Assembly: GCA_035275405.1 (NCBI GenBank)
Contig: DATEMU010000015.1
Location: 248,001-312,000 of the forward strand
Length of the DNA: 64,000 nt
Reading direction: 5' to 3'
Source: Phycisphaerae bacterium
GTDB taxonomy: Bacteria > Planctomycetota > Phycisphaerae > UBA1845 > UTPLA1
Shown here: positions 1 through 64,000 of the stretch, piece by piece
Layout: each line of letters starts with the position of its first letter
How positions within the stretch are numbered: the first letter of the stretch is position 1
The notes under the pieces: generated by a model
Databases searched by the model: none
What the model saw: the letters and a program-made list of their open reading frames with translations, nothing else
Told to the model about the DNA's origin: nothing
Program-made: the position numbers and the translations under genes

Positions 1-179
1 AAGCGTTCCCCGCGTGTCCCGCTTTCGAACGCGACGGTGCGGACGCGCGAAGTCGTATCATTGGAGCTTTGCGCGAGGACGGCTCCCCGATCGTCGATTG
101 CCGCGTGAGTCGGTTCCGGGCCCGCGTCGCATCCCGTGGTCAAACAAACTATCGTCGTCCCAATGATCGCAAAGCGCAT
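1..179 (-). CDS. N-terminal part of a lipoprotein, cut by window edge
   Basis: The minus strand reads without a stop from an ATG at 179 to the left edge, giving 59 codons. The ATG follows a strong ribosome binding site (GGGGGAG). The product starts MRFAIIGTTIVCLTTGCDAG, a short basic start, a hydrophobic core and a Cys after TTG, so it is probably a lipidated, exported protein. The mature part seen so far is hydrophilic (EPTHAAIDDRGAVLAQ) and shows no recognisable domain. The function is unknown and the rest of the gene lies outside the window. Confidence 0.6.
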   Translation of the reverse strand, partial: MRFAIIGTTIVCLTTGCDAGPEPTHAAIDDRGAVLAQSSNDTTSRVRTVAFESGTRGER

Positions 180-268
180 AGACGACTCCCCCCATAGTAT
201 TTCATATGAGCTTTACGGGAGGGTAAAAACCCGCTGACGAATCTGTAGAAGTAGATTCTGAGTAGAAA

Positions 269-655
269 TCAGCCGTGGCGACCTGGTGGCGGCATGGGTG
301 TGCCTCCGCGGACGGCCTCAACGTAAGCCATGCGAAGCTGGTGAAGCGTGGTGTCGAGAAGGCGCTTCTCGTCGGGTTGAAGGTTGCCGCTGGTTTTGCG
401 ATCCAGCATATCCAGAAGGTCGATGTGGTGTTTCGCCAGTTCAAGATTGGGCGGAATCTCCTGACCCGCCGGGCCGGCAAAGCCGCCGAGACCTACGAGG
501 GCCTGCATGGCGATAAGCTGAACGAGACCGGCGAAACTGGCCTCGGGCATGCCCTGTGGCCGCTCGACGTCGGCGGTCTCGGCGAGGCGCGCTTTTTCCT
601 GCGCGGCCTGGCTCTTCCAGTCGTCATCCACTTGGATCTTGCGGTCATCGGGCAT
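269..655 (-). CDS. DUF1844 family protein
   Basis: This 128-residue soluble protein resembles the DUF1844 family: a charged N-terminus rich in Gln, Ala and Lys, then a core containing SFAGLVQLIAMQALVGLGG and a helical segment LAKHHIDLLDMLDRKTSGNL with the following DEKRLLDTTLHQLRMAYVE. The family is widespread, often encoded near translation or house-keeping genes, and has no established function. An excellent Shine-Dalgarno (GGAGGAG) lies a few bases upstream of the ATG. The C-terminus is a short Pro/Gly tail. I am confident in the family and have no functional claim. Confidence 0.8.
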   Translation of the reverse strand: MPDDRKIQVDDDWKSQAAQEKARLAETADVERPQGMPEASFAGLVQLIAMQALVGLGGFAGPAGQEIPPNLELAKHHIDLLDMLDRKTSGNLQPDEKRLLDTTLHQLRMAYVEAVRGGTPMPPPGRHG

Positions 656-865
656 AGGCTAACTCCTCCGCTGGGGAGTCTATCGCGGCTGACCTGAGAA
701 GGGAAAAAAGTGGCCAGGGTCCGGTCGCGACTGGGGGGAATCGCGTGGATACCGGAACGCCTGGCCGAGTCATCCAGTTTACCCGCACGACGGTAAACAA
801 AACAAGGGAAAAGGCGGGTCGACGGCGTTTTTTATTGGCAGTTCATTTACAATTAGGGTAATTGC

Positions 866-2104
866 TTAGTGCGGATTCCGGGGTTCTCGGCCATTGCAAC
901 GGCCGCCAATCCAAGTTGTTACCGGTGGATACTCACTTTCCAAGATGTTGAGGTTCGGGTCGCCGGAACCGGCCGGGTCCCAAGGAATGGCAACGAAGTC
1001 CGCATACTTGCCGGAAGCAAACGATCCAAAATGGTCGCCCATGCCCAGGGCGATCGCCGATCTTCGGGTCGCCATGTCGAATAACAGGCCGGGATCGACA
1101 TCCGGTGTCTGACGATACAGATAACGCAGTTCATCGAGGATGGAGAGGCTGGGTGAACTGGCGAGGCTGTCCGTCCCGAGGCAGACATTTATCCCCAGAG
1201 AGATCATCTCCTGCCAGCGGTGTGGGGAATGACCAAAGAATGCATGAGTGCGGGGGCACCAAACGACCGAAATTGGCCCTTGCGAGAGGATATTGAGCAG
1301 ATCATCGTCGGCGTAGTTGACGTGGGCGAGTAGGGGAGCGCGGTCAAGCAGACCGGAGCGGGCCAGGACGTCTCCTGCGGTGCGCGGCCGATCCGTTTGA
1401 GCGTTGGGCAGGCCAAAGCGGTCGAGGAAATTCGCCAATGGTCCGCCGCCGCCCTCCAACCATTGCCGTTCGTCGCGGGTTTCGAGGAAGTGCATGGTGA
1501 GCGGGAGGCGGTGCGTGTCCGCGAGTTCGATCGCGCCCAAAAGGTCGCTCCAACTGACGCTGTAGGGGGCGTGGGGAGACAGGCCGATCATGAGGCGATC
1601 GGGCTCCGTGTGCGTTGAGGCTACTTGGAATACTTGTCGGAGAGACGCCGCGTCGAAGGGGGGCTGGCTGGCGCCGCTGAAGAGTTCGACGAAACAGACT
1701 TTGCGGATCGGTGATCCGCGAAGGAGTTCGACGTTCATCCCGGTTCGGGAAATGTCGCCGACGCAGGTCACGCCCGCAGCGAGAGACTGCGCGGCGCCAT
1801 CGAGCACCGCGGCGCGCTCGCCCTGAGCGGCGCCGGGCTGGCGACGAAGGGTCACGAGTTGCTCCAGCCATTCCCAAAGGGAGCCCGTAGAGAGCTTTTC
1901 CCGGTAACAACTCAATTCGAGATGCGTATGGGGATTAACAAGACCGGGCAGGAGGACAAGGTCTCCGAGGTCATGGACAGCGGCGCCGGTCGCATCCAGG
2001 TTGTCACCGACCGCGACGATTCGCTCGCTATCGACGAGCATTTCGCCAGATTCAATCGGCTCGCGATCGATCGGCAGAAGCCATCGTGCCCGGTAGAGGT
2101 CCAT
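866..2104 (-). CDS. Amidohydrolase of the nucleoside/cytosine deaminase type
   Basis: This 412-residue metal-dependent hydrolase has a small beta-sandwich N-terminus followed by a TIM barrel. The metal motif NPHTHLE (HxH at residues 59 and 61) is clear. SPHAPYS, MHFLETRDE, LLAHVNY and LGTDSLASSPS, which supply the remaining His and Asp ligands, follow in family order. This set is typical of the TRZ/ATZ/MtaD branch, which deaminates methylthioadenosine, S-adenosylhomocysteine or aminofutalosine. Which substrate is used cannot be read from the sequence. The ribosome binding site is weak. A hairpin terminator of the upstream gene lies just before the start. Length is normal for the family. Confidence 0.8.
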   Translation of the reverse strand: MDLYRARWLLPIDREPIESGEMLVDSERIVAVGDNLDATGAAVHDLGDLVLLPGLVNPHTHLELSCYREKLSTGSLWEWLEQLVTLRRQPGAAQGERAAVLDGAAQSLAAGVTCVGDISRTGMNVELLRGSPIRKVCFVELFSGASQPPFDAASLRQVFQVASTHTEPDRLMIGLSPHAPYSVSWSDLLGAIELADTHRLPLTMHFLETRDERQWLEGGGGPLANFLDRFGLPNAQTDRPRTAGDVLARSGLLDRAPLLAHVNYADDDLLNILSQGPISVVWCPRTHAFFGHSPHRWQEMISLGINVCLGTDSLASSPSLSILDELRYLYRQTPDVDPGLLFDMATRRSAIALGMGDHFGSFASGKYADFVAIPWDPAGSGDPNLNILESEYPPVTTWIGGRCNGREPRNPH

Positions 2105-2121
2105 CGCTGCATTGAAAAGAA

Positions 2122-2150
2122 AAGCCCGCCGAATGCAATCCGGCGGGCTT
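2122..2150 (-). terminator. Rho-independent terminator after the 2201-2806 gene
   Basis: A 10-bp perfect stem (AAGCCCGCCG with CGGCGGGCTT) encloses a 9-nt loop. On the minus strand it is followed by a T-rich run (TTTTCTTTTC). It separates the lipoprotein gene from the amidohydrolase gene. Confidence 0.75.
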
Positions 2151-2200
2151 AATGACTTTGACGTTTAATACCACAGTGCTCGAAATCGCTCCAGAGAAAT

Positions 2201-2806
2201 TCAGGGCGTAAATTCTACGGTTTCCAGGATCGTAGCAAGAGTGGTCTGAAGCGAAGGATCGTCGGTTGTCGACAACGCGCTCATGCTGATGCCCAACCCA
2301 TTGCCGTTGGAAAGGTTCGCCGAAGCAAGGTAGGTTATGAACGCCGGGTTGGTGCTGGCGATACGGAAGGTCCGGAAGGTGATATTCTCTCCAGTGGTTA
2401 TGGAATTCTGCTCCTGACAGGTTGGCGCTCCCACGTTGTCACAGGAGTCGAGCCTGCCGTTATTGTTGGTGTCCAGACTCGGATTCCCCGCGATTTCGGT
2501 GGAGTCGATCACGCCGTTGGTATTGCAGTCCTCATCACACCCCGTGTTGGCGCCCGGCGGCGCCAGCACGACCGCGGCGATGTAGCCCGTCGAATTCTGG
2601 CGATAGCGGACGCTGACAAGAAGCTGATCATTGGGAAGTACCGTGGTGCAGGTGAAATCCGGGGGGATGGTCAGCTTGAACCCAAACGAGGACGCGTCAA
2701 GATTATTCGAGCACGGGACGCCGATGCTGGGGATCGGGGTGACGCCAGGACACGCCGTCGCCAGCAGCGGGAGACAAACAACTACGAGCATCAAGTTCTT
2801 CTTCAT
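2201..2806 (-). CDS. Secreted lipoprotein with a calcium-type Asp repeat
   Basis: The product (201 residues) starts MKKNLMLVVVCLPLLATACPG, a signal peptide with a plausible lipobox (ATAC). The middle contains CDEDCNTNGVIDSTEIAGNP followed by SLDTNNNGRLDSCD, two Asp/Asn-rich loops like those of thrombospondin type 3 or EF-hand-like calcium sites. The flanking parts look like beta-structure and match no family I recognise. A GAGG ribosome binding site precedes the ATG. A terminator follows the stop, so it is probably monocistronic. Likely role: a cell-surface protein of unknown function. Confidence 0.7.
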   Translation of the reverse strand: MKKNLMLVVVCLPLLATACPGVTPIPSIGVPCSNNLDASSFGFKLTIPPDFTCTTVLPNDQLLVSVRYRQNSTGYIAAVVLAPPGANTGCDEDCNTNGVIDSTEIAGNPSLDTNNNGRLDSCDNVGAPTCQEQNSITTGENITFRTFRIASTNPAFITYLASANLSNGNGLGISMSALSTTDDPSLQTTLATILETVEFTP

Positions 2807-2899
2807 TTAAGCCTCATGGGGAAAATGGGGAACTCCGTTTCTCCATAATGAGCGAGGGACCGGATCGTATGGACTAGGAAAACGGAAGTCAAGAACGCG

Positions 2900-3262
2900 T
2901 CACAGGTTGACATGATGCGCCGCCAGGGCGGCCTTGTCGTCGGGATAGAACTTGAAGATCTTGTCGAGGTCGGTCAACGTGAAGACCTTCATGAGCTCCT
3001 TGCGGACGCCGCAGAGGCAAAGCGATCCATTGACCCCCTTGGCCTTCTTATGAAGCGTCAGGAGGATTCCCAGGGCGTGCGAGGACAGGAACTTGACGTT
3101 GGAGAAATCAATGATGATTTTCTGCTTGTTTTCCTCGTCCACAAGGCGGTAGAGATCTCTGCCTATCTGGTCGATCGTGGCGTTGTCCAGAATGGAGCTA
3201 TCGGTGAACGTGACGAGGGTGATCCCCGCGTAGTCTTCCACCAGTAATCGGGAAGTCGACAT
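2900..3262 (-). CDS. STAS-domain protein (anti-sigma factor antagonist type)
   Basis: A single STAS domain fills the 120 residues: MSTSRLLVEDYAGITLVTF, then TIDQIGRDLYRLVDEENKQK, the strand IIIDFSNVKFLSSHALGILL with the family's D-F-S-x-V and the S-S at the helix start, and GSLCLCGVRKELMKVFTLT. In SpoIIAA-like proteins a Ser in this loop is phosphorylated by an anti-sigma kinase, and the SS pair is compatible. No kinase or sigma partner lies alongside. I chose the internal ATG at 3262 because STAS homology begins there; upstream starts add unrelated residues. The gene diverges from tsaB. Confidence 0.85.
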   Translation of the reverse strand: MSTSRLLVEDYAGITLVTFTDSSILDNATIDQIGRDLYRLVDEENKQKIIIDFSNVKFLSSHALGILLTLHKKAKGVNGSLCLCGVRKELMKVFTLTDLDKIFKFYPDDKAALAAHHVNL

Positions 3263-3357
3263 CGGTCTGATGCTCCACGGTGAATAGGCTTGGGCCGTTC
3301 CCATGCCTTATCATTATCCTAGCGAGGCCCAATCTTTCACGCGAGGCACAAAAATCG

Positions 3358-4068
3358 ATGCAGGCCCCTCGAATCATCGCCGTCGAAACTTCCAGCGCGA
3401 CGGGTTCCGTGGCTTTGGCGCTGGGGCCGCGGCTATTGGCCGAGCAGTCATTTTCCGCGAAGACCCAGCATGCCCGTGAGTTGCTGCCGACGCTGGCGAT
3501 GCTGCATGAAAAGTGCGCGTGGCAGCCGGGCGAGGTCGACGAATGTTTTTTGTCGATCGGTCCGGGGAGCTTTACGGGGCTGCGCGTGGCCGTGGCCTTT
3601 GCGAGGCACCTTTCACTGGCCGCGGGGGCCCGGCTTTGCGCGGTGGCGACGCTGGATGTGATCGCGGCCAATATGGTTTCGGTGCCACCGCCCCCGGAGC
3701 GGCTGGCCGTCATCCTGGACGCCAAGCGCGGGCAGGTCTTCGGAGCGACTTTTACGATGGTGGGCGAAGCGTATCGACGCGACGGCGAGGCGCGGCTGGT
3801 GGAGCCTGCCGTGCTACTCCACGAAGGATCGCGACTCTCGGTGATGGGGGAGGGGATTGACTATCATCGCGCGGCAGTCGAGACATCCGGCGCGGCCATC
3901 ATCGAGCGAACTCTCTGGACGCCGCGCGCGGGCGGGGTCCATCGGTTGGGTTGGGAAATGTCGCAGGCGGGACTTTTCACGCCTCCGCATGAACTGATAC
4001 CGTTCTATTTGCGCAGGCCGGAGGCCGAGGAGGTCTGGGAAAAGCGGCAGGGCAATCGCTGCGCATGA
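3358..4068 (+). CDS. tsaB: tRNA threonylcarbamoyladenosine biosynthesis protein TsaB
   Basis: TsaB is the non-catalytic partner of TsaD in making t6A at position 37 of ANN-decoding tRNAs. The 236-residue product has the actin-like fold signatures IIAVETSSATGSVAL near the N-terminus and the diagnostic FLSIGPGSFTGLRVAVAFAR at about residues 62-81. Length matches the family. Reading starts further upstream exist, but homology begins at MQAPRIIAVETSS, so I place the start at 3358. The gene diverges from the STAS gene with about 95 bp between them. The partners tsaD and tsaE are not in this window. Confidence 0.92.
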   Translation: MQAPRIIAVETSSATGSVALALGPRLLAEQSFSAKTQHARELLPTLAMLHEKCAWQPGEVDECFLSIGPGSFTGLRVAVAFARHLSLAAGARLCAVATLDVIAANMVSVPPPPERLAVILDAKRGQVFGATFTMVGEAYRRDGEARLVEPAVLLHEGSRLSVMGEGIDYHRAAVETSGAAIIERTLWTPRAGGVHRLGWEMSQAGLFTPPHELIPFYLRRPEAEEVWEKRQGNRCA

Positions 4069-4089
4069 AGCTGACGAGGCCTGAATCGT

Positions 4090-4272
4090 TCAGATTGTTC
4101 CCACCACGAAGAAGAATTGTTGAATCAGCGTGTTGATCGGCAACGTGATGGATGAGATCGCGGTGCGGAGGCCGAGCAGAGCCGTCTCCTCACGACAAGT
4201 CGAGAGTTGCATGACGCTCCCTACGGTCATTGTGGCGAACATGATCCATTTCGTACGGCGAATTCGCTTCAT
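4090..4272 (-). CDS. Small exported hypothetical protein
   Basis: This 60-residue product begins MKRIRRTKWIMFATMTVGSV, a basic start and hydrophobic core, followed by MQLSTC, a possible lipobox. The rest is uncharged and hydrophobic (TAISSITLPINTLIQQFFFV). The ATG at 4272 has GAGG nine bases upstream. Planctomycetes commonly encode short exported proteins of this layout; I know no function for them. The gene converges with tsaB and diverges from the aldolase gene. Reality is supported by the ribosome binding site and signal sequence only. Confidence 0.5.
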   Translation of the reverse strand: MKRIRRTKWIMFATMTVGSVMQLSTCREETALLGLRTAISSITLPINTLIQQFFFVVGTI

Positions 4273-4401
4273 GAGATTGCCTCGCGGCGTCCCGAAAGGC
4301 GCGGACTCGCACCCGGCGGTCGCCACCGGATATACTATCGACCGACCGGCGAGGACGCCATGAGGCGTTTGAGGCCCCGGGAGTGCGGGTGCGAGGCTGT
4401 C

Positions 4402-5448
4402 ATGAAGTCCTTTCCCATTGACCTATCGAGTGACACTCAGACCCGGCCGACGGCGGGGATGCGGCAGGCGATTGCGCAGGCAGAGGTGGGGGACGAGCAG
4501 AAACGCGAGGACCCAAGCGTCAATCGCTTGCAGGAAATGGTGGCGGCGCTGACGGGCAAGGAGGCGGCCCTGTTCCTGCCGACGGGGACGATGTGCAATC
4601 TGATCGCCCACGCGATCCATTGCCGGCCGGGAGACGAGATTATCCTGGAATCGACGAGCCATCCGGCGCATTTTGAGGGCGGCGGGCCGGCTGTGCACAG
4701 CCGGGCCTCGCTGCGGCTGATCGAGACGGACAGTGGCGTGTTCACGCCGGCGCAAGTCGAGGCGTGCCTGCGACCGGACGATGCCCACTTTACACGGTCG
4801 CGGCTGGTGTGCGTGGAGAACACGCACAATCTCCGTGGTGGGCGGGTGTGGCCGTTGGGGGCGATTAGGGCAGTGACCGAGTGTGCGAGGAAGCATGGGC
4901 TATTGCTGCACTTGGATGGGGCGCGGCTGCTCAACGCGGTCGTGGCATCAGCGGTTTCGGCGCGGGACTATTGCGCGCCATTCGACTCGTGCTGGATCGA
5001 CCTCTCCAAGGGGCTGGGTTGCCCGGTGGGGGCGGTCCTGGCGGGCAGTCGCGAATTCATCGCCCAGGCGTGGAGGCATAAGCACCTCTTCGGCGGGGCG
5101 ATGCGCCAGGCGGGAATCATCGCCGCGGCGGGCGTGTATGCGCTGGAGCATCATGTCGACCGTCTGGCGGAGGATCATGCGAAGGCGAAGCAGCTCGCGG
5201 AAGGCCTCGCGCAGATCAAAGGGATCCAGGTCGACGTCGCCGCGGTGGAGACGAACATCGTCATGTTCGACATCGGCGGAACGGGTGTTAGCCGTGCGGA
5301 TTTCCTGAAGGGCCTGGAGCCGCACGGCGTGCGCTTCAGCCCGCTGATGCAGCCAACGCGATTGCGGGCGGTGACGCATTTGGATATTCCGGGGGATGCG
5401 GCAGAAAAGGCGGTTGAAGCGGTGCGAAATGTCCTCGGCGGTCACTAA
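4402..5448 (+). CDS. ltaE: Low-specificity threonine aldolase (PLP enzyme)
   Basis: The 348-residue protein is a fold-type I PLP enzyme of the beta-eliminating lyase family. It opens with PIDLSSDTQTRPTAGMRQAI and AEVGDEQKREDPSVNRLQEM, as in threonine aldolases. ALFLPTGTMCNLIA and the Asp of LLLHLDGARLLNA follow. The Schiff-base lysine is K203 in DLSKGLGCPVGAVLAG. Such enzymes cleave threonine or allo-threonine to glycine and acetaldehyde. The start at 4402 is chosen because the family N-terminus begins there and GAGG lies just upstream. The next gene starts a few bases after the stop. Confidence 0.88.
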   Translation: MKSFPIDLSSDTQTRPTAGMRQAIAQAEVGDEQKREDPSVNRLQEMVAALTGKEAALFLPTGTMCNLIAHAIHCRPGDEIILESTSHPAHFEGGGPAVHSRASLRLIETDSGVFTPAQVEACLRPDDAHFTRSRLVCVENTHNLRGGRVWPLGAIRAVTECARKHGLLLHLDGARLLNAVVASAVSARDYCAPFDSCWIDLSKGLGCPVGAVLAGSREFIAQAWRHKHLFGGAMRQAGIIAAAGVYALEHHVDRLAEDHAKAKQLAEGLAQIKGIQVDVAAVETNIVMFDIGGTGVSRADFLKGLEPHGVRFSPLMQPTRLRAVTHLDIPGDAAEKAVEAVRNVLGGH

Positions 5449-5478
5449 TTGCTATACTATGCAAGCCGAAGCGTGATC

Positions 5479-5703
5479 ATGGTGATGTGTACGAAACCAA
5501 AACCTTGTGACTTGGTTGCCGTCGTCCGCACCGACGAGTCGGCCGCAGTGCAGGCGGGTGATGTCGGCACTATCGTGGAGGTATTGCCGCCTGATGGCTT
5601 AGAGGTGGAATTCCTGGATCGCGTTGGTCGCACACGTTGCGTTTCCACTCTCAACGTCGCGGACGTTTTGGTCCTTAATCGAGAACGAACCCACGTTGGC
5701 TAA
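5479..5703 (+). CDS. DUF4926 family small protein
   Basis: This is a small protein of about 74 residues with a compact beta-barrel-like sequence: PCDLVAVVRTDESAAVQAGD, then VGTIVEVLPPDGLEVEFLD and TRCVSTLNVADVLVLNRE. It matches the DUF4926 pattern (DxVxL..D..E..L..GdxGtIV..). Function is unknown, although members often accompany toxin-antitoxin or nuclease genes. Two in-frame ATGs (5479 and 5485) are possible and neither has a clear ribosome binding site. It sits between the aldolase gene and metH. Confidence 0.65.
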   Translation: MVMCTKPKPCDLVAVVRTDESAAVQAGDVGTIVEVLPPDGLEVEFLDRVGRTRCVSTLNVADVLVLNRERTHVG

Positions 5704-5793
5704 ACGCGGTCCGATCCGGGCCGCGTCTATCTGCCTTATCCCAAAACGGCTAGAATATCGATTATTAAGTGTTGCTGGCCGAGGAATCGGATC

Positions 5794-9327
<3,534 letters not shown>

Positions 9328-9356
9328 CTTCCTTCAGCCCGAACAAGCTTTACACG

Positions 9357-9821
9357 ATGGGACTTTGGGATTGGAACATTCAGCTTTGGCCGAGAAATCC
9401 GATTGGGCAACGCGTTCCCTTTACGCGGCCAGCGTGGATGCCCGAGTATTTCTGGAGTCGCATTCGGATTGTGCGAGATTCCGGTCTCTGTGTAGGTGTT
9501 CTCGGTTTGGCTTGGTTCAACTTCTGCTTCTTTCAAAGTCGCTTCAGGCCATGGATGATGATCGCATTTGTTCCGATCTACTTGCAGGCGCTCTTTTATG
9601 CCTATTGGCCTCGTTACGTTCGTCGGCAGATTGTGCGTGAGTTGCATCAAAATGAAATGCTGATTTGTCCCATCTGTGGCTATTCGCTGGTCGGTTCCTT
9701 AGAACGGCGGATTTGCCCCGAATGTGGAAAGTCGTTTGATCCCGAGCAAGTTCGAGCGAATTGGAAGTTTTGGATCGAACATCGGCGGCTGCCGAAGAGA
9801 TCGATCCCCTCAGCGCCGTAA
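9357..9821 (+). CDS. Membrane protein with C-terminal zinc ribbon
   Basis: The 154-residue product has two predicted membrane segments (GLCVGVLGLAWFNFCFF and PWMMIAFVPIYLQALFYAYW) followed by a cytosolic-type zinc ribbon, CPICGYSLVG...RICPECGKSF, with two CxxC knuckles 17 residues apart. This combination recurs in planctomycetes and the same ribbon is seen at the N-terminus of the 17320-18246 product. Function is unknown. The ATG at 9357 is preferred; longer in-frame starts would overlap metH extensively. There is little ribosome binding site signal. Confidence 0.65.
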   Translation: MGLWDWNIQLWPRNPIGQRVPFTRPAWMPEYFWSRIRIVRDSGLCVGVLGLAWFNFCFFQSRFRPWMMIAFVPIYLQALFYAYWPRYVRRQIVRELHQNEMLICPICGYSLVGSLERRICPECGKSFDPEQVRANWKFWIEHRRLPKRSIPSAP

Positions 9822-9883
9822 CCCACACGTCGCCTCCGATCGCCTGTATGACGCACGCCTATCAATACCCCGTGTTTTGCCTT

Positions 9884-9897
9884 GAGTTTGCAAACTC
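9884..9897. promoter_or_regulatory. 14-bp perfect palindrome upstream of the 9980 gene
   Basis: GAGTTTGCAAACTC is fully self-complementary and lies 83 bp before the start of the secreted protein gene. It could be an operator. No regulator is identified. Confidence 0.3.
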
Positions 9898-9979
9898 GAA
9901 ACATTAAACTGGAGGGTTAGCCGCGGCGGGTTCTCACGTCGGGCGGGTCTTTCCACCGGCCCAACAGGAGCGGACCAAG

Positions 9980-12769
9980 ATGAACAGCTTTTCGTTATTG
10001 AGTCTTATCGTCTCCTTGCTTGCGCCGATCCCCCTGCCGCCCGATCGGATCGAGCCCGTCGGCGTTGAGCTGCGCAGCGAGAAGGTCTCACCGGCGGACA
10101 TCGACGTGGGGTTTGTCGAATCGATGGAGGACGCGATCGCCCGCGACCAGGCGCGGCCGCAGGAGCCCGACTACGGCCCGAACTACCGCGGTGAGGAGCA
10201 GGGGACCTGGAACATCCCTTCCGTTCGGGCGACGTATTTCCCGCGCTCGGGCGTACACAACCTCGTGAATAAATGGGGCGACACGCGGATGGGGATCGGG
10301 TTCCGCGGCACCGTCAACCTCGGAGGCGTTTACGTCAGCGGTCAGGCCGGCGCCGGCGTCTGGTCGACGGGGGTTCGTGCAGTTGGATATCTCGGAGACA
10401 CGGCCGTCGCCACGACCGATTGGTTTCGCGATGTCGACAACACACCGAGCTGGTTCAATATTTGCTTTCAAGGCGTCGATCGCGTCGTCATCGAGGCCGA
10501 GCCGGTCATCAACGGGGCCGGCTGGTATGCGCTCGACGATCTGACGTTTGCCCGACGTGGCCCAGACGGTCGGCCACAACCCGACACCGTCCTGGACTTC
10601 GAGGATACATCGTTTGGCCAAAAACTCACGGGATCCAATTATGCGGGGTTAACCTGGGAAGTCGGCACCGGCCACTTCAGGGCGGCCGCGCCCGGGATTG
10701 CAGGGCCGCCGAAGCTGGTCGACCTGACCGCGGGGTTAGGGCCGCTGGTGCCGGGCCCGCGCGGCGGCGGTGGGACGCTGCCCATTCTCAGTACGAATTT
10801 TCAAGGCGTGATCCGCGGCCAGGCCAATTCATTCTCTTATCCGCCGGACACCTGCGGGGCCGTCGGGCCGACCCAATTCGTGGTCACGGTTAATCGAAAT
10901 TTCGCGATATTCGACAAGTCCTTTGGGACGTCGATCGTCAATATGTCACTGGGTTCGTTTCTTCCGGGTTCGAACGGCGATCCGCGCGTGATATACGATC
11001 AATACAGCGGCCGGTGGTTCATCATCGTTTCGGATTTTTCAACACGGATCTACCTCGCGGTTTCAACGACCAGCGACGCCAACGGATCGTGGTTCAAGAC
11101 GAGCTTTGTTGCGTCCACGGACGGCGACACCGGCTGTTTTCCCGACTATCCGACGCTCGGGGTCGATGCCGACGGGATTTACATGGGCAGCTATATGGTC
11201 GGCTGCGGCATGACGATCTTTGCGATCCCGAAGGCGCCGCTCATCGCCGGGTCACCCACGCTGGGGACGGTCTGGGCCTTTCGAGGGCTGCCTTATGAGC
11301 AGGCGATTCAGCCGGTCCACACGTTTGGCACGCCCGCCGTGGCGGGACAGTACTTCACGTCGGAGCAGTCGTCGACGCAGATTCGCGTGCGGAGGTTGAC
11401 CAACATCACAAGTACCCCGTCGCTGACGACGGTCGCCGCCGTGCCGGTGCCGTCCCACGGCTTTCCGCCGGACGTCCCCTCGCTGGGCGGCGCGACGCCC
11501 CTCGACAGCATCGACAACCGCCACATGAACGCGGTCTATCGCAACGGTTCAATCTGGACGGCGCACAACGTCGAGGTGAGCGGGCGCGCGGCGGTGCGCT
11601 GGTACGAGATCAGCGAGAACACCATGACGACGCTGCAGGTGGGGCAGGTGGACAGCCCGACGCTGAACTATTGGATGCCCTCGATCATGGTGAATTCGGT
11701 CGGCGACATGGTGTTGGGCTTTTCGGGGGCCGATGCCACGCAATACGCCAGCGCATATTACACCGGTCGACGTGCGACAGACCCCACAGGGCAGACGGCT
11801 CCTCCGGCGTTGCTGCAGGCCGGTGTCGCCCCACAAAACAACATCGACCAATACGGGCGAAATCGCTGGGGCGACTACAGCCTGTGTTCGCTCGATCCGT
11901 CGGATGACACCAAGCTCTGGACGATTCAGGAATATGCCGCGGCGACGGATACGTGGGGCACCTGGGTCGGACGGGTTTCCTTTGCGCCGCCGGATATCTC
12001 AGGACCCGCGCCGGATCCCATGACGTTTGCCATAGCCCCGATGGCCCTGGGCACGACATCCGTAACGATGTCCGCGACGCCCGCCACGGATGCGACGCCG
12101 CCGGTGCAATACCTGTTCCAGTGCACCAGCGCGACGCCGGGCGGAACCAGCAGTTTCTGGCAGGTCGGCGAGACCCATATCGACTCTGGATTGTCGGCCA
12201 ACACGGCATATTCGTATCGATTGGCGGCGCGTGACAGCAACACGCCGACGCCCAACCAGTCGGCGTTTTCGCCGGACCACCACGTGGCGACGTCGATCGA
12301 AACGCCCCAGGGTCTGGCGACCGGCGTGGTCGGAGTGGATTTCATCGAGTTGGTGGCGCTGGGCACGTTCAGCAATCTCTCGGAAGGCCAATCGGGTTTG
12401 TATTTCGACTCCCTGACACCGGGCGGCGACACGGGCCTGAATGTCTGGGTACAGGGGACGATGGCCACCGCCAGCGGTCTGATGCCGGACACCGACTACG
12501 AATTTGTGTTGAAGGCGCGCAATCGTGATGGCGTCGAGACGGCGTTGTGCGATCCAATCTCGGTCCACACGTATTGGGTGTCAGGAGACTGCAACAACGA
12601 CCTGATATTCAGTGTGGAGAGCGATCTGGACTGCATCGTGGAGGCCCTGTTGGGCAACGAGACCAGCCCGCCGGGCGGGGCGCACCGGATCGACTTGAAC
12701 TACAACGAGATCACGGATGGCGAGGATATCCAGTTCATCCTCGATTGCCTGCAATTCGGGGGGTGCTAG
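9980..12769 (+). CDS. Large secreted protein with fibronectin-like and dockerin-like C-terminus
   Basis: The 929-residue product starts MNSFSLLSLIVSLLAPIPLP, a signal peptide, preceded by a good ribosome binding site (GGAGCGG). The first third contains a jelly-roll-like segment (VLDFEDTSFGQKLTGSNYAG). The centre looks like a beta-propeller domain (FVVTVNRNFAIFDKSFGTS, RVIYDQYSGRWFIIVSD). Around 680-880 come two fibronectin-III-like segments (SANTAYSYRLAARDSNTP, MPDTDYEFVLKARNRDG). The end, SGDCNNDLIFSVESDLDCIV ... LNYNEITDGEDIQFILDCLQ, is a dockerin-type duplicated calcium motif common in planctomycete exported proteins. No catalytic motif is evident. It is probably a surface or extracellular protein. 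Confidence 0.8.
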   Translation: MNSFSLLSLIVSLLAPIPLPPDRIEPVGVELRSEKVSPADIDVGFVESMEDAIARDQARPQEPDYGPNYRGEEQGTWNIPSVRATYFPRSGVHNLVNKWGDTRMGIGFRGTVNLGGVYVSGQAGAGVWSTGVRAVGYLGDTAVATTDWFRDVDNTPSWFNICFQGVDRVVIEAEPVINGAGWYALDDLTFARRGPDGRPQPDTVLDFEDTSFGQKLTGSNYAGLTWEVGTGHFRAAAPGIAGPPKLVDLTAGLGPLVPGPRGGGGTLPILSTNFQGVIRGQANSFSYPPDTCGAVGPTQFVVTVNRNFAIFDKSFGTSIVNMSLGSFLPGSNGDPRVIYDQYSGRWFIIVSDFSTRIYLAVSTTSDANGSWFKTSFVASTDGDTGCFPDYPTLGVDADGIYMGSYMVGCGMTIFAIPKAPLIAGSPTLGTVWAFRGLPYEQAIQPVHTFGTPAVAGQYFTSEQSSTQIRVRRLTNITSTPSLTTVAAVPVPSHGFPPDVPSLGGATPLDSIDNRHMNAVYRNGSIWTAHNVEVSGRAAVRWYEISENTMTTLQVGQVDSPTLNYWMPSIMVNSVGDMVLGFSGADATQYASAYYTGRRATDPTGQTAPPALLQAGVAPQNNIDQYGRNRWGDYSLCSLDPSDDTKLWTIQEYAAATDTWGTWVGRVSFAPPDISGPAPDPMTFAIAPMALGTTSVTMSATPATDATPPVQYLFQCTSATPGGTSSFWQVGETHIDSGLSANTAYSYRLAARDSNTPTPNQSAFSPDHHVATSIETPQGLATGVVGVDFIELVALGTFSNLSEGQSGLYFDSLTPGGDTGLNVWVQGTMATASGLMPDTDYEFVLKARNRDGVETALCDPISVHTYWVSGDCNNDLIFSVESDLDCIVEALLGNETSPPGGAHRIDLNYNEITDGEDIQFILDCLQFGGC

Positions 12770-13388
12770 GCGTCGATGTTCCGATATCGGTGCGCGAACT
12801 TCTGACGTTGGTTGACGTATTGCCAGAAGTGGACTAGACTCCGCCGTTTTCGTGAGGGCGGCTAACGAGTTTCGTTCATGGTAGGTGCCTTCAGTAGGCG
12901 GAAACACGTGAAACGCGGACCCCAATCACCCGATCTTTTCTCGATGGCACGTTGCTGGGCGAGATTTGCCGGAGTCCTGGTCTGTTGCGCCAGCTTGTTG
13001 CCGCTGAGTTCCATTGGCCGGGCCGAGGCCGAGCGTGCTTCGTCGTCTGAGCCCGTGGAACGAGAATCCCGCGAATCGTGCGACACGTTCGAAAAACCGG
13101 TCCTTTCGCGAGTCCCCGGGGTCCGCTCCCTCGTACGTCTCCAACGCGGCTGCCTCAAGCAGGCGCAGCGCATTCATCGAGGACAAGTCCGCCAGCACTT
13201 CATGGGAGAAAATCAGGCCGTCGTGGATTGCGGCCACGATTATCGAAACGGTCTTGGCGCTCCACTTCTTTGTTGAGTCGGCACAACGCATCATTCGTGA
13301 TGGTAATTTCGCCGCGGTCCGTTCGGGATCCGCGGCTCATGGATAGGATGGACGAGGCGTCGCGTTGCGCCGCCTCCGAGGATGTGTT
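12770..13388. other. 619-bp stretch without a confident gene
   Basis: Overlapping open frames occur on both strands, none with recognisable homology. The best is a minus-strand frame, listed separately. I see no repeat, RNA gene or strong terminator; a weak CCGCC/GGGCGG pair near 12842-12862 is the only hairpin. Confidence 0.5.
12926..13294 (-). CDS. Possible hypothetical protein
   Basis: This 122-residue frame opens MMRCADSTKKWSAKTVSIIV and continues through SSMNALRLLEAAALETYEG. Its third codon positions are mostly G or C over the first 80 codons, which argues for coding. There is no clear ribosome binding site and no recognised domain, and competing plus-strand frames of similar length exist (one at 12878-13276 has a weak signal-like start). 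The N-terminal two thirds look more protein-like than the Arg-rich tail, so it may be a remnant. Treat it as doubtful. Confidence 0.3.
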   Translation of the reverse strand: MMRCADSTKKWSAKTVSIIVAAIHDGLIFSHEVLADLSSMNALRLLEAAALETYEGADPGDSRKDRFFERVARFAGFSFHGLRRRSTLGLGPANGTQRQQAGATDQDSGKSRPATCHREKIG

Positions 13389-14063
13389 ATGCAAAAGCTC
13401 GTGGAAGGTGTACACAGTTTCCAAAAGGAAATATTCGGCACAAAGAAGGGTTTCTATGAACGACTGGCGAAGGGTCAGAATCCCATCGCCCTTTTTATCA
13501 CCTGTTCGGATTCCCGCATCAATCCGAATTTGCTTACGCAGACCGATCCCGGCGATCTGTTCATTTTGCGCAACGCGGGCAATATCGTTCCACCGTATTC
13601 GGCCAAGGCCAATGGCGGCGAAGCGGCGACGATTGAGTTCGCCGTCTCGGGATTGGGCGTTCGAGACATCATCATCTGCGGGCACTCGCATTGCGGGGCC
13701 ATGAAGGGAATTCTGGAACCTGATTCCTTGAGCGAATTGCCCGCAGTCGCCGAATGGCTCACCCACGCGGAGGCGACGCGTCGCATCATCCGTGAAAAAT
13801 ATCGAGAGCTTGAGGGCCCGGCCCGGTTGACGGCGACCGTGGAGGAGAACGTGCTGGTGCAGGTGGAGAACCTTCGGACGCATCCGTCGGTGGCCGCGGC
13901 GATGGCCCAGGGCAAGCTGAATCTGCACGCGTGGGTCTACAAGCTCGAGTCGGGTCAGGTGTTCGATTTCGATCCGGTGGAAGGTCAATTTCTCGCGTTG
14001 GGGGAGCAACCGGCGCGGGGCCTCGACGCCGGGCCACAGCGCCGAATCGATCGATCCATCTAA
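13389..14063 (+). CDS. Beta-class carbonic anhydrase
   Basis: The 224-residue enzyme interconverts CO2 and bicarbonate. It has the beta-class zinc site: C39, D41 and R43 in [11 protein letters not shown], then H99 and C102 in [26 protein letters not shown] and [20 protein letters not shown] are typical of the family. I start at 13389, where GAGG is positioned upstream and homology begins ([16 protein letters not shown]). A SulP-family transporter gene follows 130 bp downstream on the same strand, a pairing expected for bicarbonate uptake or supply. Confidence 0.93.
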
Positions 14064-14193
14064 CCGTTCATTTTTTCAATTTCGACGAGGGGCGAATCGC
14101 TGGCGCAGGAGCCGGAAGTTCGCTGCCTTGACAATCAGAGAAAGATCTCTGGTTTTTCCTAATCCCAAGATTTCACCGAGGAAGAGGAAGTTG

Positions 14194-15822
14194 ATGTATC
14201 AAGATTCCAGTACTCAATCAACGATCAGTGCGATCGGTTCAAATCTCAAGCGCGATTTTCCGGCTTCGATCGTCGTCTTCCTGGTGGCATTGCCCCTGTG
14301 CATGGGCGTGGCCATTGCCTCCGGCGTTCCCCCGGCATTGGGCATTGTGACCGGAATTGTCGGTGGGATCCTGGTCGGCGCGCTGGCCGGAGCGCCGCTT
14401 CAGGTCTCCGGGCCGGCAGCCGGCCTCAGCGTGATGGTCTATGAGATCGTCGAACGGGAGGGCCCAACCGGGCTTTCGGGCATCGAAATCCTCGGCGCCA
14501 TCGTCCTGATCGCCGGGGCGGTGCAACTGACCGCCGGTCTTCTCGGCCTGGGGCAGTGGTTCCGGGCGGTTTCCCCGGCCGTCATCCGCGGAATGCTCTC
14601 CGGCATTGGCGTGCTGATCTTCGCCAGTCAGTTTCACGTCATGGTGGACGACGCCCCGAAAGGCGCGGGCCTGGCCAACCTCCTGTCGCTTCCGGAGGCG
14701 GTGTGGAAAGGCGTCGTCCCGATGGACGGTTCCCCGCACCACTGGGCGGCGCGGATCGGCGTCCTCACGATTTTGCTGGTCGTCGCCTGGAAGTGGATCG
14801 TTCCCAAAAAATGGCGGGTGGTCCCTGCCCCGCTCGTCGCGGTCCTGGTTGCGACGGGGGCGACGGCGATCGGCGGGCTTCCGATCAAGTTCGTGTCCAT
14901 ACCGGAATCCTTCGTGGAATCGGTGCGTTGGATTACCCCCGGCGATCTCTCGCGCTTGCTGGACGGCCAAATCATCCTGGCAGGCCTGGCCGTGGCCTTC
15001 GTGGCCAGCGCGGAGACGTTGTTGTGCGCGACGGCGGTCGATCGAATGCATAAGGGGCCGCGCACGAAATACGACAAGGAGCTGGCCGCGCAGGGCGTGG
15101 GAAACATGGTCTGCGGCATCCTCGGGGCGCTGCCCATGACGGGTGTCATTGTGCGTAGTTCGGCGAATATCGAGGCGGGTGGGCGCACGCGCGCGTCCAC
15201 CATTCTGCACGGCGTTTGGTTGCTCTTGTTCGCGGCGGCCCTGCCGTGGCTGCTGCGAATGATCCCCACGTCGTGTCTCGCCGCGATTCTCGTGTTCACC
15301 GGATACAAGCTGATCGACTTCAAGGCGGTGAAGGAGTTGGCCGCGTTTGGAAAGGGCGAGTCCGTGATCTTCATCGTGACCGTCGTGGTGATCGTCGTCG
15401 CGGACTTGTTGACCGGTGTGCTGGTCGGTGTGGGAATCTCCATCGCCAAGCTCCTCTATCTGTTTTCGCATTTGAGTATTGCGGTCGAGGATCAATTCGC
15501 CAGGAACCGGACGATCATTCGCCTCAAAGGGGCGGCGACGTTTGTCGGGTTGCCCAAGCTGGCGGCCGCCCTCGATCAGGTGCGCCCGAGCACGGAGCTG
15601 CACGTACACTTCGAGCGGCTCGATTACATCGATCACGCGTGTTTTGATCTCTTGATGAACTGGGAAACGCAGCACGAATCCACGGGCGGGCGCCTGGTGA
15701 TTGACTGGGATTACTTGACCGCGAAATTCCACCGCGAAGAGCGCGACGAAGGGCCTTTGAAGGACGTCGCCCGCGGGCCGCTCGCGGCCTTGGAACAGCC
15801 GGAACCGGCGGGGCGGGCGTAG
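14194..15822 (+). CDS. SulP family anion (probably bicarbonate) transporter
   Basis: This 542-residue membrane protein has about a dozen hydrophobic segments and SulP signatures: FPASIVVFLVALPLCMGVAI, GIVTGIVGGILVGALAGAPL and QVSGPAAGLSVMVYEIV near the N-terminus. A cytosolic STAS-like domain follows at the end (TIIRLKGAATFVGLPKLAAA, ELHVHFERLDYIDHACFDLL). SulP proteins carry bicarbonate, sulfate or other anions. Position next to carbonic anhydrase favours bicarbonate, by inference. The ATG at 14194 is chosen because GAAGAGGAAG lies directly upstream; the frame extends further 5' from a TTG. Confidence 0.88.
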   Translation: MYQDSSTQSTISAIGSNLKRDFPASIVVFLVALPLCMGVAIASGVPPALGIVTGIVGGILVGALAGAPLQVSGPAAGLSVMVYEIVEREGPTGLSGIEILGAIVLIAGAVQLTAGLLGLGQWFRAVSPAVIRGMLSGIGVLIFASQFHVMVDDAPKGAGLANLLSLPEAVWKGVVPMDGSPHHWAARIGVLTILLVVAWKWIVPKKWRVVPAPLVAVLVATGATAIGGLPIKFVSIPESFVESVRWITPGDLSRLLDGQIILAGLAVAFVASAETLLCATAVDRMHKGPRTKYDKELAAQGVGNMVCGILGALPMTGVIVRSSANIEAGGRTRASTILHGVWLLLFAAALPWLLRMIPTSCLAAILVFTGYKLIDFKAVKELAAFGKGESVIFIVTVVVIVVADLLTGVLVGVGISIAKLLYLFSHLSIAVEDQFARNRTIIRLKGAATFVGLPKLAAALDQVRPSTELHVHFERLDYIDHACFDLLMNWETQHESTGGRLVIDWDYLTAKFHREERDEGPLKDVARGPLAALEQPEPAGRA

Positions 15823-15959
15823 CCATTCCGGCGAAGGGAAGTTAGAAGGCGGCAACTCCGGGACGACTGGAATATTCCGCGCCGATGTCCCAATATCTCC
15901 GTGGCCGGCCGCTTGGTGCTGCTCGGTGCACCCGACGGACGGGCCCTGGAGACCATCTC

Positions 15960-16178
15960 ATGCTCGCGGAATTCGATTGGGGCGTGGTGTTTCGACCGAA
16001 TGTCATTGGCGTCATCATGGGCTGCCTGATCCCGATCGTCGGCAGCGTCGCCTGGGCCTGGCAGAGCATCGAGAAGGCGAAGTCGGAGAACGCCCTCAAG
16101 CGGTCTTTGGTGGAGCGCGGCTTGAAGGCCGACGAGATCGAGCGCATCCTGGCGGCGAAGGGGCCGAAGGATGAGTAA
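15960..16178 (+). CDS. Small single-pass membrane protein
   Basis: The 72-residue product has one transmembrane helix (NVIGVIMGCLIPIVGSVAWAW) followed by a charged helix, KSENALKRSLVERGLKADEI, ending ERILAAKGPKDE. The C-terminal LxxxLxxRGxxxxEIExxL pattern is common in short bacterial membrane proteins of unknown function. It lies 137 bp after the SulP gene and converges with the hydroxylase gene. A weak GAGA-type ribosome binding site precedes the ATG. Confidence 0.55.
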   Translation: MLAEFDWGVVFRPNVIGVIMGCLIPIVGSVAWAWQSIEKAKSENALKRSLVERGLKADEIERILAAKGPKDE

Positions 16179-16190
16179 CCCGCTCGCCGA

Positions 16191-17048
16191 TCAGAACCGG
16201 TCCGTCAGCTCGCGCGTGGCGTCGATCAAGCCGGCCAGCGAGGGGATCACATAGAGCACGGGCTGCATTGATGTCGGGTCGTAGTCGTGCTCGATGACCT
16301 CCTGCATCACGAACGGCAACCGCCGGACGTCCGGGCTGAAGGCGTGTTCCAATTCCCCGAACGATGAGAACAGGCCCGCGCCGAAGGCCTTGATGTCGCC
16401 GCCTTCCTCAATCAGGCCGAATTCGATGCCGAACCAGTAGATGCGATTGAGCATGACCAACTGGTCGGGCATCGCCCGCCGCGCGGCGCGGCCGATGATC
16501 TGGATCAACGACACGTACTCGGGGTTCATCAGCGCCGGGACGTGCCCGATGACATCGTGGATGACGTCCGGCTCGGGTGTATATTCCGGGTGTGACCCAT
16601 GCCGAAGGTACTGCGTGCACGGCATCTCCCGGTCGGCCAGGTGCGAGAAGAATTCGCGGAAATCGATCAGCCCCTCGGCCGGAACCAGCCGCAGACCGTT
16701 CCACGCGAAGAGCTTTCGGCTCAATTCGCGCAGGTTGGGGAGCTGATCGGCAACAAACCCCAGCCGTCGCCGTCCTTCCAAATAAAGCCCGCAGGCCCGC
16801 CGCTGATGGACCTCCTCTAGCCGCCGAAAGATGACCTTCCAGACGGCATCCTCCTCCGGCGTGTAGCGATCGTCGGGCATCTCTTCGCCGCCCAGCCGCG
16901 CCCTGCGGGCCAGGTTGAAAAAGCTCGTTCGGCGCTCGATGTAGGCCGGGTCGTTGATGCCGGGGTGCTTGGGATCCAGCCGAAGAGCCGTCGCGGGCAT
17001 TTCCGCCGCGCCGGTTAATGGGGAATCAATGTGCTCATCGCGAAACAT
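16191..17048 (-). CDS. phhA: Phenylalanine 4-monooxygenase (aromatic amino acid hydroxylase)
   Basis: This 285-residue pterin- and iron-dependent hydroxylase turns phenylalanine into tyrosine. The iron triad is visible: H164 and H169 in PDVIHDVIGHVPAL and E209 in YWFGIEFGL, with the 5- and 40-residue spacings of the family. FADREMPCTQYLRHGSHPEYTPEPD-type substrate residues match, here as LADREMPCTQYLRHGSHPEY. There is no regulatory ACT domain, as is normal for bacterial forms. A 4-hydroxyphenylpyruvate dioxygenase gene lies at 49512, so tyrosine breakdown to homogentisate is plausible, although an aminotransferase is not seen here. Confidence 0.92.
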   Translation of the reverse strand: MFRDEHIDSPLTGAAEMPATALRLDPKHPGINDPAYIERRTSFFNLARRARLGGEEMPDDRYTPEEDAVWKVIFRRLEEVHQRRACGLYLEGRRRLGFVADQLPNLRELSRKLFAWNGLRLVPAEGLIDFREFFSHLADREMPCTQYLRHGSHPEYTPEPDVIHDVIGHVPALMNPEYVSLIQIIGRAARRAMPDQLVMLNRIYWFGIEFGLIEEGGDIKAFGAGLFSSFGELEHAFSPDVRRLPFVMQEVIEHDYDPTSMQPVLYVIPSLAGLIDATRELTDRF

Positions 17049-17319
17049 AAGTCACCTTTATCGGGTCGTTGCCATGGGTCGTTGAATCAAAACCAGCGCA
17101 GAACTGCCCCATACGGAAAAACGAGAATTTCAGATGGTAGAGAAAGAGATTTTTTACCCGCTAGCGCGGGTACTGGCCAGCCTGATAGGATGCAGAAAGG
17201 ATGAAGAGTCCTTCGATCATGATTGCATAGTGTATTCCCTCTTCAGCGGTAATTCAAGATCGAGAGAGTTGATTTTGCATGCCGAAGCATGCTTTTCAGA
17301 ATCTCACGCCTCACTCAGC

Positions 17320-18246
17320 TCATAACGCGAGTAGCCACGTCATCGAATAGGACACGCCGGGCCAGGCGCTGCTCAGGGCATCCGTGAACGGGTTGGCCCA
17401 CATTCCTAACCCGACGATCAATGATATAGAAAGCGTGAAGCACGTCAGAAATGTTAGAACAAAAATCGCCACAGCGACGGCCCAGCCTCGACGTACTTTT
17501 AGATACGTATCCAGCCCAATCGCTAACGAAAGCACACATAGGGCCAACCCCGAGTAATCAAAAATGACGTTCCACAGGTTCAGGTCTATGCTCGGACCCA
17601 TCCAATAGGATTCAAGGCACACCTGTCGCGTAACCTTGATGATAAGTAGCGGTACGTACGCGAAAACCACAATACGAGCGAGCTGTACTCGTCTTATTCG
17701 ATATCGAGATATGGTTTGCTGAAAGACCTGCAAGTAGATCCAAAGAAAAAGGGCGACGACGACCACTATTCCGAATTCCTTGAGATACCAGATTCCCACC
17801 GATTTGATCGTCGCGAGCAGCCACGGGAGGAATTTGGCTCTAAACCGCCCGTACATTACTCTCATCAACATGATTGAAATAACAGATGAGGCAGTGGTGG
17901 TCAGTAAATAGATAACACTTACTGCCAATGCAAAGAGGGCCAACCCGACGGAATGTGGGACATCGGCGATCGAAAGACCTTTCCAAAGCCGCCAAGGACG
18001 CAAGCACAAACTCAGCGTCCCAAAGAACGATCGCACTGGCGTCTTACGCCACTGATATTCAAAGAGGGGGCTATCAATGCGCTGCTCGGCGCTAGCGACG
18101 ATCCGTGGCCAGTCGAGTGACAGCCCGCACTCCGGACACCGCGAGCCGGTCAACATCCGCACGTTGTAATCGCAGCGGGGGCAGAATAAATCGAGCGTGA
18201 AGGTGTTCCAATCATGCGGGCTGGAGTCGTTGGGGACCTCGGCCAT
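17320..18246 (-). CDS. Multi-pass membrane protein with N-terminal zinc ribbon
   Basis: The 308-residue product starts with a zinc ribbon, LFCPRCDYNVRMLTGSRCPECGLS in outline, two CxxC pairs 13 residues apart. About six membrane segments follow (for example HSVGLALFALAVSVIYLLTT and IVVVVALFLWIYLQVF). Function is unknown; this layout recurs in planctomycetes. The ATG has AGGGGAA upstream. It begins only 18 bp after the FabF gene on the same strand, so it may be the last gene of the lipid operon, but its sequence offers no direct link to lipid synthesis. Confidence 0.7.
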   Translation of the reverse strand: MAEVPNDSSPHDWNTFTLDLFCPRCDYNVRMLTGSRCPECGLSLDWPRIVASAEQRIDSPLFEYQWRKTPVRSFFGTLSLCLRPWRLWKGLSIADVPHSVGLALFALAVSVIYLLTTTASSVISIMLMRVMYGRFRAKFLPWLLATIKSVGIWYLKEFGIVVVVALFLWIYLQVFQQTISRYRIRRVQLARIVVFAYVPLLIIKVTRQVCLESYWMGPSIDLNLWNVIFDYSGLALCVLSLAIGLDTYLKVRRGWAVAVAIFVLTFLTCFTLSISLIVGLGMWANPFTDALSSAWPGVSYSMTWLLAL

Positions 18247-18264
18247 GGTTCCCCTGCTCGGTTG

Positions 18265-19560
18265 CTACGGCGCGAATGCTGTCACCACCAGCGTATCGTT
18301 CTGCCCGCCGAAGCCGAAGGAATTCGACAGGCAGGTGCGCACTTTGGTCTTGCGTGCCGCGTTGGGGACGTAGTCCAGGTCGCACACTGGATCGGGCGTC
18401 TGGTAGTTCATGGTAGGGGGGAGGACCTGGTCGCGGATCGCCAGGACGCAGGTGATCAGTTCGCACGCGCCCGCCGCGGCGATCAGGTGGCCGAGCATGC
18501 TCTTGACGCTGCTGACCGGGACCTTCTTGGCGATATCGCCGAAGACGCCGCGGATGGCGAGCGATTCAATCTTGTCGTTTTCCTGTGTGCCGGTGCCGTG
18601 GGCGGAGATGTAGTCGATGTCCTCGGGCTTCTTGCCGGCGTCGTGCAGGGCGGCCCGCATGGCCGCGATCCCGCCGCGGCCGTCCTCGTGAATATCCGTA
18701 ATGCGAAAGGCATCCGCCGTCGAGCCATAGCCGACAATTTCGCAGAGGATCTTCGCGCCGCGGGCCTGGGCGTGAGTCAGCTCTTCCAGGATGAGCATGC
18801 CTGCGCCCTCGCCGAGGACGAAGCCGTCGCGAGTGCGATCAAACGGCCGCGACGCGGTCACGCACGAATCGTTGCGCGTCGAAAGGGCGGTCAGCCGATT
18901 GAAGCCGGTCACGCCGAAGGGATGGATCATCGAATGGCAGCCGCCGGAGATCATGGCGTCCGCATCACCGCGGCGGATCATGTTGGTCGCCTCGCCGATG
19001 GCCTGGGTGCTGGCGGCGCAAGCGGTCAACGTGTTGAAGTTCGGCCCCTCGACGCCGAAGAGCTGGGCGATGTGCCCGGCCGCCATGTTGGGGTCCTGCT
19101 CGGCCTCGACGATCTGCTTCAGGCAGGTGTAGGCGACATCGGCCCAACGCTTGGTGTCCAGGTCGTTTTCGGAGTAATTCCAACCCTCCACCGCTGCGGT
19201 CGTGAAGTTCTCGAAATCCAAGGGACCTTCGCCACCGCCGAGATAGACGCCGATGCGCGTTCGATCGAGCGACTTCGCCTCCGCGATCTTCGAGTCCGTC
19301 CAGGCGAGCTTGGCCGCGGCCAGAGCAAAGGCGGCCTGGCGGCTGACTTCCTTATGCAAGTCATAGTCCGACCCCAGGAACCGTTTAAAATCGAAATCCT
19401 TGACCTCGGCGGAAAACTGCGTCGGAAACGTGCCCGCGTCGAAAATCGTCGTCGGTGCGATACCGCTCTCGCCCTTGATGATCCGCGACCAGGCCGTCTC
19501 GATATCGTGACCGAGCGGCGTGATCCATCCGATTCCCGTGACAACGACGCGGCGGCTCAT
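18265..19560 (-). CDS. fabF: Beta-ketoacyl-ACP synthase II-type enzyme
   Basis: This 431-residue condensing enzyme joins malonyl-ACP to an acyl chain. The catalytic set is intact: C181 in NTLTACAASTQAIGEA, H321 in DYISAHGTGTQENDK and H358 in KSMLGHLIAAAGACE. The N-terminus RRVVVTGIGWITPLGHDIE is standard. The start at 19560 has a strong GGAGG and overlaps the stop of the upstream ketosynthase gene by four bases (ATGA), so the two are translationally coupled. It is the fifth gene of the lipid operon and the only ketosynthase there with a full active site. Confidence 0.93.
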   Translation of the reverse strand: MSRRVVVTGIGWITPLGHDIETAWSRIIKGESGIAPTTIFDAGTFPTQFSAEVKDFDFKRFLGSDYDLHKEVSRQAAFALAAAKLAWTDSKIAEAKSLDRTRIGVYLGGGEGPLDFENFTTAAVEGWNYSENDLDTKRWADVAYTCLKQIVEAEQDPNMAAGHIAQLFGVEGPNFNTLTACAASTQAIGEATNMIRRGDADAMISGGCHSMIHPFGVTGFNRLTALSTRNDSCVTASRPFDRTRDGFVLGEGAGMLILEELTHAQARGAKILCEIVGYGSTADAFRITDIHEDGRGGIAAMRAALHDAGKKPEDIDYISAHGTGTQENDKIESLAIRGVFGDIAKKVPVSSVKSMLGHLIAAAGACELITCVLAIRDQVLPPTMNYQTPDPVCDLDYVPNAARKTKVRTCLSNSFGFGGQNDTLVVTAFAP

Positions 19561-20918
19561 GGGTGATACCTCCGGACGACGAGGGCGGCGGTTTGACCGC
19601 CTGAAAGGGCGCCCGCGAGGGAGACCGCGACCTCCGCACGGCAATCGGTCGGGTCCCCGCGGACCACGTTGAGGCCGCAGGCCGGATCCACTTTGTCGGT
19701 ATTGAATGACGGTGGGATGATTCCGCGGTGCAGGGCCATGATCGTGACCGCCAGATCGATCGCGCCGCTGCCGGCCCCGTTGTTGCCCAACGCGCCCTTC
19801 GTGGCGAGGACGGGAACGGTCGCGGCGGTGTTTCCGAGCGTCGCGCGGATTCCTGCGGCCTCGGAGGCGTCGTGATCGAGCGTTCCCACCCCCGCGGCGT
19901 TCACCAGCCCGACGTCCGCGGCTTTCACTCCGGCATCTGCGATCGCCTTGCTCATGGCGAGGTGATGTGCCCGTCCGTCGGCCTGCGGCTCCAGCCAGTT
20001 CTTCGCATTGACGGCCGCGCCGAAGCCGACGAGTTCCGCGTAAATTCGAGCGCCGCGCTTTTTGGCCCGCTCCAGCTCCTCCAGGATGAGCAGGCCGCCG
20101 CCTTCGCTGATGACCGCGCCCTTTCGGGCGGCGTCGAACGGCCGGCAGGCCGCGGTGGGATTTTCGTTGCAGTCCGTGACCAGCCGATTGAGGAGCGACT
20201 GTCGCAGCAGCCCCATCGGATTAATCTTGCTCTCCGCGCCACCGCAAATGCAGATGTCCGCCGCCCCGCGTTCGATCGTGCGATACGCCTCTCCGATGGC
20301 CAGGTGGCTGCTGGCCTCGCCGCAGGTAATCGTATTCGATGGCGCCTGACAATCGTGAACAATCGTGACGTGACAGGCCAGCATGTTGGGCAGGAACTTG
20401 AGCAGCCACAGGGGCGTGAGATTGCTCATCCCCTCGGTGCCCCATTTTTTCAGGCTGAATCCGCGATCCGCCGGCGCGTCGGGACGCTCCGCTGCGCTCG
20501 CCAGCGCTCCGGCCAGTTCGGTCAGGTCGGCGCAGATCAGTCCTGCTCCGATGTTGGCCCCAAAGCGGGTCGAATCGATATCGGCGCCTCCCTCCGCCTC
20601 GCCGCGATCGACCAGGCACTTGGTCTTGATCCCGGCGTCCTTGACGGCGTGATAAGCGGCAATGACGGCCAGCTCGATATCGCGGGCCATCACCTTTGCG
20701 GCTTTGCGATAGCTCTTGGGGACGCAGTCGGAGACGCTCCCCAGGCGGACCTCGCCGGCGATCTGCGAGGTGAAATGGGAAGGGTCGAAGGCCTGGATGC
20801 GGCCGATGCCGCAGCGCTTTTCGACGAGACCGTCGAAGGTCTCGGTGATCCCCAGGCCCAGCGGCGAGACGACGCCAAGGCCGGTGATCACGACTCGGTT
20901 CTTTCGGTTGCTGGGCAT
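19557..20918 (-). CDS. Ketosynthase-like protein with incomplete active site (chain-length-factor-like)
   Basis: The 453-residue product has the thiolase fold of ketosynthases: NRVVITGLGVVSPLGLGIT at the start and FDAARKGAVISEGGGLLILE in the middle. The nucleophile Cys is retained (C199 in SNTITCGEASSHLAIGEA). Both catalytic His are gone: the HGTGT-type motif reads VNAAGVGTLDHD (A342) and the K-x-x-x-G-H motif reads KGALGNNGAG (N379). Such a protein could not decarboxylate malonyl-ACP normally. By analogy with KS-beta subunits it may pair with the FabF product, to which it is coupled by a 4-bp overlap, but those usually lose the Cys instead. An insertion (about 120-150) is unusual. Confidence 0.85.
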   Translation of the reverse strand: MPSNRKNRVVITGLGVVSPLGLGITETFDGLVEKRCGIGRIQAFDPSHFTSQIAGEVRLGSVSDCVPKSYRKAAKVMARDIELAVIAAYHAVKDAGIKTKCLVDRGEAEGGADIDSTRFGANIGAGLICADLTELAGALASAAERPDAPADRGFSLKKWGTEGMSNLTPLWLLKFLPNMLACHVTIVHDCQAPSNTITCGEASSHLAIGEAYRTIERGAADICICGGAESKINPMGLLRQSLLNRLVTDCNENPTAACRPFDAARKGAVISEGGGLLILEELERAKKRGARIYAELVGFGAAVNAKNWLEPQADGRAHHLAMSKAIADAGVKAADVGLVNAAGVGTLDHDASEAAGIRATLGNTAATVPVLATKGALGNNGAGSGAIDLAVTIMALHRGIIPPSFNTDKVDPACGLNVVRGDPTDCRAEVAVSLAGALSGGQTAALVVRRYHP

Positions 20919-20939
20919 GAGATCTCGGTACCGGCCGTG

Positions 20940-21419
20940 CTACGCGTTCTGCGAGGAGATATTGTAGGTCCGTAGCAACGACTTGAAATCGTCCGTGAAG
21001 ACAAAATTCTCCTCGGGGAAGGAAAGGCCGCTGAGGTTGTTATCGATGTGCGAGAAAACGATGTCGATCTCGGCCATCAGCTTGCCGTCGGCATAGACCT
21101 TGCCCGTCGTGCTGGCCGCCTCCGGGGAGACCTGCTCGATCTCGGCCTCGTAGCGAAGCTGCTCGCCGGGCCGTACCTCCCGCTCGAAGCGGGCCCGCTT
21201 GACCTTGGCCAGGATGACCTTTTCCGCAAAGTTGCGGGCCTCCCCGACGAGGATTCCCGCCGTCTGGGCCATGCCCTCGACGATCAGGCTGGCCGGCATG
21301 ACCGGATAGGCCGGAAAATGGTCGTGCAGGTGCTCCTCGGCCAGGCTGACGTTCTTAATGGCCGTCGCCCGCAACTGTGATTGGAAATCCACGAACTTGT
21401 CGATCCAGATCCAACGCAT
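20940..21419 (-). CDS. Hot-dog 3-hydroxyacyl-ACP dehydratase (FabZ-like)
   Basis: The 159-residue protein has the FabZ active site motif HDHFPAYPVMPASLIVEGMAQ, with H34 and E48 at the family spacing of 14. The usual G after HFP is A and the usual PGVL is PASL, so it is a divergent member. FabZ enzymes dehydrate 3-hydroxyacyl-ACP to the trans-2-enoyl form. It lies 22 bp upstream of the His-less ketosynthase gene and 30 bp downstream of the ACP gene. The ribosome binding site is weak. The C-terminal 40 residues extend past the usual FabZ end. Confidence 0.85.
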   Translation of the reverse strand: MRWIWIDKFVDFQSQLRATAIKNVSLAEEHLHDHFPAYPVMPASLIVEGMAQTAGILVGEARNFAEKVILAKVKRARFEREVRPGEQLRYEAEIEQVSPEAASTTGKVYADGKLMAEIDIVFSHIDNNLSGLSFPEENFVFTDDFKSLLRTYNISSQNA

Positions 21420-21449
21420 GATGTTGTAGCGCGAGGGGAAATTGAACCG

Positions 21450-21836
21450 TCACGCCATCTTCGTCGTGACGTAGTTCACAATCGTCTTGACCGTAAAGAG
21501 GTTGGGCATCTTGGAGACGTCCGGGTCCTTCTCGAAGCCGGTGAAGTCGGCGTGGGGCATCGCGCTCTTGAGCGTCGCCAGGCCCTTGGCCGTCATCTTG
21601 CCGCCCTCGACGTACTCCGGGTTGTTCAGAATGTCGTCGGGGAACAATTCGCCGCGGGGGATCTTGATGGAGAACGTCTTCTCCAACCGAAAGACGATGT
21701 CCAGGAAATCGATGGACTCCGCGCCCAGATCGCCGGTCAGCGTGGCCTCTTCCTTGATCTCGTCGTCGTCCACACCCAGCGCGTCCACCAGGACTTCTTT
21801 AACTTTGCCAAATACATCCGCTCGACTCATAGCCAT
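21450..21836 (-). CDS. Acyl carrier protein, long form
   Basis: The product is an ACP with the phosphopantetheine Ser at S41 in GDLGAESIDFLDIVFRLE. At 128 residues it is about 50 longer than an ordinary ACP. Between helix II and the C-terminal helix (LFTVKTIVNYVTTKM) there is an extra segment, including EYVEGGKMTAKGLATLKSAM and HADFTGFEKDPDV. Long ACPs of this kind tend to serve special lipid or polyketide pathways rather than general fatty acid synthesis. GGGAGGA lies about 10 bases before the ATG. It sits between the two dehydratase genes. Confidence 0.88.
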   Translation of the reverse strand: MAMSRADVFGKVKEVLVDALGVDDDEIKEEATLTGDLGAESIDFLDIVFRLEKTFSIKIPRGELFPDDILNNPEYVEGGKMTAKGLATLKSAMPHADFTGFEKDPDVSKMPNLFTVKTIVNYVTTKMA

Positions 21837-21862
21837 AACTCATCGTCCTCCCTGGGACTCTC

Positions 21863-22372
21863 TTACGGGTTGTGCGCGAGGACGGGGGATCGCGAGAGCG
21901 CGTCCGGACCGCCTAGTAGCGCAAACGTCCTTTTCAAACCTTCGACCAGTTTTTCATCCATGTCGGCCATCGAGGCATCGGCATCCGAAAGGTTATAATG
22001 CCGCAGCCGCAAACGGGCCTTTACCATTTCATCGTCGCCGCTCCGCCCCGCGGCTTTAAACTCGCTGTCGCGATCGTTGATTTCGAGGGCTTCGACCGTC
22101 ACTTCGAGCGTTTGGCCCGGTGACACAAAGCTCTTGTAGTTGATGTTCTTCGCCTCTTCGAGGACCACCATGCTGTGGGCGAAATCCTGGGACGCCCGAA
22201 CGAGCCACGCGGCGGACTGGACCATGGCCTCCAGCATGAGGACGCCCGGCATCACCGGGAACGTGGGGAAGTGGTCCGCAAGGTATTCCTCCGCAAGGGT
22301 AAGCGCCTTTCGCGTGACAATCCGCGAAGGGGGCTCCAGCGTCAGGATGCGGTCCACCAGGATAAACTTCAT
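21863..22372 (-). CDS. Hot-dog 3-hydroxyacyl-ACP dehydratase (FabZ-like), second copy
   Basis: This 169-residue FabZ-like protein has the motif ADHFPTFPVMPGVLMLEAMVQ, with H34 and E48 as in its neighbour at 20940 but closer to canonical FabZ (PGVL, LEAM). It is the first gene of the minus-strand operon 22372-18265. The two dehydratases share layout and probably arose by duplication; they could act as a heterodimer, as some hot-dog pairs do. The C-terminal 30 residues are an acidic tail. I see no clear ribosome binding site before the ATG. Confidence 0.86.
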   Translation of the reverse strand: MKFILVDRILTLEPPSRIVTRKALTLAEEYLADHFPTFPVMPGVLMLEAMVQSAAWLVRASQDFAHSMVVLEEAKNINYKSFVSPGQTLEVTVEALEINDRDSEFKAAGRSGDDEMVKARLRLRHYNLSDADASMADMDEKLVEGLKRTFALLGGPDALSRSPVLAHNP

Positions 22373-22633
22373 ATCCGTTGATCGATGCTCGTTCGGGGGC
22401 CTTCGGCAACCGCGCCAGCTTGGCTGATAACCTGCCCGAGGCCGAAGCGGGCATTCACAAACACGGCCGGAGCCAAGGGGTTACAAACCTAAACGCTCCC
22501 TTTTACAGGATGGCGGACGTTCCTGCAAGTGCCGTTTAAGGAGGGGCTTGGAAGGATTAAGAAAGCTCGCCACAACTGCTTGAAACGGCGGACGTTGCAG
22601 ATTCGCGGTGGGTCTCAGGAAAAAGGGGGAAAC

Positions 22634-23530
22634 TTAATCGCAGTTCTTGGGGCTGTCGCAAACAGGGGGCCGCGGGTAACAGTCCATCCGCCACCCATCG
22701 CCGCGAAGAATCCAATAGACCTCGCCGCCGTAGGCACTTTGTTCATTCTGGCCGGCCAGGAAAATCGTCGACGCGTGACCGTCCACGAACGACACATTGA
22801 ATCGGTTGGGTTTTCGATGCCAGCCCATGGTCTGGTGAATCGGCTCGTTCCATTTGGCGACTTCGGTCACCGTCTCCTCGAGGATGACCGTCGCGCCGGT
22901 ATCGGGTACCTGCGACGAGGGGCGCATGTACGGCCCGTAGAAGTGGTCGTGATACTGTGGGAAGCGGCCGGTGAAATCGATGTGATTATTGAGCCGGTAA
23001 CTCGTGCCGGTCACCTGAAACGCAGGCTTGTCAATGGCCGCGTCGTTGAAAAAATACTCATCGAAATTGAACGGGGCGGAGGGGATCCCGGTCTCCGTGG
23101 GGCATTCGAAAAAGTCCATCGCCGCGTTCTTGCCGGAACGGAAAAGATAGCGGTTGAGCGGACGGCTTTGAGTCGAGTAGGCGGCCGTCGCATAGGGACC
23201 AAGGCCGGTCTTTCCGCCGTATTCATAATCGCCGTCGTACCACCGTCGGTCCGCAGTCGGACTAACCGGTGCCGCAAAACCGCGCTCATCGTCGGTGCTG
23301 TACGCGGCCATCGCCTGGCCGAGTGATCGGAGATTGGCGATACACTTGACCTTGGTACCTTCCGTCCGCGATGAAGCCAATGCCGGCAGGAGCACGCCCA
23401 AGAGTAGGGCGATGATCGCCATGACGACGAGAAGTTCCAAAAGTGTGAAGGCAGTCTGGGTAGACCGGGCCGTCCCCGATGATCGTTGGCGTAGTTTAGA
23501 CGCACCCGATGGAAGCCCGCCAGAATTCAC
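22634..23530 (-). CDS. Type IV pilin-like / pseudopilin exported protein
   Basis: The 298-residue product has the prepilin N-terminus AFTLLELLVVMAIIALLLGV after a basic leader, where PilD-type peptidases cut and methylate. The rest contains NLRSLGQAMAAYSTDDERGF, as in the abundant planctomycete H-X9-DG/prepilin-type proteins, and a late FNVSFVDGHASTIFLAGQ, the region of the H...DG signature. These proteins are numerous in planctomycetes and probably form surface fibres or secretion pseudopili; roles are largely untested. The start is GTG with GGTGGAG upstream. Confidence 0.85.
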   Translation of the reverse strand: MNSGGLPSGASKLRQRSSGTARSTQTAFTLLELLVVMAIIALLLGVLLPALASSRTEGTKVKCIANLRSLGQAMAAYSTDDERGFAAPVSPTADRRWYDGDYEYGGKTGLGPYATAAYSTQSRPLNRYLFRSGKNAAMDFFECPTETGIPSAPFNFDEYFFNDAAIDKPAFQVTGTSYRLNNHIDFTGRFPQYHDHFYGPYMRPSSQVPDTGATVILEETVTEVAKWNEPIHQTMGWHRKPNRFNVSFVDGHASTIFLAGQNEQSAYGGEVYWILRGDGWRMDCYPRPPVCDSPKNCD

Positions 23531-23582
23531 GGCTCCACCCTTTTCCCGATTCGAGCGTGGCCGAAAGGCCGTCGCTGCTGAT

Positions 23583-23612
23583 AGGTTACCTAATTTTATA
23601 TCGTGCTGTCAA
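23583..23612 (-). promoter_or_regulatory. Sigma70-type promoter for the pilin-like gene
   Basis: On the minus strand TTGACA (23612-23607) and TAACCT (23588-23583) are 18 bp apart, about 50 bp before the GTG start at 23530. Confidence 0.45.
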
Positions 23613-23647
23613 TCATTTCTTGACCATACCTTGTAGGGAACAGTCCC

Positions 23648-24529
23648 ATGGCGGTTGATTGGCTGGTAACAGGGGCCGGCGGACAGCTGGGAAGCGTCCT
23701 TTTTCGCCGACTCCTGCACAGGGGGGAATCGGCCGTAGGGACCCTTTCAACAGGGGGACCCGGGCCAACCTCGGGCCCGACCGTTCGGCTGGATTTGACT
23801 GATTTTGGGGCCTTGGAGCGCCTGGTAGGTCAGGCCCAACCGCGAGTCATTGTCCACACCGCCGCCGTGACCAGCGTCGACCAGGCCTGGAAGGCTCCGG
23901 CCGTCGCCCGACGGACGAACATCGACGTTACCAGTGAGCTGGCCCGTTTGGCGACAGATATGGGGTGCCGGTTGGTGTTTCTTTCCACCGACCTCGTCTT
24001 TGACGGGACGAGCGCGCCATACGCTGAGGACGCTGACATCGCTCCGTTGTCGGTCTATAGCCAAACGAAGGCCGAGGCGGAAAAGGCCGTTCGGGCGTGC
24101 CCCAGCGGATTGGTGATTCGGCCAGCCCTGATGTACGGCGTTCCCGCAGTGGGGCGTCCAACGACCTTTCTTAGCCAGCTTGAGGCCCTACGCACCGGTC
24201 AGCCGCTTCGCCTGTTCGAGGACGAATACCGGACGCCCCTCTGGTTGGAGGATGCCGCGGCCGCCTGTATCGAAGCCGGGCGTTCGGAAATCACAGGCGT
24301 TTTGCACGTGGCGGGGCCCGAACGGCTTTCCCGCTTGGAGATGGGGCTGGCGATGGCCCAGGCGCTGGGTGTCAAAGTGAACCATGTCGTGGCCATCCGA
24401 CAGACTGAATTGGCGACGCCCGAGCCCCGACCGGCGGATGTCAGCCTCGATTGTCGCCTCTATTCGCAACTCTTCGGGCATCCCCCCGGACGACCGATGG
24501 CTCAAGCGTTACTGAAAATCACTCCATAA
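23648..24529 (+). CDS. rfbD: dTDP-4-dehydrorhamnose reductase-type enzyme
   Basis: This 293-residue short-chain reductase has the NAD(P) motif WLVTGAGGQLGSVLFRRLL at the N-terminus and the RmlD hallmarks VDQAWKAPAVARRTN, LVFLSTDLVFDGTSAPYAED and the catalytic YSQTKAEAEK. RmlD makes dTDP-L-rhamnose from the 4-keto intermediate. The rmlA, B and C genes are not alongside, so the true substrate could be another sugar nucleotide. TAGGGAA precedes the ATG. It diverges from the pilin-like gene with 117 bp between starts. Confidence 0.8.
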   Translation: MAVDWLVTGAGGQLGSVLFRRLLHRGESAVGTLSTGGPGPTSGPTVRLDLTDFGALERLVGQAQPRVIVHTAAVTSVDQAWKAPAVARRTNIDVTSELARLATDMGCRLVFLSTDLVFDGTSAPYAEDADIAPLSVYSQTKAEAEKAVRACPSGLVIRPALMYGVPAVGRPTTFLSQLEALRTGQPLRLFEDEYRTPLWLEDAAAACIEAGRSEITGVLHVAGPERLSRLEMGLAMAQALGVKVNHVVAIRQTELATPEPRPADVSLDCRLYSQLFGHPPGRPMAQALLKITP

Positions 24530-24567
24530 GCCGCTTTTTCCACAGTTTTCAAAAAAATCGGCACGAC

Positions 24568-24604
24568 TTGACAGTCAACGCATTATACTGTATATTCTGT
24601 ACAG
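24568..24604 (+). promoter_or_regulatory. Strong sigma70-type promoter and palindromic operator of the GbsR-type gene
   Basis: TTGACA (24568-24573) and TATATT (24591-24596) are exactly 17 bp apart. The -10 is surrounded by an odd palindrome TATACTGTATA (24584-24594) and an 8-bp palindrome CTGTACAG (24597-24604). This arrangement would suit autorepression by the dimeric regulator encoded 23 bp downstream. Confidence 0.65.
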
Positions 24605-24626
24605 ACAGAAATAAGAGAAACCAACC

Positions 24627-25157
24627 ATGAAGCTCAGCCCGATTTGCCGTGATTTCGTCCTCCACTGGGGGGAGATGGGAACCCGTTGGGGAATCAACCG
24701 GACCGTGGCCCAGATCCACGCCCTGCTCTACCTGTCGCCCGAGCCGCTGAGCGCCGAGCAGATCGTCGAGGCCCTCGGGGTGGCCCGGTCAAACGTCTCG
24801 AACAGCCTCCGGGAGCTTCAAGGTTGGGGAATCGTCCGCATCGTCCACGTCATGGGCGACCGCCGGGATCACTACGAGTCGCTCAAAGACGTCTGGGAAA
24901 TGTTCCAGATCATCCTCGACGAGCGCAAGAAGCGGGAGACGGATCCGACGTTGGCCATGTTGCGCGAACTGACCGGCCGGACAAAAAAGGGCGCCGCCGC
25001 GAAATCCTACGAACAGGAGCGGCTGGAGGAGATGCTGGCGTTCTTCGAAACGATGACGAGCTGGTACGCCCAAATCCGCCGCCTGCCGACCGGCGCGGTG
25101 ATCAAGTTCGTGAAGATGGGGGACAAGGTGCGGAAGCTGCTGGGAGCAACATCGTGA
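24627..25157 (+). CDS. GbsR/MarR family transcriptional regulator
   Basis: The 176-residue protein is a winged-helix regulator of the GbsR branch: FVLHWGEMGTRWGINRTVAQ, then IHALLYLSPEPLSAEQIVEA and ALGVARSNVSNSLRELQGWG (recognition helix), with a C-terminal helical dimer segment EMLAFFETMTSWYAQIRRLP. GbsR members sense choline or other ligands. A strong promoter with overlapping palindromes precedes it, which suggests autoregulation. The next gene, a small membrane protein, starts 53 bp downstream and is likely its target or partner. Confidence 0.88.
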   Translation: MKLSPICRDFVLHWGEMGTRWGINRTVAQIHALLYLSPEPLSAEQIVEALGVARSNVSNSLRELQGWGIVRIVHVMGDRRDHYESLKDVWEMFQIILDERKKRETDPTLAMLRELTGRTKKGAAAKSYEQERLEEMLAFFETMTSWYAQIRRLPTGAVIKFVKMGDKVRKLLGATS

Positions 25158-25210
25158 ACGAGCGTTTTTCAAGGTATTGCGGTTGATTCGCCCGAAAGGA
25201 GACACACATC

Positions 25211-25606
25211 ATGTTCACTGTCTGGACCCATCTTATCTACCTGTCAGTCAGTATTGTTGTCACCATCTGGGTGGCACGAACACTACACAAGAATGGTCGT
25301 ATCTTTTTGGTGGATGCCTTTGGCGGCAACGAGTCGTTGGCCGACTCTGTGAACCACCTCTTAGTAGTGGGGTTCTATTTGATCAACGTGGGCTACGTAG
25401 CCCTGGCTTTGAAATACGGCGAAAAGCCCACAAACTTGGTTGAAGCGATTGAGTTCTTCAGCACGAAGATCGGCATGGTCTTGCTCGTTCTAGGCGTGAT
25501 GCACTTTCTCAACATCTGGGGCTTCTCAAAGGCAAGAAAGCACATGGTCGATTCGCAAATTGAGACTGCAAAAGCCAGGAACGGCTTGTTGGCGAGTGAC
25601 CTGTAA
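25211..25606 (+). CDS. Small four-helix membrane protein next to the GbsR regulator
   Basis: The 131-residue product has about three to four membrane helices: HLIYLSVSIVVTIWVARTLH, SVNHLLVVGFYLINVGYVAL and IGMVLLVLGVMHFLNIWGFS. A conserved-looking GRIFLVDAFGGNESLADSVN lies between the first two. A very good AAAGGAG ribosome binding site precedes the ATG. I do not know its function. Its position directly behind a GbsR-type regulator suggests common control, perhaps of a membrane stress response or a solute-related function. Confidence 0.72.
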   Translation: MFTVWTHLIYLSVSIVVTIWVARTLHKNGRIFLVDAFGGNESLADSVNHLLVVGFYLINVGYVALALKYGEKPTNLVEAIEFFSTKIGMVLLVLGVMHFLNIWGFSKARKHMVDSQIETAKARNGLLASDL

Positions 25607-25635
25607 ATGAATGGTCCCATAGCAGGCGCATGAAA

Positions 25636-25668
25636 AAGCGGCGCGGGGTCTGACGAACCGCGCCGCTT
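25636..25668. terminator. Terminator shared by convergent genes
   Basis: An 11-bp perfect stem (AAGCGGCGCGG with CCGCGCCGCTT) encloses an 11-nt loop between two convergent genes. Toward the left (minus strand) it is followed by TTTTT, so it should terminate the subtilase gene efficiently. Confidence 0.8.
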
Positions 25669-25690
25669 GAAACTATCGGTTCGCCAATAC

Positions 25691-28600
25691 CTACGGGCAA
25701 GTGCCGTTGAGCAGACAATCGACAAACAGCGTCTGATCGTTCTGGCTCAGGTCGCCGCTCATGTCCATGTCCGCGCAGCCGCAGCCGGGGGCGAAGGCGT
25801 TGTTGCCGATCAGGCAGTTGGTAAACGCGGCGATATCCGCTCCGTCCCGTGTCGTGCTGCCGTTCATATCGCCGCGGAGGTTGCCGCACTGCGGTGTGAA
25901 CCAGTCGAGTACCCGCTGCATGACCGCCTCACGACCGGCCGGCGTGGGGATCGCCTCCCAGGGATAGCCAAAGAAGACCGTTCGGTAGGCGCCGCTGTCC
26001 TTGGAAATGGCCGCTTGGGGCGGTGTGCCGGCATTCCCACTGAAGGCCAGCAGCGCCGTTTCATTCGGGCTGATTCGATCACTGAAATTGGCGAAGGGAT
26101 AGCTGAGCGTGTACGGGCCGAGGCCGCTGAACACATTCTGGCCGGTCACGGTCGTCTGAGTGATGTCGTTCTGCCCCGGGCTGGCCATGCCCAGGTACAT
26201 CTGCATAAACAACGTGGGGACGCCGCTGGGCGAGTCGCGATCGTAGAGATAATCCTGGCTGACCATCCACAGCCGCTTGCCGGAACTGAGCCAGGTGCCC
26301 AGGGCACTTTCTCCCGCCGCGCCGGGACCACAGAAGCCGCCGAACTCATCGCCGGTGAACCAGATCACAATCTTGTACGGACTTAGCTCCGCGGCGGAAG
26401 GCTCGGTGTCGGTGTTGTTAGTGTTCCAGACGTCATAGCTCTTCCCCAGGGCGTTCAGGGCTGTCGTGTAATAGCTGCGAACGTCGGGCGAATTGTCGTC
26501 ATCGTCTACCAGAAGAATCGGAGGGATGGCGCGGGTCGTGAAACTGAAGACCGCCGAACCCGGCCCTGTTCCGCAGGTGTTGGTCGCGCGAATCCGCCAG
26601 TAATGCGTGGTGAACATGGCCAGATCGCTGGCCGGAGTAAACGCCGGCGAAGTAAGGCCACTGGCGCTCTGCACGATTGAACCAAAGCCGGCGTCCGTGG
26701 CGATTTCAATGGTATAGGTCGCGGCCTGGGTGGCGGCGGTCCACGTAAAGTTCGGTCGAAGGGTTTGGTTGGTGTCGCCGTTTGGTGGCGTTAGCAGCGT
26801 TGAGATTCCCGGCGAGGCGGTGAACAGGTTTAGTCGCACTGTTGAGGACCGCATGGTCGGTCCGGACGTCCCCGTCACCAGAATGTCGTACGAACCCGCG
26901 GACGCCGCGCCGGTGTTGGAGATCGTCATCGTCGTCGAATCGGGTGGAGTGATGGGGTTGGTTCCAAAACCGGCCGTAGTGCCGGCGGGATGTCCGCTGG
27001 CACTGAGTGTCACGGCGTCAGAAAAACCGAGAATCGAGCCGACATCGACCTTGTAAACCGCGTCGTCCGGAGCGCACACCGACTGCGGAGTCGGCGTCAC
27101 AGCAAGTGTGAAGGTCGGGTCCTGGGCGCAGTTGTAGCATACGATCGCGAAGTCCTGGTCCGTCGCATCCCCGGAATTGGGCACACCATCGGAGTTGATA
27201 TTCGCTGCCGAAACCCTAATCGTGTAGGCATTCGGCGCCGTCGGCCCGATGAACACCCCTTCGGTGTTGTTTCGATCATCGGCCGAGCCGCCGGTGGTCG
27301 ACCATCCGTTCACGTCGAAAACGTTCCCCCGATAGGTGTTGGCGCCATCTACGACGGTCAAATCAAGGTTGTTATTCCACGCGGGACTGCTGCCACCCAG
27401 ACCGTGTCCGGGAGCATCGGTCCATACCAGCATGATGCGGATGGGTTTGGAGGGGTCCTCCGCGGACACATTACGGACCCATTCTTCGCCCGTGTTGTTG
27501 AAGACGACCGGGTTATCAATGTACTGCACTGCATTCGCCGGATCAACGACCGCTTCGAGGTCCATGCGTCCCCAGCCCTGCTTGTTGTCAAAAACGTGAC
27601 CCAGCGTGCCTCCGTCGGCGTCGAGATGACCGGCAAGATCGCGGGCGATGGCGAGAAATGCGGCCTTCACGAGCGCGGGGCTTGGGTCCGTCGTGTAATC
27701 GGGAAGGCCGCGGTAGTACTCAATGAAAAGCGCGACCGCACCGGAAACGTGCGGCGAGGCCATGCTGGTGCCGCAATTCAGCCCGTATGAGTTGGTGGGA
27801 ACCGTGGAATCCACGTAACAACCCGGGGCGACCATGTGCGGAATCTTGCGCCCGTCCAGGGCCGGTCCGTGAGCGGAGTTCGACGACAGGTCGTCGATCT
27901 CCAGGATCTGCGTCCCGCCGCTGGTCTGCATTTTGGTCGAGCCGATGGTGAAAATGTTCTTGCCCTCGTCGGGCGAACCCTGGGAGCTGGTGCCGCCGTT
28001 GCCGTTCATGAACGAGAGCACGAAGCTGAGCGGCTGATTGCCGGGGGCAACCGGATCCGCATCGCGGACGCCGACGTCGCATTGGCGCGTGTCGTCATCA
28101 TATCCCTGCGGCGATCCCGCGGGACCCCAACTGTTGCCGGAGAGCGAAGCGCCGTTGTTGTACGAATCGGTCATGAGCAGAAGCATGCCGCCGGGGTTTT
28201 GGAACCACGGGCTGTACACCTGCTCAACAAGATTCGCGCCCGGCGCGACGCCCAGGCCGCGCTGGAAGCCGAAGCTGTCGAGGACACCGGAGGTTCCGTC
28301 CGCGGCCATGATGCCCGCCGTGTGAGTGCCATGGCTGCTGGAAGTCGCGCTGCACGTGGTGCCGACGCAGACAACAAAGCGGTTGACGAGATTAGTGTGC
28401 GTCTCCTGTACGCCGCCGTCGACGTTGGCGATTCGGACCCCTGCGCCGGAGAGGCCGACGCCGGAGAGCCACGTAAGATAGCCAGGAAACGCCTGGTTCG
28501 ATCCGTTGACGTTGTTGACGTTGACCTGGTTGCTCATCTCGCCGCGCAATCCGCCGTCCGTCGGGATGGGTTGGATGCTGTACACGCCCGCCAGGGCGGC

Positions 28601-29347
28601 GACATCGAGAAACTTGTCGCCCGGCAACTGAAAGGTGGCGACGTCAAAGGCAGGGTCGGTGGAGGCGATGCCGTCAAGTTTGCCGCCGAGCGCCTTGACC
28701 GATTCAACAATCCCTTGGGAACCCGCACCGCGAAAGATCACGACCTTTGTCGCCACCGGCTCGGCGGCCAACGCGCGCCACCGCGGCATGACCTTGTACG
28801 CCGGATGAAACTCGCCGGCCCAGCGGACGACGGGAATCGCGAGTTGGTTCGTGACGGCGGTGGATTCCGAATAAATGATATAGGTGTAGGGGTGGAGGTA
28901 TTGGACGATCTCGGCGCCATCCGCTCGAAGGCGATCCAGCCATTCGCTTTTGGTCGGGCCGACAAACTGAACAAGACGAAACGCCTTGCCGTCGGCGCGG
29001 GGCTGCGCCGCCCACGCCGCGGGAAGGGTCGGCGCTTCGTGAAGGGGATCAAAGCGGGATTCCCCCAGGATCAGCGAATACGCCTGCGATTGGTCATGAT
29101 AAGAGATGCCGGACGATTTCAGCCTGACAAAATCCGCATCTTCAAGTTCGACAAGGGAAAATGAGCCGTAGTCAATCGCCAGACGCGGGGCCAGCGCCAG
29201 GCGGGCGGCGTCACTCGATGCCTTGGCGTCCAGACGAACGAAACGGCCTCGGGCGGGGATCGTCTGAGGATTCGCTGCGATTACCGGGAAATTGGATGTT
29301 AACAGGCCCAAGGCAGAAACAAAGACCGCCCATCGTGATTTCCCCAT
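25691..29347 (-). CDS. Secreted subtilisin-like protease with dockerin-like C-terminus
   Basis: This 1218-residue protein begins with a signal peptide (MGKSRWAVFVSALGLLTSNF) and a propeptide-like region to about residue 290. The S8 peptidase domain follows, with triad D310 (IANVDGGVQ), H339 (SSHGTHTAG) and S528 (GTSMASPHV), and the oxyanion Asn in SGNSWGP. After about residue 620 come beta-sandwich domains, one fibronectin-like (THYWRIRATNTCGTGPGS). The C-terminus is a dockerin-type pair: GDMNGSTTRDGADIAAFTN and ADMDMSGDLSQNDQTLF. It is probably extracellular. Minus-strand promoter and terminator candidates flank it, so it is likely monocistronic. Confidence 0.92.
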   Translation of the reverse strand: MGKSRWAVFVSALGLLTSNFPVIAANPQTIPARGRFVRLDAKASSDAARLALAPRLAIDYGSFSLVELEDADFVRLKSSGISYHDQSQAYSLILGESRFDPLHEAPTLPAAWAAQPRADGKAFRLVQFVGPTKSEWLDRLRADGAEIVQYLHPYTYIIYSESTAVTNQLAIPVVRWAGEFHPAYKVMPRWRALAAEPVATKVVIFRGAGSQGIVESVKALGGKLDGIASTDPAFDVATFQLPGDKFLDVAALAGVYSIQPIPTDGGLRGEMSNQVNVNNVNGSNQAFPGYLTWLSGVGLSGAGVRIANVDGGVQETHTNLVNRFVVCVGTTCSATSSSHGTHTAGIMAADGTSGVLDSFGFQRGLGVAPGANLVEQVYSPWFQNPGGMLLLMTDSYNNGASLSGNSWGPAGSPQGYDDDTRQCDVGVRDADPVAPGNQPLSFVLSFMNGNGGTSSQGSPDEGKNIFTIGSTKMQTSGGTQILEIDDLSSNSAHGPALDGRKIPHMVAPGCYVDSTVPTNSYGLNCGTSMASPHVSGAVALFIEYYRGLPDYTTDPSPALVKAAFLAIARDLAGHLDADGGTLGHVFDNKQGWGRMDLEAVVDPANAVQYIDNPVVFNNTGEEWVRNVSAEDPSKPIRIMLVWTDAPGHGLGGSSPAWNNNLDLTVVDGANTYRGNVFDVNGWSTTGGSADDRNNTEGVFIGPTAPNAYTIRVSAANINSDGVPNSGDATDQDFAIVCYNCAQDPTFTLAVTPTPQSVCAPDDAVYKVDVGSILGFSDAVTLSASGHPAGTTAGFGTNPITPPDSTTMTISNTGAASAGSYDILVTGTSGPTMRSSTVRLNLFTASPGISTLLTPPNGDTNQTLRPNFTWTAATQAATYTIEIATDAGFGSIVQSASGLTSPAFTPASDLAMFTTHYWRIRATNTCGTGPGSAVFSFTTRAIPPILLVDDDDNSPDVRSYYTTALNALGKSYDVWNTNNTDTEPSAAELSPYKIVIWFTGDEFGGFCGPGAAGESALGTWLSSGKRLWMVSQDYLYDRDSPSGVPTLFMQMYLGMASPGQNDITQTTVTGQNVFSGLGPYTLSYPFANFSDRISPNETALLAFSGNAGTPPQAAISKDSGAYRTVFFGYPWEAIPTPAGREAVMQRVLDWFTPQCGNLRGDMNGSTTRDGADIAAFTNCLIGNNAFAPGCGCADMDMSGDLSQNDQTLFVDCLLNGTCP

Positions 29348-29490
29348 TGTTGCCCTCCAGCGTTATCGAGCGGCGCCGAAAGCGGTCGTCAGGCCTTTAG
29401 GGGCCTGCCGGTCCTCTTTTAGGCGATGCGACGATCCAAACTCTATCGGAGTGGAACGGCCAGCGTCTCAGAACTCCTCACCGCCTCTCA

Positions 29491-29499
29491 ATTATACCA
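29491..29499 (-). promoter_or_regulatory. Extended -10 promoter for the subtilase gene
   Basis: TGGTATAAT on the minus strand (29499-29491) is a perfect extended -10 element. No good -35 is visible. Transcription would start near 29484, about 137 nt before the ATG. Confidence 0.45.
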
Positions 29500-29561
29500 A
29501 AAGGCAAAAGAGTAGGAAACTGTTTTATGGGGTCACGGTGAAAAAGCGGGCTGTTCCCTCT

Positions 29562-31325
29562 TCAGCCGATCAAGAATCGGCGGCGCTGCAGATAATCCCA
29601 CACCACAAATCGATCGAGTTCGCGGCCGCCCACAAAAAAAACCCGCCCCTGTGTGTTTTCAGACAGGCGATAGGCGAAACGAACATCGTCCTCGGTCTGG
29701 CCCCACGAGGACAAAAGAAACGTGTTGATCGTAATGCCTTGCTGCCGGCAGAGCAGGCCCTCGCGCAGCGTAAATGTCTCGGTCCGATGATCCGGCGGAT
29801 ACAGCAGGTAAAGCCAGTTCTTTTCGAAATGTGCTGTAGGCAGTCCGTCGGTGATGAGGATGATCTGGCGGTTGGGAGTGTCCTGGCCCTGTAGGATTTG
29901 GCGAGCCAACGCGAGGCCTTGTTGGAGGTTGGTGAAGTGAGGCGGGAGGTCGTGCTCCGTCACTCGTTCGTCGGACAAGTCGGCCTTCAGGCGGACGCGC
30001 GAATCGTAGATCGTGACCGGCTTGGGGAGGAGTTGCAGGACCTCGGAAATGTGGCGGCGTTTGGCGAGGGTGTAGATCTCGACGAAGTCCACGAAGTCGC
30101 CGGGGTACTCCGTACGGATCAGGCCGTGCAGCGCAAGGGCCATGCGCTTGACGTTAATGTACTGCCCGCCGTAGCGCATCGACCCGCTCATGTCCATGCA
30201 CACGACCGTGGCGCATTTGGGTGTATTGCGCGTCAGGTGAATCTCGATGTCTTCCGGAAGTACACGCACCTTGCGGGAATCAGCCGCCTCTTTCATTCCG
30301 CGGTCCGCATTCCGAATTCCGACTTTTCCTTTCTCACGAATCATCGCATTCATCAGTGAGCCCGGCACATCCATATTCGCCAGGCTGTCGCCGAATTCGT
30401 AGGGCTTGGTGCGCTGTAGCTCGACAGCCCCTTCTCCGGTGATCTGCTGCTGGTGACGGCCGGCTTTGGCAGCGGAAAGATCGGCGAAGATGCGGTCGAG
30501 GAGCTTTGTCTGGAAAATCTTGAAGGCCTTGGGTGTGAGGCTGTAGCGACCGTCCTGATCCCGCAGGCCCTGCTCTTCCGCGAGGTGCCGGAGCAGCTCT
30601 TCGACCTGCCGGCGCATCGCCTCCAGGCTTTCCATCTGTTCTTCGCTGGCAAAGCGGGCCAGCTCATCCATGTTGACGACATACAGTTTGGCGTTCCTGG
30701 CCGCTTCTTTGAGTTGCTGGATGAGCCGGTCGATGGTCTCCAGCTCTTCCTTGATCTCCAACGCATTGGGAACCTCCATGGGCTGCCGGCCGGTGAACGG
30801 GTACTTGGAGGCCAGCTTCTCAACCTCATACTTCTCGCCAAGCCGCTCGATGATCTGGAGCAGTTGAGAAGCAAAGGCCTGAGGCTCGATCTCCTTCACA
30901 TCCGCTTGATACCACAGCCGCTCTAAGTCGATGACTTGCTCGTCACGAACGGCGCGGTCGAATTGCTTTTTGAAGTGCGGCGGGACGGACGCGTTTTGCA
31001 CAATTTGCCGATAAGCCTCGTCGGCCGCGCTTCGCGCACGCGTCGTTTCGTAGGTCTCGAGGATTCGCCGCCTTCGCTCTTCGAGCATGGCCAGCAGCGA
31101 AGAAAGGCTGGGCCCCAGGCCGGCGATCTGCGACGGATCAATCTCGACCGCCTCGGCGAGTTGTTTCGGCGTCAAATCGCCCAGCGACCCATAGGCGAGC
31201 ATGTGCTCGAACGCGGGTGAAACGAGATCGGGCGCTTCGGCGGCGGGCATCGGGAAGCGCACGGGGTCGTAACCGAGATAGGTATGGACGATTCCGCCGG
31301 GCATGAGTGGGTTACGCTGAGTCAT
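29562..31325 (-). CDS. VWA-domain protein paired with MoxR-type ATPase
   Basis: The 587-residue protein has a long helical N-terminal region (residues 1-330, with many charged helices such as EEQMESLEAMRRQVEELLRH) and a C-terminal von Willebrand A domain whose metal site is D378-x-S-x-S (CMDMSGSM), with a later Asp in IILITDGLPTAH. It belongs to the ChlD/CoxE-like VWA group that works with MoxR ATPases to insert metals or remodel complexes. The ATPase gene lies 10 bp upstream in the same direction. Oddity: codons near 335-345 (KVGIRNADRG) are encoded by a four-unit heptamer array. Confidence 0.85.
   Translation of the reverse strand: MTQRNPLMPGGIVHTYLGYDPVRFPMPAAEAPDLVSPAFEHMLAYGSLGDLTPKQLAEAVEIDPSQIAGLGPSLSSLLAMLEERRRRILETYETTRARSAADEAYRQIVQNASVPPHFKKQFDRAVRDEQVIDLERLWYQADVKEIEPQAFASQLLQIIERLGEKYEVEKLASKYPFTGRQPMEVPNALEIKEELETIDRLIQQLKEAARNAKLYVVNMDELARFASEEQMESLEAMRRQVEELLRHLAEEQGLRDQDGRYSLTPKAFKIFQTKLLDRIFADLSAAKAGRHQQQITGEGAVELQRTKPYEFGDSLANMDVPGSLMNAMIREKGKVGIRNADRGMKEAADSRKVRVLPEDIEIHLTRNTPKCATVVCMDMSGSMRYGGQYINVKRMALALHGLIRTEYPGDFVDFVEIYTLAKRRHISEVLQLLPKPVTIYDSRVRLKADLSDERVTEHDLPPHFTNLQQGLALARQILQGQDTPNRQIILITDGLPTAHFEKNWLYLLYPPDHRTETFTLREGLLCRQQGITINTFLLSSWGQTEDDVRFAYRLSENTQGRVFFVGGRELDRFVVWDYLQRRRFLIG
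30294..30321. repeat. Heptamer array inside the VWA gene
   Basis: Four heptamers, CATTCCG, CGGTCCG, CATTCCG and AATTCCG, lie in tandem and are read through by the VWA gene on the minus strand. Confidence 0.9.
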
Positions 31326-31335
31326 CTTGGTGCGT

Positions 31336-32751
31336 TCATGTTTGGTAGCTCACTCGCCCGTGTTTCACGGAGCGAGAAATCTTCTCATGCGCATGCAGCC
31401 CAGCGAGGACGAACTCCACGCAGCTCGCCCGCATCGCGGGATCATCGGAAGGGTTGATCTCAAACGCCTTTTCCCACGCCGGCGGAACACGCTTGAGGCG
31501 CTCAGCGTAGGCGTTCGACGGCAGCAGGTCGCCGACCTCGATCTTCACGCCCTTGCCGAAGATGGACGCGATCTCCTCGAACCCGTGTTTGTCGCAATAC
31601 TCGTCGAACACTTTCTTGATCGAGGTAACTTGCACCGCCTCCAGCACCTGTTCCTCGCTTAGCTGATGGCTGCTCATGAGGTCCAGTTCAAGCTTGCCCA
31701 TCGACGAGGCGGCAAGGTGGCCGAGGTCGCTGATCCGTGGCACGGCGCCGGGTTCTCCGAGAATCGCGGCCCGCCGCCGCGCACTGGCAATCATCGTGCG
31801 ATAGTTGGCGATCGAAAATCGCGCACTGACGCCGGAGGCCGCGTCCACGAAATCCGAGTCTCTTGCCTCGATCGTAATCTGCTCGCAGATTTCCTTCATG
31901 AACAGCGGCACGCGCACCGGAAACTGACCGTCAAGCGTCACGCCGGCTTCCTGTTCCATGATGGTGATCCCCGTCTCGCGCTGGCGGGGGTAATGGGTAC
32001 GAATCAATGAGCCGATTCGGTCTTTCAATTGCGGAATGACCTTGCCGCTGCGGTTGTACGTCGCGGGGTTGGCCGAGAAGAGAATGACGATGTCCAGATC
32101 GAAGCGGATCGGAAAGCCGCGAATCTGCACGTCCCGCTCCTCGAGGATGTTGAAGAGCCCGACCTGCACGAGTTCGTCCAGCTCCGGGACCTCATTCATA
32201 GCGAACAGGCCCCGATTCATCCGCGGGATCAGTCCAAAATGCAGAGCCTCCTCGGCCGACATGCTCGTCCCCGCGGCCAGCTTCGACGGGTCGATCTCAC
32301 CAATGACATCCGCGAATTTGGTACCGGGCGACAGCCGCTCGGCATATCGTGCGTCCCGCGGCCACCACTCAATCGGCGTGCGGTCGCCCTCGGCGGCGAT
32401 GACTCGCCTTGCAAAGGTGCTGATCGGTTTGAGCGGATCGTCGTGCAACTCGCTACCTGCGACATATGGAATCTCCGGATCGAGCAGCCGAACAAGACCG
32501 CGCATAAGCCGGCTCTTGGCCTGCCCTTTTTCGCCAAGAAAGAGCATGTCATGCTTGGCCAGGATGGCGAGGCAAGCCTCGGGAATGACCGTGTCCTCGT
32601 AACCAATGATGCCGGGAAACAACTCTTCGTGCGCGGAGAGTTTCCGCAGAAGGTTGTCGTGCAATTCCTGTTTGACAGTTTTGGGCCGCCAGCCCGCCGC
32701 GCGAAGCTCGCCGAGAGTCTGGGGCTTATTCTTCGAGTTCCCATCCATCAT
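31336..32751 (-). CDS. MoxR-type / magnesium-chelatase-like AAA+ ATPase
   Basis: The 471-residue protein is an AAA+ ATPase of the MoxR/BchI helix-2-insert group. Walker A is LGEKGQAKS at residues 72-80. Walker B is in [20 protein letters not shown], with the acidic residue reading N-E. The sensor segment is [20 protein letters not shown]. Such ATPases act with VWA partners as chaperones for metal insertion or complex maturation, and the VWA gene follows after 10 bp. The long N-terminal part starts [20 protein letters not shown]. It diverges from the endonuclease IV gene. Confidence 0.88.
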
Positions 32752-32841
32752 GCCCCGATTTTAGCCGCTGGCAGCGCGTCACGCATCTCGTAGGCATTGC
32801 CGTCGTGCGACTCGGCGACTCGTCACATACAATCCCGGCCC

Positions 32842-33720
32842 ATGGCGGATTCCCCCAAACAACAACGCTTCGGTGCACACATGTCCGTCGCCGGAGGGCT
32901 TCACCTTGCCTTCGACCTCGCCGTCCAGGCGGGTTGCGACTGTCTGCAGATCTTCGTAAAGAACCAGCGGCAATGGGTCGCCAAGCCGCTGACCGACGGA
33001 CAAGCGGCCGAGTTTCGCCAAGCGATGGCGGCCACACGGATCACTCCTGTGGTCGCGCACGCCAGTTACTTGATCAACATGGCCTCGCCCGACGACGCCC
33101 TTCGCCAGAAGAGCATCGCGGCGATGATCGATGAACTGACACGCTGCGAGGCCCTCGGTGTGGTTTCGTTAGTGGTGCACCCCGGCGCCCACATGGGCCA
33201 GGGTGTCGATGCCGGTATCGCCCGTATCGCCCAATCGCTCGATCAAATCCACGCGGCCACACCCGGCTTCAAAACCACCATCGCATTGGAGGTCACGGCG
33301 GGCCAGGGCTCCGCGATTGGCTTTGAAATCGCGCATCTCGGAAGGATCATGGCGGCCTCAAAAGACCCGGGCCGCATACGAACTTGTCTCGACACCTGCC
33401 ACCTCTTCGCGGCGGGCTATGACCTCTCGGACATCGCCGACTATCAACGGATGACCGACGAACTCGCCGCCTCCGTCCGTTTCGAAAACGTCAGTTGCAT
33501 ACACGCCAACGACTCGAAGGGCGAACGCGGCAGCAGGGTTGACCGGCACGACCACATTACCGAGGGTCGCATCGGCGTGCGTGGCTTCGAGAACATCCTG
33601 AACGACGCTCGCCTCGCGGCCGTTCCCAGAATCCTTGAAACACCCAAGGAATCCGACAGAGGCGTTGAGTTTGATCGCTCAAATCTCGAACGCTTGCGGG
33701 TTATGATTGCGAAGAAGTAG
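32842..33720 (+). CDS. nfo: Endonuclease IV (AP endonuclease)
   Basis: This 292-residue zinc enzyme cuts abasic sites in base-excision repair. The family signatures are clear: FGAHMSVAGGLHLAFDLAVQ at the N-terminus, VVHPGAHMG, LEVTAGQGSAIGF, CLDTCHLFAAGYDL and HANDSKGERGSRVDRHDHIT, which hold the metal-binding His, Asp and Glu residues. The length fits. I start at the ATG at 32842, directly before the conserved N-terminus. The LpxI gene follows 63 bp downstream on the same strand. Confidence 0.95.
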   Translation: MADSPKQQRFGAHMSVAGGLHLAFDLAVQAGCDCLQIFVKNQRQWVAKPLTDGQAAEFRQAMAATRITPVVAHASYLINMASPDDALRQKSIAAMIDELTRCEALGVVSLVVHPGAHMGQGVDAGIARIAQSLDQIHAATPGFKTTIALEVTAGQGSAIGFEIAHLGRIMAASKDPGRIRTCLDTCHLFAAGYDLSDIADYQRMTDELAASVRFENVSCIHANDSKGERGSRVDRHDHITEGRIGVRGFENILNDARLAAVPRILETPKESDRGVEFDRSNLERLRVMIAKK

Positions 33721-33783
33721 CGCCGCTTCGCGTGGCCGTTTCTCTGATACAATCCCTGCGAATTCTTCCGATACGTTTGAATA

Positions 33784-34629
33784 ATGACCCCAAGCAACCA
33801 AACATTAGGACTCATCGCCGGTGAAGGCGTGTTCCCCGCCATGGTCCTGCGCGGCGCCAAGGAAGCCGGGCTCCGCGTCGTCGTCGTCGGTCTGCACAGT
33901 TGTTGTGACGCGCGGCTCTTCACCGACGCCGACGCTTTTTACGAAGCGGGAGTCGCAAGGCTCGGTCGCTGGATTCGCATCTTCCGCAGGGAACAGGCTC
34001 ACCAGGTCATTATGGCCGGCCGCGTCCGCAAGACCCGTATGCTCGACCGATCCCCCTGGCGACAATGGTTGGCGTACCTGCCGGATTGGACTAGCATCAA
34101 GGTCTGGTACTTCGGCGCGAAGGATCGGCGAAACGACAATCTCCTTCGCGCCGTGGCCGACGAGATGCGGCGCAAGGGTGTGGAGTTGATCGATTCAACG
34201 GCCTATTGCCGGGACGCGATGGCCGCCGAGGGCGCGCTGGGAAACCTTCGCCTCTCGCCCGCTCAGGCCGCCGACGCCGAGCTGGGATGGTCCATCGCCA
34301 AGGAAATGGGCCGCCTGGACATCGGCCAATCGGTCGCGGTCAAGGACAAGGACATCATTGCGATCGAGGCGATCGAGGGCACGGACGCGATGATTGCACG
34401 GGCGGGCGAACTGTGCCGATCCGGCGGGTGGACCCTTGTCAAGGTCGCCAAACCGAACCAGGACATGCGTTTCGACGTCCCTACCATCGGCCCCGGCACG
34501 ATCGAGGGGCTGGCTCGAGCGCGGGCCGCGGCAGTCGTCGTTGAAGCGGGCAAGACGCTGCTCTTGTCTCCCGCGGAGACAATTGCGCTGGCCAATCGGC
34601 ACGGGATCGCGATAGTAGGACGAATCTAG
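33784..34629 (+). CDS. lpxI: UDP-2,3-diacylglucosamine pyrophosphatase LpxI
   Basis: The 281-residue protein matches LpxI (DUF1009), which hydrolyses UDP-2,3-diacylglucosamine to lipid X in lipid A synthesis, replacing LpxH. Signatures: LGLIAGEGVFPAMVLRGAKE at the start, HQVIMAGRVRKTRML, a helix DNLLRAVADEMRRKGVELID, then DIGQSVAVKDKDIIAIEAIE, EGTDAMIARAGEL and LVKVAKPNQDMRFDVPTIG. Its presence supports a lipopolysaccharide-type outer membrane in this organism. The upstream gene is nfo; a sugar epimerase gene follows 44 bp later. Confidence 0.93.
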   Translation: MTPSNQTLGLIAGEGVFPAMVLRGAKEAGLRVVVVGLHSCCDARLFTDADAFYEAGVARLGRWIRIFRREQAHQVIMAGRVRKTRMLDRSPWRQWLAYLPDWTSIKVWYFGAKDRRNDNLLRAVADEMRRKGVELIDSTAYCRDAMAAEGALGNLRLSPAQAADAELGWSIAKEMGRLDIGQSVAVKDKDIIAIEAIEGTDAMIARAGELCRSGGWTLVKVAKPNQDMRFDVPTIGPGTIEGLARARAAAVVVEAGKTLLLSPAETIALANRHGIAIVGRI

Positions 34630-34673
34630 GGCGGACGTCGTGCAGCGACCGCCCTTCATGAGGACATGGCTCG

Positions 34674-35612
34674 ATGGAATATTTGGTGACGGGTGGAGCG
34701 GGCTTTATCGGTTCGCATCTGGTGGAGCGTTTGGTCAAGGACGGCCGCCGCGTGCGCGTCCTGGACAACTTCCTTACCGGCAAGCGCGAGAATCTCGCCC
34801 CGTTCGGCAATCAAATCGAACTTTTGGATGGAGACATGGCAGACCCGTCGATCTGCCAGCGTGCATGCCAGGGTGTTCGCGTTGTCCTGCACGAAGCTGC
34901 GCTGCCTTCCGTGCCCAAGTCCGTTGCCGATCCGGTCGCCAGCCATCGTTCCAACGTGCAGGGCACCTTCAACATGCTGGTTGCCGCGCGAGACGCAAAG
35001 GTCGAGCGGTTTATCTATGCGGGAAGCAGTTCCGCATACGGCGAGTCGGAAGTCCTTCCCAAAGTGGAGACCATCAAGCCCAGCCCGCTGAGTCCTTACG
35101 CGGTGCAAAAGCTCACCGGCGAGTACTATTGCACGGCGTTTGCGCGATGCTATGGGATGGCGACGCTCACGATCCGTTACTTCAACGTCTTCGGCCCGCG
35201 GCAGGACCCCACGAGCCAATACGCCGCCGCGATTCCTGCCTTCATCACGGCCATCGCCGAAGGTCGCGCACCGACGGTATATGGCGACGGCGAACAGACG
35301 CGCGATTTCACGTACATCGACAATATCATCGAAGCCAACCTGCGGGCCGTTAAGACCGAGGTCCGCGGCGAGGTCATCAACGTGGCCTGCGGCGAGTCGA
35401 TCTCGATCAACGCGATTATCCAGGCCATCAACGCCGAACTGGGAAAAAACATCCGGCCGAATTACGTCCCCCCGAGGCCGGGCGACATCAAGCACTCCTG
35501 GGCCGACGTGAAACTGGCTGAGAAGGTGATCGGTTTCCGTCCGATCGTGACGTTTCGCGACGGGTTGCGAAAGGCCATTGACTGGTACACCGGCCGCGGT
35601 CGATCGACCTGA
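34674..35612 (+). CDS. NAD-dependent UDP-sugar 4-epimerase
   Basis: The 312-residue extended short-chain dehydrogenase has the NAD motif LVTGGAGFIGSHLVERLVKD, the catalytic Y142-x3-K146 in SPYAVQKLTGEYY, and the substrate segment RYFNVFGPRQDPTSQYAAAI. These resemble WbpP-type UDP-GlcNAc/GalNAc 4-epimerases, and GalE is the main alternative. It follows lpxI on the same strand, so a role in surface polysaccharide is plausible. The glycogen phosphorylase gene follows after 22 bp. Confidence 0.85.
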   Translation: MEYLVTGGAGFIGSHLVERLVKDGRRVRVLDNFLTGKRENLAPFGNQIELLDGDMADPSICQRACQGVRVVLHEAALPSVPKSVADPVASHRSNVQGTFNMLVAARDAKVERFIYAGSSSAYGESEVLPKVETIKPSPLSPYAVQKLTGEYYCTAFARCYGMATLTIRYFNVFGPRQDPTSQYAAAIPAFITAIAEGRAPTVYGDGEQTRDFTYIDNIIEANLRAVKTEVRGEVINVACGESISINAIIQAINAELGKNIRPNYVPPRPGDIKHSWADVKLAEKVIGFRPIVTFRDGLRKAIDWYTGRGRST

Positions 35613-35634
35613 GGATTAATAGAATGGAGCGATC

Positions 35635-38190
35635 ATGTATCGCCTGAGAACCTATACCGTGGTGCCGGCGCTCCCCGAGCGACTCGCGCGATTGCGTGAA
35701 CTGGCCTACAACATCTGGTGGAGCTGGAACGCGGACGCGATGGAACTCTTCCGCCGCCTGAATCCGGACCTCTGGGAGGACATGAACCAGAATCCGGTCA
35801 AGATGCTGGCCCACTTGGCGCAGCGTCGCCTGGACCAGGCCGCGGCCGACAAGGCGTATCTGGCCCACATGGATCGCGTCCTCGAATCCTTCGATGCGTA
35901 CATGAACGGCGAAACGTGGTTCGGCCGAAGTTACGCCGACCTGCGTGATGCGAGAATCGCCTACTTCTCCATGGAATTCGGGCTGCACGAATCGCTGCCG
36001 ATCTACTCCGGCGGCCTGGGAATACTGGCCGGGGATCACCTCAAGAGCGCCAGCGACCTGGGACTTCCCCTGGTCGGCGTGGGCCTGCTTTATCGCCAGG
36101 GCTATTTCCATCAGCGGCTTTCGAGCGACGGCTGGCAATTGGAGGAATATCCCTCGTTCGACTTTTACCAGGCTCCCATCACGCCGGTAAAAAAAGAAAA
36201 TGGAGAATTCCTGACGGTCGCGCTGCCGATCGCGGATCGCTCGGTAATCGCCAACGTCTGGCGCGTGCAGGTCGGAAGGGTTCCGCTCTTTTTGCTCGAC
36301 GCGGACGTGAAGGAGAATGACCCGCGGGATCGCGAGATCACGTTCCGGTTGTACGGCGGCGATGAGGAAACGCGAATCCGCCAGGAGGTGCTATTGGGCA
36401 TCGGGGGGCTTCGCGCCTTGTCGCAAATCGGGATGCTGCCCGATGTCTGCCACATGAACGAAGGGCACGCGGCCTTCCTCGCCTTGGAGCGAATCCGTCA
36501 GCGTACGGAGAAGGACGGCCTGAGCTTCGCCGAAGCCCGCGAGGCCGTGAACGCAAGTCTGGTATTCACAACGCACACGCCAGTGCCGGCGGGAATCGAT
36601 CGCTTCGAGGACGAGTTGGTCACAAAGTACCTGTCGCCCTTTCTGCCCGACGCCGGTCTGAAGCCGGAGGAATTTTTGGCGCTGGGAAAAATCGATGCCT
36701 CCGACGCCAAAGAGGAGTTCTGCATGGCGGTAATGGCCCTCCGGCTGGCCGGGGCGGCCAACGGTGTCAGTGCATTGCACGGCCACGTCTCACGAGAAAT
36801 GTGGCACCGCGTGTGGCCCGGCGCGCCGCGCGACGAGGTGCCCATCACGTCAATTACCAACGGTATTCACACGAATACGTGGATCGCGCCGGAAATGGCG
36901 GATCTGCTCGATCGCTACCTCGGTCCGACCTGGGCCGAAAACCCCGTGGATCACGATGTCTGGCGACGCGTGGATGAGATTCCCGACCTCGAGCTTTGGC
37001 GGATGCATGAGCGCAAACGGATCGCCCTCGTGGCCTTCGCACGCCGGCGCGTGAAGGAGCAGTTCCGTCGCCGCGGTGCGCCCCCGGCGGAGGTCAAAGC
37101 GGCCGACGAGTACCTTGACCCCGAGGCCCTGACCATCGGCTTCGCCCGCCGCTTCGCCCCCTATAAGCGCGGCGCGCTACTGTTCCGCAATCCCCAGCGC
37201 CTGTTAAAAATCCTCAGCAGCCCCGAGCGTCCGGTGCAGTTGATCTTTGCCGGCAAGGCGCACCCGCGGGATGACAACGGCAAGGCCGTGATCAAGGAGA
37301 TCATGTCCAACATCACGCAACCGGAATTCCGCCGTCGAATACTCTTTATCGAGAACTATGACATGACCGTGGCCCGCGCCCTGGTTCAAGGGGCCGACGT
37401 CTGGCTCAACAATCCGATCAAGCCGCGCGAAGCCTCCGGTACCAGCGGCATGAAGGTCGCTCCCAACGGCGGCGTCAACCTCTCCGTGCTGGATGGCTGG
37501 TGGCCCGAGGCCTTTGACGGCGAGAACGGCTGGGCCATCGACGAGGGCCGGGTTTACGAAGATGCCGCGTACCGCGACCACAGCGAAGGCGAGGCGATTT
37601 ACGACTTGCTCGAAAAGGAGATCGTCCCGCTATTCTACGATCGCGGCGCGGACGGCCTGCCGCGCGGTTGGCTCGGCCGAATGAAGGCCTCCATGCGAAC
37701 CATTTGCCCCATGTTCAATACCAATCGGATGATCGAGGAATACGCCAACCGGCTCTACGTCCCCGCTGCGCAGCGCTGGCGCCGGCTCTCCTATGACCAT
37801 TATCAACGGGCCAAAGACCTGGCCCGTTGGAAACACGACGTGGGCGCCCATTGGGCCAAGGTCAAGGTGGAGGAAGTCCAATCCAATAGCGGCGATGAGA
37901 TGCCCGTCGGATCGACGGTCAGCGTCCGCGCCAGGGTCCATCTCGGCGACGTCAAGCCGGACGACGTGGCCGTCGAGCTGTATCACGGTCGCGTCGACGC
38001 CCATGGCCATCTCGTCGAGGGCGCCAGCGAAGCAATGTCCTGCCGCGACCACATCGAGAATGGCACGTACTGGTTTAACGGCGAGGTGCCGTGCCATCGC
38101 AGCGGTCAGCACGGCTACGCGGTCCGCATCGTCCCCCGCCACCCGGACCTGACGCACCGGTTTGACACGGGATTGATCCTGTGGAGTTGA
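35635..38190 (+). CDS. glgP: Alpha-glucan (glycogen) phosphorylase
   Basis: The 851-residue enzyme releases glucose-1-phosphate from storage glucans. It opens with the DUF3417 domain found in the bacterial/archaeal subtype ([20 protein letters not shown]). The phosphorylase core follows: [49 protein letters not shown] and [20 protein letters not shown], with K607 carrying pyridoxal phosphate. It closes with a short beta-rich region ([20 protein letters not shown]). It follows the epimerase gene closely. Confidence 0.93.
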
Positions 38191-38229
38191 CGGGATCGTG
38201 ATCGGTTTTTTCTGCCCGACGCGCTCCGC

Positions 38230-38256
38230 TTGACACTCAAATCGCCGCGCTATACT
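38230..38256 (+). promoter_or_regulatory. Promoter of tRNA-Asp
   Basis: TTGACA (38230-38235) and TATACT (38251-38256) lie upstream of the tRNA with a slightly short 15-bp spacer; transcription would begin about 40 nt before the mature tRNA. Confidence 0.5.
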
Positions 38257-38303
38257 TTCCTTCCCTCACGGCCACGAATATCGTGGCCGTTTGCCTCTTC
38301 ATT

Positions 38304-38377
<74 letters not shown>

Positions 38378-38382
38378 ATCCA

Positions 38383-38419
38383 CCCACTTTCCCGCGTGAG
38401 CGTGAAGGTGGGTTTTTTT
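38383..38419 (+). terminator. Rho-independent terminator of tRNA-Asp
   Basis: A 9-bp stem (CCCACTTTC with GAAGGTGGG, one G-U pair) is followed by seven T. Confidence 0.85.
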
Positions 38420-38428
38420 ATCGATGCC

Positions 38429-40258
38429 TTACGGCTCCTGCATCGCCTCCTCAACGAACGGCTGAACGTCGGCGAGATTGACCAGATTATCTCCGTTGAA
38501 ATCGCCGTGGGCCGCATTGCAATCAGGATAGTGCACCGCGTACCCGGCGGGATCGAGCATCGCCTCCGTCAGCGCCTGCACATCGAGACCGTTTGCTACG
38601 CCATCGCAATTCATATCCCCGCCGCACAGGTAGGGGATCATTCGGAGATGGGCGATGGGTGACAGCGCGATGCCGTCCGCGGCGGCGGGATCCTCGACAC
38701 GCCATTGCAGGTACACATCACAGGCCGACACGGCGAGTTGATCGATCGGCCATTGCCAGGTTCCTAACCCTGCGCCTGCTCCTGCGCCGCCGAGCGTCAT
38801 CGGGCCGTTCAACACCGGATTAACAAGCTGCCCATTGACCGGCGCTGATTCCGAATAAGCCACGTAGGCCTGCGCGCCGCCCAGGGCCGAGGCGACGCCG
38901 ATCTTGAAGTCGATGTTGCCGACGTTCGGCGGGCTCACCGCGATCATGGCGGGAACGATACCATTCGTCCCCGGCGTGCCCGCGCCGACGATGGACGGAT
39001 TGCGATTGGGCCGTTCGGAAAAGAGCATCGGCCGGTCAAACGGAAATTGCTCCGCCGCGGCCCGAGGGTCGGTCAGCCCGTTCACCAGGAAGTCGATCAC
39101 CTGCGGTACGGCCTGCGGCGGCAGCGCCACGGGCAGGATCGGCGAGCGATTGTCCGGGAATTGGGCGGCCCCGTTGGCATAGAACCCGATCACCTGACCC
39201 AGGGTGGAGAACTGCCCATTGTGCATAAACGTCGGCTTGAGTCCGACGTTGCGCAGCGTGGGCACTTTGAATCGGCCCCGATCCCCCGCGAGGCCGGTCA
39301 CCGCCTGCCGCCCGTTGTCTTCGGCGAGGGGGCGGAGGCCGATGTTCTGAAACGTATTATTGGTGAATTGCGGCGGGACGTGGCAGATCGTGCAAGGGGA
39401 ACCGCGAAGGACATTCAGTCCTTGCACCTGGTTCGGCGTCAGCGCGTTTTGGTTGCCCGCATTGAACGCATCCCAGGGCGTCTGGTTGGGCACGACAGTC
39501 CGCTCGTAGGTGGCGATCGCATAGGCGATCCGCTCGGCGGTGATGGCCGGATCGCCAAAGGCGGCGGCGAAGAGATCAGGGTAACTGGGATTGCTGTCCA
39601 GGACCGCCGCGATGTCCGCGGGCAGATTCGCAGCCAGAATCATCGGCGTGACGAGAGCCAACTTGGCGATCACTTCCGGCCATGAGCGGCCGACGTGTCC
39701 CATCTCGACGCTGCTGAGGATCGGTGCGATGGCCTGGCTCTCCAACGCACCGCCCAGCGGAATGCTGACATTGCCCGACTCCGGATTGGTGAACTCCGAT
39801 CGGGCCCGGCCGTCCCAAAAAATGTCCTGCGCGAAAAAGCCGAACATGAACGAATTGGCGGCGCGGTTTGTAATCTGTGGGAGCAGACCAAACACGGGAT
39901 CAATGCTGAATTTGTTGGTCGTGTCCGAACTGATGACTCCCGGCGAAGCGAGTTTGTCATCCGGCGTATTCAGAATGAGGTCCAGCCCCGGGTTACGCGC
40001 AATGCGTGGATCATTCCCGCCGACGGCAGGGCGATGGCAGGTTCCGCAGGCAACCGTGTTGTCGCTGGACAACTGTTCGTCCCAGAACAAAAGCTTTCCG
40101 AGGATTCGCTTTTCTTCCGTGATGGGGTTTTGCGGTGGTACGGGCGGCGGTGGCAGGGGCGGCACCGGTGGTTGAGGTTGAGCGGAAAGCGGGATCGCAA
40201 AAAACAGCGTAATTAGAACCGAAGCGCAGACGGACCTTCCAACTCGATAGGCATCCAT
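38429..40258 (-). CDS. Di-heme cytochrome c peroxidase-like protein with dockerin-like tail
   Basis: The 609-residue exported protein starts with a signal peptide and a Pro-rich linker (PQPPVPPLPPPPVPPQNP). Two c-type heme sites follow: C71-x2-C-H (ACGTCHRP) and C289-x2-C-H (PCTICHVP), in the MauG/CCP arrangement, with KVPTLRNVGLKPTFMHNGQF as in CcpA-type peroxidases. These reduce peroxide or oxidise protein substrates in the periplasm. The C-terminus, GGDMNCDGVANGLDVQALTE and HGDFNGDNLVNLADVQPFVE, is a dockerin-type calcium pair. Start at 40258 has GGGAG upstream. It converges with the tRNA. Confidence 0.9.
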   Translation of the reverse strand: MDAYRVGRSVCASVLITLFFAIPLSAQPQPPVPPLPPPPVPPQNPITEEKRILGKLLFWDEQLSSDNTVACGTCHRPAVGGNDPRIARNPGLDLILNTPDDKLASPGVISSDTTNKFSIDPVFGLLPQITNRAANSFMFGFFAQDIFWDGRARSEFTNPESGNVSIPLGGALESQAIAPILSSVEMGHVGRSWPEVIAKLALVTPMILAANLPADIAAVLDSNPSYPDLFAAAFGDPAITAERIAYAIATYERTVVPNQTPWDAFNAGNQNALTPNQVQGLNVLRGSPCTICHVPPQFTNNTFQNIGLRPLAEDNGRQAVTGLAGDRGRFKVPTLRNVGLKPTFMHNGQFSTLGQVIGFYANGAAQFPDNRSPILPVALPPQAVPQVIDFLVNGLTDPRAAAEQFPFDRPMLFSERPNRNPSIVGAGTPGTNGIVPAMIAVSPPNVGNIDFKIGVASALGGAQAYVAYSESAPVNGQLVNPVLNGPMTLGGAGAGAGLGTWQWPIDQLAVSACDVYLQWRVEDPAAADGIALSPIAHLRMIPYLCGGDMNCDGVANGLDVQALTEAMLDPAGYAVHYPDCNAAHGDFNGDNLVNLADVQPFVEEAMQEP

Positions 40259-40541
40259 GAGAACCACTCCCTCACCCCGGCGAGCCGCTCCTTCGTCGAA
40301 TGCCGAAATGCGACGAAAAATCCCGCCTTACCATCCAAAACGCCCGTCAACGGCCGGTTATTGTTTGCCATGCCTCTTTTTTTTACCAGCCCCCGCCAAT
40401 CTCATCGCGCATCGGGCGAATGGCCGACCGGTCGCGAACCAAGTGTGTCTCTACGCTCAACTTGGCTCGACACAGAGGTCGATAAATGGTCTGACGTCCG
40501 CGGAGGCTCGCCACCTTCGTTGTTTGGGAAGGCGGTCCTTC

Positions 40542-41537
40542 GTGCAGCCTCAGATCGTACGACGCCCCCCGACGATTCCGCGGCCCGAGATCGCGGAAGT
40601 CCCGCTGGGCGTCTCCGGCCCATCCGCGGGAAGTCCGTCGGCGAACTGGCCGGTCTTGTTGCGGCAATTCGTCGATTATCTCGTATCCGAGTGCGGTCTG
40701 GCGGCCAACACCATCGAGGCGTACACCCGGGACCTGCGGGAATTTCTTGTCGAATTGGACGCCCGGGACGTCCGCACCGTCGATCACGTGACGACGCTGA
40801 CCGTGCGGTCCTATCTTGTCCGCCTTTCGGAACGCCGGCTGGCCCTCTCGTCCATCGCTCGTCATCTCGTATCGGTCAAGATGTTCCTGCGCTACTTGTT
40901 CATGGTCCGCGCGGCGACGACCGATGTGAGCTCCCTCCTGGAAACGCCCAAGAAGTGGAAGACCTTGCCGCACACGCTCCGGCAGCGTCAAGTAGAAGAC
41001 CTGCTCGCTGCCCCGCAACCGGGCGAACCTTTTTACGCCCGCGATCGGGCGATTATGGAAATGCTCTATGCGACGGGCATGCGCGTTTCGGAATTGGCCG
41101 GCCTGCGGGTCAAGGATGTGAATCTCGACGTCGGCTACGCCCGCTGTTTCGGGAAGGGCGGTAAAGAGCGGGTGGTGCCGATCGGCTCCCATGCCATCGA
41201 CGCCGTCCGCGAGTACCTTCGGTCCTTGCGCCCAGCGATGACACTGGCGGCCGGCGACATCGAGGCCCTCTTCGTCTCGCGAACCGGCTCGCCGCTCGAC
41301 CGCACGAACATCTGGCGGCTGGTCAGCCGCTACGCGGGCATGGCCGGCATTCAAATCCCGGTAGGCCCGCACACCCTCCGCCACTGCTTCGCGACGCACC
41401 TACTCGAAGGCGGGGCCGACCTGCGCATCGTTCAGGAACTCCTGGGCCACGCCAACGTCGCCACGACGCAGATCTACACGCACGTCGACTCCAGCCGCCT
41501 GAAATCCATCCACCAGAAATTCCATCCGCGGCAATAG
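40542..41537 (+). CDS. xerD: Tyrosine recombinase XerC/XerD
   Basis: This 331-residue recombinase has the SAM-like core-binding domain (LLRQFVDYLVSECGLAANTI) and a catalytic domain with Arg in LYATGMRVSELAGLRVKDVN, H-x-x-R in HTLRHCFATHLLEGGADLRI, the GHANVATTQIYTHV segment with the second His and the nucleophile Tyr. Length and order match chromosomal Xer proteins that resolve dimers at dif, rather than an integron or phage integrase. A GTG at 40542 with AAGGCGG upstream fits the family N-terminus; the frame is open further upstream but that part is low complexity. Confidence 0.88.
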   Translation: MQPQIVRRPPTIPRPEIAEVPLGVSGPSAGSPSANWPVLLRQFVDYLVSECGLAANTIEAYTRDLREFLVELDARDVRTVDHVTTLTVRSYLVRLSERRLALSSIARHLVSVKMFLRYLFMVRAATTDVSSLLETPKKWKTLPHTLRQRQVEDLLAAPQPGEPFYARDRAIMEMLYATGMRVSELAGLRVKDVNLDVGYARCFGKGGKERVVPIGSHAIDAVREYLRSLRPAMTLAAGDIEALFVSRTGSPLDRTNIWRLVSRYAGMAGIQIPVGPHTLRHCFATHLLEGGADLRIVQELLGHANVATTQIYTHVDSSRLKSIHQKFHPRQ

Positions 41538-41906
41538 CTATTCCTCTCTCGGTTCGCCCTCTTGCACATCATGTTCCGGAACCCGGTGCATCCTCCATAC
41601 GTCCTCGCTCGGCGTAGGCGGCGGCTTTTCACGAAAAAGGTACGCCCGATAGCGAAGGGAAAAACGGATGATGACCCATGCAGCGATGAAAAAGATCAGC
41701 AGTAGGACGGCGGCCCAGAAAAAGACCTGCCGCCAGTGAAGAAGGCGCTCGTCGCCGGAGAGCGCGGAGGCGGGCTGCGATGCCGCCTCATTAACGCGGG
41801 CCGTTGTTGTGGGAGGTTCACCTTGCCCATACGCGCGGGGTTGGCCGGAGAGATAGGCCGTCACCAGAGCCGCGACCAACAGGGAGCGCCGAGTGATAGG
41901 GCTCAC
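41538..41906 (-). CDS. Exported or membrane-anchored hypothetical protein
   Basis: The 122-residue product has an N-terminal signal-like segment (TRRSLLVAALVTAYLSGQ) and an internal transmembrane helix (VFFWAAVLLLIFFIAAWVII) followed by RFSLRYRAYLFREKPPPTPS and an acidic tail. It matches no family I recognise. The GTG at 41906 overlaps the stop of the DnaJ-type gene as GTGA, which implies translational coupling with that chaperone gene. Confidence 0.6.
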   Translation of the reverse strand: MSPITRRSLLVAALVTAYLSGQPRAYGQGEPPTTTARVNEAASQPASALSGDERLLHWRQVFFWAAVLLLIFFIAAWVIIRFSLRYRAYLFREKPPPTPSEDVWRMHRVPEHDVQEGEPREE

Positions 41907-42865
41907 GACCACAGCCCTTCGCGCGGAGCGCCCACGTTGGATGCGGCCAGTCGATCCAGCAGCTCCCGTTGCTCCGGCGTCGGCAGCGGCGGCGGGACGA
42001 TCTTGATGACCACAAATTGATCGCCGCGCTGGCCCGTCTTCGGATTGGCGACGCCGAGCCCCGCCAGCCGCAGCCGCGAACCGCTGGCCGTCCCCGGGGG
42101 GATGGTGACCGTGCGGACGCCGTCCAGCGTCGGCAGATCGATCTTTGCACCCAGCGCCGCCTCCACGATCGTCAGCGGCGCCTCCAGGTAGATGTCATGA
42201 TCGACGCGGCGGAAATACGCGTGTGGCTGAATATTGCAGACAACATACAGGTCTCCGGCCCCGCGCCGATTCATGTTGCCCTTGCCCTTGATGCGGATCC
42301 GCTGGCCCTCGTTGACGCCCGGCGGAATCTTGACGGAAATCGTCTCGCTCCCGCGCGAGCCGGTCAGTTGCAATTCCAGCGTCGTCCCGCGAATCGCCTG
42401 GTCAAACGTCAGCAGGACAGCGTGCTCAACGTCCTGCGCGGGCATCGTCGCCGTGGACGCGGCCTCGCGACCATCGCCGCGCTCGCGGAAGAACCGCTCG
42501 AAGACCGAGCCCGACCCCCTTGCACCGCCGCCGCCGCGGGTGAAGGCGAAGTCAAAGATGTCGCCGAGATTCTCGAAGTCGATCGGAACGCCGTCAGCAG
42601 AAGACCACGCCTGCGGCCCGCCGGCCCCGGCAAAGCGCGGATCGACGCCCGCATGGCCGAACTGGTCGTATCGCTGGCGCTTGTCCTTGTCGGACAGGAC
42701 GTCGTAGGCCTCCTGAATTTCCTTGAATCGCTCCCCCGCGTCCTTGTTGCCCTTGTTGACGTCGGGATGGTGCTGTTTGGCAAGGCGGCGATAGGCCTTC
42801 TTGATATCCGTATCGTCCGCGCCACGCGAGACGCCGAGCACTTCGTAATAATCGCGTTTGTCCAT
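41903..42865 (-). CDS. DnaJ-type co-chaperone (CbpA-like, no zinc finger)
   Basis: The 320-residue protein has an N-terminal J domain (DYYEVLGVSRGADDTDIKKA, with the HPD tripeptide in AKQHHPDVNKG), a Gly-rich linker (RGGGGARGSGS), and the two C-terminal substrate-binding domains (AVLLTFDQAIRGTTLELQL, KIPPGVNEGQRIRIKGKG, DIYLEAPLTIVEAALGAKI). The CxxCxGxG zinc repeats of DnaJ are absent, so it is CbpA-like. It would stimulate DnaK. The ATG at 42865 matches the J-domain start. It diverges from the nitrilase-like gene. Confidence 0.9.
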   Translation of the reverse strand: MDKRDYYEVLGVSRGADDTDIKKAYRRLAKQHHPDVNKGNKDAGERFKEIQEAYDVLSDKDKRQRYDQFGHAGVDPRFAGAGGPQAWSSADGVPIDFENLGDIFDFAFTRGGGGARGSGSVFERFFRERGDGREAASTATMPAQDVEHAVLLTFDQAIRGTTLELQLTGSRGSETISVKIPPGVNEGQRIRIKGKGNMNRRGAGDLYVVCNIQPHAYFRRVDHDIYLEAPLTIVEAALGAKIDLPTLDGVRTVTIPPGTASGSRLRLAGLGVANPKTGQRGDQFVVIKIVPPPLPTPEQRELLDRLAASNVGAPREGLWS

Positions 42866-43044
42866 CTTTGCTCGCTCGCGCCGGCGCGGTCTGTTGGCCG
42901 ACAACGGATTATATGGACAGTGGCATTACCAGCAATTTACGGGCGTCGGTCACAACCGCTGGCATCACCGACAAAAACGTCTATCATGCAGCGGTCGCGG
43001 CTGCGCCGCCGAGCGGCGCCGCCGGCCGTACAGGAGAACGTTGA

Positions 43045-44298
43045 ATGATCGTGTCATGCGGCCAGATGCAGGCGATGACGCTGGCGGAGTCGGCGGGCGT
43101 CTGGCAGGTGGTGGAGAGACTCGCGAATCAGGCCGCAGAGGCCGGCGCGGACCTGCTCGTCCTGCCGGAGGCGACCTATCCCGCCTATTGGCTCAAGTCC
43201 GCAACCCGCTACATGCAGACCGACATCGAGCGCACGCCCGTCGTCCTGGACCGCTTCTCGAAATACGCCGAGCGTCATGGACTGTGGCTTGTCGTCGGTT
43301 TCGTTGAGGAGTCCGGCGGCAGGCTCTACAACAGCGCCGCGGTCATCGATCGCGGCGGGGCCGTCGTCGGCATCGCCCGCAAGAGCTTCCTCTGGGACTG
43401 CGACAATCGCTGGTTCAGCCCGGCGGAAAAACTCTCCGTCTTCGACACCGAATTCGGCCGGATGGGCGTCCTCATTTGCGCCGACGCCCGCGCGCCGGAA
43501 ATCGCCGCGACGCTCGCGGCGCAAGGCGCGCAGTTCATGATCCTCCCGACCGCCTGGGTCAACGCCAGCAAGGAGCGCCGCGTCTATCGCAATATCCACC
43601 CCGATTTCCTGATCCGCGCCCGCGCCATGGAATTCGGCGTCCCCTTCGCCTGCGCCAGCAAGAGCGGTCGGGAGGGTGATTTCCTCGAGTACGTCGGCCA
43701 GAGCCGTATCGTCTCCGCAGAGGGCCGCGTTCTGGCTCAGGCCGAGGCAGAGGGCGAGCATTTGATCACCGCTGAAATGACGCCGCACGACTCCAAGCCT
43801 CCAAATATCGACGCCGCAACGCTCAAGCGCGTTCTGAGCCCGGAACCCCCGTATCGAGCCGCTACGCTCGGCGGTCGTTGTACGATCCAACTCCGCGCGG
43901 ACGCCGATGGTATTTTCTCGACCCTGCAATCCGCCGGGGCGCGGGTCGCAAAGGTTGCGGCGTCCGAGCTGGCGACCTTTCCGCCGTTACGCTGTCACGC
44001 GCTCTCCGGGGCGCAGGTCGTCGTCGCCAAAGGCCGAGTGGCGGATGAGGTCATGGCCCGCGCCCGCGCCGCGGAGAACCGTGTTTACGTCATCGTGGCG
44101 TCTGACTCCGCGCAGCTCGTCGTCGATCCCGACGGGGCAATTATCCGGCGAGAAGCGGACGGCTCGCAGGCGTTGGAACTCGACCTCGCTCGCTCCGACA
44201 TCAAGAAGTTCACCCCCGCCACGGATCTCTGGGAACAGCGCCACGTTGCGTCGTATCGATTAGGCGAACAAGTAGCATCCTGTCCCGCAAGTCTATGA
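43045..44298 (+). CDS. Carbon-nitrogen hydrolase (nitrilase superfamily)
   Basis: The 417-residue protein has the nitrilase triad E42 (LVLPEATYPAY), K113 (IARKSFLWDC) and C145 (VLICADARAPE). The nitrilase domain ends near residue 270. A further 140 residues, with a second alpha/beta-looking stretch (GIFSTLQSAGARVAKVAASE, VYVIVASDSAQLVVDPDGAI), could be a degenerate second copy lacking the triad. Substrate is unknown. AGGAGA precedes the ATG. The fluoride channel gene overlaps its stop by four bases. Confidence 0.82.
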   Translation: MIVSCGQMQAMTLAESAGVWQVVERLANQAAEAGADLLVLPEATYPAYWLKSATRYMQTDIERTPVVLDRFSKYAERHGLWLVVGFVEESGGRLYNSAAVIDRGGAVVGIARKSFLWDCDNRWFSPAEKLSVFDTEFGRMGVLICADARAPEIAATLAAQGAQFMILPTAWVNASKERRVYRNIHPDFLIRARAMEFGVPFACASKSGREGDFLEYVGQSRIVSAEGRVLAQAEAEGEHLITAEMTPHDSKPPNIDAATLKRVLSPEPPYRAATLGGRCTIQLRADADGIFSTLQSAGARVAKVAASELATFPPLRCHALSGAQVVVAKGRVADEVMARARAAENRVYVIVASDSAQLVVDPDGAIIRREADGSQALELDLARSDIKKFTPATDLWEQRHVASYRLGEQVASCPASL

Positions 44299-44684
44299 AC
44301 TGGCTCTCCACGGCGGCACTGATTGGTCTGGCCGGCTTCGTCGGCTCCATCTGCCGGTTCGCCGTCAGCGGCGCCGTCACCGTCCTCGCCCCGCGCGGCT
44401 TTCCGACGGGGACGCTCGTGGTCAATGCGACGGGCTGTGTGCTGCTGGCGTTCTTTCTCACGCTGATCCGCGATCGCGTCGTGTCGGACGCCCTGCGGCT
44501 GGCCATCGCCGTGGGCTTCGTCGGGGCCTACACGACCTTCTCGACATTTGCCTATGAGATCTATGAACTGGCGCGGAGCGGTCACTCATTCCGCGCCGGC
44601 CTGTATCTCATCCTGAGCGTGGCGCTGGGATTGGCGGGCGTCTATCTCGGCATCCTCCTGGCCCATCGTCTTGAACGATCGTGA
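44295..44684 (+). CDS. crcB: Fluoride channel FluC/CrcB
   Basis: The 129-residue four-helix protein matches Fluc channels that export fluoride: WLSTAALIGLAGFVGSICRF at the start, TGTLVVNATGCVLLAFFLTL with the conserved Asn and Gly, and GFVGAYTTFSTFAYEI, the signature with the phenylalanine ladder and TTFSTF. It overlaps the nitrilase gene (ATGA), so it is co-expressed with it; there is no room for a fluoride riboswitch directly upstream. Confidence 0.95.
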   Translation: MNWLSTAALIGLAGFVGSICRFAVSGAVTVLAPRGFPTGTLVVNATGCVLLAFFLTLIRDRVVSDALRLAIAVGFVGAYTTFSTFAYEIYELARSGHSFRAGLYLILSVALGLAGVYLGILLAHRLERS

Positions 44685-44696
44685 CGCCCGCGTCAC
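44681..44696. repeat. Perfect palindrome at the convergent ends of crcB and the PH-domain gene
   Basis: GTGACGC, CC, GCGTCAC spans both stop regions. It may form a small terminator hairpin but has no T-run. Confidence 0.4.
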
Positions 44697-45358
44697 ACAT
44701 TCTCCACAAACAGCGCCCCCTTGCCCCTCGCCCCGCGGACATTACGGCGGACGTGTTCCGCGACTTCCGCAGGAGCGCTCACGGATTGAAGGACCAGCTT
44801 GTTGTCGGTCTCGTCGGAGCTGATGATCTCGATGTCGCCGGTATTCACGATACGGTCCACGACCCCTTGGCGAAGGCGCACATCCTCGACCCGGACCAGC
44901 TCCAATTGATCAGTCGTTTGCGTGAGAATGCCGCGGTGCAGGAACAGCCGCTGCGTCGTCAGGCGATAGCGCCGGCTGAAAATGACGAGCCCCTCGCGCA
45001 CCAGTAATGTGAGCGCGGACGCGCCGATCAAGAGCCATGCGGCCGTTCGCCCCGTCGAGCCGGCGACGGTCCATTTGAGGGCGGCGTACAAGACGGCAAC
45101 GCTCACCAGCAGCCAGAGTAGCCAAACCCCATAGTACGCTTTCCAGGCCGGCCGGCCCTCCCAGACCTGCTTCTCCAGCGCCGGGTCGCGATAAGGGTCC
45201 GCCGCGCGGGTCACAGCGGCAGAAAGCGGGTTGGAGTCCGCCGTCGCAGGCGGCGCGCTCGCCGCGCTGGCGGCGTCCGCATCGTTAACCGCGGCGCCGC
45301 AGCTTTTGCAGAACTTGCTGTCCGCCTCAATCTTGGCATGGCATTTTACGCAGTTCAT
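44693..45358 (-). CDS. Membrane protein with zinc ribbon and bacterial PH domain
   Basis: The 221-residue protein begins with a zinc ribbon (MNCVKCHAKIEADSKFCKSC, two CxxC), an Ala-rich linker, two membrane helices (YYGVWLLWLLVSVAVLYAAL and TAAWLLIGASALTLLVREGL), and a bPH2-type domain (YRLTTQRLFLHRGILTQTTD followed by QLELVRVEDVRLRQGVVDRI). YdbS-type proteins of this layout have no firm role. It converges with crcB. Confidence 0.78.
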   Translation of the reverse strand: MNCVKCHAKIEADSKFCKSCGAAVNDADAASAASAPPATADSNPLSAAVTRAADPYRDPALEKQVWEGRPAWKAYYGVWLLWLLVSVAVLYAALKWTVAGSTGRTAAWLLIGASALTLLVREGLVIFSRRYRLTTQRLFLHRGILTQTTDQLELVRVEDVRLRQGVVDRIVNTGDIEIISSDETDNKLVLQSVSAPAEVAEHVRRNVRGARGKGALFVENV

Positions 45359-45372
45359 CGTCCGCCCTTAAG

Positions 45373-45393
45373 GCACCGGCTAATAGCCGGTGC
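45373..45393. repeat. Palindromic repeat, 10-bp arms
   Basis: GCACCGGCTA and TAGCCGGTGC are separated by one A, between the PH-domain and superoxide dismutase genes. It resembles the intergenic REP-type hairpins elsewhere in the window. Confidence 0.6.
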
Positions 45394-45401
45394 GGCTCGG
45401 C

Positions 45402-46133
45402 TCACGCATGCGCCATCGCCGCGTAGTACCGCTCGGACACATTCTTCCAATTGACCACGTTCCACCACGCCTTGACGTAGTCCGCCCGCTTGTTCTGGTA
45501 CTTGAGATAGTACGCGTGTTCCCAGACGTCGCACATGAGCAGCGGGACGGTCCCCGCCGGCGTCCCAAGCTGCTGGTTCATGATCGTCAGGACGACGAGC
45601 CGTCGCAGCGCGGGGTGGTAGGCGAGTATGCCCCAGCCGTTGCCCTCGACTTTCTCAGTCGCCGTCGTGAAGTGGGCGAGGAACTTCTCATGGCTGCCGA
45701 AGTCGCGGGCGATGTCCGCGGCGAGCTTGCCATCAGGTTTCCCTCCACCACCCTTACCCGCCGGGGCCATGTTGTTCCAGAAGACGATGTGGTTGAAAAA
45801 GCCGCCCGTGTGGAAGGCCAGTTGCCGCGAGAGACCGGGGACATCGGCCATGTCGTTCGCATCACGGGCCGCGGCCAGACCCGCCAGCGCCTTGTTCAGA
45901 CCATCCACATAGCCCTGGTGATGCTTGTCGTGGTGAATGCGCATGGTCTGTTCGTCGATGTACGGCTCCAGCGCGTTGTAGTCGTAGGGCAGCGGCGGCA
46001 GAGTGTAATTCGCAGGCGGCCCGCCGCCCGGCTCATCAAACGCCATCGCCGGGAGCACGCCAAGCTGTTCGGGCAGAAGTGCCAACCCGCCGAAAACCCC
46101 GAGACCACCAAGAAAATCGCGTCGTGTCGCCAT
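45402..46133 (-). CDS. sodA: Fe/Mn superoxide dismutase with Tat signal
   Basis: The 243-residue enzyme has the Fe/Mn SOD fold with metal ligands in MRIHHDKHHQGYVDGLN, FFNHIVFWNNM, and the late D/H pair of CDVWEHAYYLKYQNKRADYV. The start at 46133 gives MATRRDFLGGLGVFGGLALL, a twin-arginine signal, so the enzyme would be exported folded. Most SodA/SodB proteins are cytosolic and lack this. A longer 5' frame exists but the Tat start is clear. Metal preference is not certain. Confidence 0.9.
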   Translation of the reverse strand: MATRRDFLGGLGVFGGLALLPEQLGVLPAMAFDEPGGGPPANYTLPPLPYDYNALEPYIDEQTMRIHHDKHHQGYVDGLNKALAGLAAARDANDMADVPGLSRQLAFHTGGFFNHIVFWNNMAPAGKGGGGKPDGKLAADIARDFGSHEKFLAHFTTATEKVEGNGWGILAYHPALRRLVVLTIMNQQLGTPAGTVPLLMCDVWEHAYYLKYQNKRADYVKAWWNVVNWKNVSERYYAAMAHA

Positions 46134-46218
46134 GGGTAGACTCCTCTCAAAAAACGAAGGACCTCTGTCTCCCGCCGGCGCTACTATGGCGCGCCGCGCG
46201 CCGGCCCGCAAGCCGTAG

Positions 46219-46240
46219 CGTCCCCCCTCTGTGGGGGACG
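46219..46240. repeat. Palindromic repeat, 8-bp arms
   Basis: CGTCCCCC and GGGGGACG enclose CTCTGT in the intergenic region before the M24 peptidase gene. Confidence 0.55.
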
Positions 46241-46343
46241 ACGAATCGCTCGTTTCACTCGCCTATCGGCTTCAATTGCCAAAAGAGCGCCGGCCGGATA
46301 CAACAAACCGCGTCTTGGTATCTCAACGCAGGGGAGTCGTCTC

Positions 46344-47462
46344 ATGAACGCCAACCGCCTGGATCGCGTCCGCTCCGCCATGAAGTCCGCGTCGCTGGAC
46401 GCCCTGTTTCTCTCCAACCCCAAGAACGTGCAATACATCACCGGCTTCAAGCCCATGATGCCGGGCGACGTCCAGCCCTTCGGCGACCCCGAAGGCTTCG
46501 CCTTGATCCACGCGGCCCGTTGCGACCTCCTCTGCGACGGTCGCTACATCACCGGCGCTTCCAAGCTGCCCGGCGTGACGGCCCAACAGATCGAGTCGCC
46601 GACCAACGCGGCAGTCTTCGCCAAAAAGATCACGGACCTCCTGCCCGCGGGAGCGAAGCGCGTCGGCTTCGAGCAGGACGCCCTCCTCTACTGCGACGCG
46701 ACGGGCCTGATGAAGGAGGCCTCCAAATACGAGTGGTCGCCCGCCGAGGAAATCCTGGCGACGATCCGCGTCCGCAAGGGCCCCGACGAAGTCGAGCTGA
46801 TCCGCAAGGCCCAGGCCATCACCGGCGACTGCTTCAAGTACATCGCGGGCTACATCAAGCCGGGCATGACGGAAAAACACGTCGCCCTGGCCATCGGCAA
46901 CTACCTCCGCGAGAACAGCGACGGCAACAGCTTCAACCCGATCGTGGCCTTCGGCGAGACGAGCTGCAATCCGCACTACGAGCCCTCGCCAACGCGCAAG
47001 CTGGAGAAGAATCAACTCGTCCTGCTCGACTTCGGCGGCATCTACCAGGGCTACTGCGGCGACCTGACACGAATGATCTACATGGGCAAGGCCGATGCCC
47101 GGACCCGCGAGGTGTACGACCTCGTGCTCGAAGCGCAGAAGCGCTGCCTCGACGGCATCCGCCCGGGCAAGACCTGCCACGAACTCGACGCCCTCTGCCG
47201 CGACTTCTTCGCCTCCAAAGGCTGCGCCGACGCCTTCCAACACGGCACCGGTCACGGCGTCGGCCTGGCGATCCACGAAGACCCGCGCCTGAAGAAGACA
47301 ATCCAGAAAAAAGTCGAGGCGGGAATGGCCGTCACCGTCGAACCGGGCCTCTACTACGCCGGCTGGGGCGGCATCCGCATCGAGGACCTCGTCGTCGTCA
47401 CCGAAACGGGCCACGACAACCTGACCACGACGCCGAAGCAACTGCTGGAGCTGGCGATTTAG
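46344..47462 (+). CDS. M24 metallopeptidase (Xaa-Pro aminopeptidase type)
   Basis: The 372-residue protein has an N-terminal creatinase-like domain (DALFLSNPKNVQYITGFKPM) and a pita-bread catalytic domain with all five metal ligands: D in LVLLDFGGIYQ, D in YCGDLTRMIY, H in HGTGHGVGLAIHE, E in TVEPGLYYAG and E in GIRIEDLVVV. Such enzymes remove an N-terminal residue preceding proline. Length fits the family. AGGGGA-type ribosome binding site signal is visible upstream. Confidence 0.92.
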   Translation: MNANRLDRVRSAMKSASLDALFLSNPKNVQYITGFKPMMPGDVQPFGDPEGFALIHAARCDLLCDGRYITGASKLPGVTAQQIESPTNAAVFAKKITDLLPAGAKRVGFEQDALLYCDATGLMKEASKYEWSPAEEILATIRVRKGPDEVELIRKAQAITGDCFKYIAGYIKPGMTEKHVALAIGNYLRENSDGNSFNPIVAFGETSCNPHYEPSPTRKLEKNQLVLLDFGGIYQGYCGDLTRMIYMGKADARTREVYDLVLEAQKRCLDGIRPGKTCHELDALCRDFFASKGCADAFQHGTGHGVGLAIHEDPRLKKTIQKKVEAGMAVTVEPGLYYAGWGGIRIEDLVVVTETGHDNLTTTPKQLLELAI

Positions 47463-47500
47463 TTCATCATTCGAAATTGCCCCTAACGCTCCGGACGCCG

Positions 47501-48085
47501 TCACCCGCGCAACACCGCCCCCGTGACGCTCCCATTGGCGACTCTTTTCTCAACCTGACGGCGCTGCGGATCCGAGACCGTTAGCCAGATCAGTTGACCG
47601 AGCGGGGAGAGCGCCGGCGGAGACTCCATGGAGGCCAGACCGTCGAGCATAAGTCGATCGGGAGCATGGCGCGCGAGGTCGGGCTCGCGCATCTCGTGCC
47701 AGGTCTGAATCGTCTGGTCAATGATATCGGAGTCGGGTCCTTCCCGGGCCTTGAGACAGGCGAACGTCAACAGCGCGGCCGTTTCCAGCCGGTAATCCGC
47801 GTGGTGGGCAACGCCAAAGGCCCGCGCCGCGAGCCGGGGCCGGCCCTCCTGCAAGTACGCGCAGCCGAGCAGGTACCAGGCGGGGGCGCTGAGGTCCAGA
47901 CCCTCGACGTACTTCCTAAAAACAGTGCGGCGCGCTTGCGGCGCGGTCTGTTGCCAGAGCTGCATCGCGTCCTGGTAGAGACGGCGGCGCCGCCGGGCGG
48001 TGCGGAGTCCGGCGACGAGCATCGAGACAAGGGCCGCAATTGCAAAGCCGGCGAACCACCCGGCGAACCACTTCCACATCACCAT
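47501..48085 (-). CDS. Membrane-anchored hypothetical protein with TPR-like helices
   Basis: The 194-residue product starts with a membrane helix (WFAGWFAGFAIAALVSMLVA) and a basic patch (RTARRRRRLYQD). Helical repeats resembling TPRs follow (SAPAWYLLGCAYLQEGRPRL, AARAFGVAHHADYRLETAAL). No catalytic motif is evident. The start is the ATG at 48085; another lies six bases later. It converges with the M24 peptidase gene and diverges from the rhodanese gene. Confidence 0.65.
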   Translation of the reverse strand: MVMWKWFAGWFAGFAIAALVSMLVAGLRTARRRRRLYQDAMQLWQQTAPQARRTVFRKYVEGLDLSAPAWYLLGCAYLQEGRPRLAARAFGVAHHADYRLETAALLTFACLKAREGPDSDIIDQTIQTWHEMREPDLARHAPDRLMLDGLASMESPPALSPLGQLIWLTVSDPQRRQVEKRVANGSVTGAVLRG

Positions 48086-48238
48086 CACCGCGCTTTTAGG
48101 GAGGAGGTGGGCAGGTGTCAAACGGAGTGCGCATCGATCCGCTGAGGCGGCCGGCGTCCAAACCTTGACGGTCGGGGCGCGGCCTTCCACAATTCGGCGG
48201 GGAGGACTTGGCCGGTACTCGGATCGGAGGTATCCACC

Positions 48239-48613
48239 ATGGCGAGACATGCACCGCGATTTTTGAAGCTCGTCGACGAGGCCAAGAAGGGCATTCGCGA
48301 AACGACGATCGAGGTGGTGAAACCGCGGCTGGATCGCGGGGACAAGTTTGTTCTGGTCGACGTCCGCGAAGAAAGCGAGTGGGCCGCTGGGCATCTGCCC
48401 AAGGCCGTCCACCTCGGCAAGGGCATCATCGAGCGGGATATCGAGCAGGCCATCCCCGATACCAACGCCGAGATCATCGTCTATTGCGGCGGCGGGTTTC
48501 GCTCCGCGCTCACGGCCGAGAGCCTGATGAAGATGGGCTATCAAAATGTCATCTCGATGGACGGCGGCTTTAAGGCCTGGCGCGAGGCGGGGTATCCCGT
48601 TGTGAAGGATTAG
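48239..48613 (+). CDS. Rhodanese-like sulfurtransferase
   Basis: The 124-residue single-domain rhodanese has FVLVDVREESEWAAGHLPKA, the active-site loop VYCGGGFRSA with the catalytic Cys, and the C-terminal DGGFKAWREAGYPVV. It would transfer sulfane sulfur to an acceptor. It is cytosolic, in contrast to the exported rhodanese lipoprotein at 53361. The upp gene follows after about 45 bp. Confidence 0.9.
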   Translation: MARHAPRFLKLVDEAKKGIRETTIEVVKPRLDRGDKFVLVDVREESEWAAGHLPKAVHLGKGIIERDIEQAIPDTNAEIIVYCGGGFRSALTAESLMKMGYQNVISMDGGFKAWREAGYPVVKD

Positions 48614-48659
48614 GCGGCGTGGGGAATTGCAAATCCATCGCGATGGGGCGAGACGGCCG

Positions 48660-49301
48660 ATGAGCGCACGCACCTGGCCCAATGTGACCGTCATCCGCCA
48701 TCCCGTCGTGCAGCAGGAGCTGACGGTCGCGCGGGACAAGCACACGGGCGTGGAACAATTCCGCCGACTGCTGGGGCAGATCGCGCGGCTGATGGCGTTT
48801 GAGATTACGCGCGACTATCCCACGGCGCCGCGGAAGATTGAGACGCCGATGGGGCCCTGCGAGGGGCAGGTGCTTGCGCGGGGGCTGACGCTGGTACCCA
48901 TCCTTCGCGCGGGATTGGGCATGGTCGAGGGGATTCTGGAACTGCTGCCCGCGGCGCGGGTGGGGCACTTGGGCATCTATCGGGAGAAGACGACGCTCAA
49001 ACCGGTCACGTACTACAAGAAGCTTCCGCCGGACATTGCGCAAACGGACGTCATCGTGATCGATCCGATGCTGGCGACGGCGGGCTCGTTGGCGGCGGCG
49101 ATTGATGTTATCAAGGAGACCGGTGCGGATCGCATAAAAGTGCTTTGCCTGGTCGCATCGCCGGAGGGGATCGACTTTCTCTGCAAGCAGCATCCGGATG
49201 TGGCGATTTTCACAGCCGCCGTGGACGATCATTTGAACGACCATGGCTATATCGTGCCGGGGCTGGGGGATGCGGGGGATCGGCTTTTCGGAACGGCGTA
49301 G
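48660..49301 (+). CDS. upp: Uracil phosphoribosyltransferase
   Basis: The 213-residue enzyme makes UMP from uracil and PRPP. Family signatures: VTVIRHPVVQQELTVARDKH, LVPILRAGLGMVEGILELLP, the PRPP loop VIVIDPMLATAGSLAAAID and the uracil-binding end DDHLNDHGYIVPGLGDAGDR. Length and order are standard. The ATG at 48660 aligns with the family N-terminus. Confidence 0.95.
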   Translation: MSARTWPNVTVIRHPVVQQELTVARDKHTGVEQFRRLLGQIARLMAFEITRDYPTAPRKIETPMGPCEGQVLARGLTLVPILRAGLGMVEGILELLPAARVGHLGIYREKTTLKPVTYYKKLPPDIAQTDVIVIDPMLATAGSLAAAIDVIKETGADRIKVLCLVASPEGIDFLCKQHPDVAIFTAAVDDHLNDHGYIVPGLGDAGDRLFGTA

Positions 49302-49391
49302 CGTCCGGCGTCTCGGCGGACGTCTAATGCTGAGTTGTCTGCGATCAAAAACCCGCGCCCATGGCAATGCGATCGCGCCGCGGTCCTCTTC

Positions 49392-49410
49392 GGCCCCCGG
49401 GACGGGGGCC
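49392..49410. repeat. GNGAC-loop palindrome, copy 1
   Basis: GGCCCCC and GGGGGCC enclose GGGAC and are followed by GCTACC, between upp and the dioxygenase gene. A second copy of the same design is at 57183-57201. Confidence 0.7.
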
Positions 49411-49511
49411 GCTACCGCCGGTCGCCCTTCCTCTCCTAAGCAGCCGATAAATCCATAGGACCGGTCCTTCGACTTCGCAGGCTTAGAGTCTGTGGCACAA
49501 GGGGTACGATC

Positions 49512-50630
49512 ATGGGTAAAGCGACACTGGGCATCGAACGATTGCATAGTCTCGAGATCTCCGTCTTTGATTCCGCGCCGTGGGTGGCGCACTTGACGGA
49601 CGGGTTCGGGTTTCAGCATCTGGCCAAAAGCACCGGCGCGGCGGAAGAGGCGGGCGGGACGCGGCGGAGCTGGCTGCGCTGCGGGGACGTCGGCGTCTTC
49701 CTGAACGAGCCGGCCTATCCGGGCTCGCCGGTGCGGCGGTATCTTGAGCGGCATCCCGAGGGCATCGCGCGGGTGAACTTCCTCGTGCAGGACATCGAGG
49801 CGACCGAGGCGCAGCTTCTGGAGCGGAACGCCGCGGCCACGGATTTCATTCGCAGCGAGGATACGCCGGCTGGCCCGTGGCGGACGCTGGCGATCGCGAC
49901 GCCGCTCGGCGATGTCGAGTTTGCGTTCATCCAGACGCCGGACGCGGCGGATGCGCTGCCGCCGGGGATGGAGCGCCTGGACACGCTCGACGCGGCCTAC
50001 AACCCGCTGGGGTTGGCGGGCATCGATCACCTGACCGCCAACGCGCGGACGCTTATGCCGATGCTGGCGTTCTACGAGCATGTCATGGGCTTTTCGCGAT
50101 GCTGGAACGTGCAGTTTCACACCGAAGACTTCCGGCCGGGCGTGGGGAGCGGTCTGAAGGCGGTGGCGATGGAGGATGCGGCGAGCGGGATTCGGATGGT
50201 CACGAACGAGCCGCTGCGACCGCGGTTCGCGGAGTCGCAGGTGCAATTGCACGTCGATACGAACCGCGGGCCGGGGATACAGCACGTCGCGCTCGCCGTG
50301 GCCGATATGTCGAAGGCGACGGGGCATTGCCGGTCGAATGGCGTCTCGTTCATGCCGACACCCAAGGCGTACTATCAGGCGCTGCCCGGACGATTGGGCG
50401 CGCAGGGCGTGCCGAGTTTGTCGCTGAGCATAGAGGAGATCGAGCGGCTGGGCGTCCTCGTGGATGGGGACAAGAGCGGGTATCTCCTGCAAGCGTTCTG
50501 CCAGGACCAGGCGGTGCAGTTCCGCCGACCCAACGCGGGGCCGATCTTCTTCGAACTCGTCCAGCGGTGCGGCAGCCAGCGATTCGGCGAGGGCAACTTC
50601 CGGGCGCTGTTCGAGGCGATGCAGCGGTAG
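49512..50630 (+). CDS. hpd: 4-Hydroxyphenylpyruvate dioxygenase
   Basis: The 372-residue iron enzyme makes homogentisate from 4-hydroxyphenylpyruvate in tyrosine breakdown. The two-domain vicinal-oxygen-chelate fold has iron ligands H173 (GIDHLTAN), H258 (GIQHVALAV) and E348 (IFFELVQRCG). C-terminal FGEGNFRALFEAMQR is typical of the family. The hydroxymandelate synthase branch is the alternative but is rare. It is the natural follow-up to the phenylalanine hydroxylase at 16191. Confidence 0.9.
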   Translation: MGKATLGIERLHSLEISVFDSAPWVAHLTDGFGFQHLAKSTGAAEEAGGTRRSWLRCGDVGVFLNEPAYPGSPVRRYLERHPEGIARVNFLVQDIEATEAQLLERNAAATDFIRSEDTPAGPWRTLAIATPLGDVEFAFIQTPDAADALPPGMERLDTLDAAYNPLGLAGIDHLTANARTLMPMLAFYEHVMGFSRCWNVQFHTEDFRPGVGSGLKAVAMEDAASGIRMVTNEPLRPRFAESQVQLHVDTNRGPGIQHVALAVADMSKATGHCRSNGVSFMPTPKAYYQALPGRLGAQGVPSLSLSIEEIERLGVLVDGDKSGYLLQAFCQDQAVQFRRPNAGPIFFELVQRCGSQRFGEGNFRALFEAMQR

Positions 50631-50655
50631 GGGAATGCAGGAAACGAAAGTCGTT

Positions 50656-50691
50656 CACCACAGAGGCACCGAGGACACAGAGGTTTTTTTT
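50656..50691. repeat. CCACAGAGG-type unit ending in T8
   Basis: The unit repeats CACAGAGG, CACCGAGG and CACAGAGG at about 9-bp spacing and ends in eight T. Confidence 0.8.
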
Positions 50692-50730
50692 GTTGGTGGA
50701 ACAAGGCGGAACGGGCCGGAACGGATAGAG

Positions 50731-50758
50731 GCTTGAGACCTGAGGCCTGAGGCTTGAG
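50731..50758. repeat. Heptamer array, reverse of the metH unit
   Basis: Four heptamers, GCTTGAG, ACCTGAG, GCCTGAG and GCTTGAG, lie in tandem. GCTTGAG is the exact reverse complement of the metH heptamer CTCAAGC. Confidence 0.92.
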
Positions 50759-50783
50759 GTGGGGAACGCGGAAGAAGCAACGT

Positions 50784-50819
50784 AACCACAGATGAACGCA
50801 GATGGACGCAGATTTTTTT
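50784..50819. repeat. CCACAGATG-type unit ending in T7
   Basis: AACCACAGATG, AACGCAGATGG and ACGCAGA follow one another and end in seven T. Confidence 0.8.
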
Positions 50820-50852
50820 GGGCCGAAATCGAGCGAGAACGAGCGAAATCGA

Positions 50853-50888
50853 TCCACAGATGACGCCGATCGACGCAGATATTTTTTT
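50853..50888. repeat. CCACAGATG-type unit, second copy, ending in T7
   Basis: TCCACAGATG, ACGCCGATCG and ACGCAGAT follow one another, then A and seven T. It is a diverged copy of the unit at 50784. Confidence 0.8.
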
Positions 50889-51017
50889 GGCCGGAAAAAG
50901 CCGAACAAAGGTGAAATAGGCCGACAAGGCACGATGGCGCGGAGGCACACAGGGCCGGACTACCAAACGACGTTTCGGATTGATCGCAGTTCATGGCGGG
51001 GAAACTCCGGGGCGGTG

Positions 51018-51045
51018 AGCCTTCAGCCATAAGCCGTAAGCCATA
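51018..51045. repeat. Heptamer array AGCCNTA type
   Basis: AGCCTTC, AGCCATA, AGCCGTA and AGCCATA are in tandem, again four units. Confidence 0.88.
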
Positions 51046-51179
51046 AGCTCGACGACAATGGCGGCTGCGCCGCTTTTTTCTGTTCCTGCCCTCTATACTT
51101 GCTTCGCGCTCCCTGTGAAAAGAGGCACGAAGTCACTGAGGCACATAGGCACGGAGGGGCGAACGGAGTCAAGAGAACA

Positions 51180-51207
51180 GGGGTCAGGGGTCAGGGGCTT
51201 GGGAATG
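51180..51207. repeat. Heptamer array GGGGTCA type
   Basis: GGGGTCA, GGGGTCA, GGGGCTT and GGGAATG are in tandem; looser copies (GGGGAAG, GGAGCAG) follow. Confidence 0.75.
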
Positions 51208-51459
51208 ATGAGCAGGGGAAGGGAGCAGGAGAGCAGGTGACCGTGGGGGAGGGTGGTGTTGGTCGGGGCGGGTGAGAAGGCCCTGAAGGATTGGCCTGAT
51301 TGCCTGCCCCCACCACCAAGGCGAGGTCTTGCTGACACGGCGGGTTCACCACCCACTGCGGCGGGTAGACTCTGGATCTTCGACCCGCCCAGGTCGCCCA
51401 GGCGACTCGACCAGGCGAGCGGATCTGCGACTTCGACGTGGCGGGAGGCCCCCTAGAAT

Positions 51460-51517
51460 GCCCTCCCTACATTTTCAAAGACTCTTTGGGCAGTGTTTGA
51501 TTTTTCCTAGGGAGGGC
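51460..51517. repeat. Inverted repeat with 38-nt spacer
   Basis: GCCCTCCCTA (51460-51469) and TAGGGAGGGC (51508-51517) are perfectly complementary. They could be arms of a long hairpin or ends of a very small mobile element. Confidence 0.5.
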
Positions 51518-51579
51518 AATGCTTTGTCCTAAGACTCCGAATAGTGTCGGCCCCGCATGCACACCTACACATCCTTTTG

Positions 51580-51588
51580 TGATATGAT
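51580..51588 (+). promoter_or_regulatory. Extended -10 candidate for the HAF-repeat gene
   Basis: TGATATGAT fits the extended -10 pattern TGnTATNAT about 70 bp before the ATG at 51657. No -35 is visible. Confidence 0.3.
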
Positions 51589-51656
51589 GCAAACAAATCC
51601 GCGAGCCTCCCACTCAGGTGTGCGCCGCGGGTTTCCTACGACGAGGGGGAGCCTTA

Positions 51657-52886
51657 ATGCCGCGTGCTTTTTTCAGGACAACCGTGAATCACCAGCTATT
51701 GGTCCCCGAGTCCAGAGATGACGGCCCATCGTCCCCCCATGATTCGCGGTGCTTCTTCCAAATTCTCATCGCGCTTGTCCAAACGTCATTCCCCGCACCC
51801 GCCCGCGCCGACGCTGATCCGCCCTCTTTCATGGGCCTGGGCCATCTTCCCGGTAGCACCGTCAGCGTTGCAAACGCCTTGTCGGCGGATGGTTCAGCGG
51901 TGGTTGGATACAGTTATTCGCCCGGGCTATACCAGGGGTTCCGATGGACCCGCTCAAGTGGCATGACTCCCCTTGGATTTCTTCCCGGAAGTATATTGAC
52001 TATTCCTTATGGCGTGTCCGCCGACGGTTCCGTCATCGCAGGATCGGCTAACTCTTCGTATTCCACCAACGAGGCGTTTCGTTGGACTCAAGCGAGTGGA
52101 ATCTCTGGATTGGGACAGTCCGCCGGCGCCTATCTTAGCGGTGCCAGAGGAGTCTCGGCGGATGGCTCTGTTGTCGTCGGCTGGTACGTGAATGACTCGG
52201 ACCAAGATCAGCCGTTCCGATGGACACAGGAAGATGGCATGATCGGTTTGGGCCAGCTACCTGGAGGATATTCAAGCGCCGCCGGTGGCGTGTCTGCCGA
52301 TGGTTCGCTGATCGCAGGCTGCGGCTACAACATGCTCGGGCAGCAAGAGGCATTCCGTTGGACAGAGAAGGAAGGGATGGTGGGCATTGGGTTTCTGCCT
52401 GACGGCAGCTCGTTCAGCTGCGCACAGAGTGTCTCCGCTGATGGTTCGGTCATCGTGGGTCTTAGCGGTCAATCTCCCTGGGTAAATGATCAGGCATTCC
52501 GCTGGACTGAATCAGATGGAATGGTCGGCTTGGGCTATCTGCCGGGCGGAAATGACAGCCAAGCCACGTCCGTCTCCGCCGACGGCTCTGTCATTGTCGG
52601 ATACGGCAATAGTCCGCTCGGTTTGCGTGCCTTCTTGTGGACTCAGGCAGATGGCCTGAGACCGCTGGCGGATGTCCTGGGAAACGATTTTGGCATGGAT
52701 ATTTCCGGGTGGACTCTCCAAATTGCGAGCGGAATCTCGGCAGACGGATCGACGATCACGGGCTATGGTCTAAACCCAACGGGTGCTACTGAGGCTTGGA
52801 TCGCCCACATTCCGGAACCGAGTACATTAGCCTTGTTTTCTGCGTGTTTGCCTTTGGCTACGCGATCGAGGCGGCGGCGGGGCTGA
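51657..52886 (+). CDS. Exported HAF-repeat protein with PEP-CTERM anchor
   Basis: The 409-residue protein is built of about seven HAF repeats, each with a core like FRWTxxxGMxxLGxLPGG followed by VSADGSVIVG. The last 25 residues (IPEPSTLALFSACLPLATRS then RRRRG) are a PEP-CTERM sorting signal: PEP motif, hydrophobic helix and Arg cluster, to be cut by an exosortase and attached to the outer surface. GGGGGAG lies seven bases before the ATG. The N-terminal signal is long and atypical. No exosortase gene is in the window. Confidence 0.88.
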   Translation: MPRAFFRTTVNHQLLVPESRDDGPSSPHDSRCFFQILIALVQTSFPAPARADADPPSFMGLGHLPGSTVSVANALSADGSAVVGYSYSPGLYQGFRWTRSSGMTPLGFLPGSILTIPYGVSADGSVIAGSANSSYSTNEAFRWTQASGISGLGQSAGAYLSGARGVSADGSVVVGWYVNDSDQDQPFRWTQEDGMIGLGQLPGGYSSAAGGVSADGSLIAGCGYNMLGQQEAFRWTEKEGMVGIGFLPDGSSFSCAQSVSADGSVIVGLSGQSPWVNDQAFRWTESDGMVGLGYLPGGNDSQATSVSADGSVIVGYGNSPLGLRAFLWTQADGLRPLADVLGNDFGMDISGWTLQIASGISADGSTITGYGLNPTGATEAWIAHIPEPSTLALFSACLPLATRSRRRRG

Positions 52887-52935
52887 GTATCATGTTTCTG
52901 AGGGCGGGGCCAGCTGTGGTAGCATTCCAGCCGCG

Positions 52936-53139
52936 ATGTTGTCACAAAAACAGATAAACTGCCCCAACCCGAACTGTGGTTATCGCGGGCCCGCCAAGCT
53001 CGTTCCGCCCCGCAACCGATTCGAGTCGATCTTGTGGTTCCTCTGGCACATTATCCCGCATTCTCTCTACCTCATGCTGGCAGGCAACTACGAATACCAT
53101 TGTCCTCGGTGCGGCGCGCGTACCGACAAGCGTGAATAA
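52936..53139 (+). CDS. Small zinc-ribbon protein
   Basis: The 67-residue product has two half zinc sites, CPNPNCGYRG near the start and YHCPRCGARTDKRE at the end, around a hydrophobic stretch (SILWFLWHIIPHSLYLMLAG). It resembles the ribbon modules of larger membrane proteins in this window. Function is unknown. Position 50 bp after the PEP-CTERM gene on the same strand may allow co-transcription. Confidence 0.6.
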   Translation: MLSQKQINCPNPNCGYRGPAKLVPPRNRFESILWFLWHIIPHSLYLMLAGNYEYHCPRCGARTDKRE

Positions 53140-53259
53140 TTCAAACTGTACCAATACCGAAGGCAGTCACCCAGGCGACTAAGCTGCGGCACATAAGACA
53201 GCATCGCGGGGAGGGCAGGTTTGGAGGGCTTGTAACCCGTATCGCGACAGAGCGTAATT

Positions 53260-53276
53260 CGACCCCTATGGGGTCG
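53260..53276. repeat. Palindromic hairpin
   Basis: CGACCCC and GGGGTCG enclose TAT. Confidence 0.5.
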
Positions 53277-53299
53277 GGATGGCAAGCGCGGGCTGCGGT

Positions 53300-53327
53300 C
53301 CAGTGGCGGCGCTGCGCTTACCACTGG
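53300..53327. repeat. Palindromic hairpin with 14-nt loop
   Basis: CCAGTGG and CCACTGG enclose a GC-rich loop and are followed by CTACTAA. It is one of several REP-like hairpins near the transposase. Confidence 0.55.
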
Positions 53328-53360
53328 CTACTAACGGTCATCCCTTCGGGCTGGTCATTA

Positions 53361-53804
53361 TCACGACTCGGACACGAGACCGTAGCCCGCCTGCTTCCAG
53401 GCGGCGACGCCGCCGTTCAGGATCTTGACGTTGATGAAACCTTTGCCCCGATATTCGGCTGCCCGACGGGCAGCGCTGGCGTCCTTCGGTCAGGCACAAT
53501 AGAAGATGATCTCGCTCTCCTTCGCCAGCGAGGACTCACGGGCCTGCAACTGGTCGAGCGAGAGCGCGCCTTGCAGGTGGTTCTTGTGGAACTTTTCCGG
53601 CTTGTCGTAAGCGCACACCAGGAGGGCAGCGCCCGAATCGATCCGGGGCTTGGCATCCTGCGGGTCGATCCTTGCGATCGCGGTTTGGGGGCCTGCCGCC
53701 TTATGACCGTCGGGTCCTTCTGTGCGAACGTCCCCCTCTTTTGCCGCACAGCTCGCCAGGGAGATGAGAAGTATGACCGCCAGGGATGATCGAAGGCTGT
53801 TCAT
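53361..53804 (-). CDS. Rhodanese-domain lipoprotein, probable selenoprotein (in-frame UGA)
   Basis: The frame starts at MNSLRSSLAVILLISLASCA, a lipoprotein signal with a perfect lipobox (LASC), and ends at 53361 if one UGA (53492-53490) is read through; total 147 codons. The rhodanese domain is continuous across the UGA: IDSGAALLVCAYDKPEKFHK and HLQGALSLDQLQ before it, INVKILNGGVAAWKQAGYG after it. The UGA falls in FYCAUPKDASAAR, where related rhodanese domains have Y-C-x-C-P, so U would replace a loop Cys and form a C-x-U pair. A 7-bp hairpin with a G-first loop lies 22 nt downstream, as expected of a bacterial SECIS. A nonsense mutation is the alternative. Confidence 0.7.
53458..53474 (-). 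promoter_or_regulatory. Candidate bacterial SECIS hairpin
   Basis: On the minus strand GCTGCCC, loop GTC and GGGCAGC form a perfect stem-loop. Its loop begins 22 nt after the UGA at 53490, with G as first loop base, as SelB-bound SECIS elements usually have. Confidence 0.55.
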
Positions 53805-53931
53805 GAAATTCTCCTTGTGCGTCGAGGCTATAGAGACCGGTTCGTCCGGTCAGCACTACCAGAAAGCGCTATCAGAAAGTCTCGGCTCGACATCACAATA
53901 GTAGCTCTTGGGCGGGCGGTTTACCAGGCTT

Positions 53932-54105
53932 CCAGGGATTGAAACCCCTGGCAACCATCTCTCCAGGCGTTGAAACGCCTGGCAATTCCGGCGCGCCGGA
54001 ACGCCCTCCGGGCGACGAAGCCTTGGTGGCAAGAATCCCCCGGTCATTGAGGCAAAAACCCTCCGGTTATGGAGGCAATAACCCCCCGGTCATTGACCGG
54101 GGGCT
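53932..54105. repeat. Array of REP-like hairpins left of the transposase
   Basis: Successive hairpins occur: CCAGGG/CCCTGG around 53932, CCAGGCGTT/AACGCCTGG around 53963, TCCGGCGCGCCGGA around 53987, and two incomplete copies followed by the perfect palindrome with arms CCCCCGGTCA and TGACCGGGGG. Most are followed by GGCAA. The last unit (54069-54105) ends at the transposase stop codon. Confidence 0.8.
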
Positions 54106-54668
54106 CAAAGGGGTTGCGCGCGGGCAAACGGAACGATGAAATCCCACGGCTTGGCGGGAAGCCCTAATTCGAGATTGTGGCGTTCGACGTAATCAATCCT
54201 GTTGCGCACTGCCGCCCGATCAAAACAAAAGCGCTTGTCGTATCCGTCGGTCCAGATAGGGCGGCCGACGCAGAGGCCATAGCGCGCCGCATCCTTGGCG
54301 CATTTTACGATGTCGGGGATGGGGTGGTCCGTGGGCCCCATCACGACGTGGCAGTGCCAGGATTGCACGGTGAGGGCGAGAAGAGCAACGTTCTTTCTTT
54401 GTCGCAACGAGTCTCCGATGCAACGTCCCACGGATAGGAACTGCGACTCGGCGAATAGAAATGGCTTGTGCTGCGAACGGTGCCGATCGGCGGTTTCGAG
54501 TTCCGGATCGGGTGGGAGCGTTTTTCCGTTTTCGACCCAACCGCGCTGATCGCCGCGAAGCCACGTACCATAGGTCGTCAGCGTGATCATCGTGGCGAGG
54601 ATTTGATCCATGGCGAGCGTGATGCTAGGCGCTTGAATTGAGTCCGTCCAATGCGGCAGAATCTGCAT
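54105..54668 (-). CDS. REP-associated tyrosine transposase (Y1, IS200-like)
   Basis: The 187-residue protein is a single-domain HUH nuclease. The HUH pair is WHCHVVMG (H-x-H), preceded by LLALTVQSWHCHVV in a strand, and a Tyr in RIDYVERHNLELGL is the likely nucleophile. YGTWLRGDQRGWVENG near the start is typical of RAYT proteins. No accessory orf of IS605 is present. It is bounded by 37-bp direct repeats (54069-54105 and 54687-54723) that contain a palindrome, so it is probably the housed transposase that spreads these REP elements. Confidence 0.85.
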   Translation of the reverse strand: MQILPHWTDSIQAPSITLAMDQILATMITLTTYGTWLRGDQRGWVENGKTLPPDPELETADRHRSQHKPFLFAESQFLSVGRCIGDSLRQRKNVALLALTVQSWHCHVVMGPTDHPIPDIVKCAKDAARYGLCVGRPIWTDGYDKRFCFDRAAVRNRIDYVERHNLELGLPAKPWDFIVPFARAQPL

Positions 54669-54686
54669 CTGCTTTGCCCCCCGGTC

Positions 54687-54723
54687 ATGGAGGCAATAAC
54701 CCCCCGGTCATTGACCAGGGGCT
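54687..54723. repeat. Right direct repeat of the REP-transposase unit
   Basis: This 37-bp stretch matches 54069-54105 at 36 positions; the single change (A for G) breaks one pair of the palindrome. Confidence 0.9.
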
Positions 54724-54746
54724 AAATAAGCGTGGGCGCAAGAAAT

Positions 54747-54776
54747 AGCCCACGGAGTATGAATCATCCGTGGGCT
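54747..54776. repeat. Palindromic hairpin, 10-bp arms
   Basis: AGCCCACGGA and TCCGTGGGCT enclose a 10-nt loop just outside the right direct repeat. Confidence 0.7.
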
Positions 54777-54921
54777 TGCGCGTCCATCAGAGGGCCGCGT
54801 TCTCTACTTCCGGCGTATTTCTTTTTACGGCAGGTCCCGCCTGGGCGGATCTTCGACACGAAGACTCGACGCTGCCCTACAGGGGACGGGCAGGGACGCC
54901 CGCCCCACTGTGTGCCGCCCG

Positions 54922-55233
54922 TTACGAGCGGGCGGGGTTCTTTTTCTTCCAGAATTCGTCGCCGTAGAAGCCGTCGTCATAAAAGCCGTCATCGTAGAAG
55001 CCGTCGTCATAGAAGCCGTCGTCGTAGTAGCCTTCCTCGTAATAGACTTCGTCGTAATAGCCGTCGGAATACCCCCAATCGTCGAACCCGAAACTATCGA
55101 AGCCGAATCCGAAACCGCCGCCGCCGCAATCGTAGCCGTAGTCGCAGTCGTCGCAGCCGTCGGAGCCCATCATGGGCACCAGCATGGTTACGAGCATCAG
55201 ACTCAAGACGAGTTTCGAGATTCTGGAACGCAT
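54922..55233 (-). CDS. Short exported low-complexity protein with FYDDG repeats
   Basis: The 103-residue product has a signal peptide (MRSRISKLVLSLMLVTMLVP) and then a Cys-containing start (SDGCDDCDYGYDC), a Gly/Phe part (GGGGFGFGFDSFGF), and four to five tandem FYDDG units encoded by 15-bp DNA repeats (about 54961-55035). It ends FWKKKNPARS. The mature part has almost no residues other than D, Y, F, G and E. It may bind metal or form a surface layer; no known family fits. GGGGAGA precedes the ATG at 55233. Confidence 0.7.
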   Translation of the reverse strand: MRSRISKLVLSLMLVTMLVPMMGSDGCDDCDYGYDCGGGGFGFGFDSFGFDDWGYSDGYYDEVYYEEGYYDDGFYDDGFYDDGFYDDGFYGDEFWKKKNPARS

Positions 55234-55546
55234 GGTCAGTTCTCCCCTGTTTTTGGTGCCTTTCTCGGCCTTCCGAAGGCCTTTGGGCACTGCTAATTCT
55301 GACACTGGGGCGAGGGGGACGTTAGAGGGGCTGGTATTGGCCTGATTTGATGGAAAGAGAGCAGCCGAGGGCGGCTCCTCTCAATTGGAAGACGTGACCG
55401 GGGGGAATATTCCCGGGATAAGGGCTAATACCCCGTTGGCCGGTCGGCGGGGGCAGGCCGGTTAGAATACGTGGATTCGTCGGGCGGGTGGCGACAAAGC
55501 AGAGCTTTGTCGTCCCCCGGCGCGGCCTGAGGCAAGGAAGAGCGAG
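55234..55546. other. 313-bp intergenic region between divergent genes
   Basis: It separates the FYDDG protein from the FHA gene. It contains a palindrome, CGACAAAGC and GCTTTGTCG around AGA (55492-55512), flanked by GTGG and TCCCC. No other gene or clear promoter is seen. Confidence 0.6.
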
Positions 55547-57169
55547 ATGTTTGGTCGACGAGCGGCGGGACGATTGAAGGACGCGGAAGAGGCCCTGGCG
55601 GACGGGCGGCTGGACGAGGCCTTTTCGCTGGCGGACTCGCCGGATGTCGTGATGTTGGGGGCGGCTGACCGGTTCGTCGCCGAACTCGTAGAGGCGCTGC
55701 TTCGGCGCGGGCAGGATCATCTGATGTCGCGGCGGTTTGGCGAGGCGCTGGCGGATTTTGATCGGGCGGCGCGGTGCGGTCGGGATGGCGCGAAGGTTGA
55801 GGAATGGCGGCGGCGGGCGCGGGAGGCGCTGAACCACGAGATGCGGGTCGAGGGCGAACAGAACGCGGCGCTGGCGGCGGGACATCATCGCCTGGCGGCG
55901 GGAAGTCTGGCCGGGGCGCAGGATGCGCGCGAACGGGCGCCGCTGGATGACACGGCGGCGGCGGCGCTTTCGCAGGCGATCGGTCGGCAGGCGGATCGCG
56001 CGAAGGAGGCGATCGCCGCGGCGGAGTCGGCGCTGGATGAAGGCGATCTGGTTCGGGCCTCGCGGGAGCTGGCGGCGGCGCGACGATTGCATTCCAAGGC
56101 GGATGAATTGGCGGCGATGGAGACTCGGCTACTGGAGCGCGTCATGCAGCAGGTTGCGGAGAGTTTTGCAGAGGGCCGACTCAATCGAGCGCGACAGGAA
56201 TTAGCGCTGCTCGGCGAGATCGGTCGGGAGCGACCGGATCGGGTCGAGATTGAACATGCGCTCGGGTTGGCGGGTGATGCGGCGCGGGCGCTGGCGGAGG
56301 ATCACTACGTCCAGGCGGGCGTGTTGCTCGGGCAGCTCGGTCAGTTGGGGCTGTCGGCGAAGTGGATCGGCGAGGCGCGGGGACATCTGGATGTGCTCGA
56401 CGAACACCGACGGGCGCTATTGGAAGGCCCGCTGGGGCTGTTGGTCGGTCGCCAGGCGGCGCGAGTGGCGGTGACGGACCAGCGGGTGACGGAGGAGACC
56501 GTTTCGGCGCGGCCGCGGATGATTCGACCAATTGACGATGCGCCGTTGGTCGTGCGGCCGGCGGCGGACGCGGGGATGCTGCCGCGGCGGCTGTTGCTAC
56601 GGATCGATGGCGTCGGCAGCTTTGTGCTGATCCGCGGAGATCGGGTGACGATCGGCCGTGCGGGCGGCGGGGCGGATTTGGAACTGCTTTCCGATTTGGC
56701 GGAGCGGCAGGCGGAGATCATCCGCGCGGCGGAGGACTATTTCGTCGTCGCGACGAGTGGCGTCGAATTGGCCGGGCGGCGAGTGGATCATGCGTTGTTG
56801 CAAGAGGGCGATCGGCTGGCCCTGGGCAAGCGTGTGCGCCTAACATTCCGGCGGCCGAGCTTGAAGAGCACGACGGCGGCGCTGGATCTGGGCGAGGGTG
56901 TCCGGACGGCGGGGGATTGCCGGCGTGTAATCCTGTGGAGCGGACCGTTACTGCTTGGTAACAGCACTGATTGTCATATCCGGCTGCCGGTCGGCGGACT
57001 GATCTTGATGGAGCGGGCGGGGACGGTGATTGTGCGACCGGTCGGCCCCGGTCAGCAGGCGGTGACGGCGCTGCCGCTGGGCGTGACGACGACGGTGGGC
57101 GAGTTGGGGATGCGGGTGCAGAGTCTTAACGGAAGTAGCGGGGGCGGAGTCGGACGTGTGGTTGGGTAA
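55547..57169 (+). CDS. FHA-domain protein with helical N-terminus
   Basis: The 540-residue protein has a long Ala-rich helical N-terminal half with TPR-like pairs (EALADGRLDEAFSLADSPDV, MSRRFGEALADFDRAARCGR). An FHA domain follows at about residues 345-445: GDRVTIGRAGGGADLELLSD and a strand with DHALLQEGDRLALGKRVRLT. A second, weaker FHA-like half (LWSGPLLLGNSTDCHIRLPV) ends the protein. FHA domains bind phosphothreonine. The next gene encodes a Ser/Thr kinase, so the kinase is the likely partner. No membrane segment is seen. Confidence 0.8.
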   Translation: MFGRRAAGRLKDAEEALADGRLDEAFSLADSPDVVMLGAADRFVAELVEALLRRGQDHLMSRRFGEALADFDRAARCGRDGAKVEEWRRRAREALNHEMRVEGEQNAALAAGHHRLAAGSLAGAQDARERAPLDDTAAAALSQAIGRQADRAKEAIAAAESALDEGDLVRASRELAAARRLHSKADELAAMETRLLERVMQQVAESFAEGRLNRARQELALLGEIGRERPDRVEIEHALGLAGDAARALAEDHYVQAGVLLGQLGQLGLSAKWIGEARGHLDVLDEHRRALLEGPLGLLVGRQAARVAVTDQRVTEETVSARPRMIRPIDDAPLVVRPAADAGMLPRRLLLRIDGVGSFVLIRGDRVTIGRAGGGADLELLSDLAERQAEIIRAAEDYFVVATSGVELAGRRVDHALLQEGDRLALGKRVRLTFRRPSLKSTTAALDLGEGVRTAGDCRRVILWSGPLLLGNSTDCHIRLPVGGLILMERAGTVIVRPVGPGQQAVTALPLGVTTTVGELGMRVQSLNGSSGGGVGRVVG

Positions 57170-57182
57170 GGTTGCATTCGTC

Positions 57183-57201
57183 GGCCGCCGAGACGGCGGC
57201 C
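57183..57201. repeat. GNGAC-loop palindrome, copy 2
   Basis: GGCCGCC and GGCGGCC enclose GAGAC and are followed by GCTACTAG, between the FHA and kinase genes. Its design matches the hairpin at 49392-49410. Confidence 0.75.
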
Positions 57202-57217
57202 GCTACTAGGAACTGCG

Positions 57218-60100
57218 ATGGCGTTTCAATTCAAACAAGGTGATCGGCCCCTTACGGGCTACACGATCCAGCGTGCAGTCGGCCGCGGCGGGTTCGGCGA
57301 GGTGTATTACGCCATGAGCGACGGCGGCAAGGAGGTCGCGCTCAAGTTTCTGCGCGAGAATCCGCAGATTGAGCTGCGCGGCGTGTCGCACTGCCTCAAT
57401 CTGAAGAGCCCGTATCTCGTTTCGATTCATGATGTACGCCAGAACGATGAAGGCGATTACTTTGTCATCATGGAGTACGTGAACGGGCCTTCGCTGCGCG
57501 ATCTGATGAATGATGACGCAGCGGGGCTGGGCGCGCAGAAGGCGGCGTATCTCTTGCGCGAGATTGCCAAGGGCCTGGCGTACCTGCACGATCGCGGGAT
57601 CGTCCATCGCGACCTGAAGCCGGGCAACATCTTCTATGAAGACGGCTATGTGAAGATCGGGGACTACGGCCTGGCCAAGATCATGGCGGCGAGTCAGCAC
57701 TCGGGGCAGACGGTCTCCGTCGGCACAGTGCATTACATGGCGCCGGAGGTCGGCAGCGGAAATTATGACCGGACGATCGACATCTATGCGATGGGAGTGA
57801 TTCTGTATGAGATGCTGCTGGGGCGCGTGCCGTTCGCCGGGGCGACGATGGGCGAGGTGCTCATGAAGCACCTGACGGCCCAGCCGGAGGTGGATGAGCT
57901 GCCGGAGCCGTTCCCGCATGTGATTCGCAAATCTCTGGCCAAGGATCCGAAGGATCGCTACCAGACGGTCAACGAGATGATCGCGGAGGTGTTCTCCGTA
58001 CCCGCGTTGGATCAGTCGGTGGCCACATTTGAGGCGGGGAGTCTGTCCACGATTGCGGCGCGGGTGGCGCGCGACGTGCAAGTCGGCGCGGCGGTCGGCG
58101 GCGCGCCCTACGGGGCGACGGTCACGACATTGGGCACGGGGAGCAGCAACGTCGGGCAGGGTGCAATGACGCCGACACCGGTCATTCCGGGGTTCGGCGG
58201 GCCACCCGGACGGTTGGGGAAGCTGCACAATCGCATCGGCGCTCGTGTGGAACGGATGGCCCAACGGATCGACGGGACAGGGCTCGGTCAACAGATGCGT
58301 CATACCGGGCAAAGCGCCGCCAGCCACGGCGCGAAAGTCACCATCGCACTCCTGCTGGCTGCGGGGATTTCGTTCGCCGCCACCCTCATCGCCGGCGAGG
58401 GGAACCGCGCTTTGTTCGCGGGGATCGTCTTTCTCCACATTGTCAGCATCGTGCAGGGTGTCTTAGTCGGTACGTGGTGGAGCTATGAACACCTGAAGAT
58501 CGTGGGCATCTGGGTTCCCCGGTTGATTATCGCCGCGCTGGCCTGCGGCGGGTTGGTGGGAACCAGCGCGCTTGCGGAATCGCTGAATCAGATTGGCGGC
58601 GTCGGGACGTGGGTTCGTGGCTTGGGGGCGTGCCTGATCCTGGGCGACTGGGCCGGCCGGTTTTACGAAGGTCGCAAAGGCCAGGTTTCGCTGGGATCGG
58701 CGTTCTCGATCGGGCTCTGCGGGTTCGTCGCAGGCATCTTCTTTACCAGGGGCGGGGCGTTCGAGACGGCGGTGATCGCGGCGGCAGCGTCGCTGGTGGT
58801 GCAGGCGGTAGGGAGCCTTTGGCCGCTGCCTGCCGGGGCGATCGTGCCCAAGACAAAGAGCGATGACGAGGAGGAAAAGAAGGAAGCAGAGGACGAAGAG
58901 CTGGAAACGCCCGCACCGGTCGCGGTCGAGCCGCCGGGCTTTTTCGCGAAAGTCCATGTCGGAAAAGGCGCAACGCCGGCAGTGCCGGCCGCGCCCGCCA
59001 TACTGGCGCAGGATCGGACGGATACGCGGGATCGCGTGCGGCGCAGTGCAATCATCCGGTCAGGTTGGCTCTTGTTGTCTTCGATCGCGTTCTGCGGGAG
59101 TGTCGTACTGTTTGCCGCGCCGCATCTCATGGAAACGAGCGCGAAAGATTACAGTCCAGTCCTTGGGAAGAACATCGACGAGGATATCGCGTTCTTTACT
59201 ATGTGGGGAACGAGCGTTGGATGTTTGTTCTTGTTCCTGTTTACCCGGTCGTGGTCGGGATACAAAGTCGGGTTTTGGCGGGGGATTTTGCGGCCCGGCG
59301 TATTTTTCGGCGGCTTGGCGTTGTCGGCCTGTTGCGGAATTGCCATGGGGCTCTTGAAGTTGCCGAAGGAAGCGCCGCCTTTTGTCCTGGGCGGGATCCT
59401 GTTCGGGGCCATTTCAGCGCTTTTTGTGTGGTTCGTGCCGGTCTCGCCCTATCGACCGCGCGGACGGGGCCGGAACCTCATTGATGACGAGGGACGACTT
59501 GACGAGCAGGAAGAAGCGCGGCGCGTCAGCAGTCGGAGGCTGCGCCGGATTGCTTTTGCCGTATTCGGAATCATGTGCGGGATCATCGCCATCGTTGGAG
59601 CAAGTGCGCATGGGCGCGACGCGGAGGAGGCGATTCCTCCGATCGCGATCATTGGGACCATGGCTTCAGCCAGCTTGTTCTACTGGTCGCACCTCGCTGG
59701 CAAGCCTCCCAAGGAAAAGGTCGAGAAATTGACGCTGCCCCTGCGGCGTGTGTTTGAGGTTGATGCCAATGCCAACTTGTCCCGGCTGATCGAGCGGCAC
59801 CTGACGATGTTCGGTTATCGGCTGGCGGCGAAGTCGGACCTCTTGTGGTCCTTCGAGCGCGGGAACTGGGCGCACCAGTTCTGGCATTCCGATGTGCGGC
59901 AGTGGAAACTGAAGCTGAACATCGCAGCCTATGAACTGGACACCGGCGGGTATCGCATGACGTGTTACCTCGATATGGACGCTTCGTTCAATCAGCCCGA
60001 TGCGAAGCAACTAGCGGTTCTGGATAGCGAGCTTCTGGACCTCAAGGGGCTGCTCGGTGGACGGGATGCGCCTTCGGGCGGGGCTCCTCAGATGGCGTAA
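57218..60100 (+). CDS. Transmembrane Ser/Thr protein kinase
   Basis: The 960-residue protein has a kinase domain at residues 14-270: Gly loop VGRGGFGEVYYA, K43 in EVALKFLREN, catalytic IVHRDLKPGN (H130, D132), KIGDYGLAKI (D149, with DYG for DFG) and a GTVHYMAPEVGSGNYDRTID activation segment. A linker follows, then about ten membrane segments in two blocks separated by an acidic stretch (KSDDEEEKKEAEDEELE). The C-terminal 120 residues are soluble. Most bacterial kinases have one membrane helix, so the multi-pass C-terminus is uncommon. The FHA gene lies 48 bp upstream and a sigma-factor gene 52 bp downstream. Confidence 0.9.
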   Translation: MAFQFKQGDRPLTGYTIQRAVGRGGFGEVYYAMSDGGKEVALKFLRENPQIELRGVSHCLNLKSPYLVSIHDVRQNDEGDYFVIMEYVNGPSLRDLMNDDAAGLGAQKAAYLLREIAKGLAYLHDRGIVHRDLKPGNIFYEDGYVKIGDYGLAKIMAASQHSGQTVSVGTVHYMAPEVGSGNYDRTIDIYAMGVILYEMLLGRVPFAGATMGEVLMKHLTAQPEVDELPEPFPHVIRKSLAKDPKDRYQTVNEMIAEVFSVPALDQSVATFEAGSLSTIAARVARDVQVGAAVGGAPYGATVTTLGTGSSNVGQGAMTPTPVIPGFGGPPGRLGKLHNRIGARVERMAQRIDGTGLGQQMRHTGQSAASHGAKVTIALLLAAGISFAATLIAGEGNRALFAGIVFLHIVSIVQGVLVGTWWSYEHLKIVGIWVPRLIIAALACGGLVGTSALAESLNQIGGVGTWVRGLGACLILGDWAGRFYEGRKGQVSLGSAFSIGLCGFVAGIFFTRGGAFETAVIAAAASLVVQAVGSLWPLPAGAIVPKTKSDDEEEKKEAEDEELETPAPVAVEPPGFFAKVHVGKGATPAVPAAPAILAQDRTDTRDRVRRSAIIRSGWLLLSSIAFCGSVVLFAAPHLMETSAKDYSPVLGKNIDEDIAFFTMWGTSVGCLFLFLFTRSWSGYKVGFWRGILRPGVFFGGLALSACCGIAMGLLKLPKEAPPFVLGGILFGAISALFVWFVPVSPYRPRGRGRNLIDDEGRLDEQEEARRVSSRRLRRIAFAVFGIMCGIIAIVGASAHGRDAEEAIPPIAIIGTMASASLFYWSHLAGKPPKEKVEKLTLPLRRVFEVDANANLSRLIERHLTMFGYRLAAKSDLLWSFERGNWAHQFWHSDVRQWKLKLNIAAYELDTGGYRMTCYLDMDASFNQPDAKQLAVLDSELLDLKGLLGGRDAPSGGAPQMA

Positions 60101-60107
60101 ACATCTG

Positions 60108-60155
60108 GTCAACGAACCCTCACCCCGTCCCTCTCCCTAGGAGAGAGAGGGGGTG
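60108..60155. repeat. Palindromic hairpin before the sigma-factor gene
   Basis: CACCCCGTCCCTCTCC and GGAGAGAGAGGGGGTG pair with a short TA loop, one or two mismatches. Its right arm also supplies the GAGG-type ribosome binding site of the sigma gene, so the fold could hide it. Confidence 0.6.
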
Positions 60156-61094
60156 TTATGCTGCGCCACCGACCATTCCGAAAGGCGAGGCTTGTTGGAC
60201 CCAACTCACGACGCCGACAGTTTTCTCATTGCCGCGATTCGCAAGGGCGATGAGCGGGCGTGGCATCAGCTCATTGAGCGCTATCAGGGGCGGCTCCTGG
60301 CGTTCGCCCGGGCGCGGCTGCGCCAGCCGGGGGAGGCGGAGGATGCGCTGCAGGAGACGATGCTGGGGTTCCTGACGAGTTTGAAGCACTACGACGCGGC
60401 CCGCTCGCTCGAAACATACCTGTTCGCCATTCTCCGTTACAAGATCAGTGAGCTGCTGGAGAAAAAACAGCGACGGTCGGAATATGTCAGCGGTTTTGAT
60501 GTCGATGACGAGGGGCCAGGCCTTGCGGAGCCGTCGGACACGGAGACGCCCAGTGATGCGGCCGCGAACCGCGAGCGGGCGGCGCGGCAGACGGAGGTAC
60601 TGGCGACGATCCTGCGGCGGTTGATCGAGGAGCTGCGCGACAAGCGCAAGCTCGACGATTTGCAGGTGATCGAGGCGCTCTTTTACGTCGGGATGCGCAA
60701 TAAGGAAGCGGGGGAGTTGTTCAAGCGGGATGAGAAGGCGATCGCGGGGGTCAAATTCCGGGCGCTGGATCGGCTGCGCGAATTTGTGGAGGAACTCGAT
60801 GCCGACGACCGTGGGCTGCTGGAGGGCGAGCTATCGGGTGAGGCCACGATCTGCAAGGTGTGGCGCGAGCGGCGGCTGTCGTGTCTGAAGCGAAGCACCA
60901 TCGGTTCGTACCTGCTCGGCGTCGTGGAGGAGCCGTGGCAGTCGTACACGGCTTTTCACCTGGAGACGGTACGGTGTTTGATGTGCCGGGCAAACCTGGA
61001 TGATCTGTCGGCGGAGGCAGGGCCGGCGGGCACGCCGCAACTGGCGGAGCAGATGTTTCAGTCGAGCGTGGGGTTTTTGTCGCGAGCGAAGTAG
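60153..61094 (+). CDS. ECF-type RNA polymerase sigma factor with C-terminal extension
   Basis: Residues up to about 100 match sigma region 2 (ADSFLIAAIRKGDERAWHQL, ARLRQPGEAEDALQETML, LETYLFAILRYKISELLEKK) and residues 150-215 resemble region 4 (LDDLQVIEALFYVGMRNKEA, EKAIAGVKFRALDRLREFVE). A further 90 residues follow, containing a zinc-finger-like Cys pair (VRCLMCRANLD) that might act as a built-in anti-sigma or sensor. Start is uncertain: GTG at 60153 after GAGAGAGAGG, or TTG at 60195. It is the third gene of the FHA-kinase set, a context typical of planctomycete kinase-linked ECF groups. Confidence 0.82.
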   Translation: MLCCATDHSERRGLLDPTHDADSFLIAAIRKGDERAWHQLIERYQGRLLAFARARLRQPGEAEDALQETMLGFLTSLKHYDAARSLETYLFAILRYKISELLEKKQRRSEYVSGFDVDDEGPGLAEPSDTETPSDAAANRERAARQTEVLATILRRLIEELRDKRKLDDLQVIEALFYVGMRNKEAGELFKRDEKAIAGVKFRALDRLREFVEELDADDRGLLEGELSGEATICKVWRERRLSCLKRSTIGSYLLGVVEEPWQSYTAFHLETVRCLMCRANLDDLSAEAGPAGTPQLAEQMFQSSVGFLSRAK

Positions 61095-61106
61095 GGAACT
61101 TTCGCT

Positions 61107-61283
61107 CTACTCTTCCGAATCGCCGTTCCTTCGAAGTCTCTGTTGGCGTTTCGCGAGTTCTTCATGCTCGTGCCGGTAGTATTCCAGCAGCTCCGTCTGC
61201 GAGAGCCCCTTAAGCTCATTGGCTCGGCGTTGCTGTGCATCATCTTTCATCTTGACACAATCAAACTTCTTCTTCGTCTTCAT
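61107..61283 (-). CDS. Probable antitoxin of the PIN toxin
   Basis: The 58-residue product (MKTKKKFDCVKMKDDAQQRR, then ANELKGLSQTELLEYYRHEH) is small, basic-acidic and helical, as expected of an antitoxin that wraps its toxin. It overlaps the upstream PIN-domain gene by 23 bp. A shorter start (MKDDAQQ) is possible. There is no DNA-binding fold that I can recognise. Confidence 0.65.
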   Translation of the reverse strand: MKTKKKFDCVKMKDDAQQRRANELKGLSQTELLEYYRHEHEELAKRQQRLRRNGDSEE

Positions 61284-61743
61284 AGGCAATAACCTCGCTC
61301 GGCGAATGGATCGCCAGTTCGCAATAGCCACATCGCTTGTTTACCGCATTGTAGTGCGGAACTTTGTCGAAGTGGACGATGTGTCGAAAATTCCAGCTCA
61401 CGATCAGGTCGGCGGCCGATACCGACGCCAGTGCGACGTGGAGGGCGTCATCCGCCCATTTCCGCGTCACGATTCGTTCTGAGAGATAGGCCGCCTGTAA
61501 TTCCAGAGCTCGTTCACCTATTTGGATCAATTCGGCATCGCGAAGGACCTGATCGTACAGGTCCCGTACCTCTTGCGGTGCTCCGCTGATTTCACCAGTT
61601 ACCAAGGCCGAGGTGAGAATCAGGAATCGATCAGCCCGCGCTTGGTCGAAGAAGGCCCGGCTGTCCTCGTCGAACTCCTCATCGAACACGCCGCCATACA
61701 CGGATGCGTCAACATACGTTCGGCGTCTCACTCGTTGGGGCAT
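61261..61743 (-). CDS. PIN-domain toxin (VapC-like ribonuclease)
   Basis: The 160-residue PIN protein has the acidic site: D12 in TYVDASVYGGVFDEE, E in TSALVTGEISGAPQEV, D in WADDALHVALAS, and a late NFRHIVHFDKV segment. PIN toxins cleave RNA. Toxin-first order is the reverse of most vapBC pairs. The predicted antitoxin overlaps its 3' end. No palindromic operator is obvious in the 290-bp upstream gap. Confidence 0.85.
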   Translation of the reverse strand: MPQRVRRRTYVDASVYGGVFDEEFDEDSRAFFDQARADRFLILTSALVTGEISGAPQEVRDLYDQVLRDAELIQIGERALELQAAYLSERIVTRKWADDALHVALASVSAADLIVSWNFRHIVHFDKVPHYNAVNKRCGYCELAIHSPSEVIAYEDEEEV

Positions 61744-61971
61744 GCGGCTGGTTCCCGTTTGGCATCCCCATTATCCGCAATTGTGCGGCTTCCTGTCCAC
61801 AGTGAAGGCGACCCAGTGACGCCGTTCCCATGTTTGTGCGAGCCTCGCCGCCCTCGTTCTTCAGGCGGCGGGGGAATTGGGCGAAATAGTCGAAGAGACC
61901 GGGTGTAGGACGGCCGCGGCCGGAAATATCGCCGCTTCCCGCTGACGGGGCGCGGCTTGGCCGGGATCGCC

Positions 61972-61977
61972 TATAAT
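61972..61977 (+). promoter_or_regulatory. Perfect -10 hexamer upstream of the 62037 gene
   Basis: TATAAT at 61972-61977 lies 60 bp before the ATG. A fitting -35 is not visible (GC-rich upstream). Confidence 0.35.
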
Positions 61978-62036
61978 GCTGTCAGCCTACCGATAATCCG
62001 CGGTTCCGTGCATCGGGACCCCTGAGGGTCGAAAGA

Positions 62037-64000
62037 ATGTTGTTTCGATGGTGGCGAGAAGTCTCGATGTGGGCGGCTGTTCTTGGTCTGGCGGCGCTGA
62101 CCGCCGGAATCTGCGTGGCCGGGCCGATTACCGAAACCGATACGCCCACGAAGTCAACGACTACGAAATCCAAATCGGCGGGCGGGGACGAGAAGAACGA
62201 GGTCGCTCCGCAGGTCGAGGTCTATATCCCATCCGTCGCGCGGCTGGCGGTGGAGATTCAGCGGTCACGCACGGCACAATTGTATCGCGCGCTGTCCGCG
62301 CTGGTGCCGATGCCGGTGGATGAGACCGGGGAGGGATTCGATCCGCAGGCCGTGCTCGCCCTCGTGAAAAAGACCATGGCGTGGACCGATACGTCGGTCT
62401 CTTTCTTCACGTATACGCAAGATCGGGAGGGACGACCGCGGTGGATTGTCCGGCTGGACTGGCCGCTGGACGATCTGCGGCGTCGTGTAGGCGAGATTCT
62501 CAACGATGAGGCGGCGAAGAAGATCCTCAAGGACATCGAACTCAAGCAACAGAAAGACGGGTCGTACCAGATCGAGTCGCCTGACACGGTCCTTGCCATT
62601 TTGCGAAAGACGGAAGGCGGATCGATCGTGGCATCGACCGCCGGGCTGGAACCACCGGAGCGGGCGTTCGGTCAGAAGCCGGAAGGCAAGAAAAAGTCGA
62701 AATCGTCCCTGGTTTACTGCCTGCTCAATCTTGCAGGAGAAGACGAGGAGCAGGGCAACTCGATGTTTTCGCAAATCGCGGGGGTCAGTGATATCCGCTA
62801 TGCCGCCTCGGTCGGCGAGGATGGGCTGTGGAACGAGCGATTCAATATCCGCTGGAATCCGTTCGTCGGAATGGCGCTCAAGACGATGTTCAAAAAGGCC
62901 GGCGCGTCCTTTCAATGCCCCAAAGAGGCGTTTGCCGTGGCGGCCATTCATCTGGGAATGGCGGAGGGCATGGCGGACGGGCTGACGGGTTTGCCTACCG
63001 GCACCATTGGTTCGCGGGCCGACGGGGAATTTGCCATCGCCGTCGTGCCGGGCGGGGGCTTTTTGCCGATCCCGGATCTTTTCTATCAGTTCCACGTGCG
63101 GGGCGAGGACAAGATCGTCGAGGCGATCCGCAAGGCGATGCGCAAGGATGCCAAAAAGCGCAAAGAGGACGATCGACTTCCGGCCTGGCGCGAAGAGAAG
63201 GTGGGCGATCGCGTCGTGTTTTGGCAGGACCCTTCGGTGGACCGCGGCGGCGGACTGTCGCTGATGAACTACCGCACCGTGGTGTTCTTCGGGAAAAAGA
63301 ACAAGGACGCAGACGACGAGAGCGGCAGTCAGTTGATCGTGGCACAGACGTCGAACTGGGCGGAGGATGCGGTGGGGCGTTGGGACGAATTGTCGGCGCG
63401 GGAGAGTCTACGGATGCGCGTGCCGACCTCCGACAAGGTGCATTGGCAGGCGGTCATTCATTGGAAGGAAATCTACGAACTTGTTTCTCCTTACCTGACG
63501 CTTGCGGCCGGCATGGGATCGGAGGTTGCGGCGGCGCCGGACGCGGAGGAACTGGGCGACGCGCTGGCGGATTCGACGATTAACATTCAGATTCTCTACG
63601 CGGGCCTGGATGCGCGGCATACGGGGCCTTTGCCTTTTGGGGCGGCGTATGTGCCTGCCGTCGCGGCCATGTCTTTGTCTGAGACATCGGGCGGCGGCAC
63701 GGAGGCGGACCGCGAGCGGATCGCGTGCCGCAATCTGCGTGTGTTGCACCACCACGCCAAGTTATTCAAGAAGGACTATGGGCGGTGGCCGGCGACGGTC
63801 GCGGAACTGGACGGCTACGTCGACTTTTCATCGCATCCGTACTTGCTATCGCTCCAGCCCAAGGATGACGGGTTCCTGGGGGGGTTCGTGGCGATCTTCA
63901 AGACCGGTGCGAAGAAAAAAGCGAGCGAGGATGCGGATGAAGAGGAAAGCGACATCAATGATTCGTTGTATGAGATCGACTGGTCGGAGCATGATTGGAA
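62037..64000 (+). CDS. Large exported protein, cut by right edge
   Basis: The frame from the ATG at 62037 is open to the window end (654 codons) and continues outside. It begins with a signal peptide (MLFRWWREVSMWAAVLGLAA) and a Thr/Lys-rich linker (ETDTPTKSTTTKSKSAGGDE). Mixed alpha/beta sequence follows without a recognisable enzyme motif (SVARLAVEIQRSRTAQLYRA, GEFAIAVVPGGGFLPIPDLF). Near residue 570, CRNLRVLHHHAKLFKKDYGR with WPATVAELDGY resembles the segment of planctomycete pilin-like proteins that follows the prepilin helix. Function is unknown; the C-terminus is not seen. Confidence 0.75.
   Translation, partial: MLFRWWREVSMWAAVLGLAALTAGICVAGPITETDTPTKSTTTKSKSAGGDEKNEVAPQVEVYIPSVARLAVEIQRSRTAQLYRALSALVPMPVDETGEGFDPQAVLALVKKTMAWTDTSVSFFTYTQDREGRPRWIVRLDWPLDDLRRRVGEILNDEAAKKILKDIELKQQKDGSYQIESPDTVLAILRKTEGGSIVASTAGLEPPERAFGQKPEGKKKSKSSLVYCLLNLAGEDEEQGNSMFSQIAGVSDIRYAASVGEDGLWNERFNIRWNPFVGMALKTMFKKAGASFQCPKEAFAVAAIHLGMAEGMADGLTGLPTGTIGSRADGEFAIAVVPGGGFLPIPDLFYQFHVRGEDKIVEAIRKAMRKDAKKRKEDDRLPAWREEKVGDRVVFWQDPSVDRGGGLSLMNYRTVVFFGKKNKDADDESGSQLIVAQTSNWAEDAVGRWDELSARESLRMRVPTSDKVHWQAVIHWKEIYELVSPYLTLAAGMGSEVAAAPDAEELGDALADSTINIQILYAGLDARHTGPLPFGAAYVPAVAAMSLSETSGGGTEADRERIACRNLRVLHHHAKLFKKDYGRWPATVAELDGYVDFSSHPYLLSLQPKDDGFLGGFVAIFKTGAKKKASEDADEEESDINDSLYEIDWSEHDW

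Follow-up and report, generated by a model that had tools for sequence, protein, structure and literature searches.

Positions 53361–53804 of the 64,000-nucleotide stretch of Phycisphaerae DNA analysed here (the window) raise the question of whether a UGA codon inside a rhodanese gene truncates its product or is read as selenocysteine (Sec), and what kind of enzyme the second case would give. A preliminary description had proposed a new rhodanese-domain lipoprotein with an in-frame UGA in FYCAUPKDASAAR. The interval proved correct and holds a full coding sequence with a UGA terminator; the strand, missing from that description, is the minus strand. The ATG at 53804 opens a frame of 147 codons in which codon 105 is the single internal TGA, in the context EIIFYCAUPKDASAARRAAEY (Table 1). 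Reading through the UGA does join one uninterrupted rhodanese domain, as had been proposed: the Pfam Rhodanese match runs across it (41.4 bits against a gathering score of 22.2).

Table 1. Features of the rhodanese locus, in window coordinates.
Feature	Position	Strand	Basis or remark
CDS, predicted C-x-U rhodanese selenolipoprotein	53361..53804	−	147 residues including Sec105; terminator TGA 53363–53361
Shine-Dalgarno-like AAGGAG	53811..53816	−	6 nt 5' of the ATG; by sequence
Predicted lipoprotein signal peptide, lipobox L16-A17-S18-C19 (MNSLRSSLAVILLISLASC)	53748..53804	−	sequence, by inspection
Rhodanese domain, residues 49–139, unbroken across the UGA	53388..53660	−	Pfam PF00581, E = 2e-10; AF2 model
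Codon of Cys103, catalytic-loop Cys, first C of C-x-U	53496..53498	−	alignments A2 and A4
UGA codon 105, very probably read as selenocysteine	53490..53492	−	conservation of the UGA column; Sec machinery in the genome
SECIS-like hairpin GCUGCCC-GUC-GGGCAGC	53458..53474	−	15 nt between UGA and stem; conserved in relatives

Relatives were gathered from the order, class and phylum of the window's genome by searches that allowed read-through. Among the genomes searched, 24 genes had UGA at exactly the codon-105 column; they come from 21 genomes and are spread over several families of the phylum. One same-order relative reads FYCGUP with UGA at this column. It had been suggested that homologues be checked for Cys or UGA at this position: five carried Cys (TGC or TGT) and one Ser (TCG), and neither TAA nor TAG was found there in any recovered relative (L076, too decayed, was left out of the count). 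The proposed C-x-U pair (Cys103 and Sec105) stands. A sequencing or assembly error that turned TGC or TGT into TGA has a negligible probability, since TGA stands at the same codon in independent genomes of the order and phylum. Identity of the UGA-form relatives to the window protein was 0.37–0.61 after the UGA and 0.38–0.60 before it; because the two are about equally high, the 3' part appears to be maintained by selection as protein. The gene is scattered in its occurrence: 6 of 397 genomes sampled from the class carried it, and none of 16 other genomes searched in the window's own family did. A scan of genome contigs returned distant, ordinary rhodaneses only, a plasmid scan two distant ones, and a viral scan none.

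The 7-bp hairpin with a 3-nt loop that had been placed 22 nt downstream of the UGA is real, and that distance fits its loop, which starts at nt 23, the stem starting at nt 16. Taken alone, the window's hairpin is not unusual: the sequence here is GC-rich, and 435 of 3000 shuffles of its synonymous codons gave a hairpin at least as stable. It is therefore conservation that carries the argument for a SECIS element. All 24 UGA genes had a hairpin at a shared offset, with the loop 22–26 nt after the UGA and the consensus GCUGCC-GGUCN-GGCAGC; the window, L086 and L087 have the 3-nt GUC loop. The six inner pairs were formed in 95% of cases at the true offset, compared with at most 55% at neighbouring offsets. 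Among 21 distinct sequences, both partners had changed in four of the seven pairs, and 1 of 500 shuffles matched the covariation score. The loop G-U-C was invariant among the UGA relatives, and this hairpin was not found at the corresponding place in the Cys and Ser forms. A hairpin just downstream of the UGA with a G in a small apical loop is the described pattern (PMC1088965), and that arrangement was found here. G23 and U24 are essential in the loop of the E. coli SECIS (PMC8659212); the same loop G and U lie three nucleotides further on here, counted from the U of the UGA. An Rfam search at the locus gave no match. The shared offset and compensatory changes throughout the UGA relatives argue for the SECIS role that the preliminary description had assigned to this hairpin.

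On genomic evidence, the organism is able to decode Sec. All four genes that had been named for a genome check (selA, selB, selC and selD) are present in the window's genome, selC being the tRNA-Sec (71 bits against a cut-off of 47; ARAGORN anticodon TCA). selB scored above its cut-off on contig C12 with selA directly downstream, and selD itself contains an in-frame UGA, in the motif SCAGUAGK. With the window's genome and a decayed-copy genome counted in, selB was found in 19 of 22 genomes carrying the UGA form and in 3 of 6 carrying the Cys or Ser form. The three UGA-form genomes in which selB was not found are G455 and G206 (84–85% complete) and G213 (99% complete), which has a truncated rhodanese copy and is one of the decayed-copy genomes described next.

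A decayed rhodanese gene, with the UGA as an ordinary nonsense mutation and a truncated lipoprotein as product, is highly improbable. In its favour, the standard code reads UGA as a stop, and copies in one other genus (L075, L076 and L077) seem to have decayed, with an internal TAA or a lost N-terminus. Against it, the UGA column recurs in 24 genes, in each of which the frame runs on through conserved sequence and ends normally. The lack of TAA and TAG at the column among recovered relatives, the conserved hairpin and the Sec machinery in the genome stand against decay as well. The pseudogene and sequencing-error readings were both rejected by comparison with relatives. We regard the reading of codon 105 as Sec as close to certain on comparative grounds; SelB and tRNA-Sec would decode it, with the hairpin 15 nt further on as their signal.

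The read-through protein starts MNSLRSSLAVILLISLASC, a signal peptide with an LAS-C lipobox, followed by a linker and then the rhodanese domain. The lipobox that had been reported is present at residues 16–19 by inspection, and a lipoprotein is predicted. Identity and decoding taken together, the gene very likely encodes an envelope-anchored, predicted lipidated selenoprotein of the rhodanese fold with Sec at position 105. The same-order genomes G454 and G455 each carry a signal-less copy (L083 and L084) and a lipoprotein copy (L086, at 1300–1815, and L087), the latter two with a long Ala/Pro/Gln-rich linker. A single origin of the three lipoproteins (window, L086 and L087) was rejected (p-AU 0.005) on a short tree whose deep part is poorly resolved and for a group named after the sequences had been seen.

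How new is such a protein? Rhodanese selenoproteins of the C-x-U type are already catalogued, so the claim of a new selenoprotein holds for the divergent subgroup and its lipoprotein form and not for the type as such. Rhodanese-like form 3 (CxU, TKB26178.1) is listed in Table 1 of a review that credits it to Zhang & Gladyshev 2005 (PMC13188914). The best NCBIfam match of the window protein was NF041203 (rhodanese_LYCAU, "rhodanese-related (seleno)protein"), the model to which form 3 of the review corresponds and with which it has in common a rhodanese domain, a small single-domain core and Y-C-A-U; the window's FYCAU agrees with this motif, which we took from the model name and from the CxU entry of the review. 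The match reached 49.2 bits, however, against a curated cut-off of 115, and covered only positions 52–122 of the 126-position model, and the window protein adds a lipoprotein signal and a linker ahead of the domain. NF041203 was also matched by 19 of 19 aligned relatives, with scores, where listed, of 45–72 bits. Since these lie below the cut-off, we filed the window protein and its relatives as a divergent neighbouring group rather than as members. Automatic annotation probably ends the genes of such a subgroup at the UGA. Rhodanese-like selenoproteins of forms 1, 2 and 4 (UxxS, UxxG; PMC13188914) likewise combine a rhodanese domain with a Sec motif, but a different one; the window protein keeps the catalytic Cys and has Sec two residues later. 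TsoB (NF045694), a rhodanese/DsbD fusion-like double selenoprotein (UxxxxU), is also a rhodanese-related selenoprotein, and its name connects it with an envelope DsbD-like domain; its 572-position fusion model has another Sec spacing and scored 12 bits on the window protein against a cut-off of 805.

We asked whether the domain would act as a sulfurtransferase. An AF2 domain model (pLDDT 88), built from a five-row alignment of the window and related-locus sequences, has the rhodanese fold, with Cys103 directly after a strand and Sec105 in the ensuing loop; a single-sequence AlphaFold model (pLDDT 39) was discarded. The best PDB matches of the model were rhodaneses, GlpE included, and sulfurtransferases and a polysulfide-sulfur transferase were among them. 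Ordinary rhodaneses have their catalytic-loop Cys at the position that aligns with Cys103. GlpE-type thiosulfate sulfurtransferases (1gmx) have the fold and the position of the catalytic loop Cys in common with the window protein, but their loop is shorter and has no second Cys or Sec two residues on. GlpE is also not known to carry a lipoprotein signal. Active rhodanese loops follow CX4R/T or CX5R (PMC10135228). The window loop, C-A-U-P-K-D-A-S, follows neither, being longer than CX4R and devoid of its Arg, and therefore classic sulfurtransferase activity cannot be assumed.

Of the envelope-facing, selenium-dependent sulfur or redox enzyme put forward in the preliminary description, the Sec and the lipoprotein signal stand, and for its enzymatic role we infer a persulfide reductase or sulfur relay facing the envelope rather than a classic cyanide rhodanese. 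In this scheme Cys103 would accept sulfane sulfur from a persulfide, polysulfide or thiosulfate, and Sec105 would then attack or resolve the Cys103 persulfide. Sulfide would be released, or the sulfur handed on, by way of a short-lived selenenylsulfide between Cys and Sec, itself reduced by a thiol partner in the periplasm. Sulfur chemistry, considered on its own, is somewhat favoured, far less firmly than the Sec reading. A plain thiol/selenol oxidoreductase, a peroxidase or a role in handling metalloids (selenite, arsenate or chromate) on the same fold, with no transfer of sulfane sulfur, is less probable, although we take it seriously. The C-x-U-P loop in place of the Arg or Thr of the active motifs would suit it, rhodanese-fold proteins of the Cdc25 type can reduce arsenate, and some members gave weak matches to the ChrE and ExtH models; retention of the catalytic Cys position in all C-x-U and C-x-C members, and the sulfur-transferring enzymes among the best structural relatives, speak against it. 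Recognition of the subgroup would add an envelope-facing selenium-dependent sulfur enzyme to the lineage. No shared gene neighbourhood was found among 20 loci and the window, and nothing there pointed to a substrate; the two largest neighbourhood clusters were other-frame ORFs overlapping the rhodanese itself. In three genomes, belonging to two families, an ORF that looks pirin-like by eye is found close to the rhodanese gene (L089, 6979–7899; L096, 10033–10767; L099, 7122–8237).

Four relatives from four families (L072, L073, L074 and L080) read FY-UGA-GSC-UGA-P; the reading frame is intact before and after this motif, and the hairpin common to the group is present. Both loop cysteines are apparently replaced by Sec in these U-x-U forms, which would make them di-selenol rhodaneses. 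As the catalytic Cys itself is then a UGA, the two residues may not share the work in the same way in every member. A C-x-U copy and a U-x-U copy occur together in one genome (G080), and a single origin of the U-x-U form was not rejected (p-AU 0.09). None of the 119 families covered by the 2026 review (PMC13188914) has a UxU motif. The membrane-anchored form appears to be undescribed, and so, within that review and our word searches of the literature, do the two-selenocysteine relatives. We consider it fairly probable that these genes make up a separate rhodanese selenoprotein subfamily that has been relocated to the envelope on more than one occasion and whose di-selenol U-x-U members are the four relatives above. 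The U-x-U forms raise the question of how one SECIS could serve two UGAs two codons apart, and the C-x-C, C-x-U and U-x-U relatives offer a ready-made series in which the contribution of selenium could be followed from one position of the loop to the other.

Two further observations concern the surroundings of the gene in the window. A second, ordinary rhodanese with the loop YCGGGFRSA is encoded 5 kb away on the plus strand (48239–48613). Just upstream of the gene, positions 53932–54103 contain a pair of CCAGG..TTGAAAC units together with three 27-nt repeats with a spacing of 23 nt; the minus-strand ORF beside them (54105–54668) had no Pfam or NCBIfam match and looks, by eye, like a REP-associated Y1 transposase.
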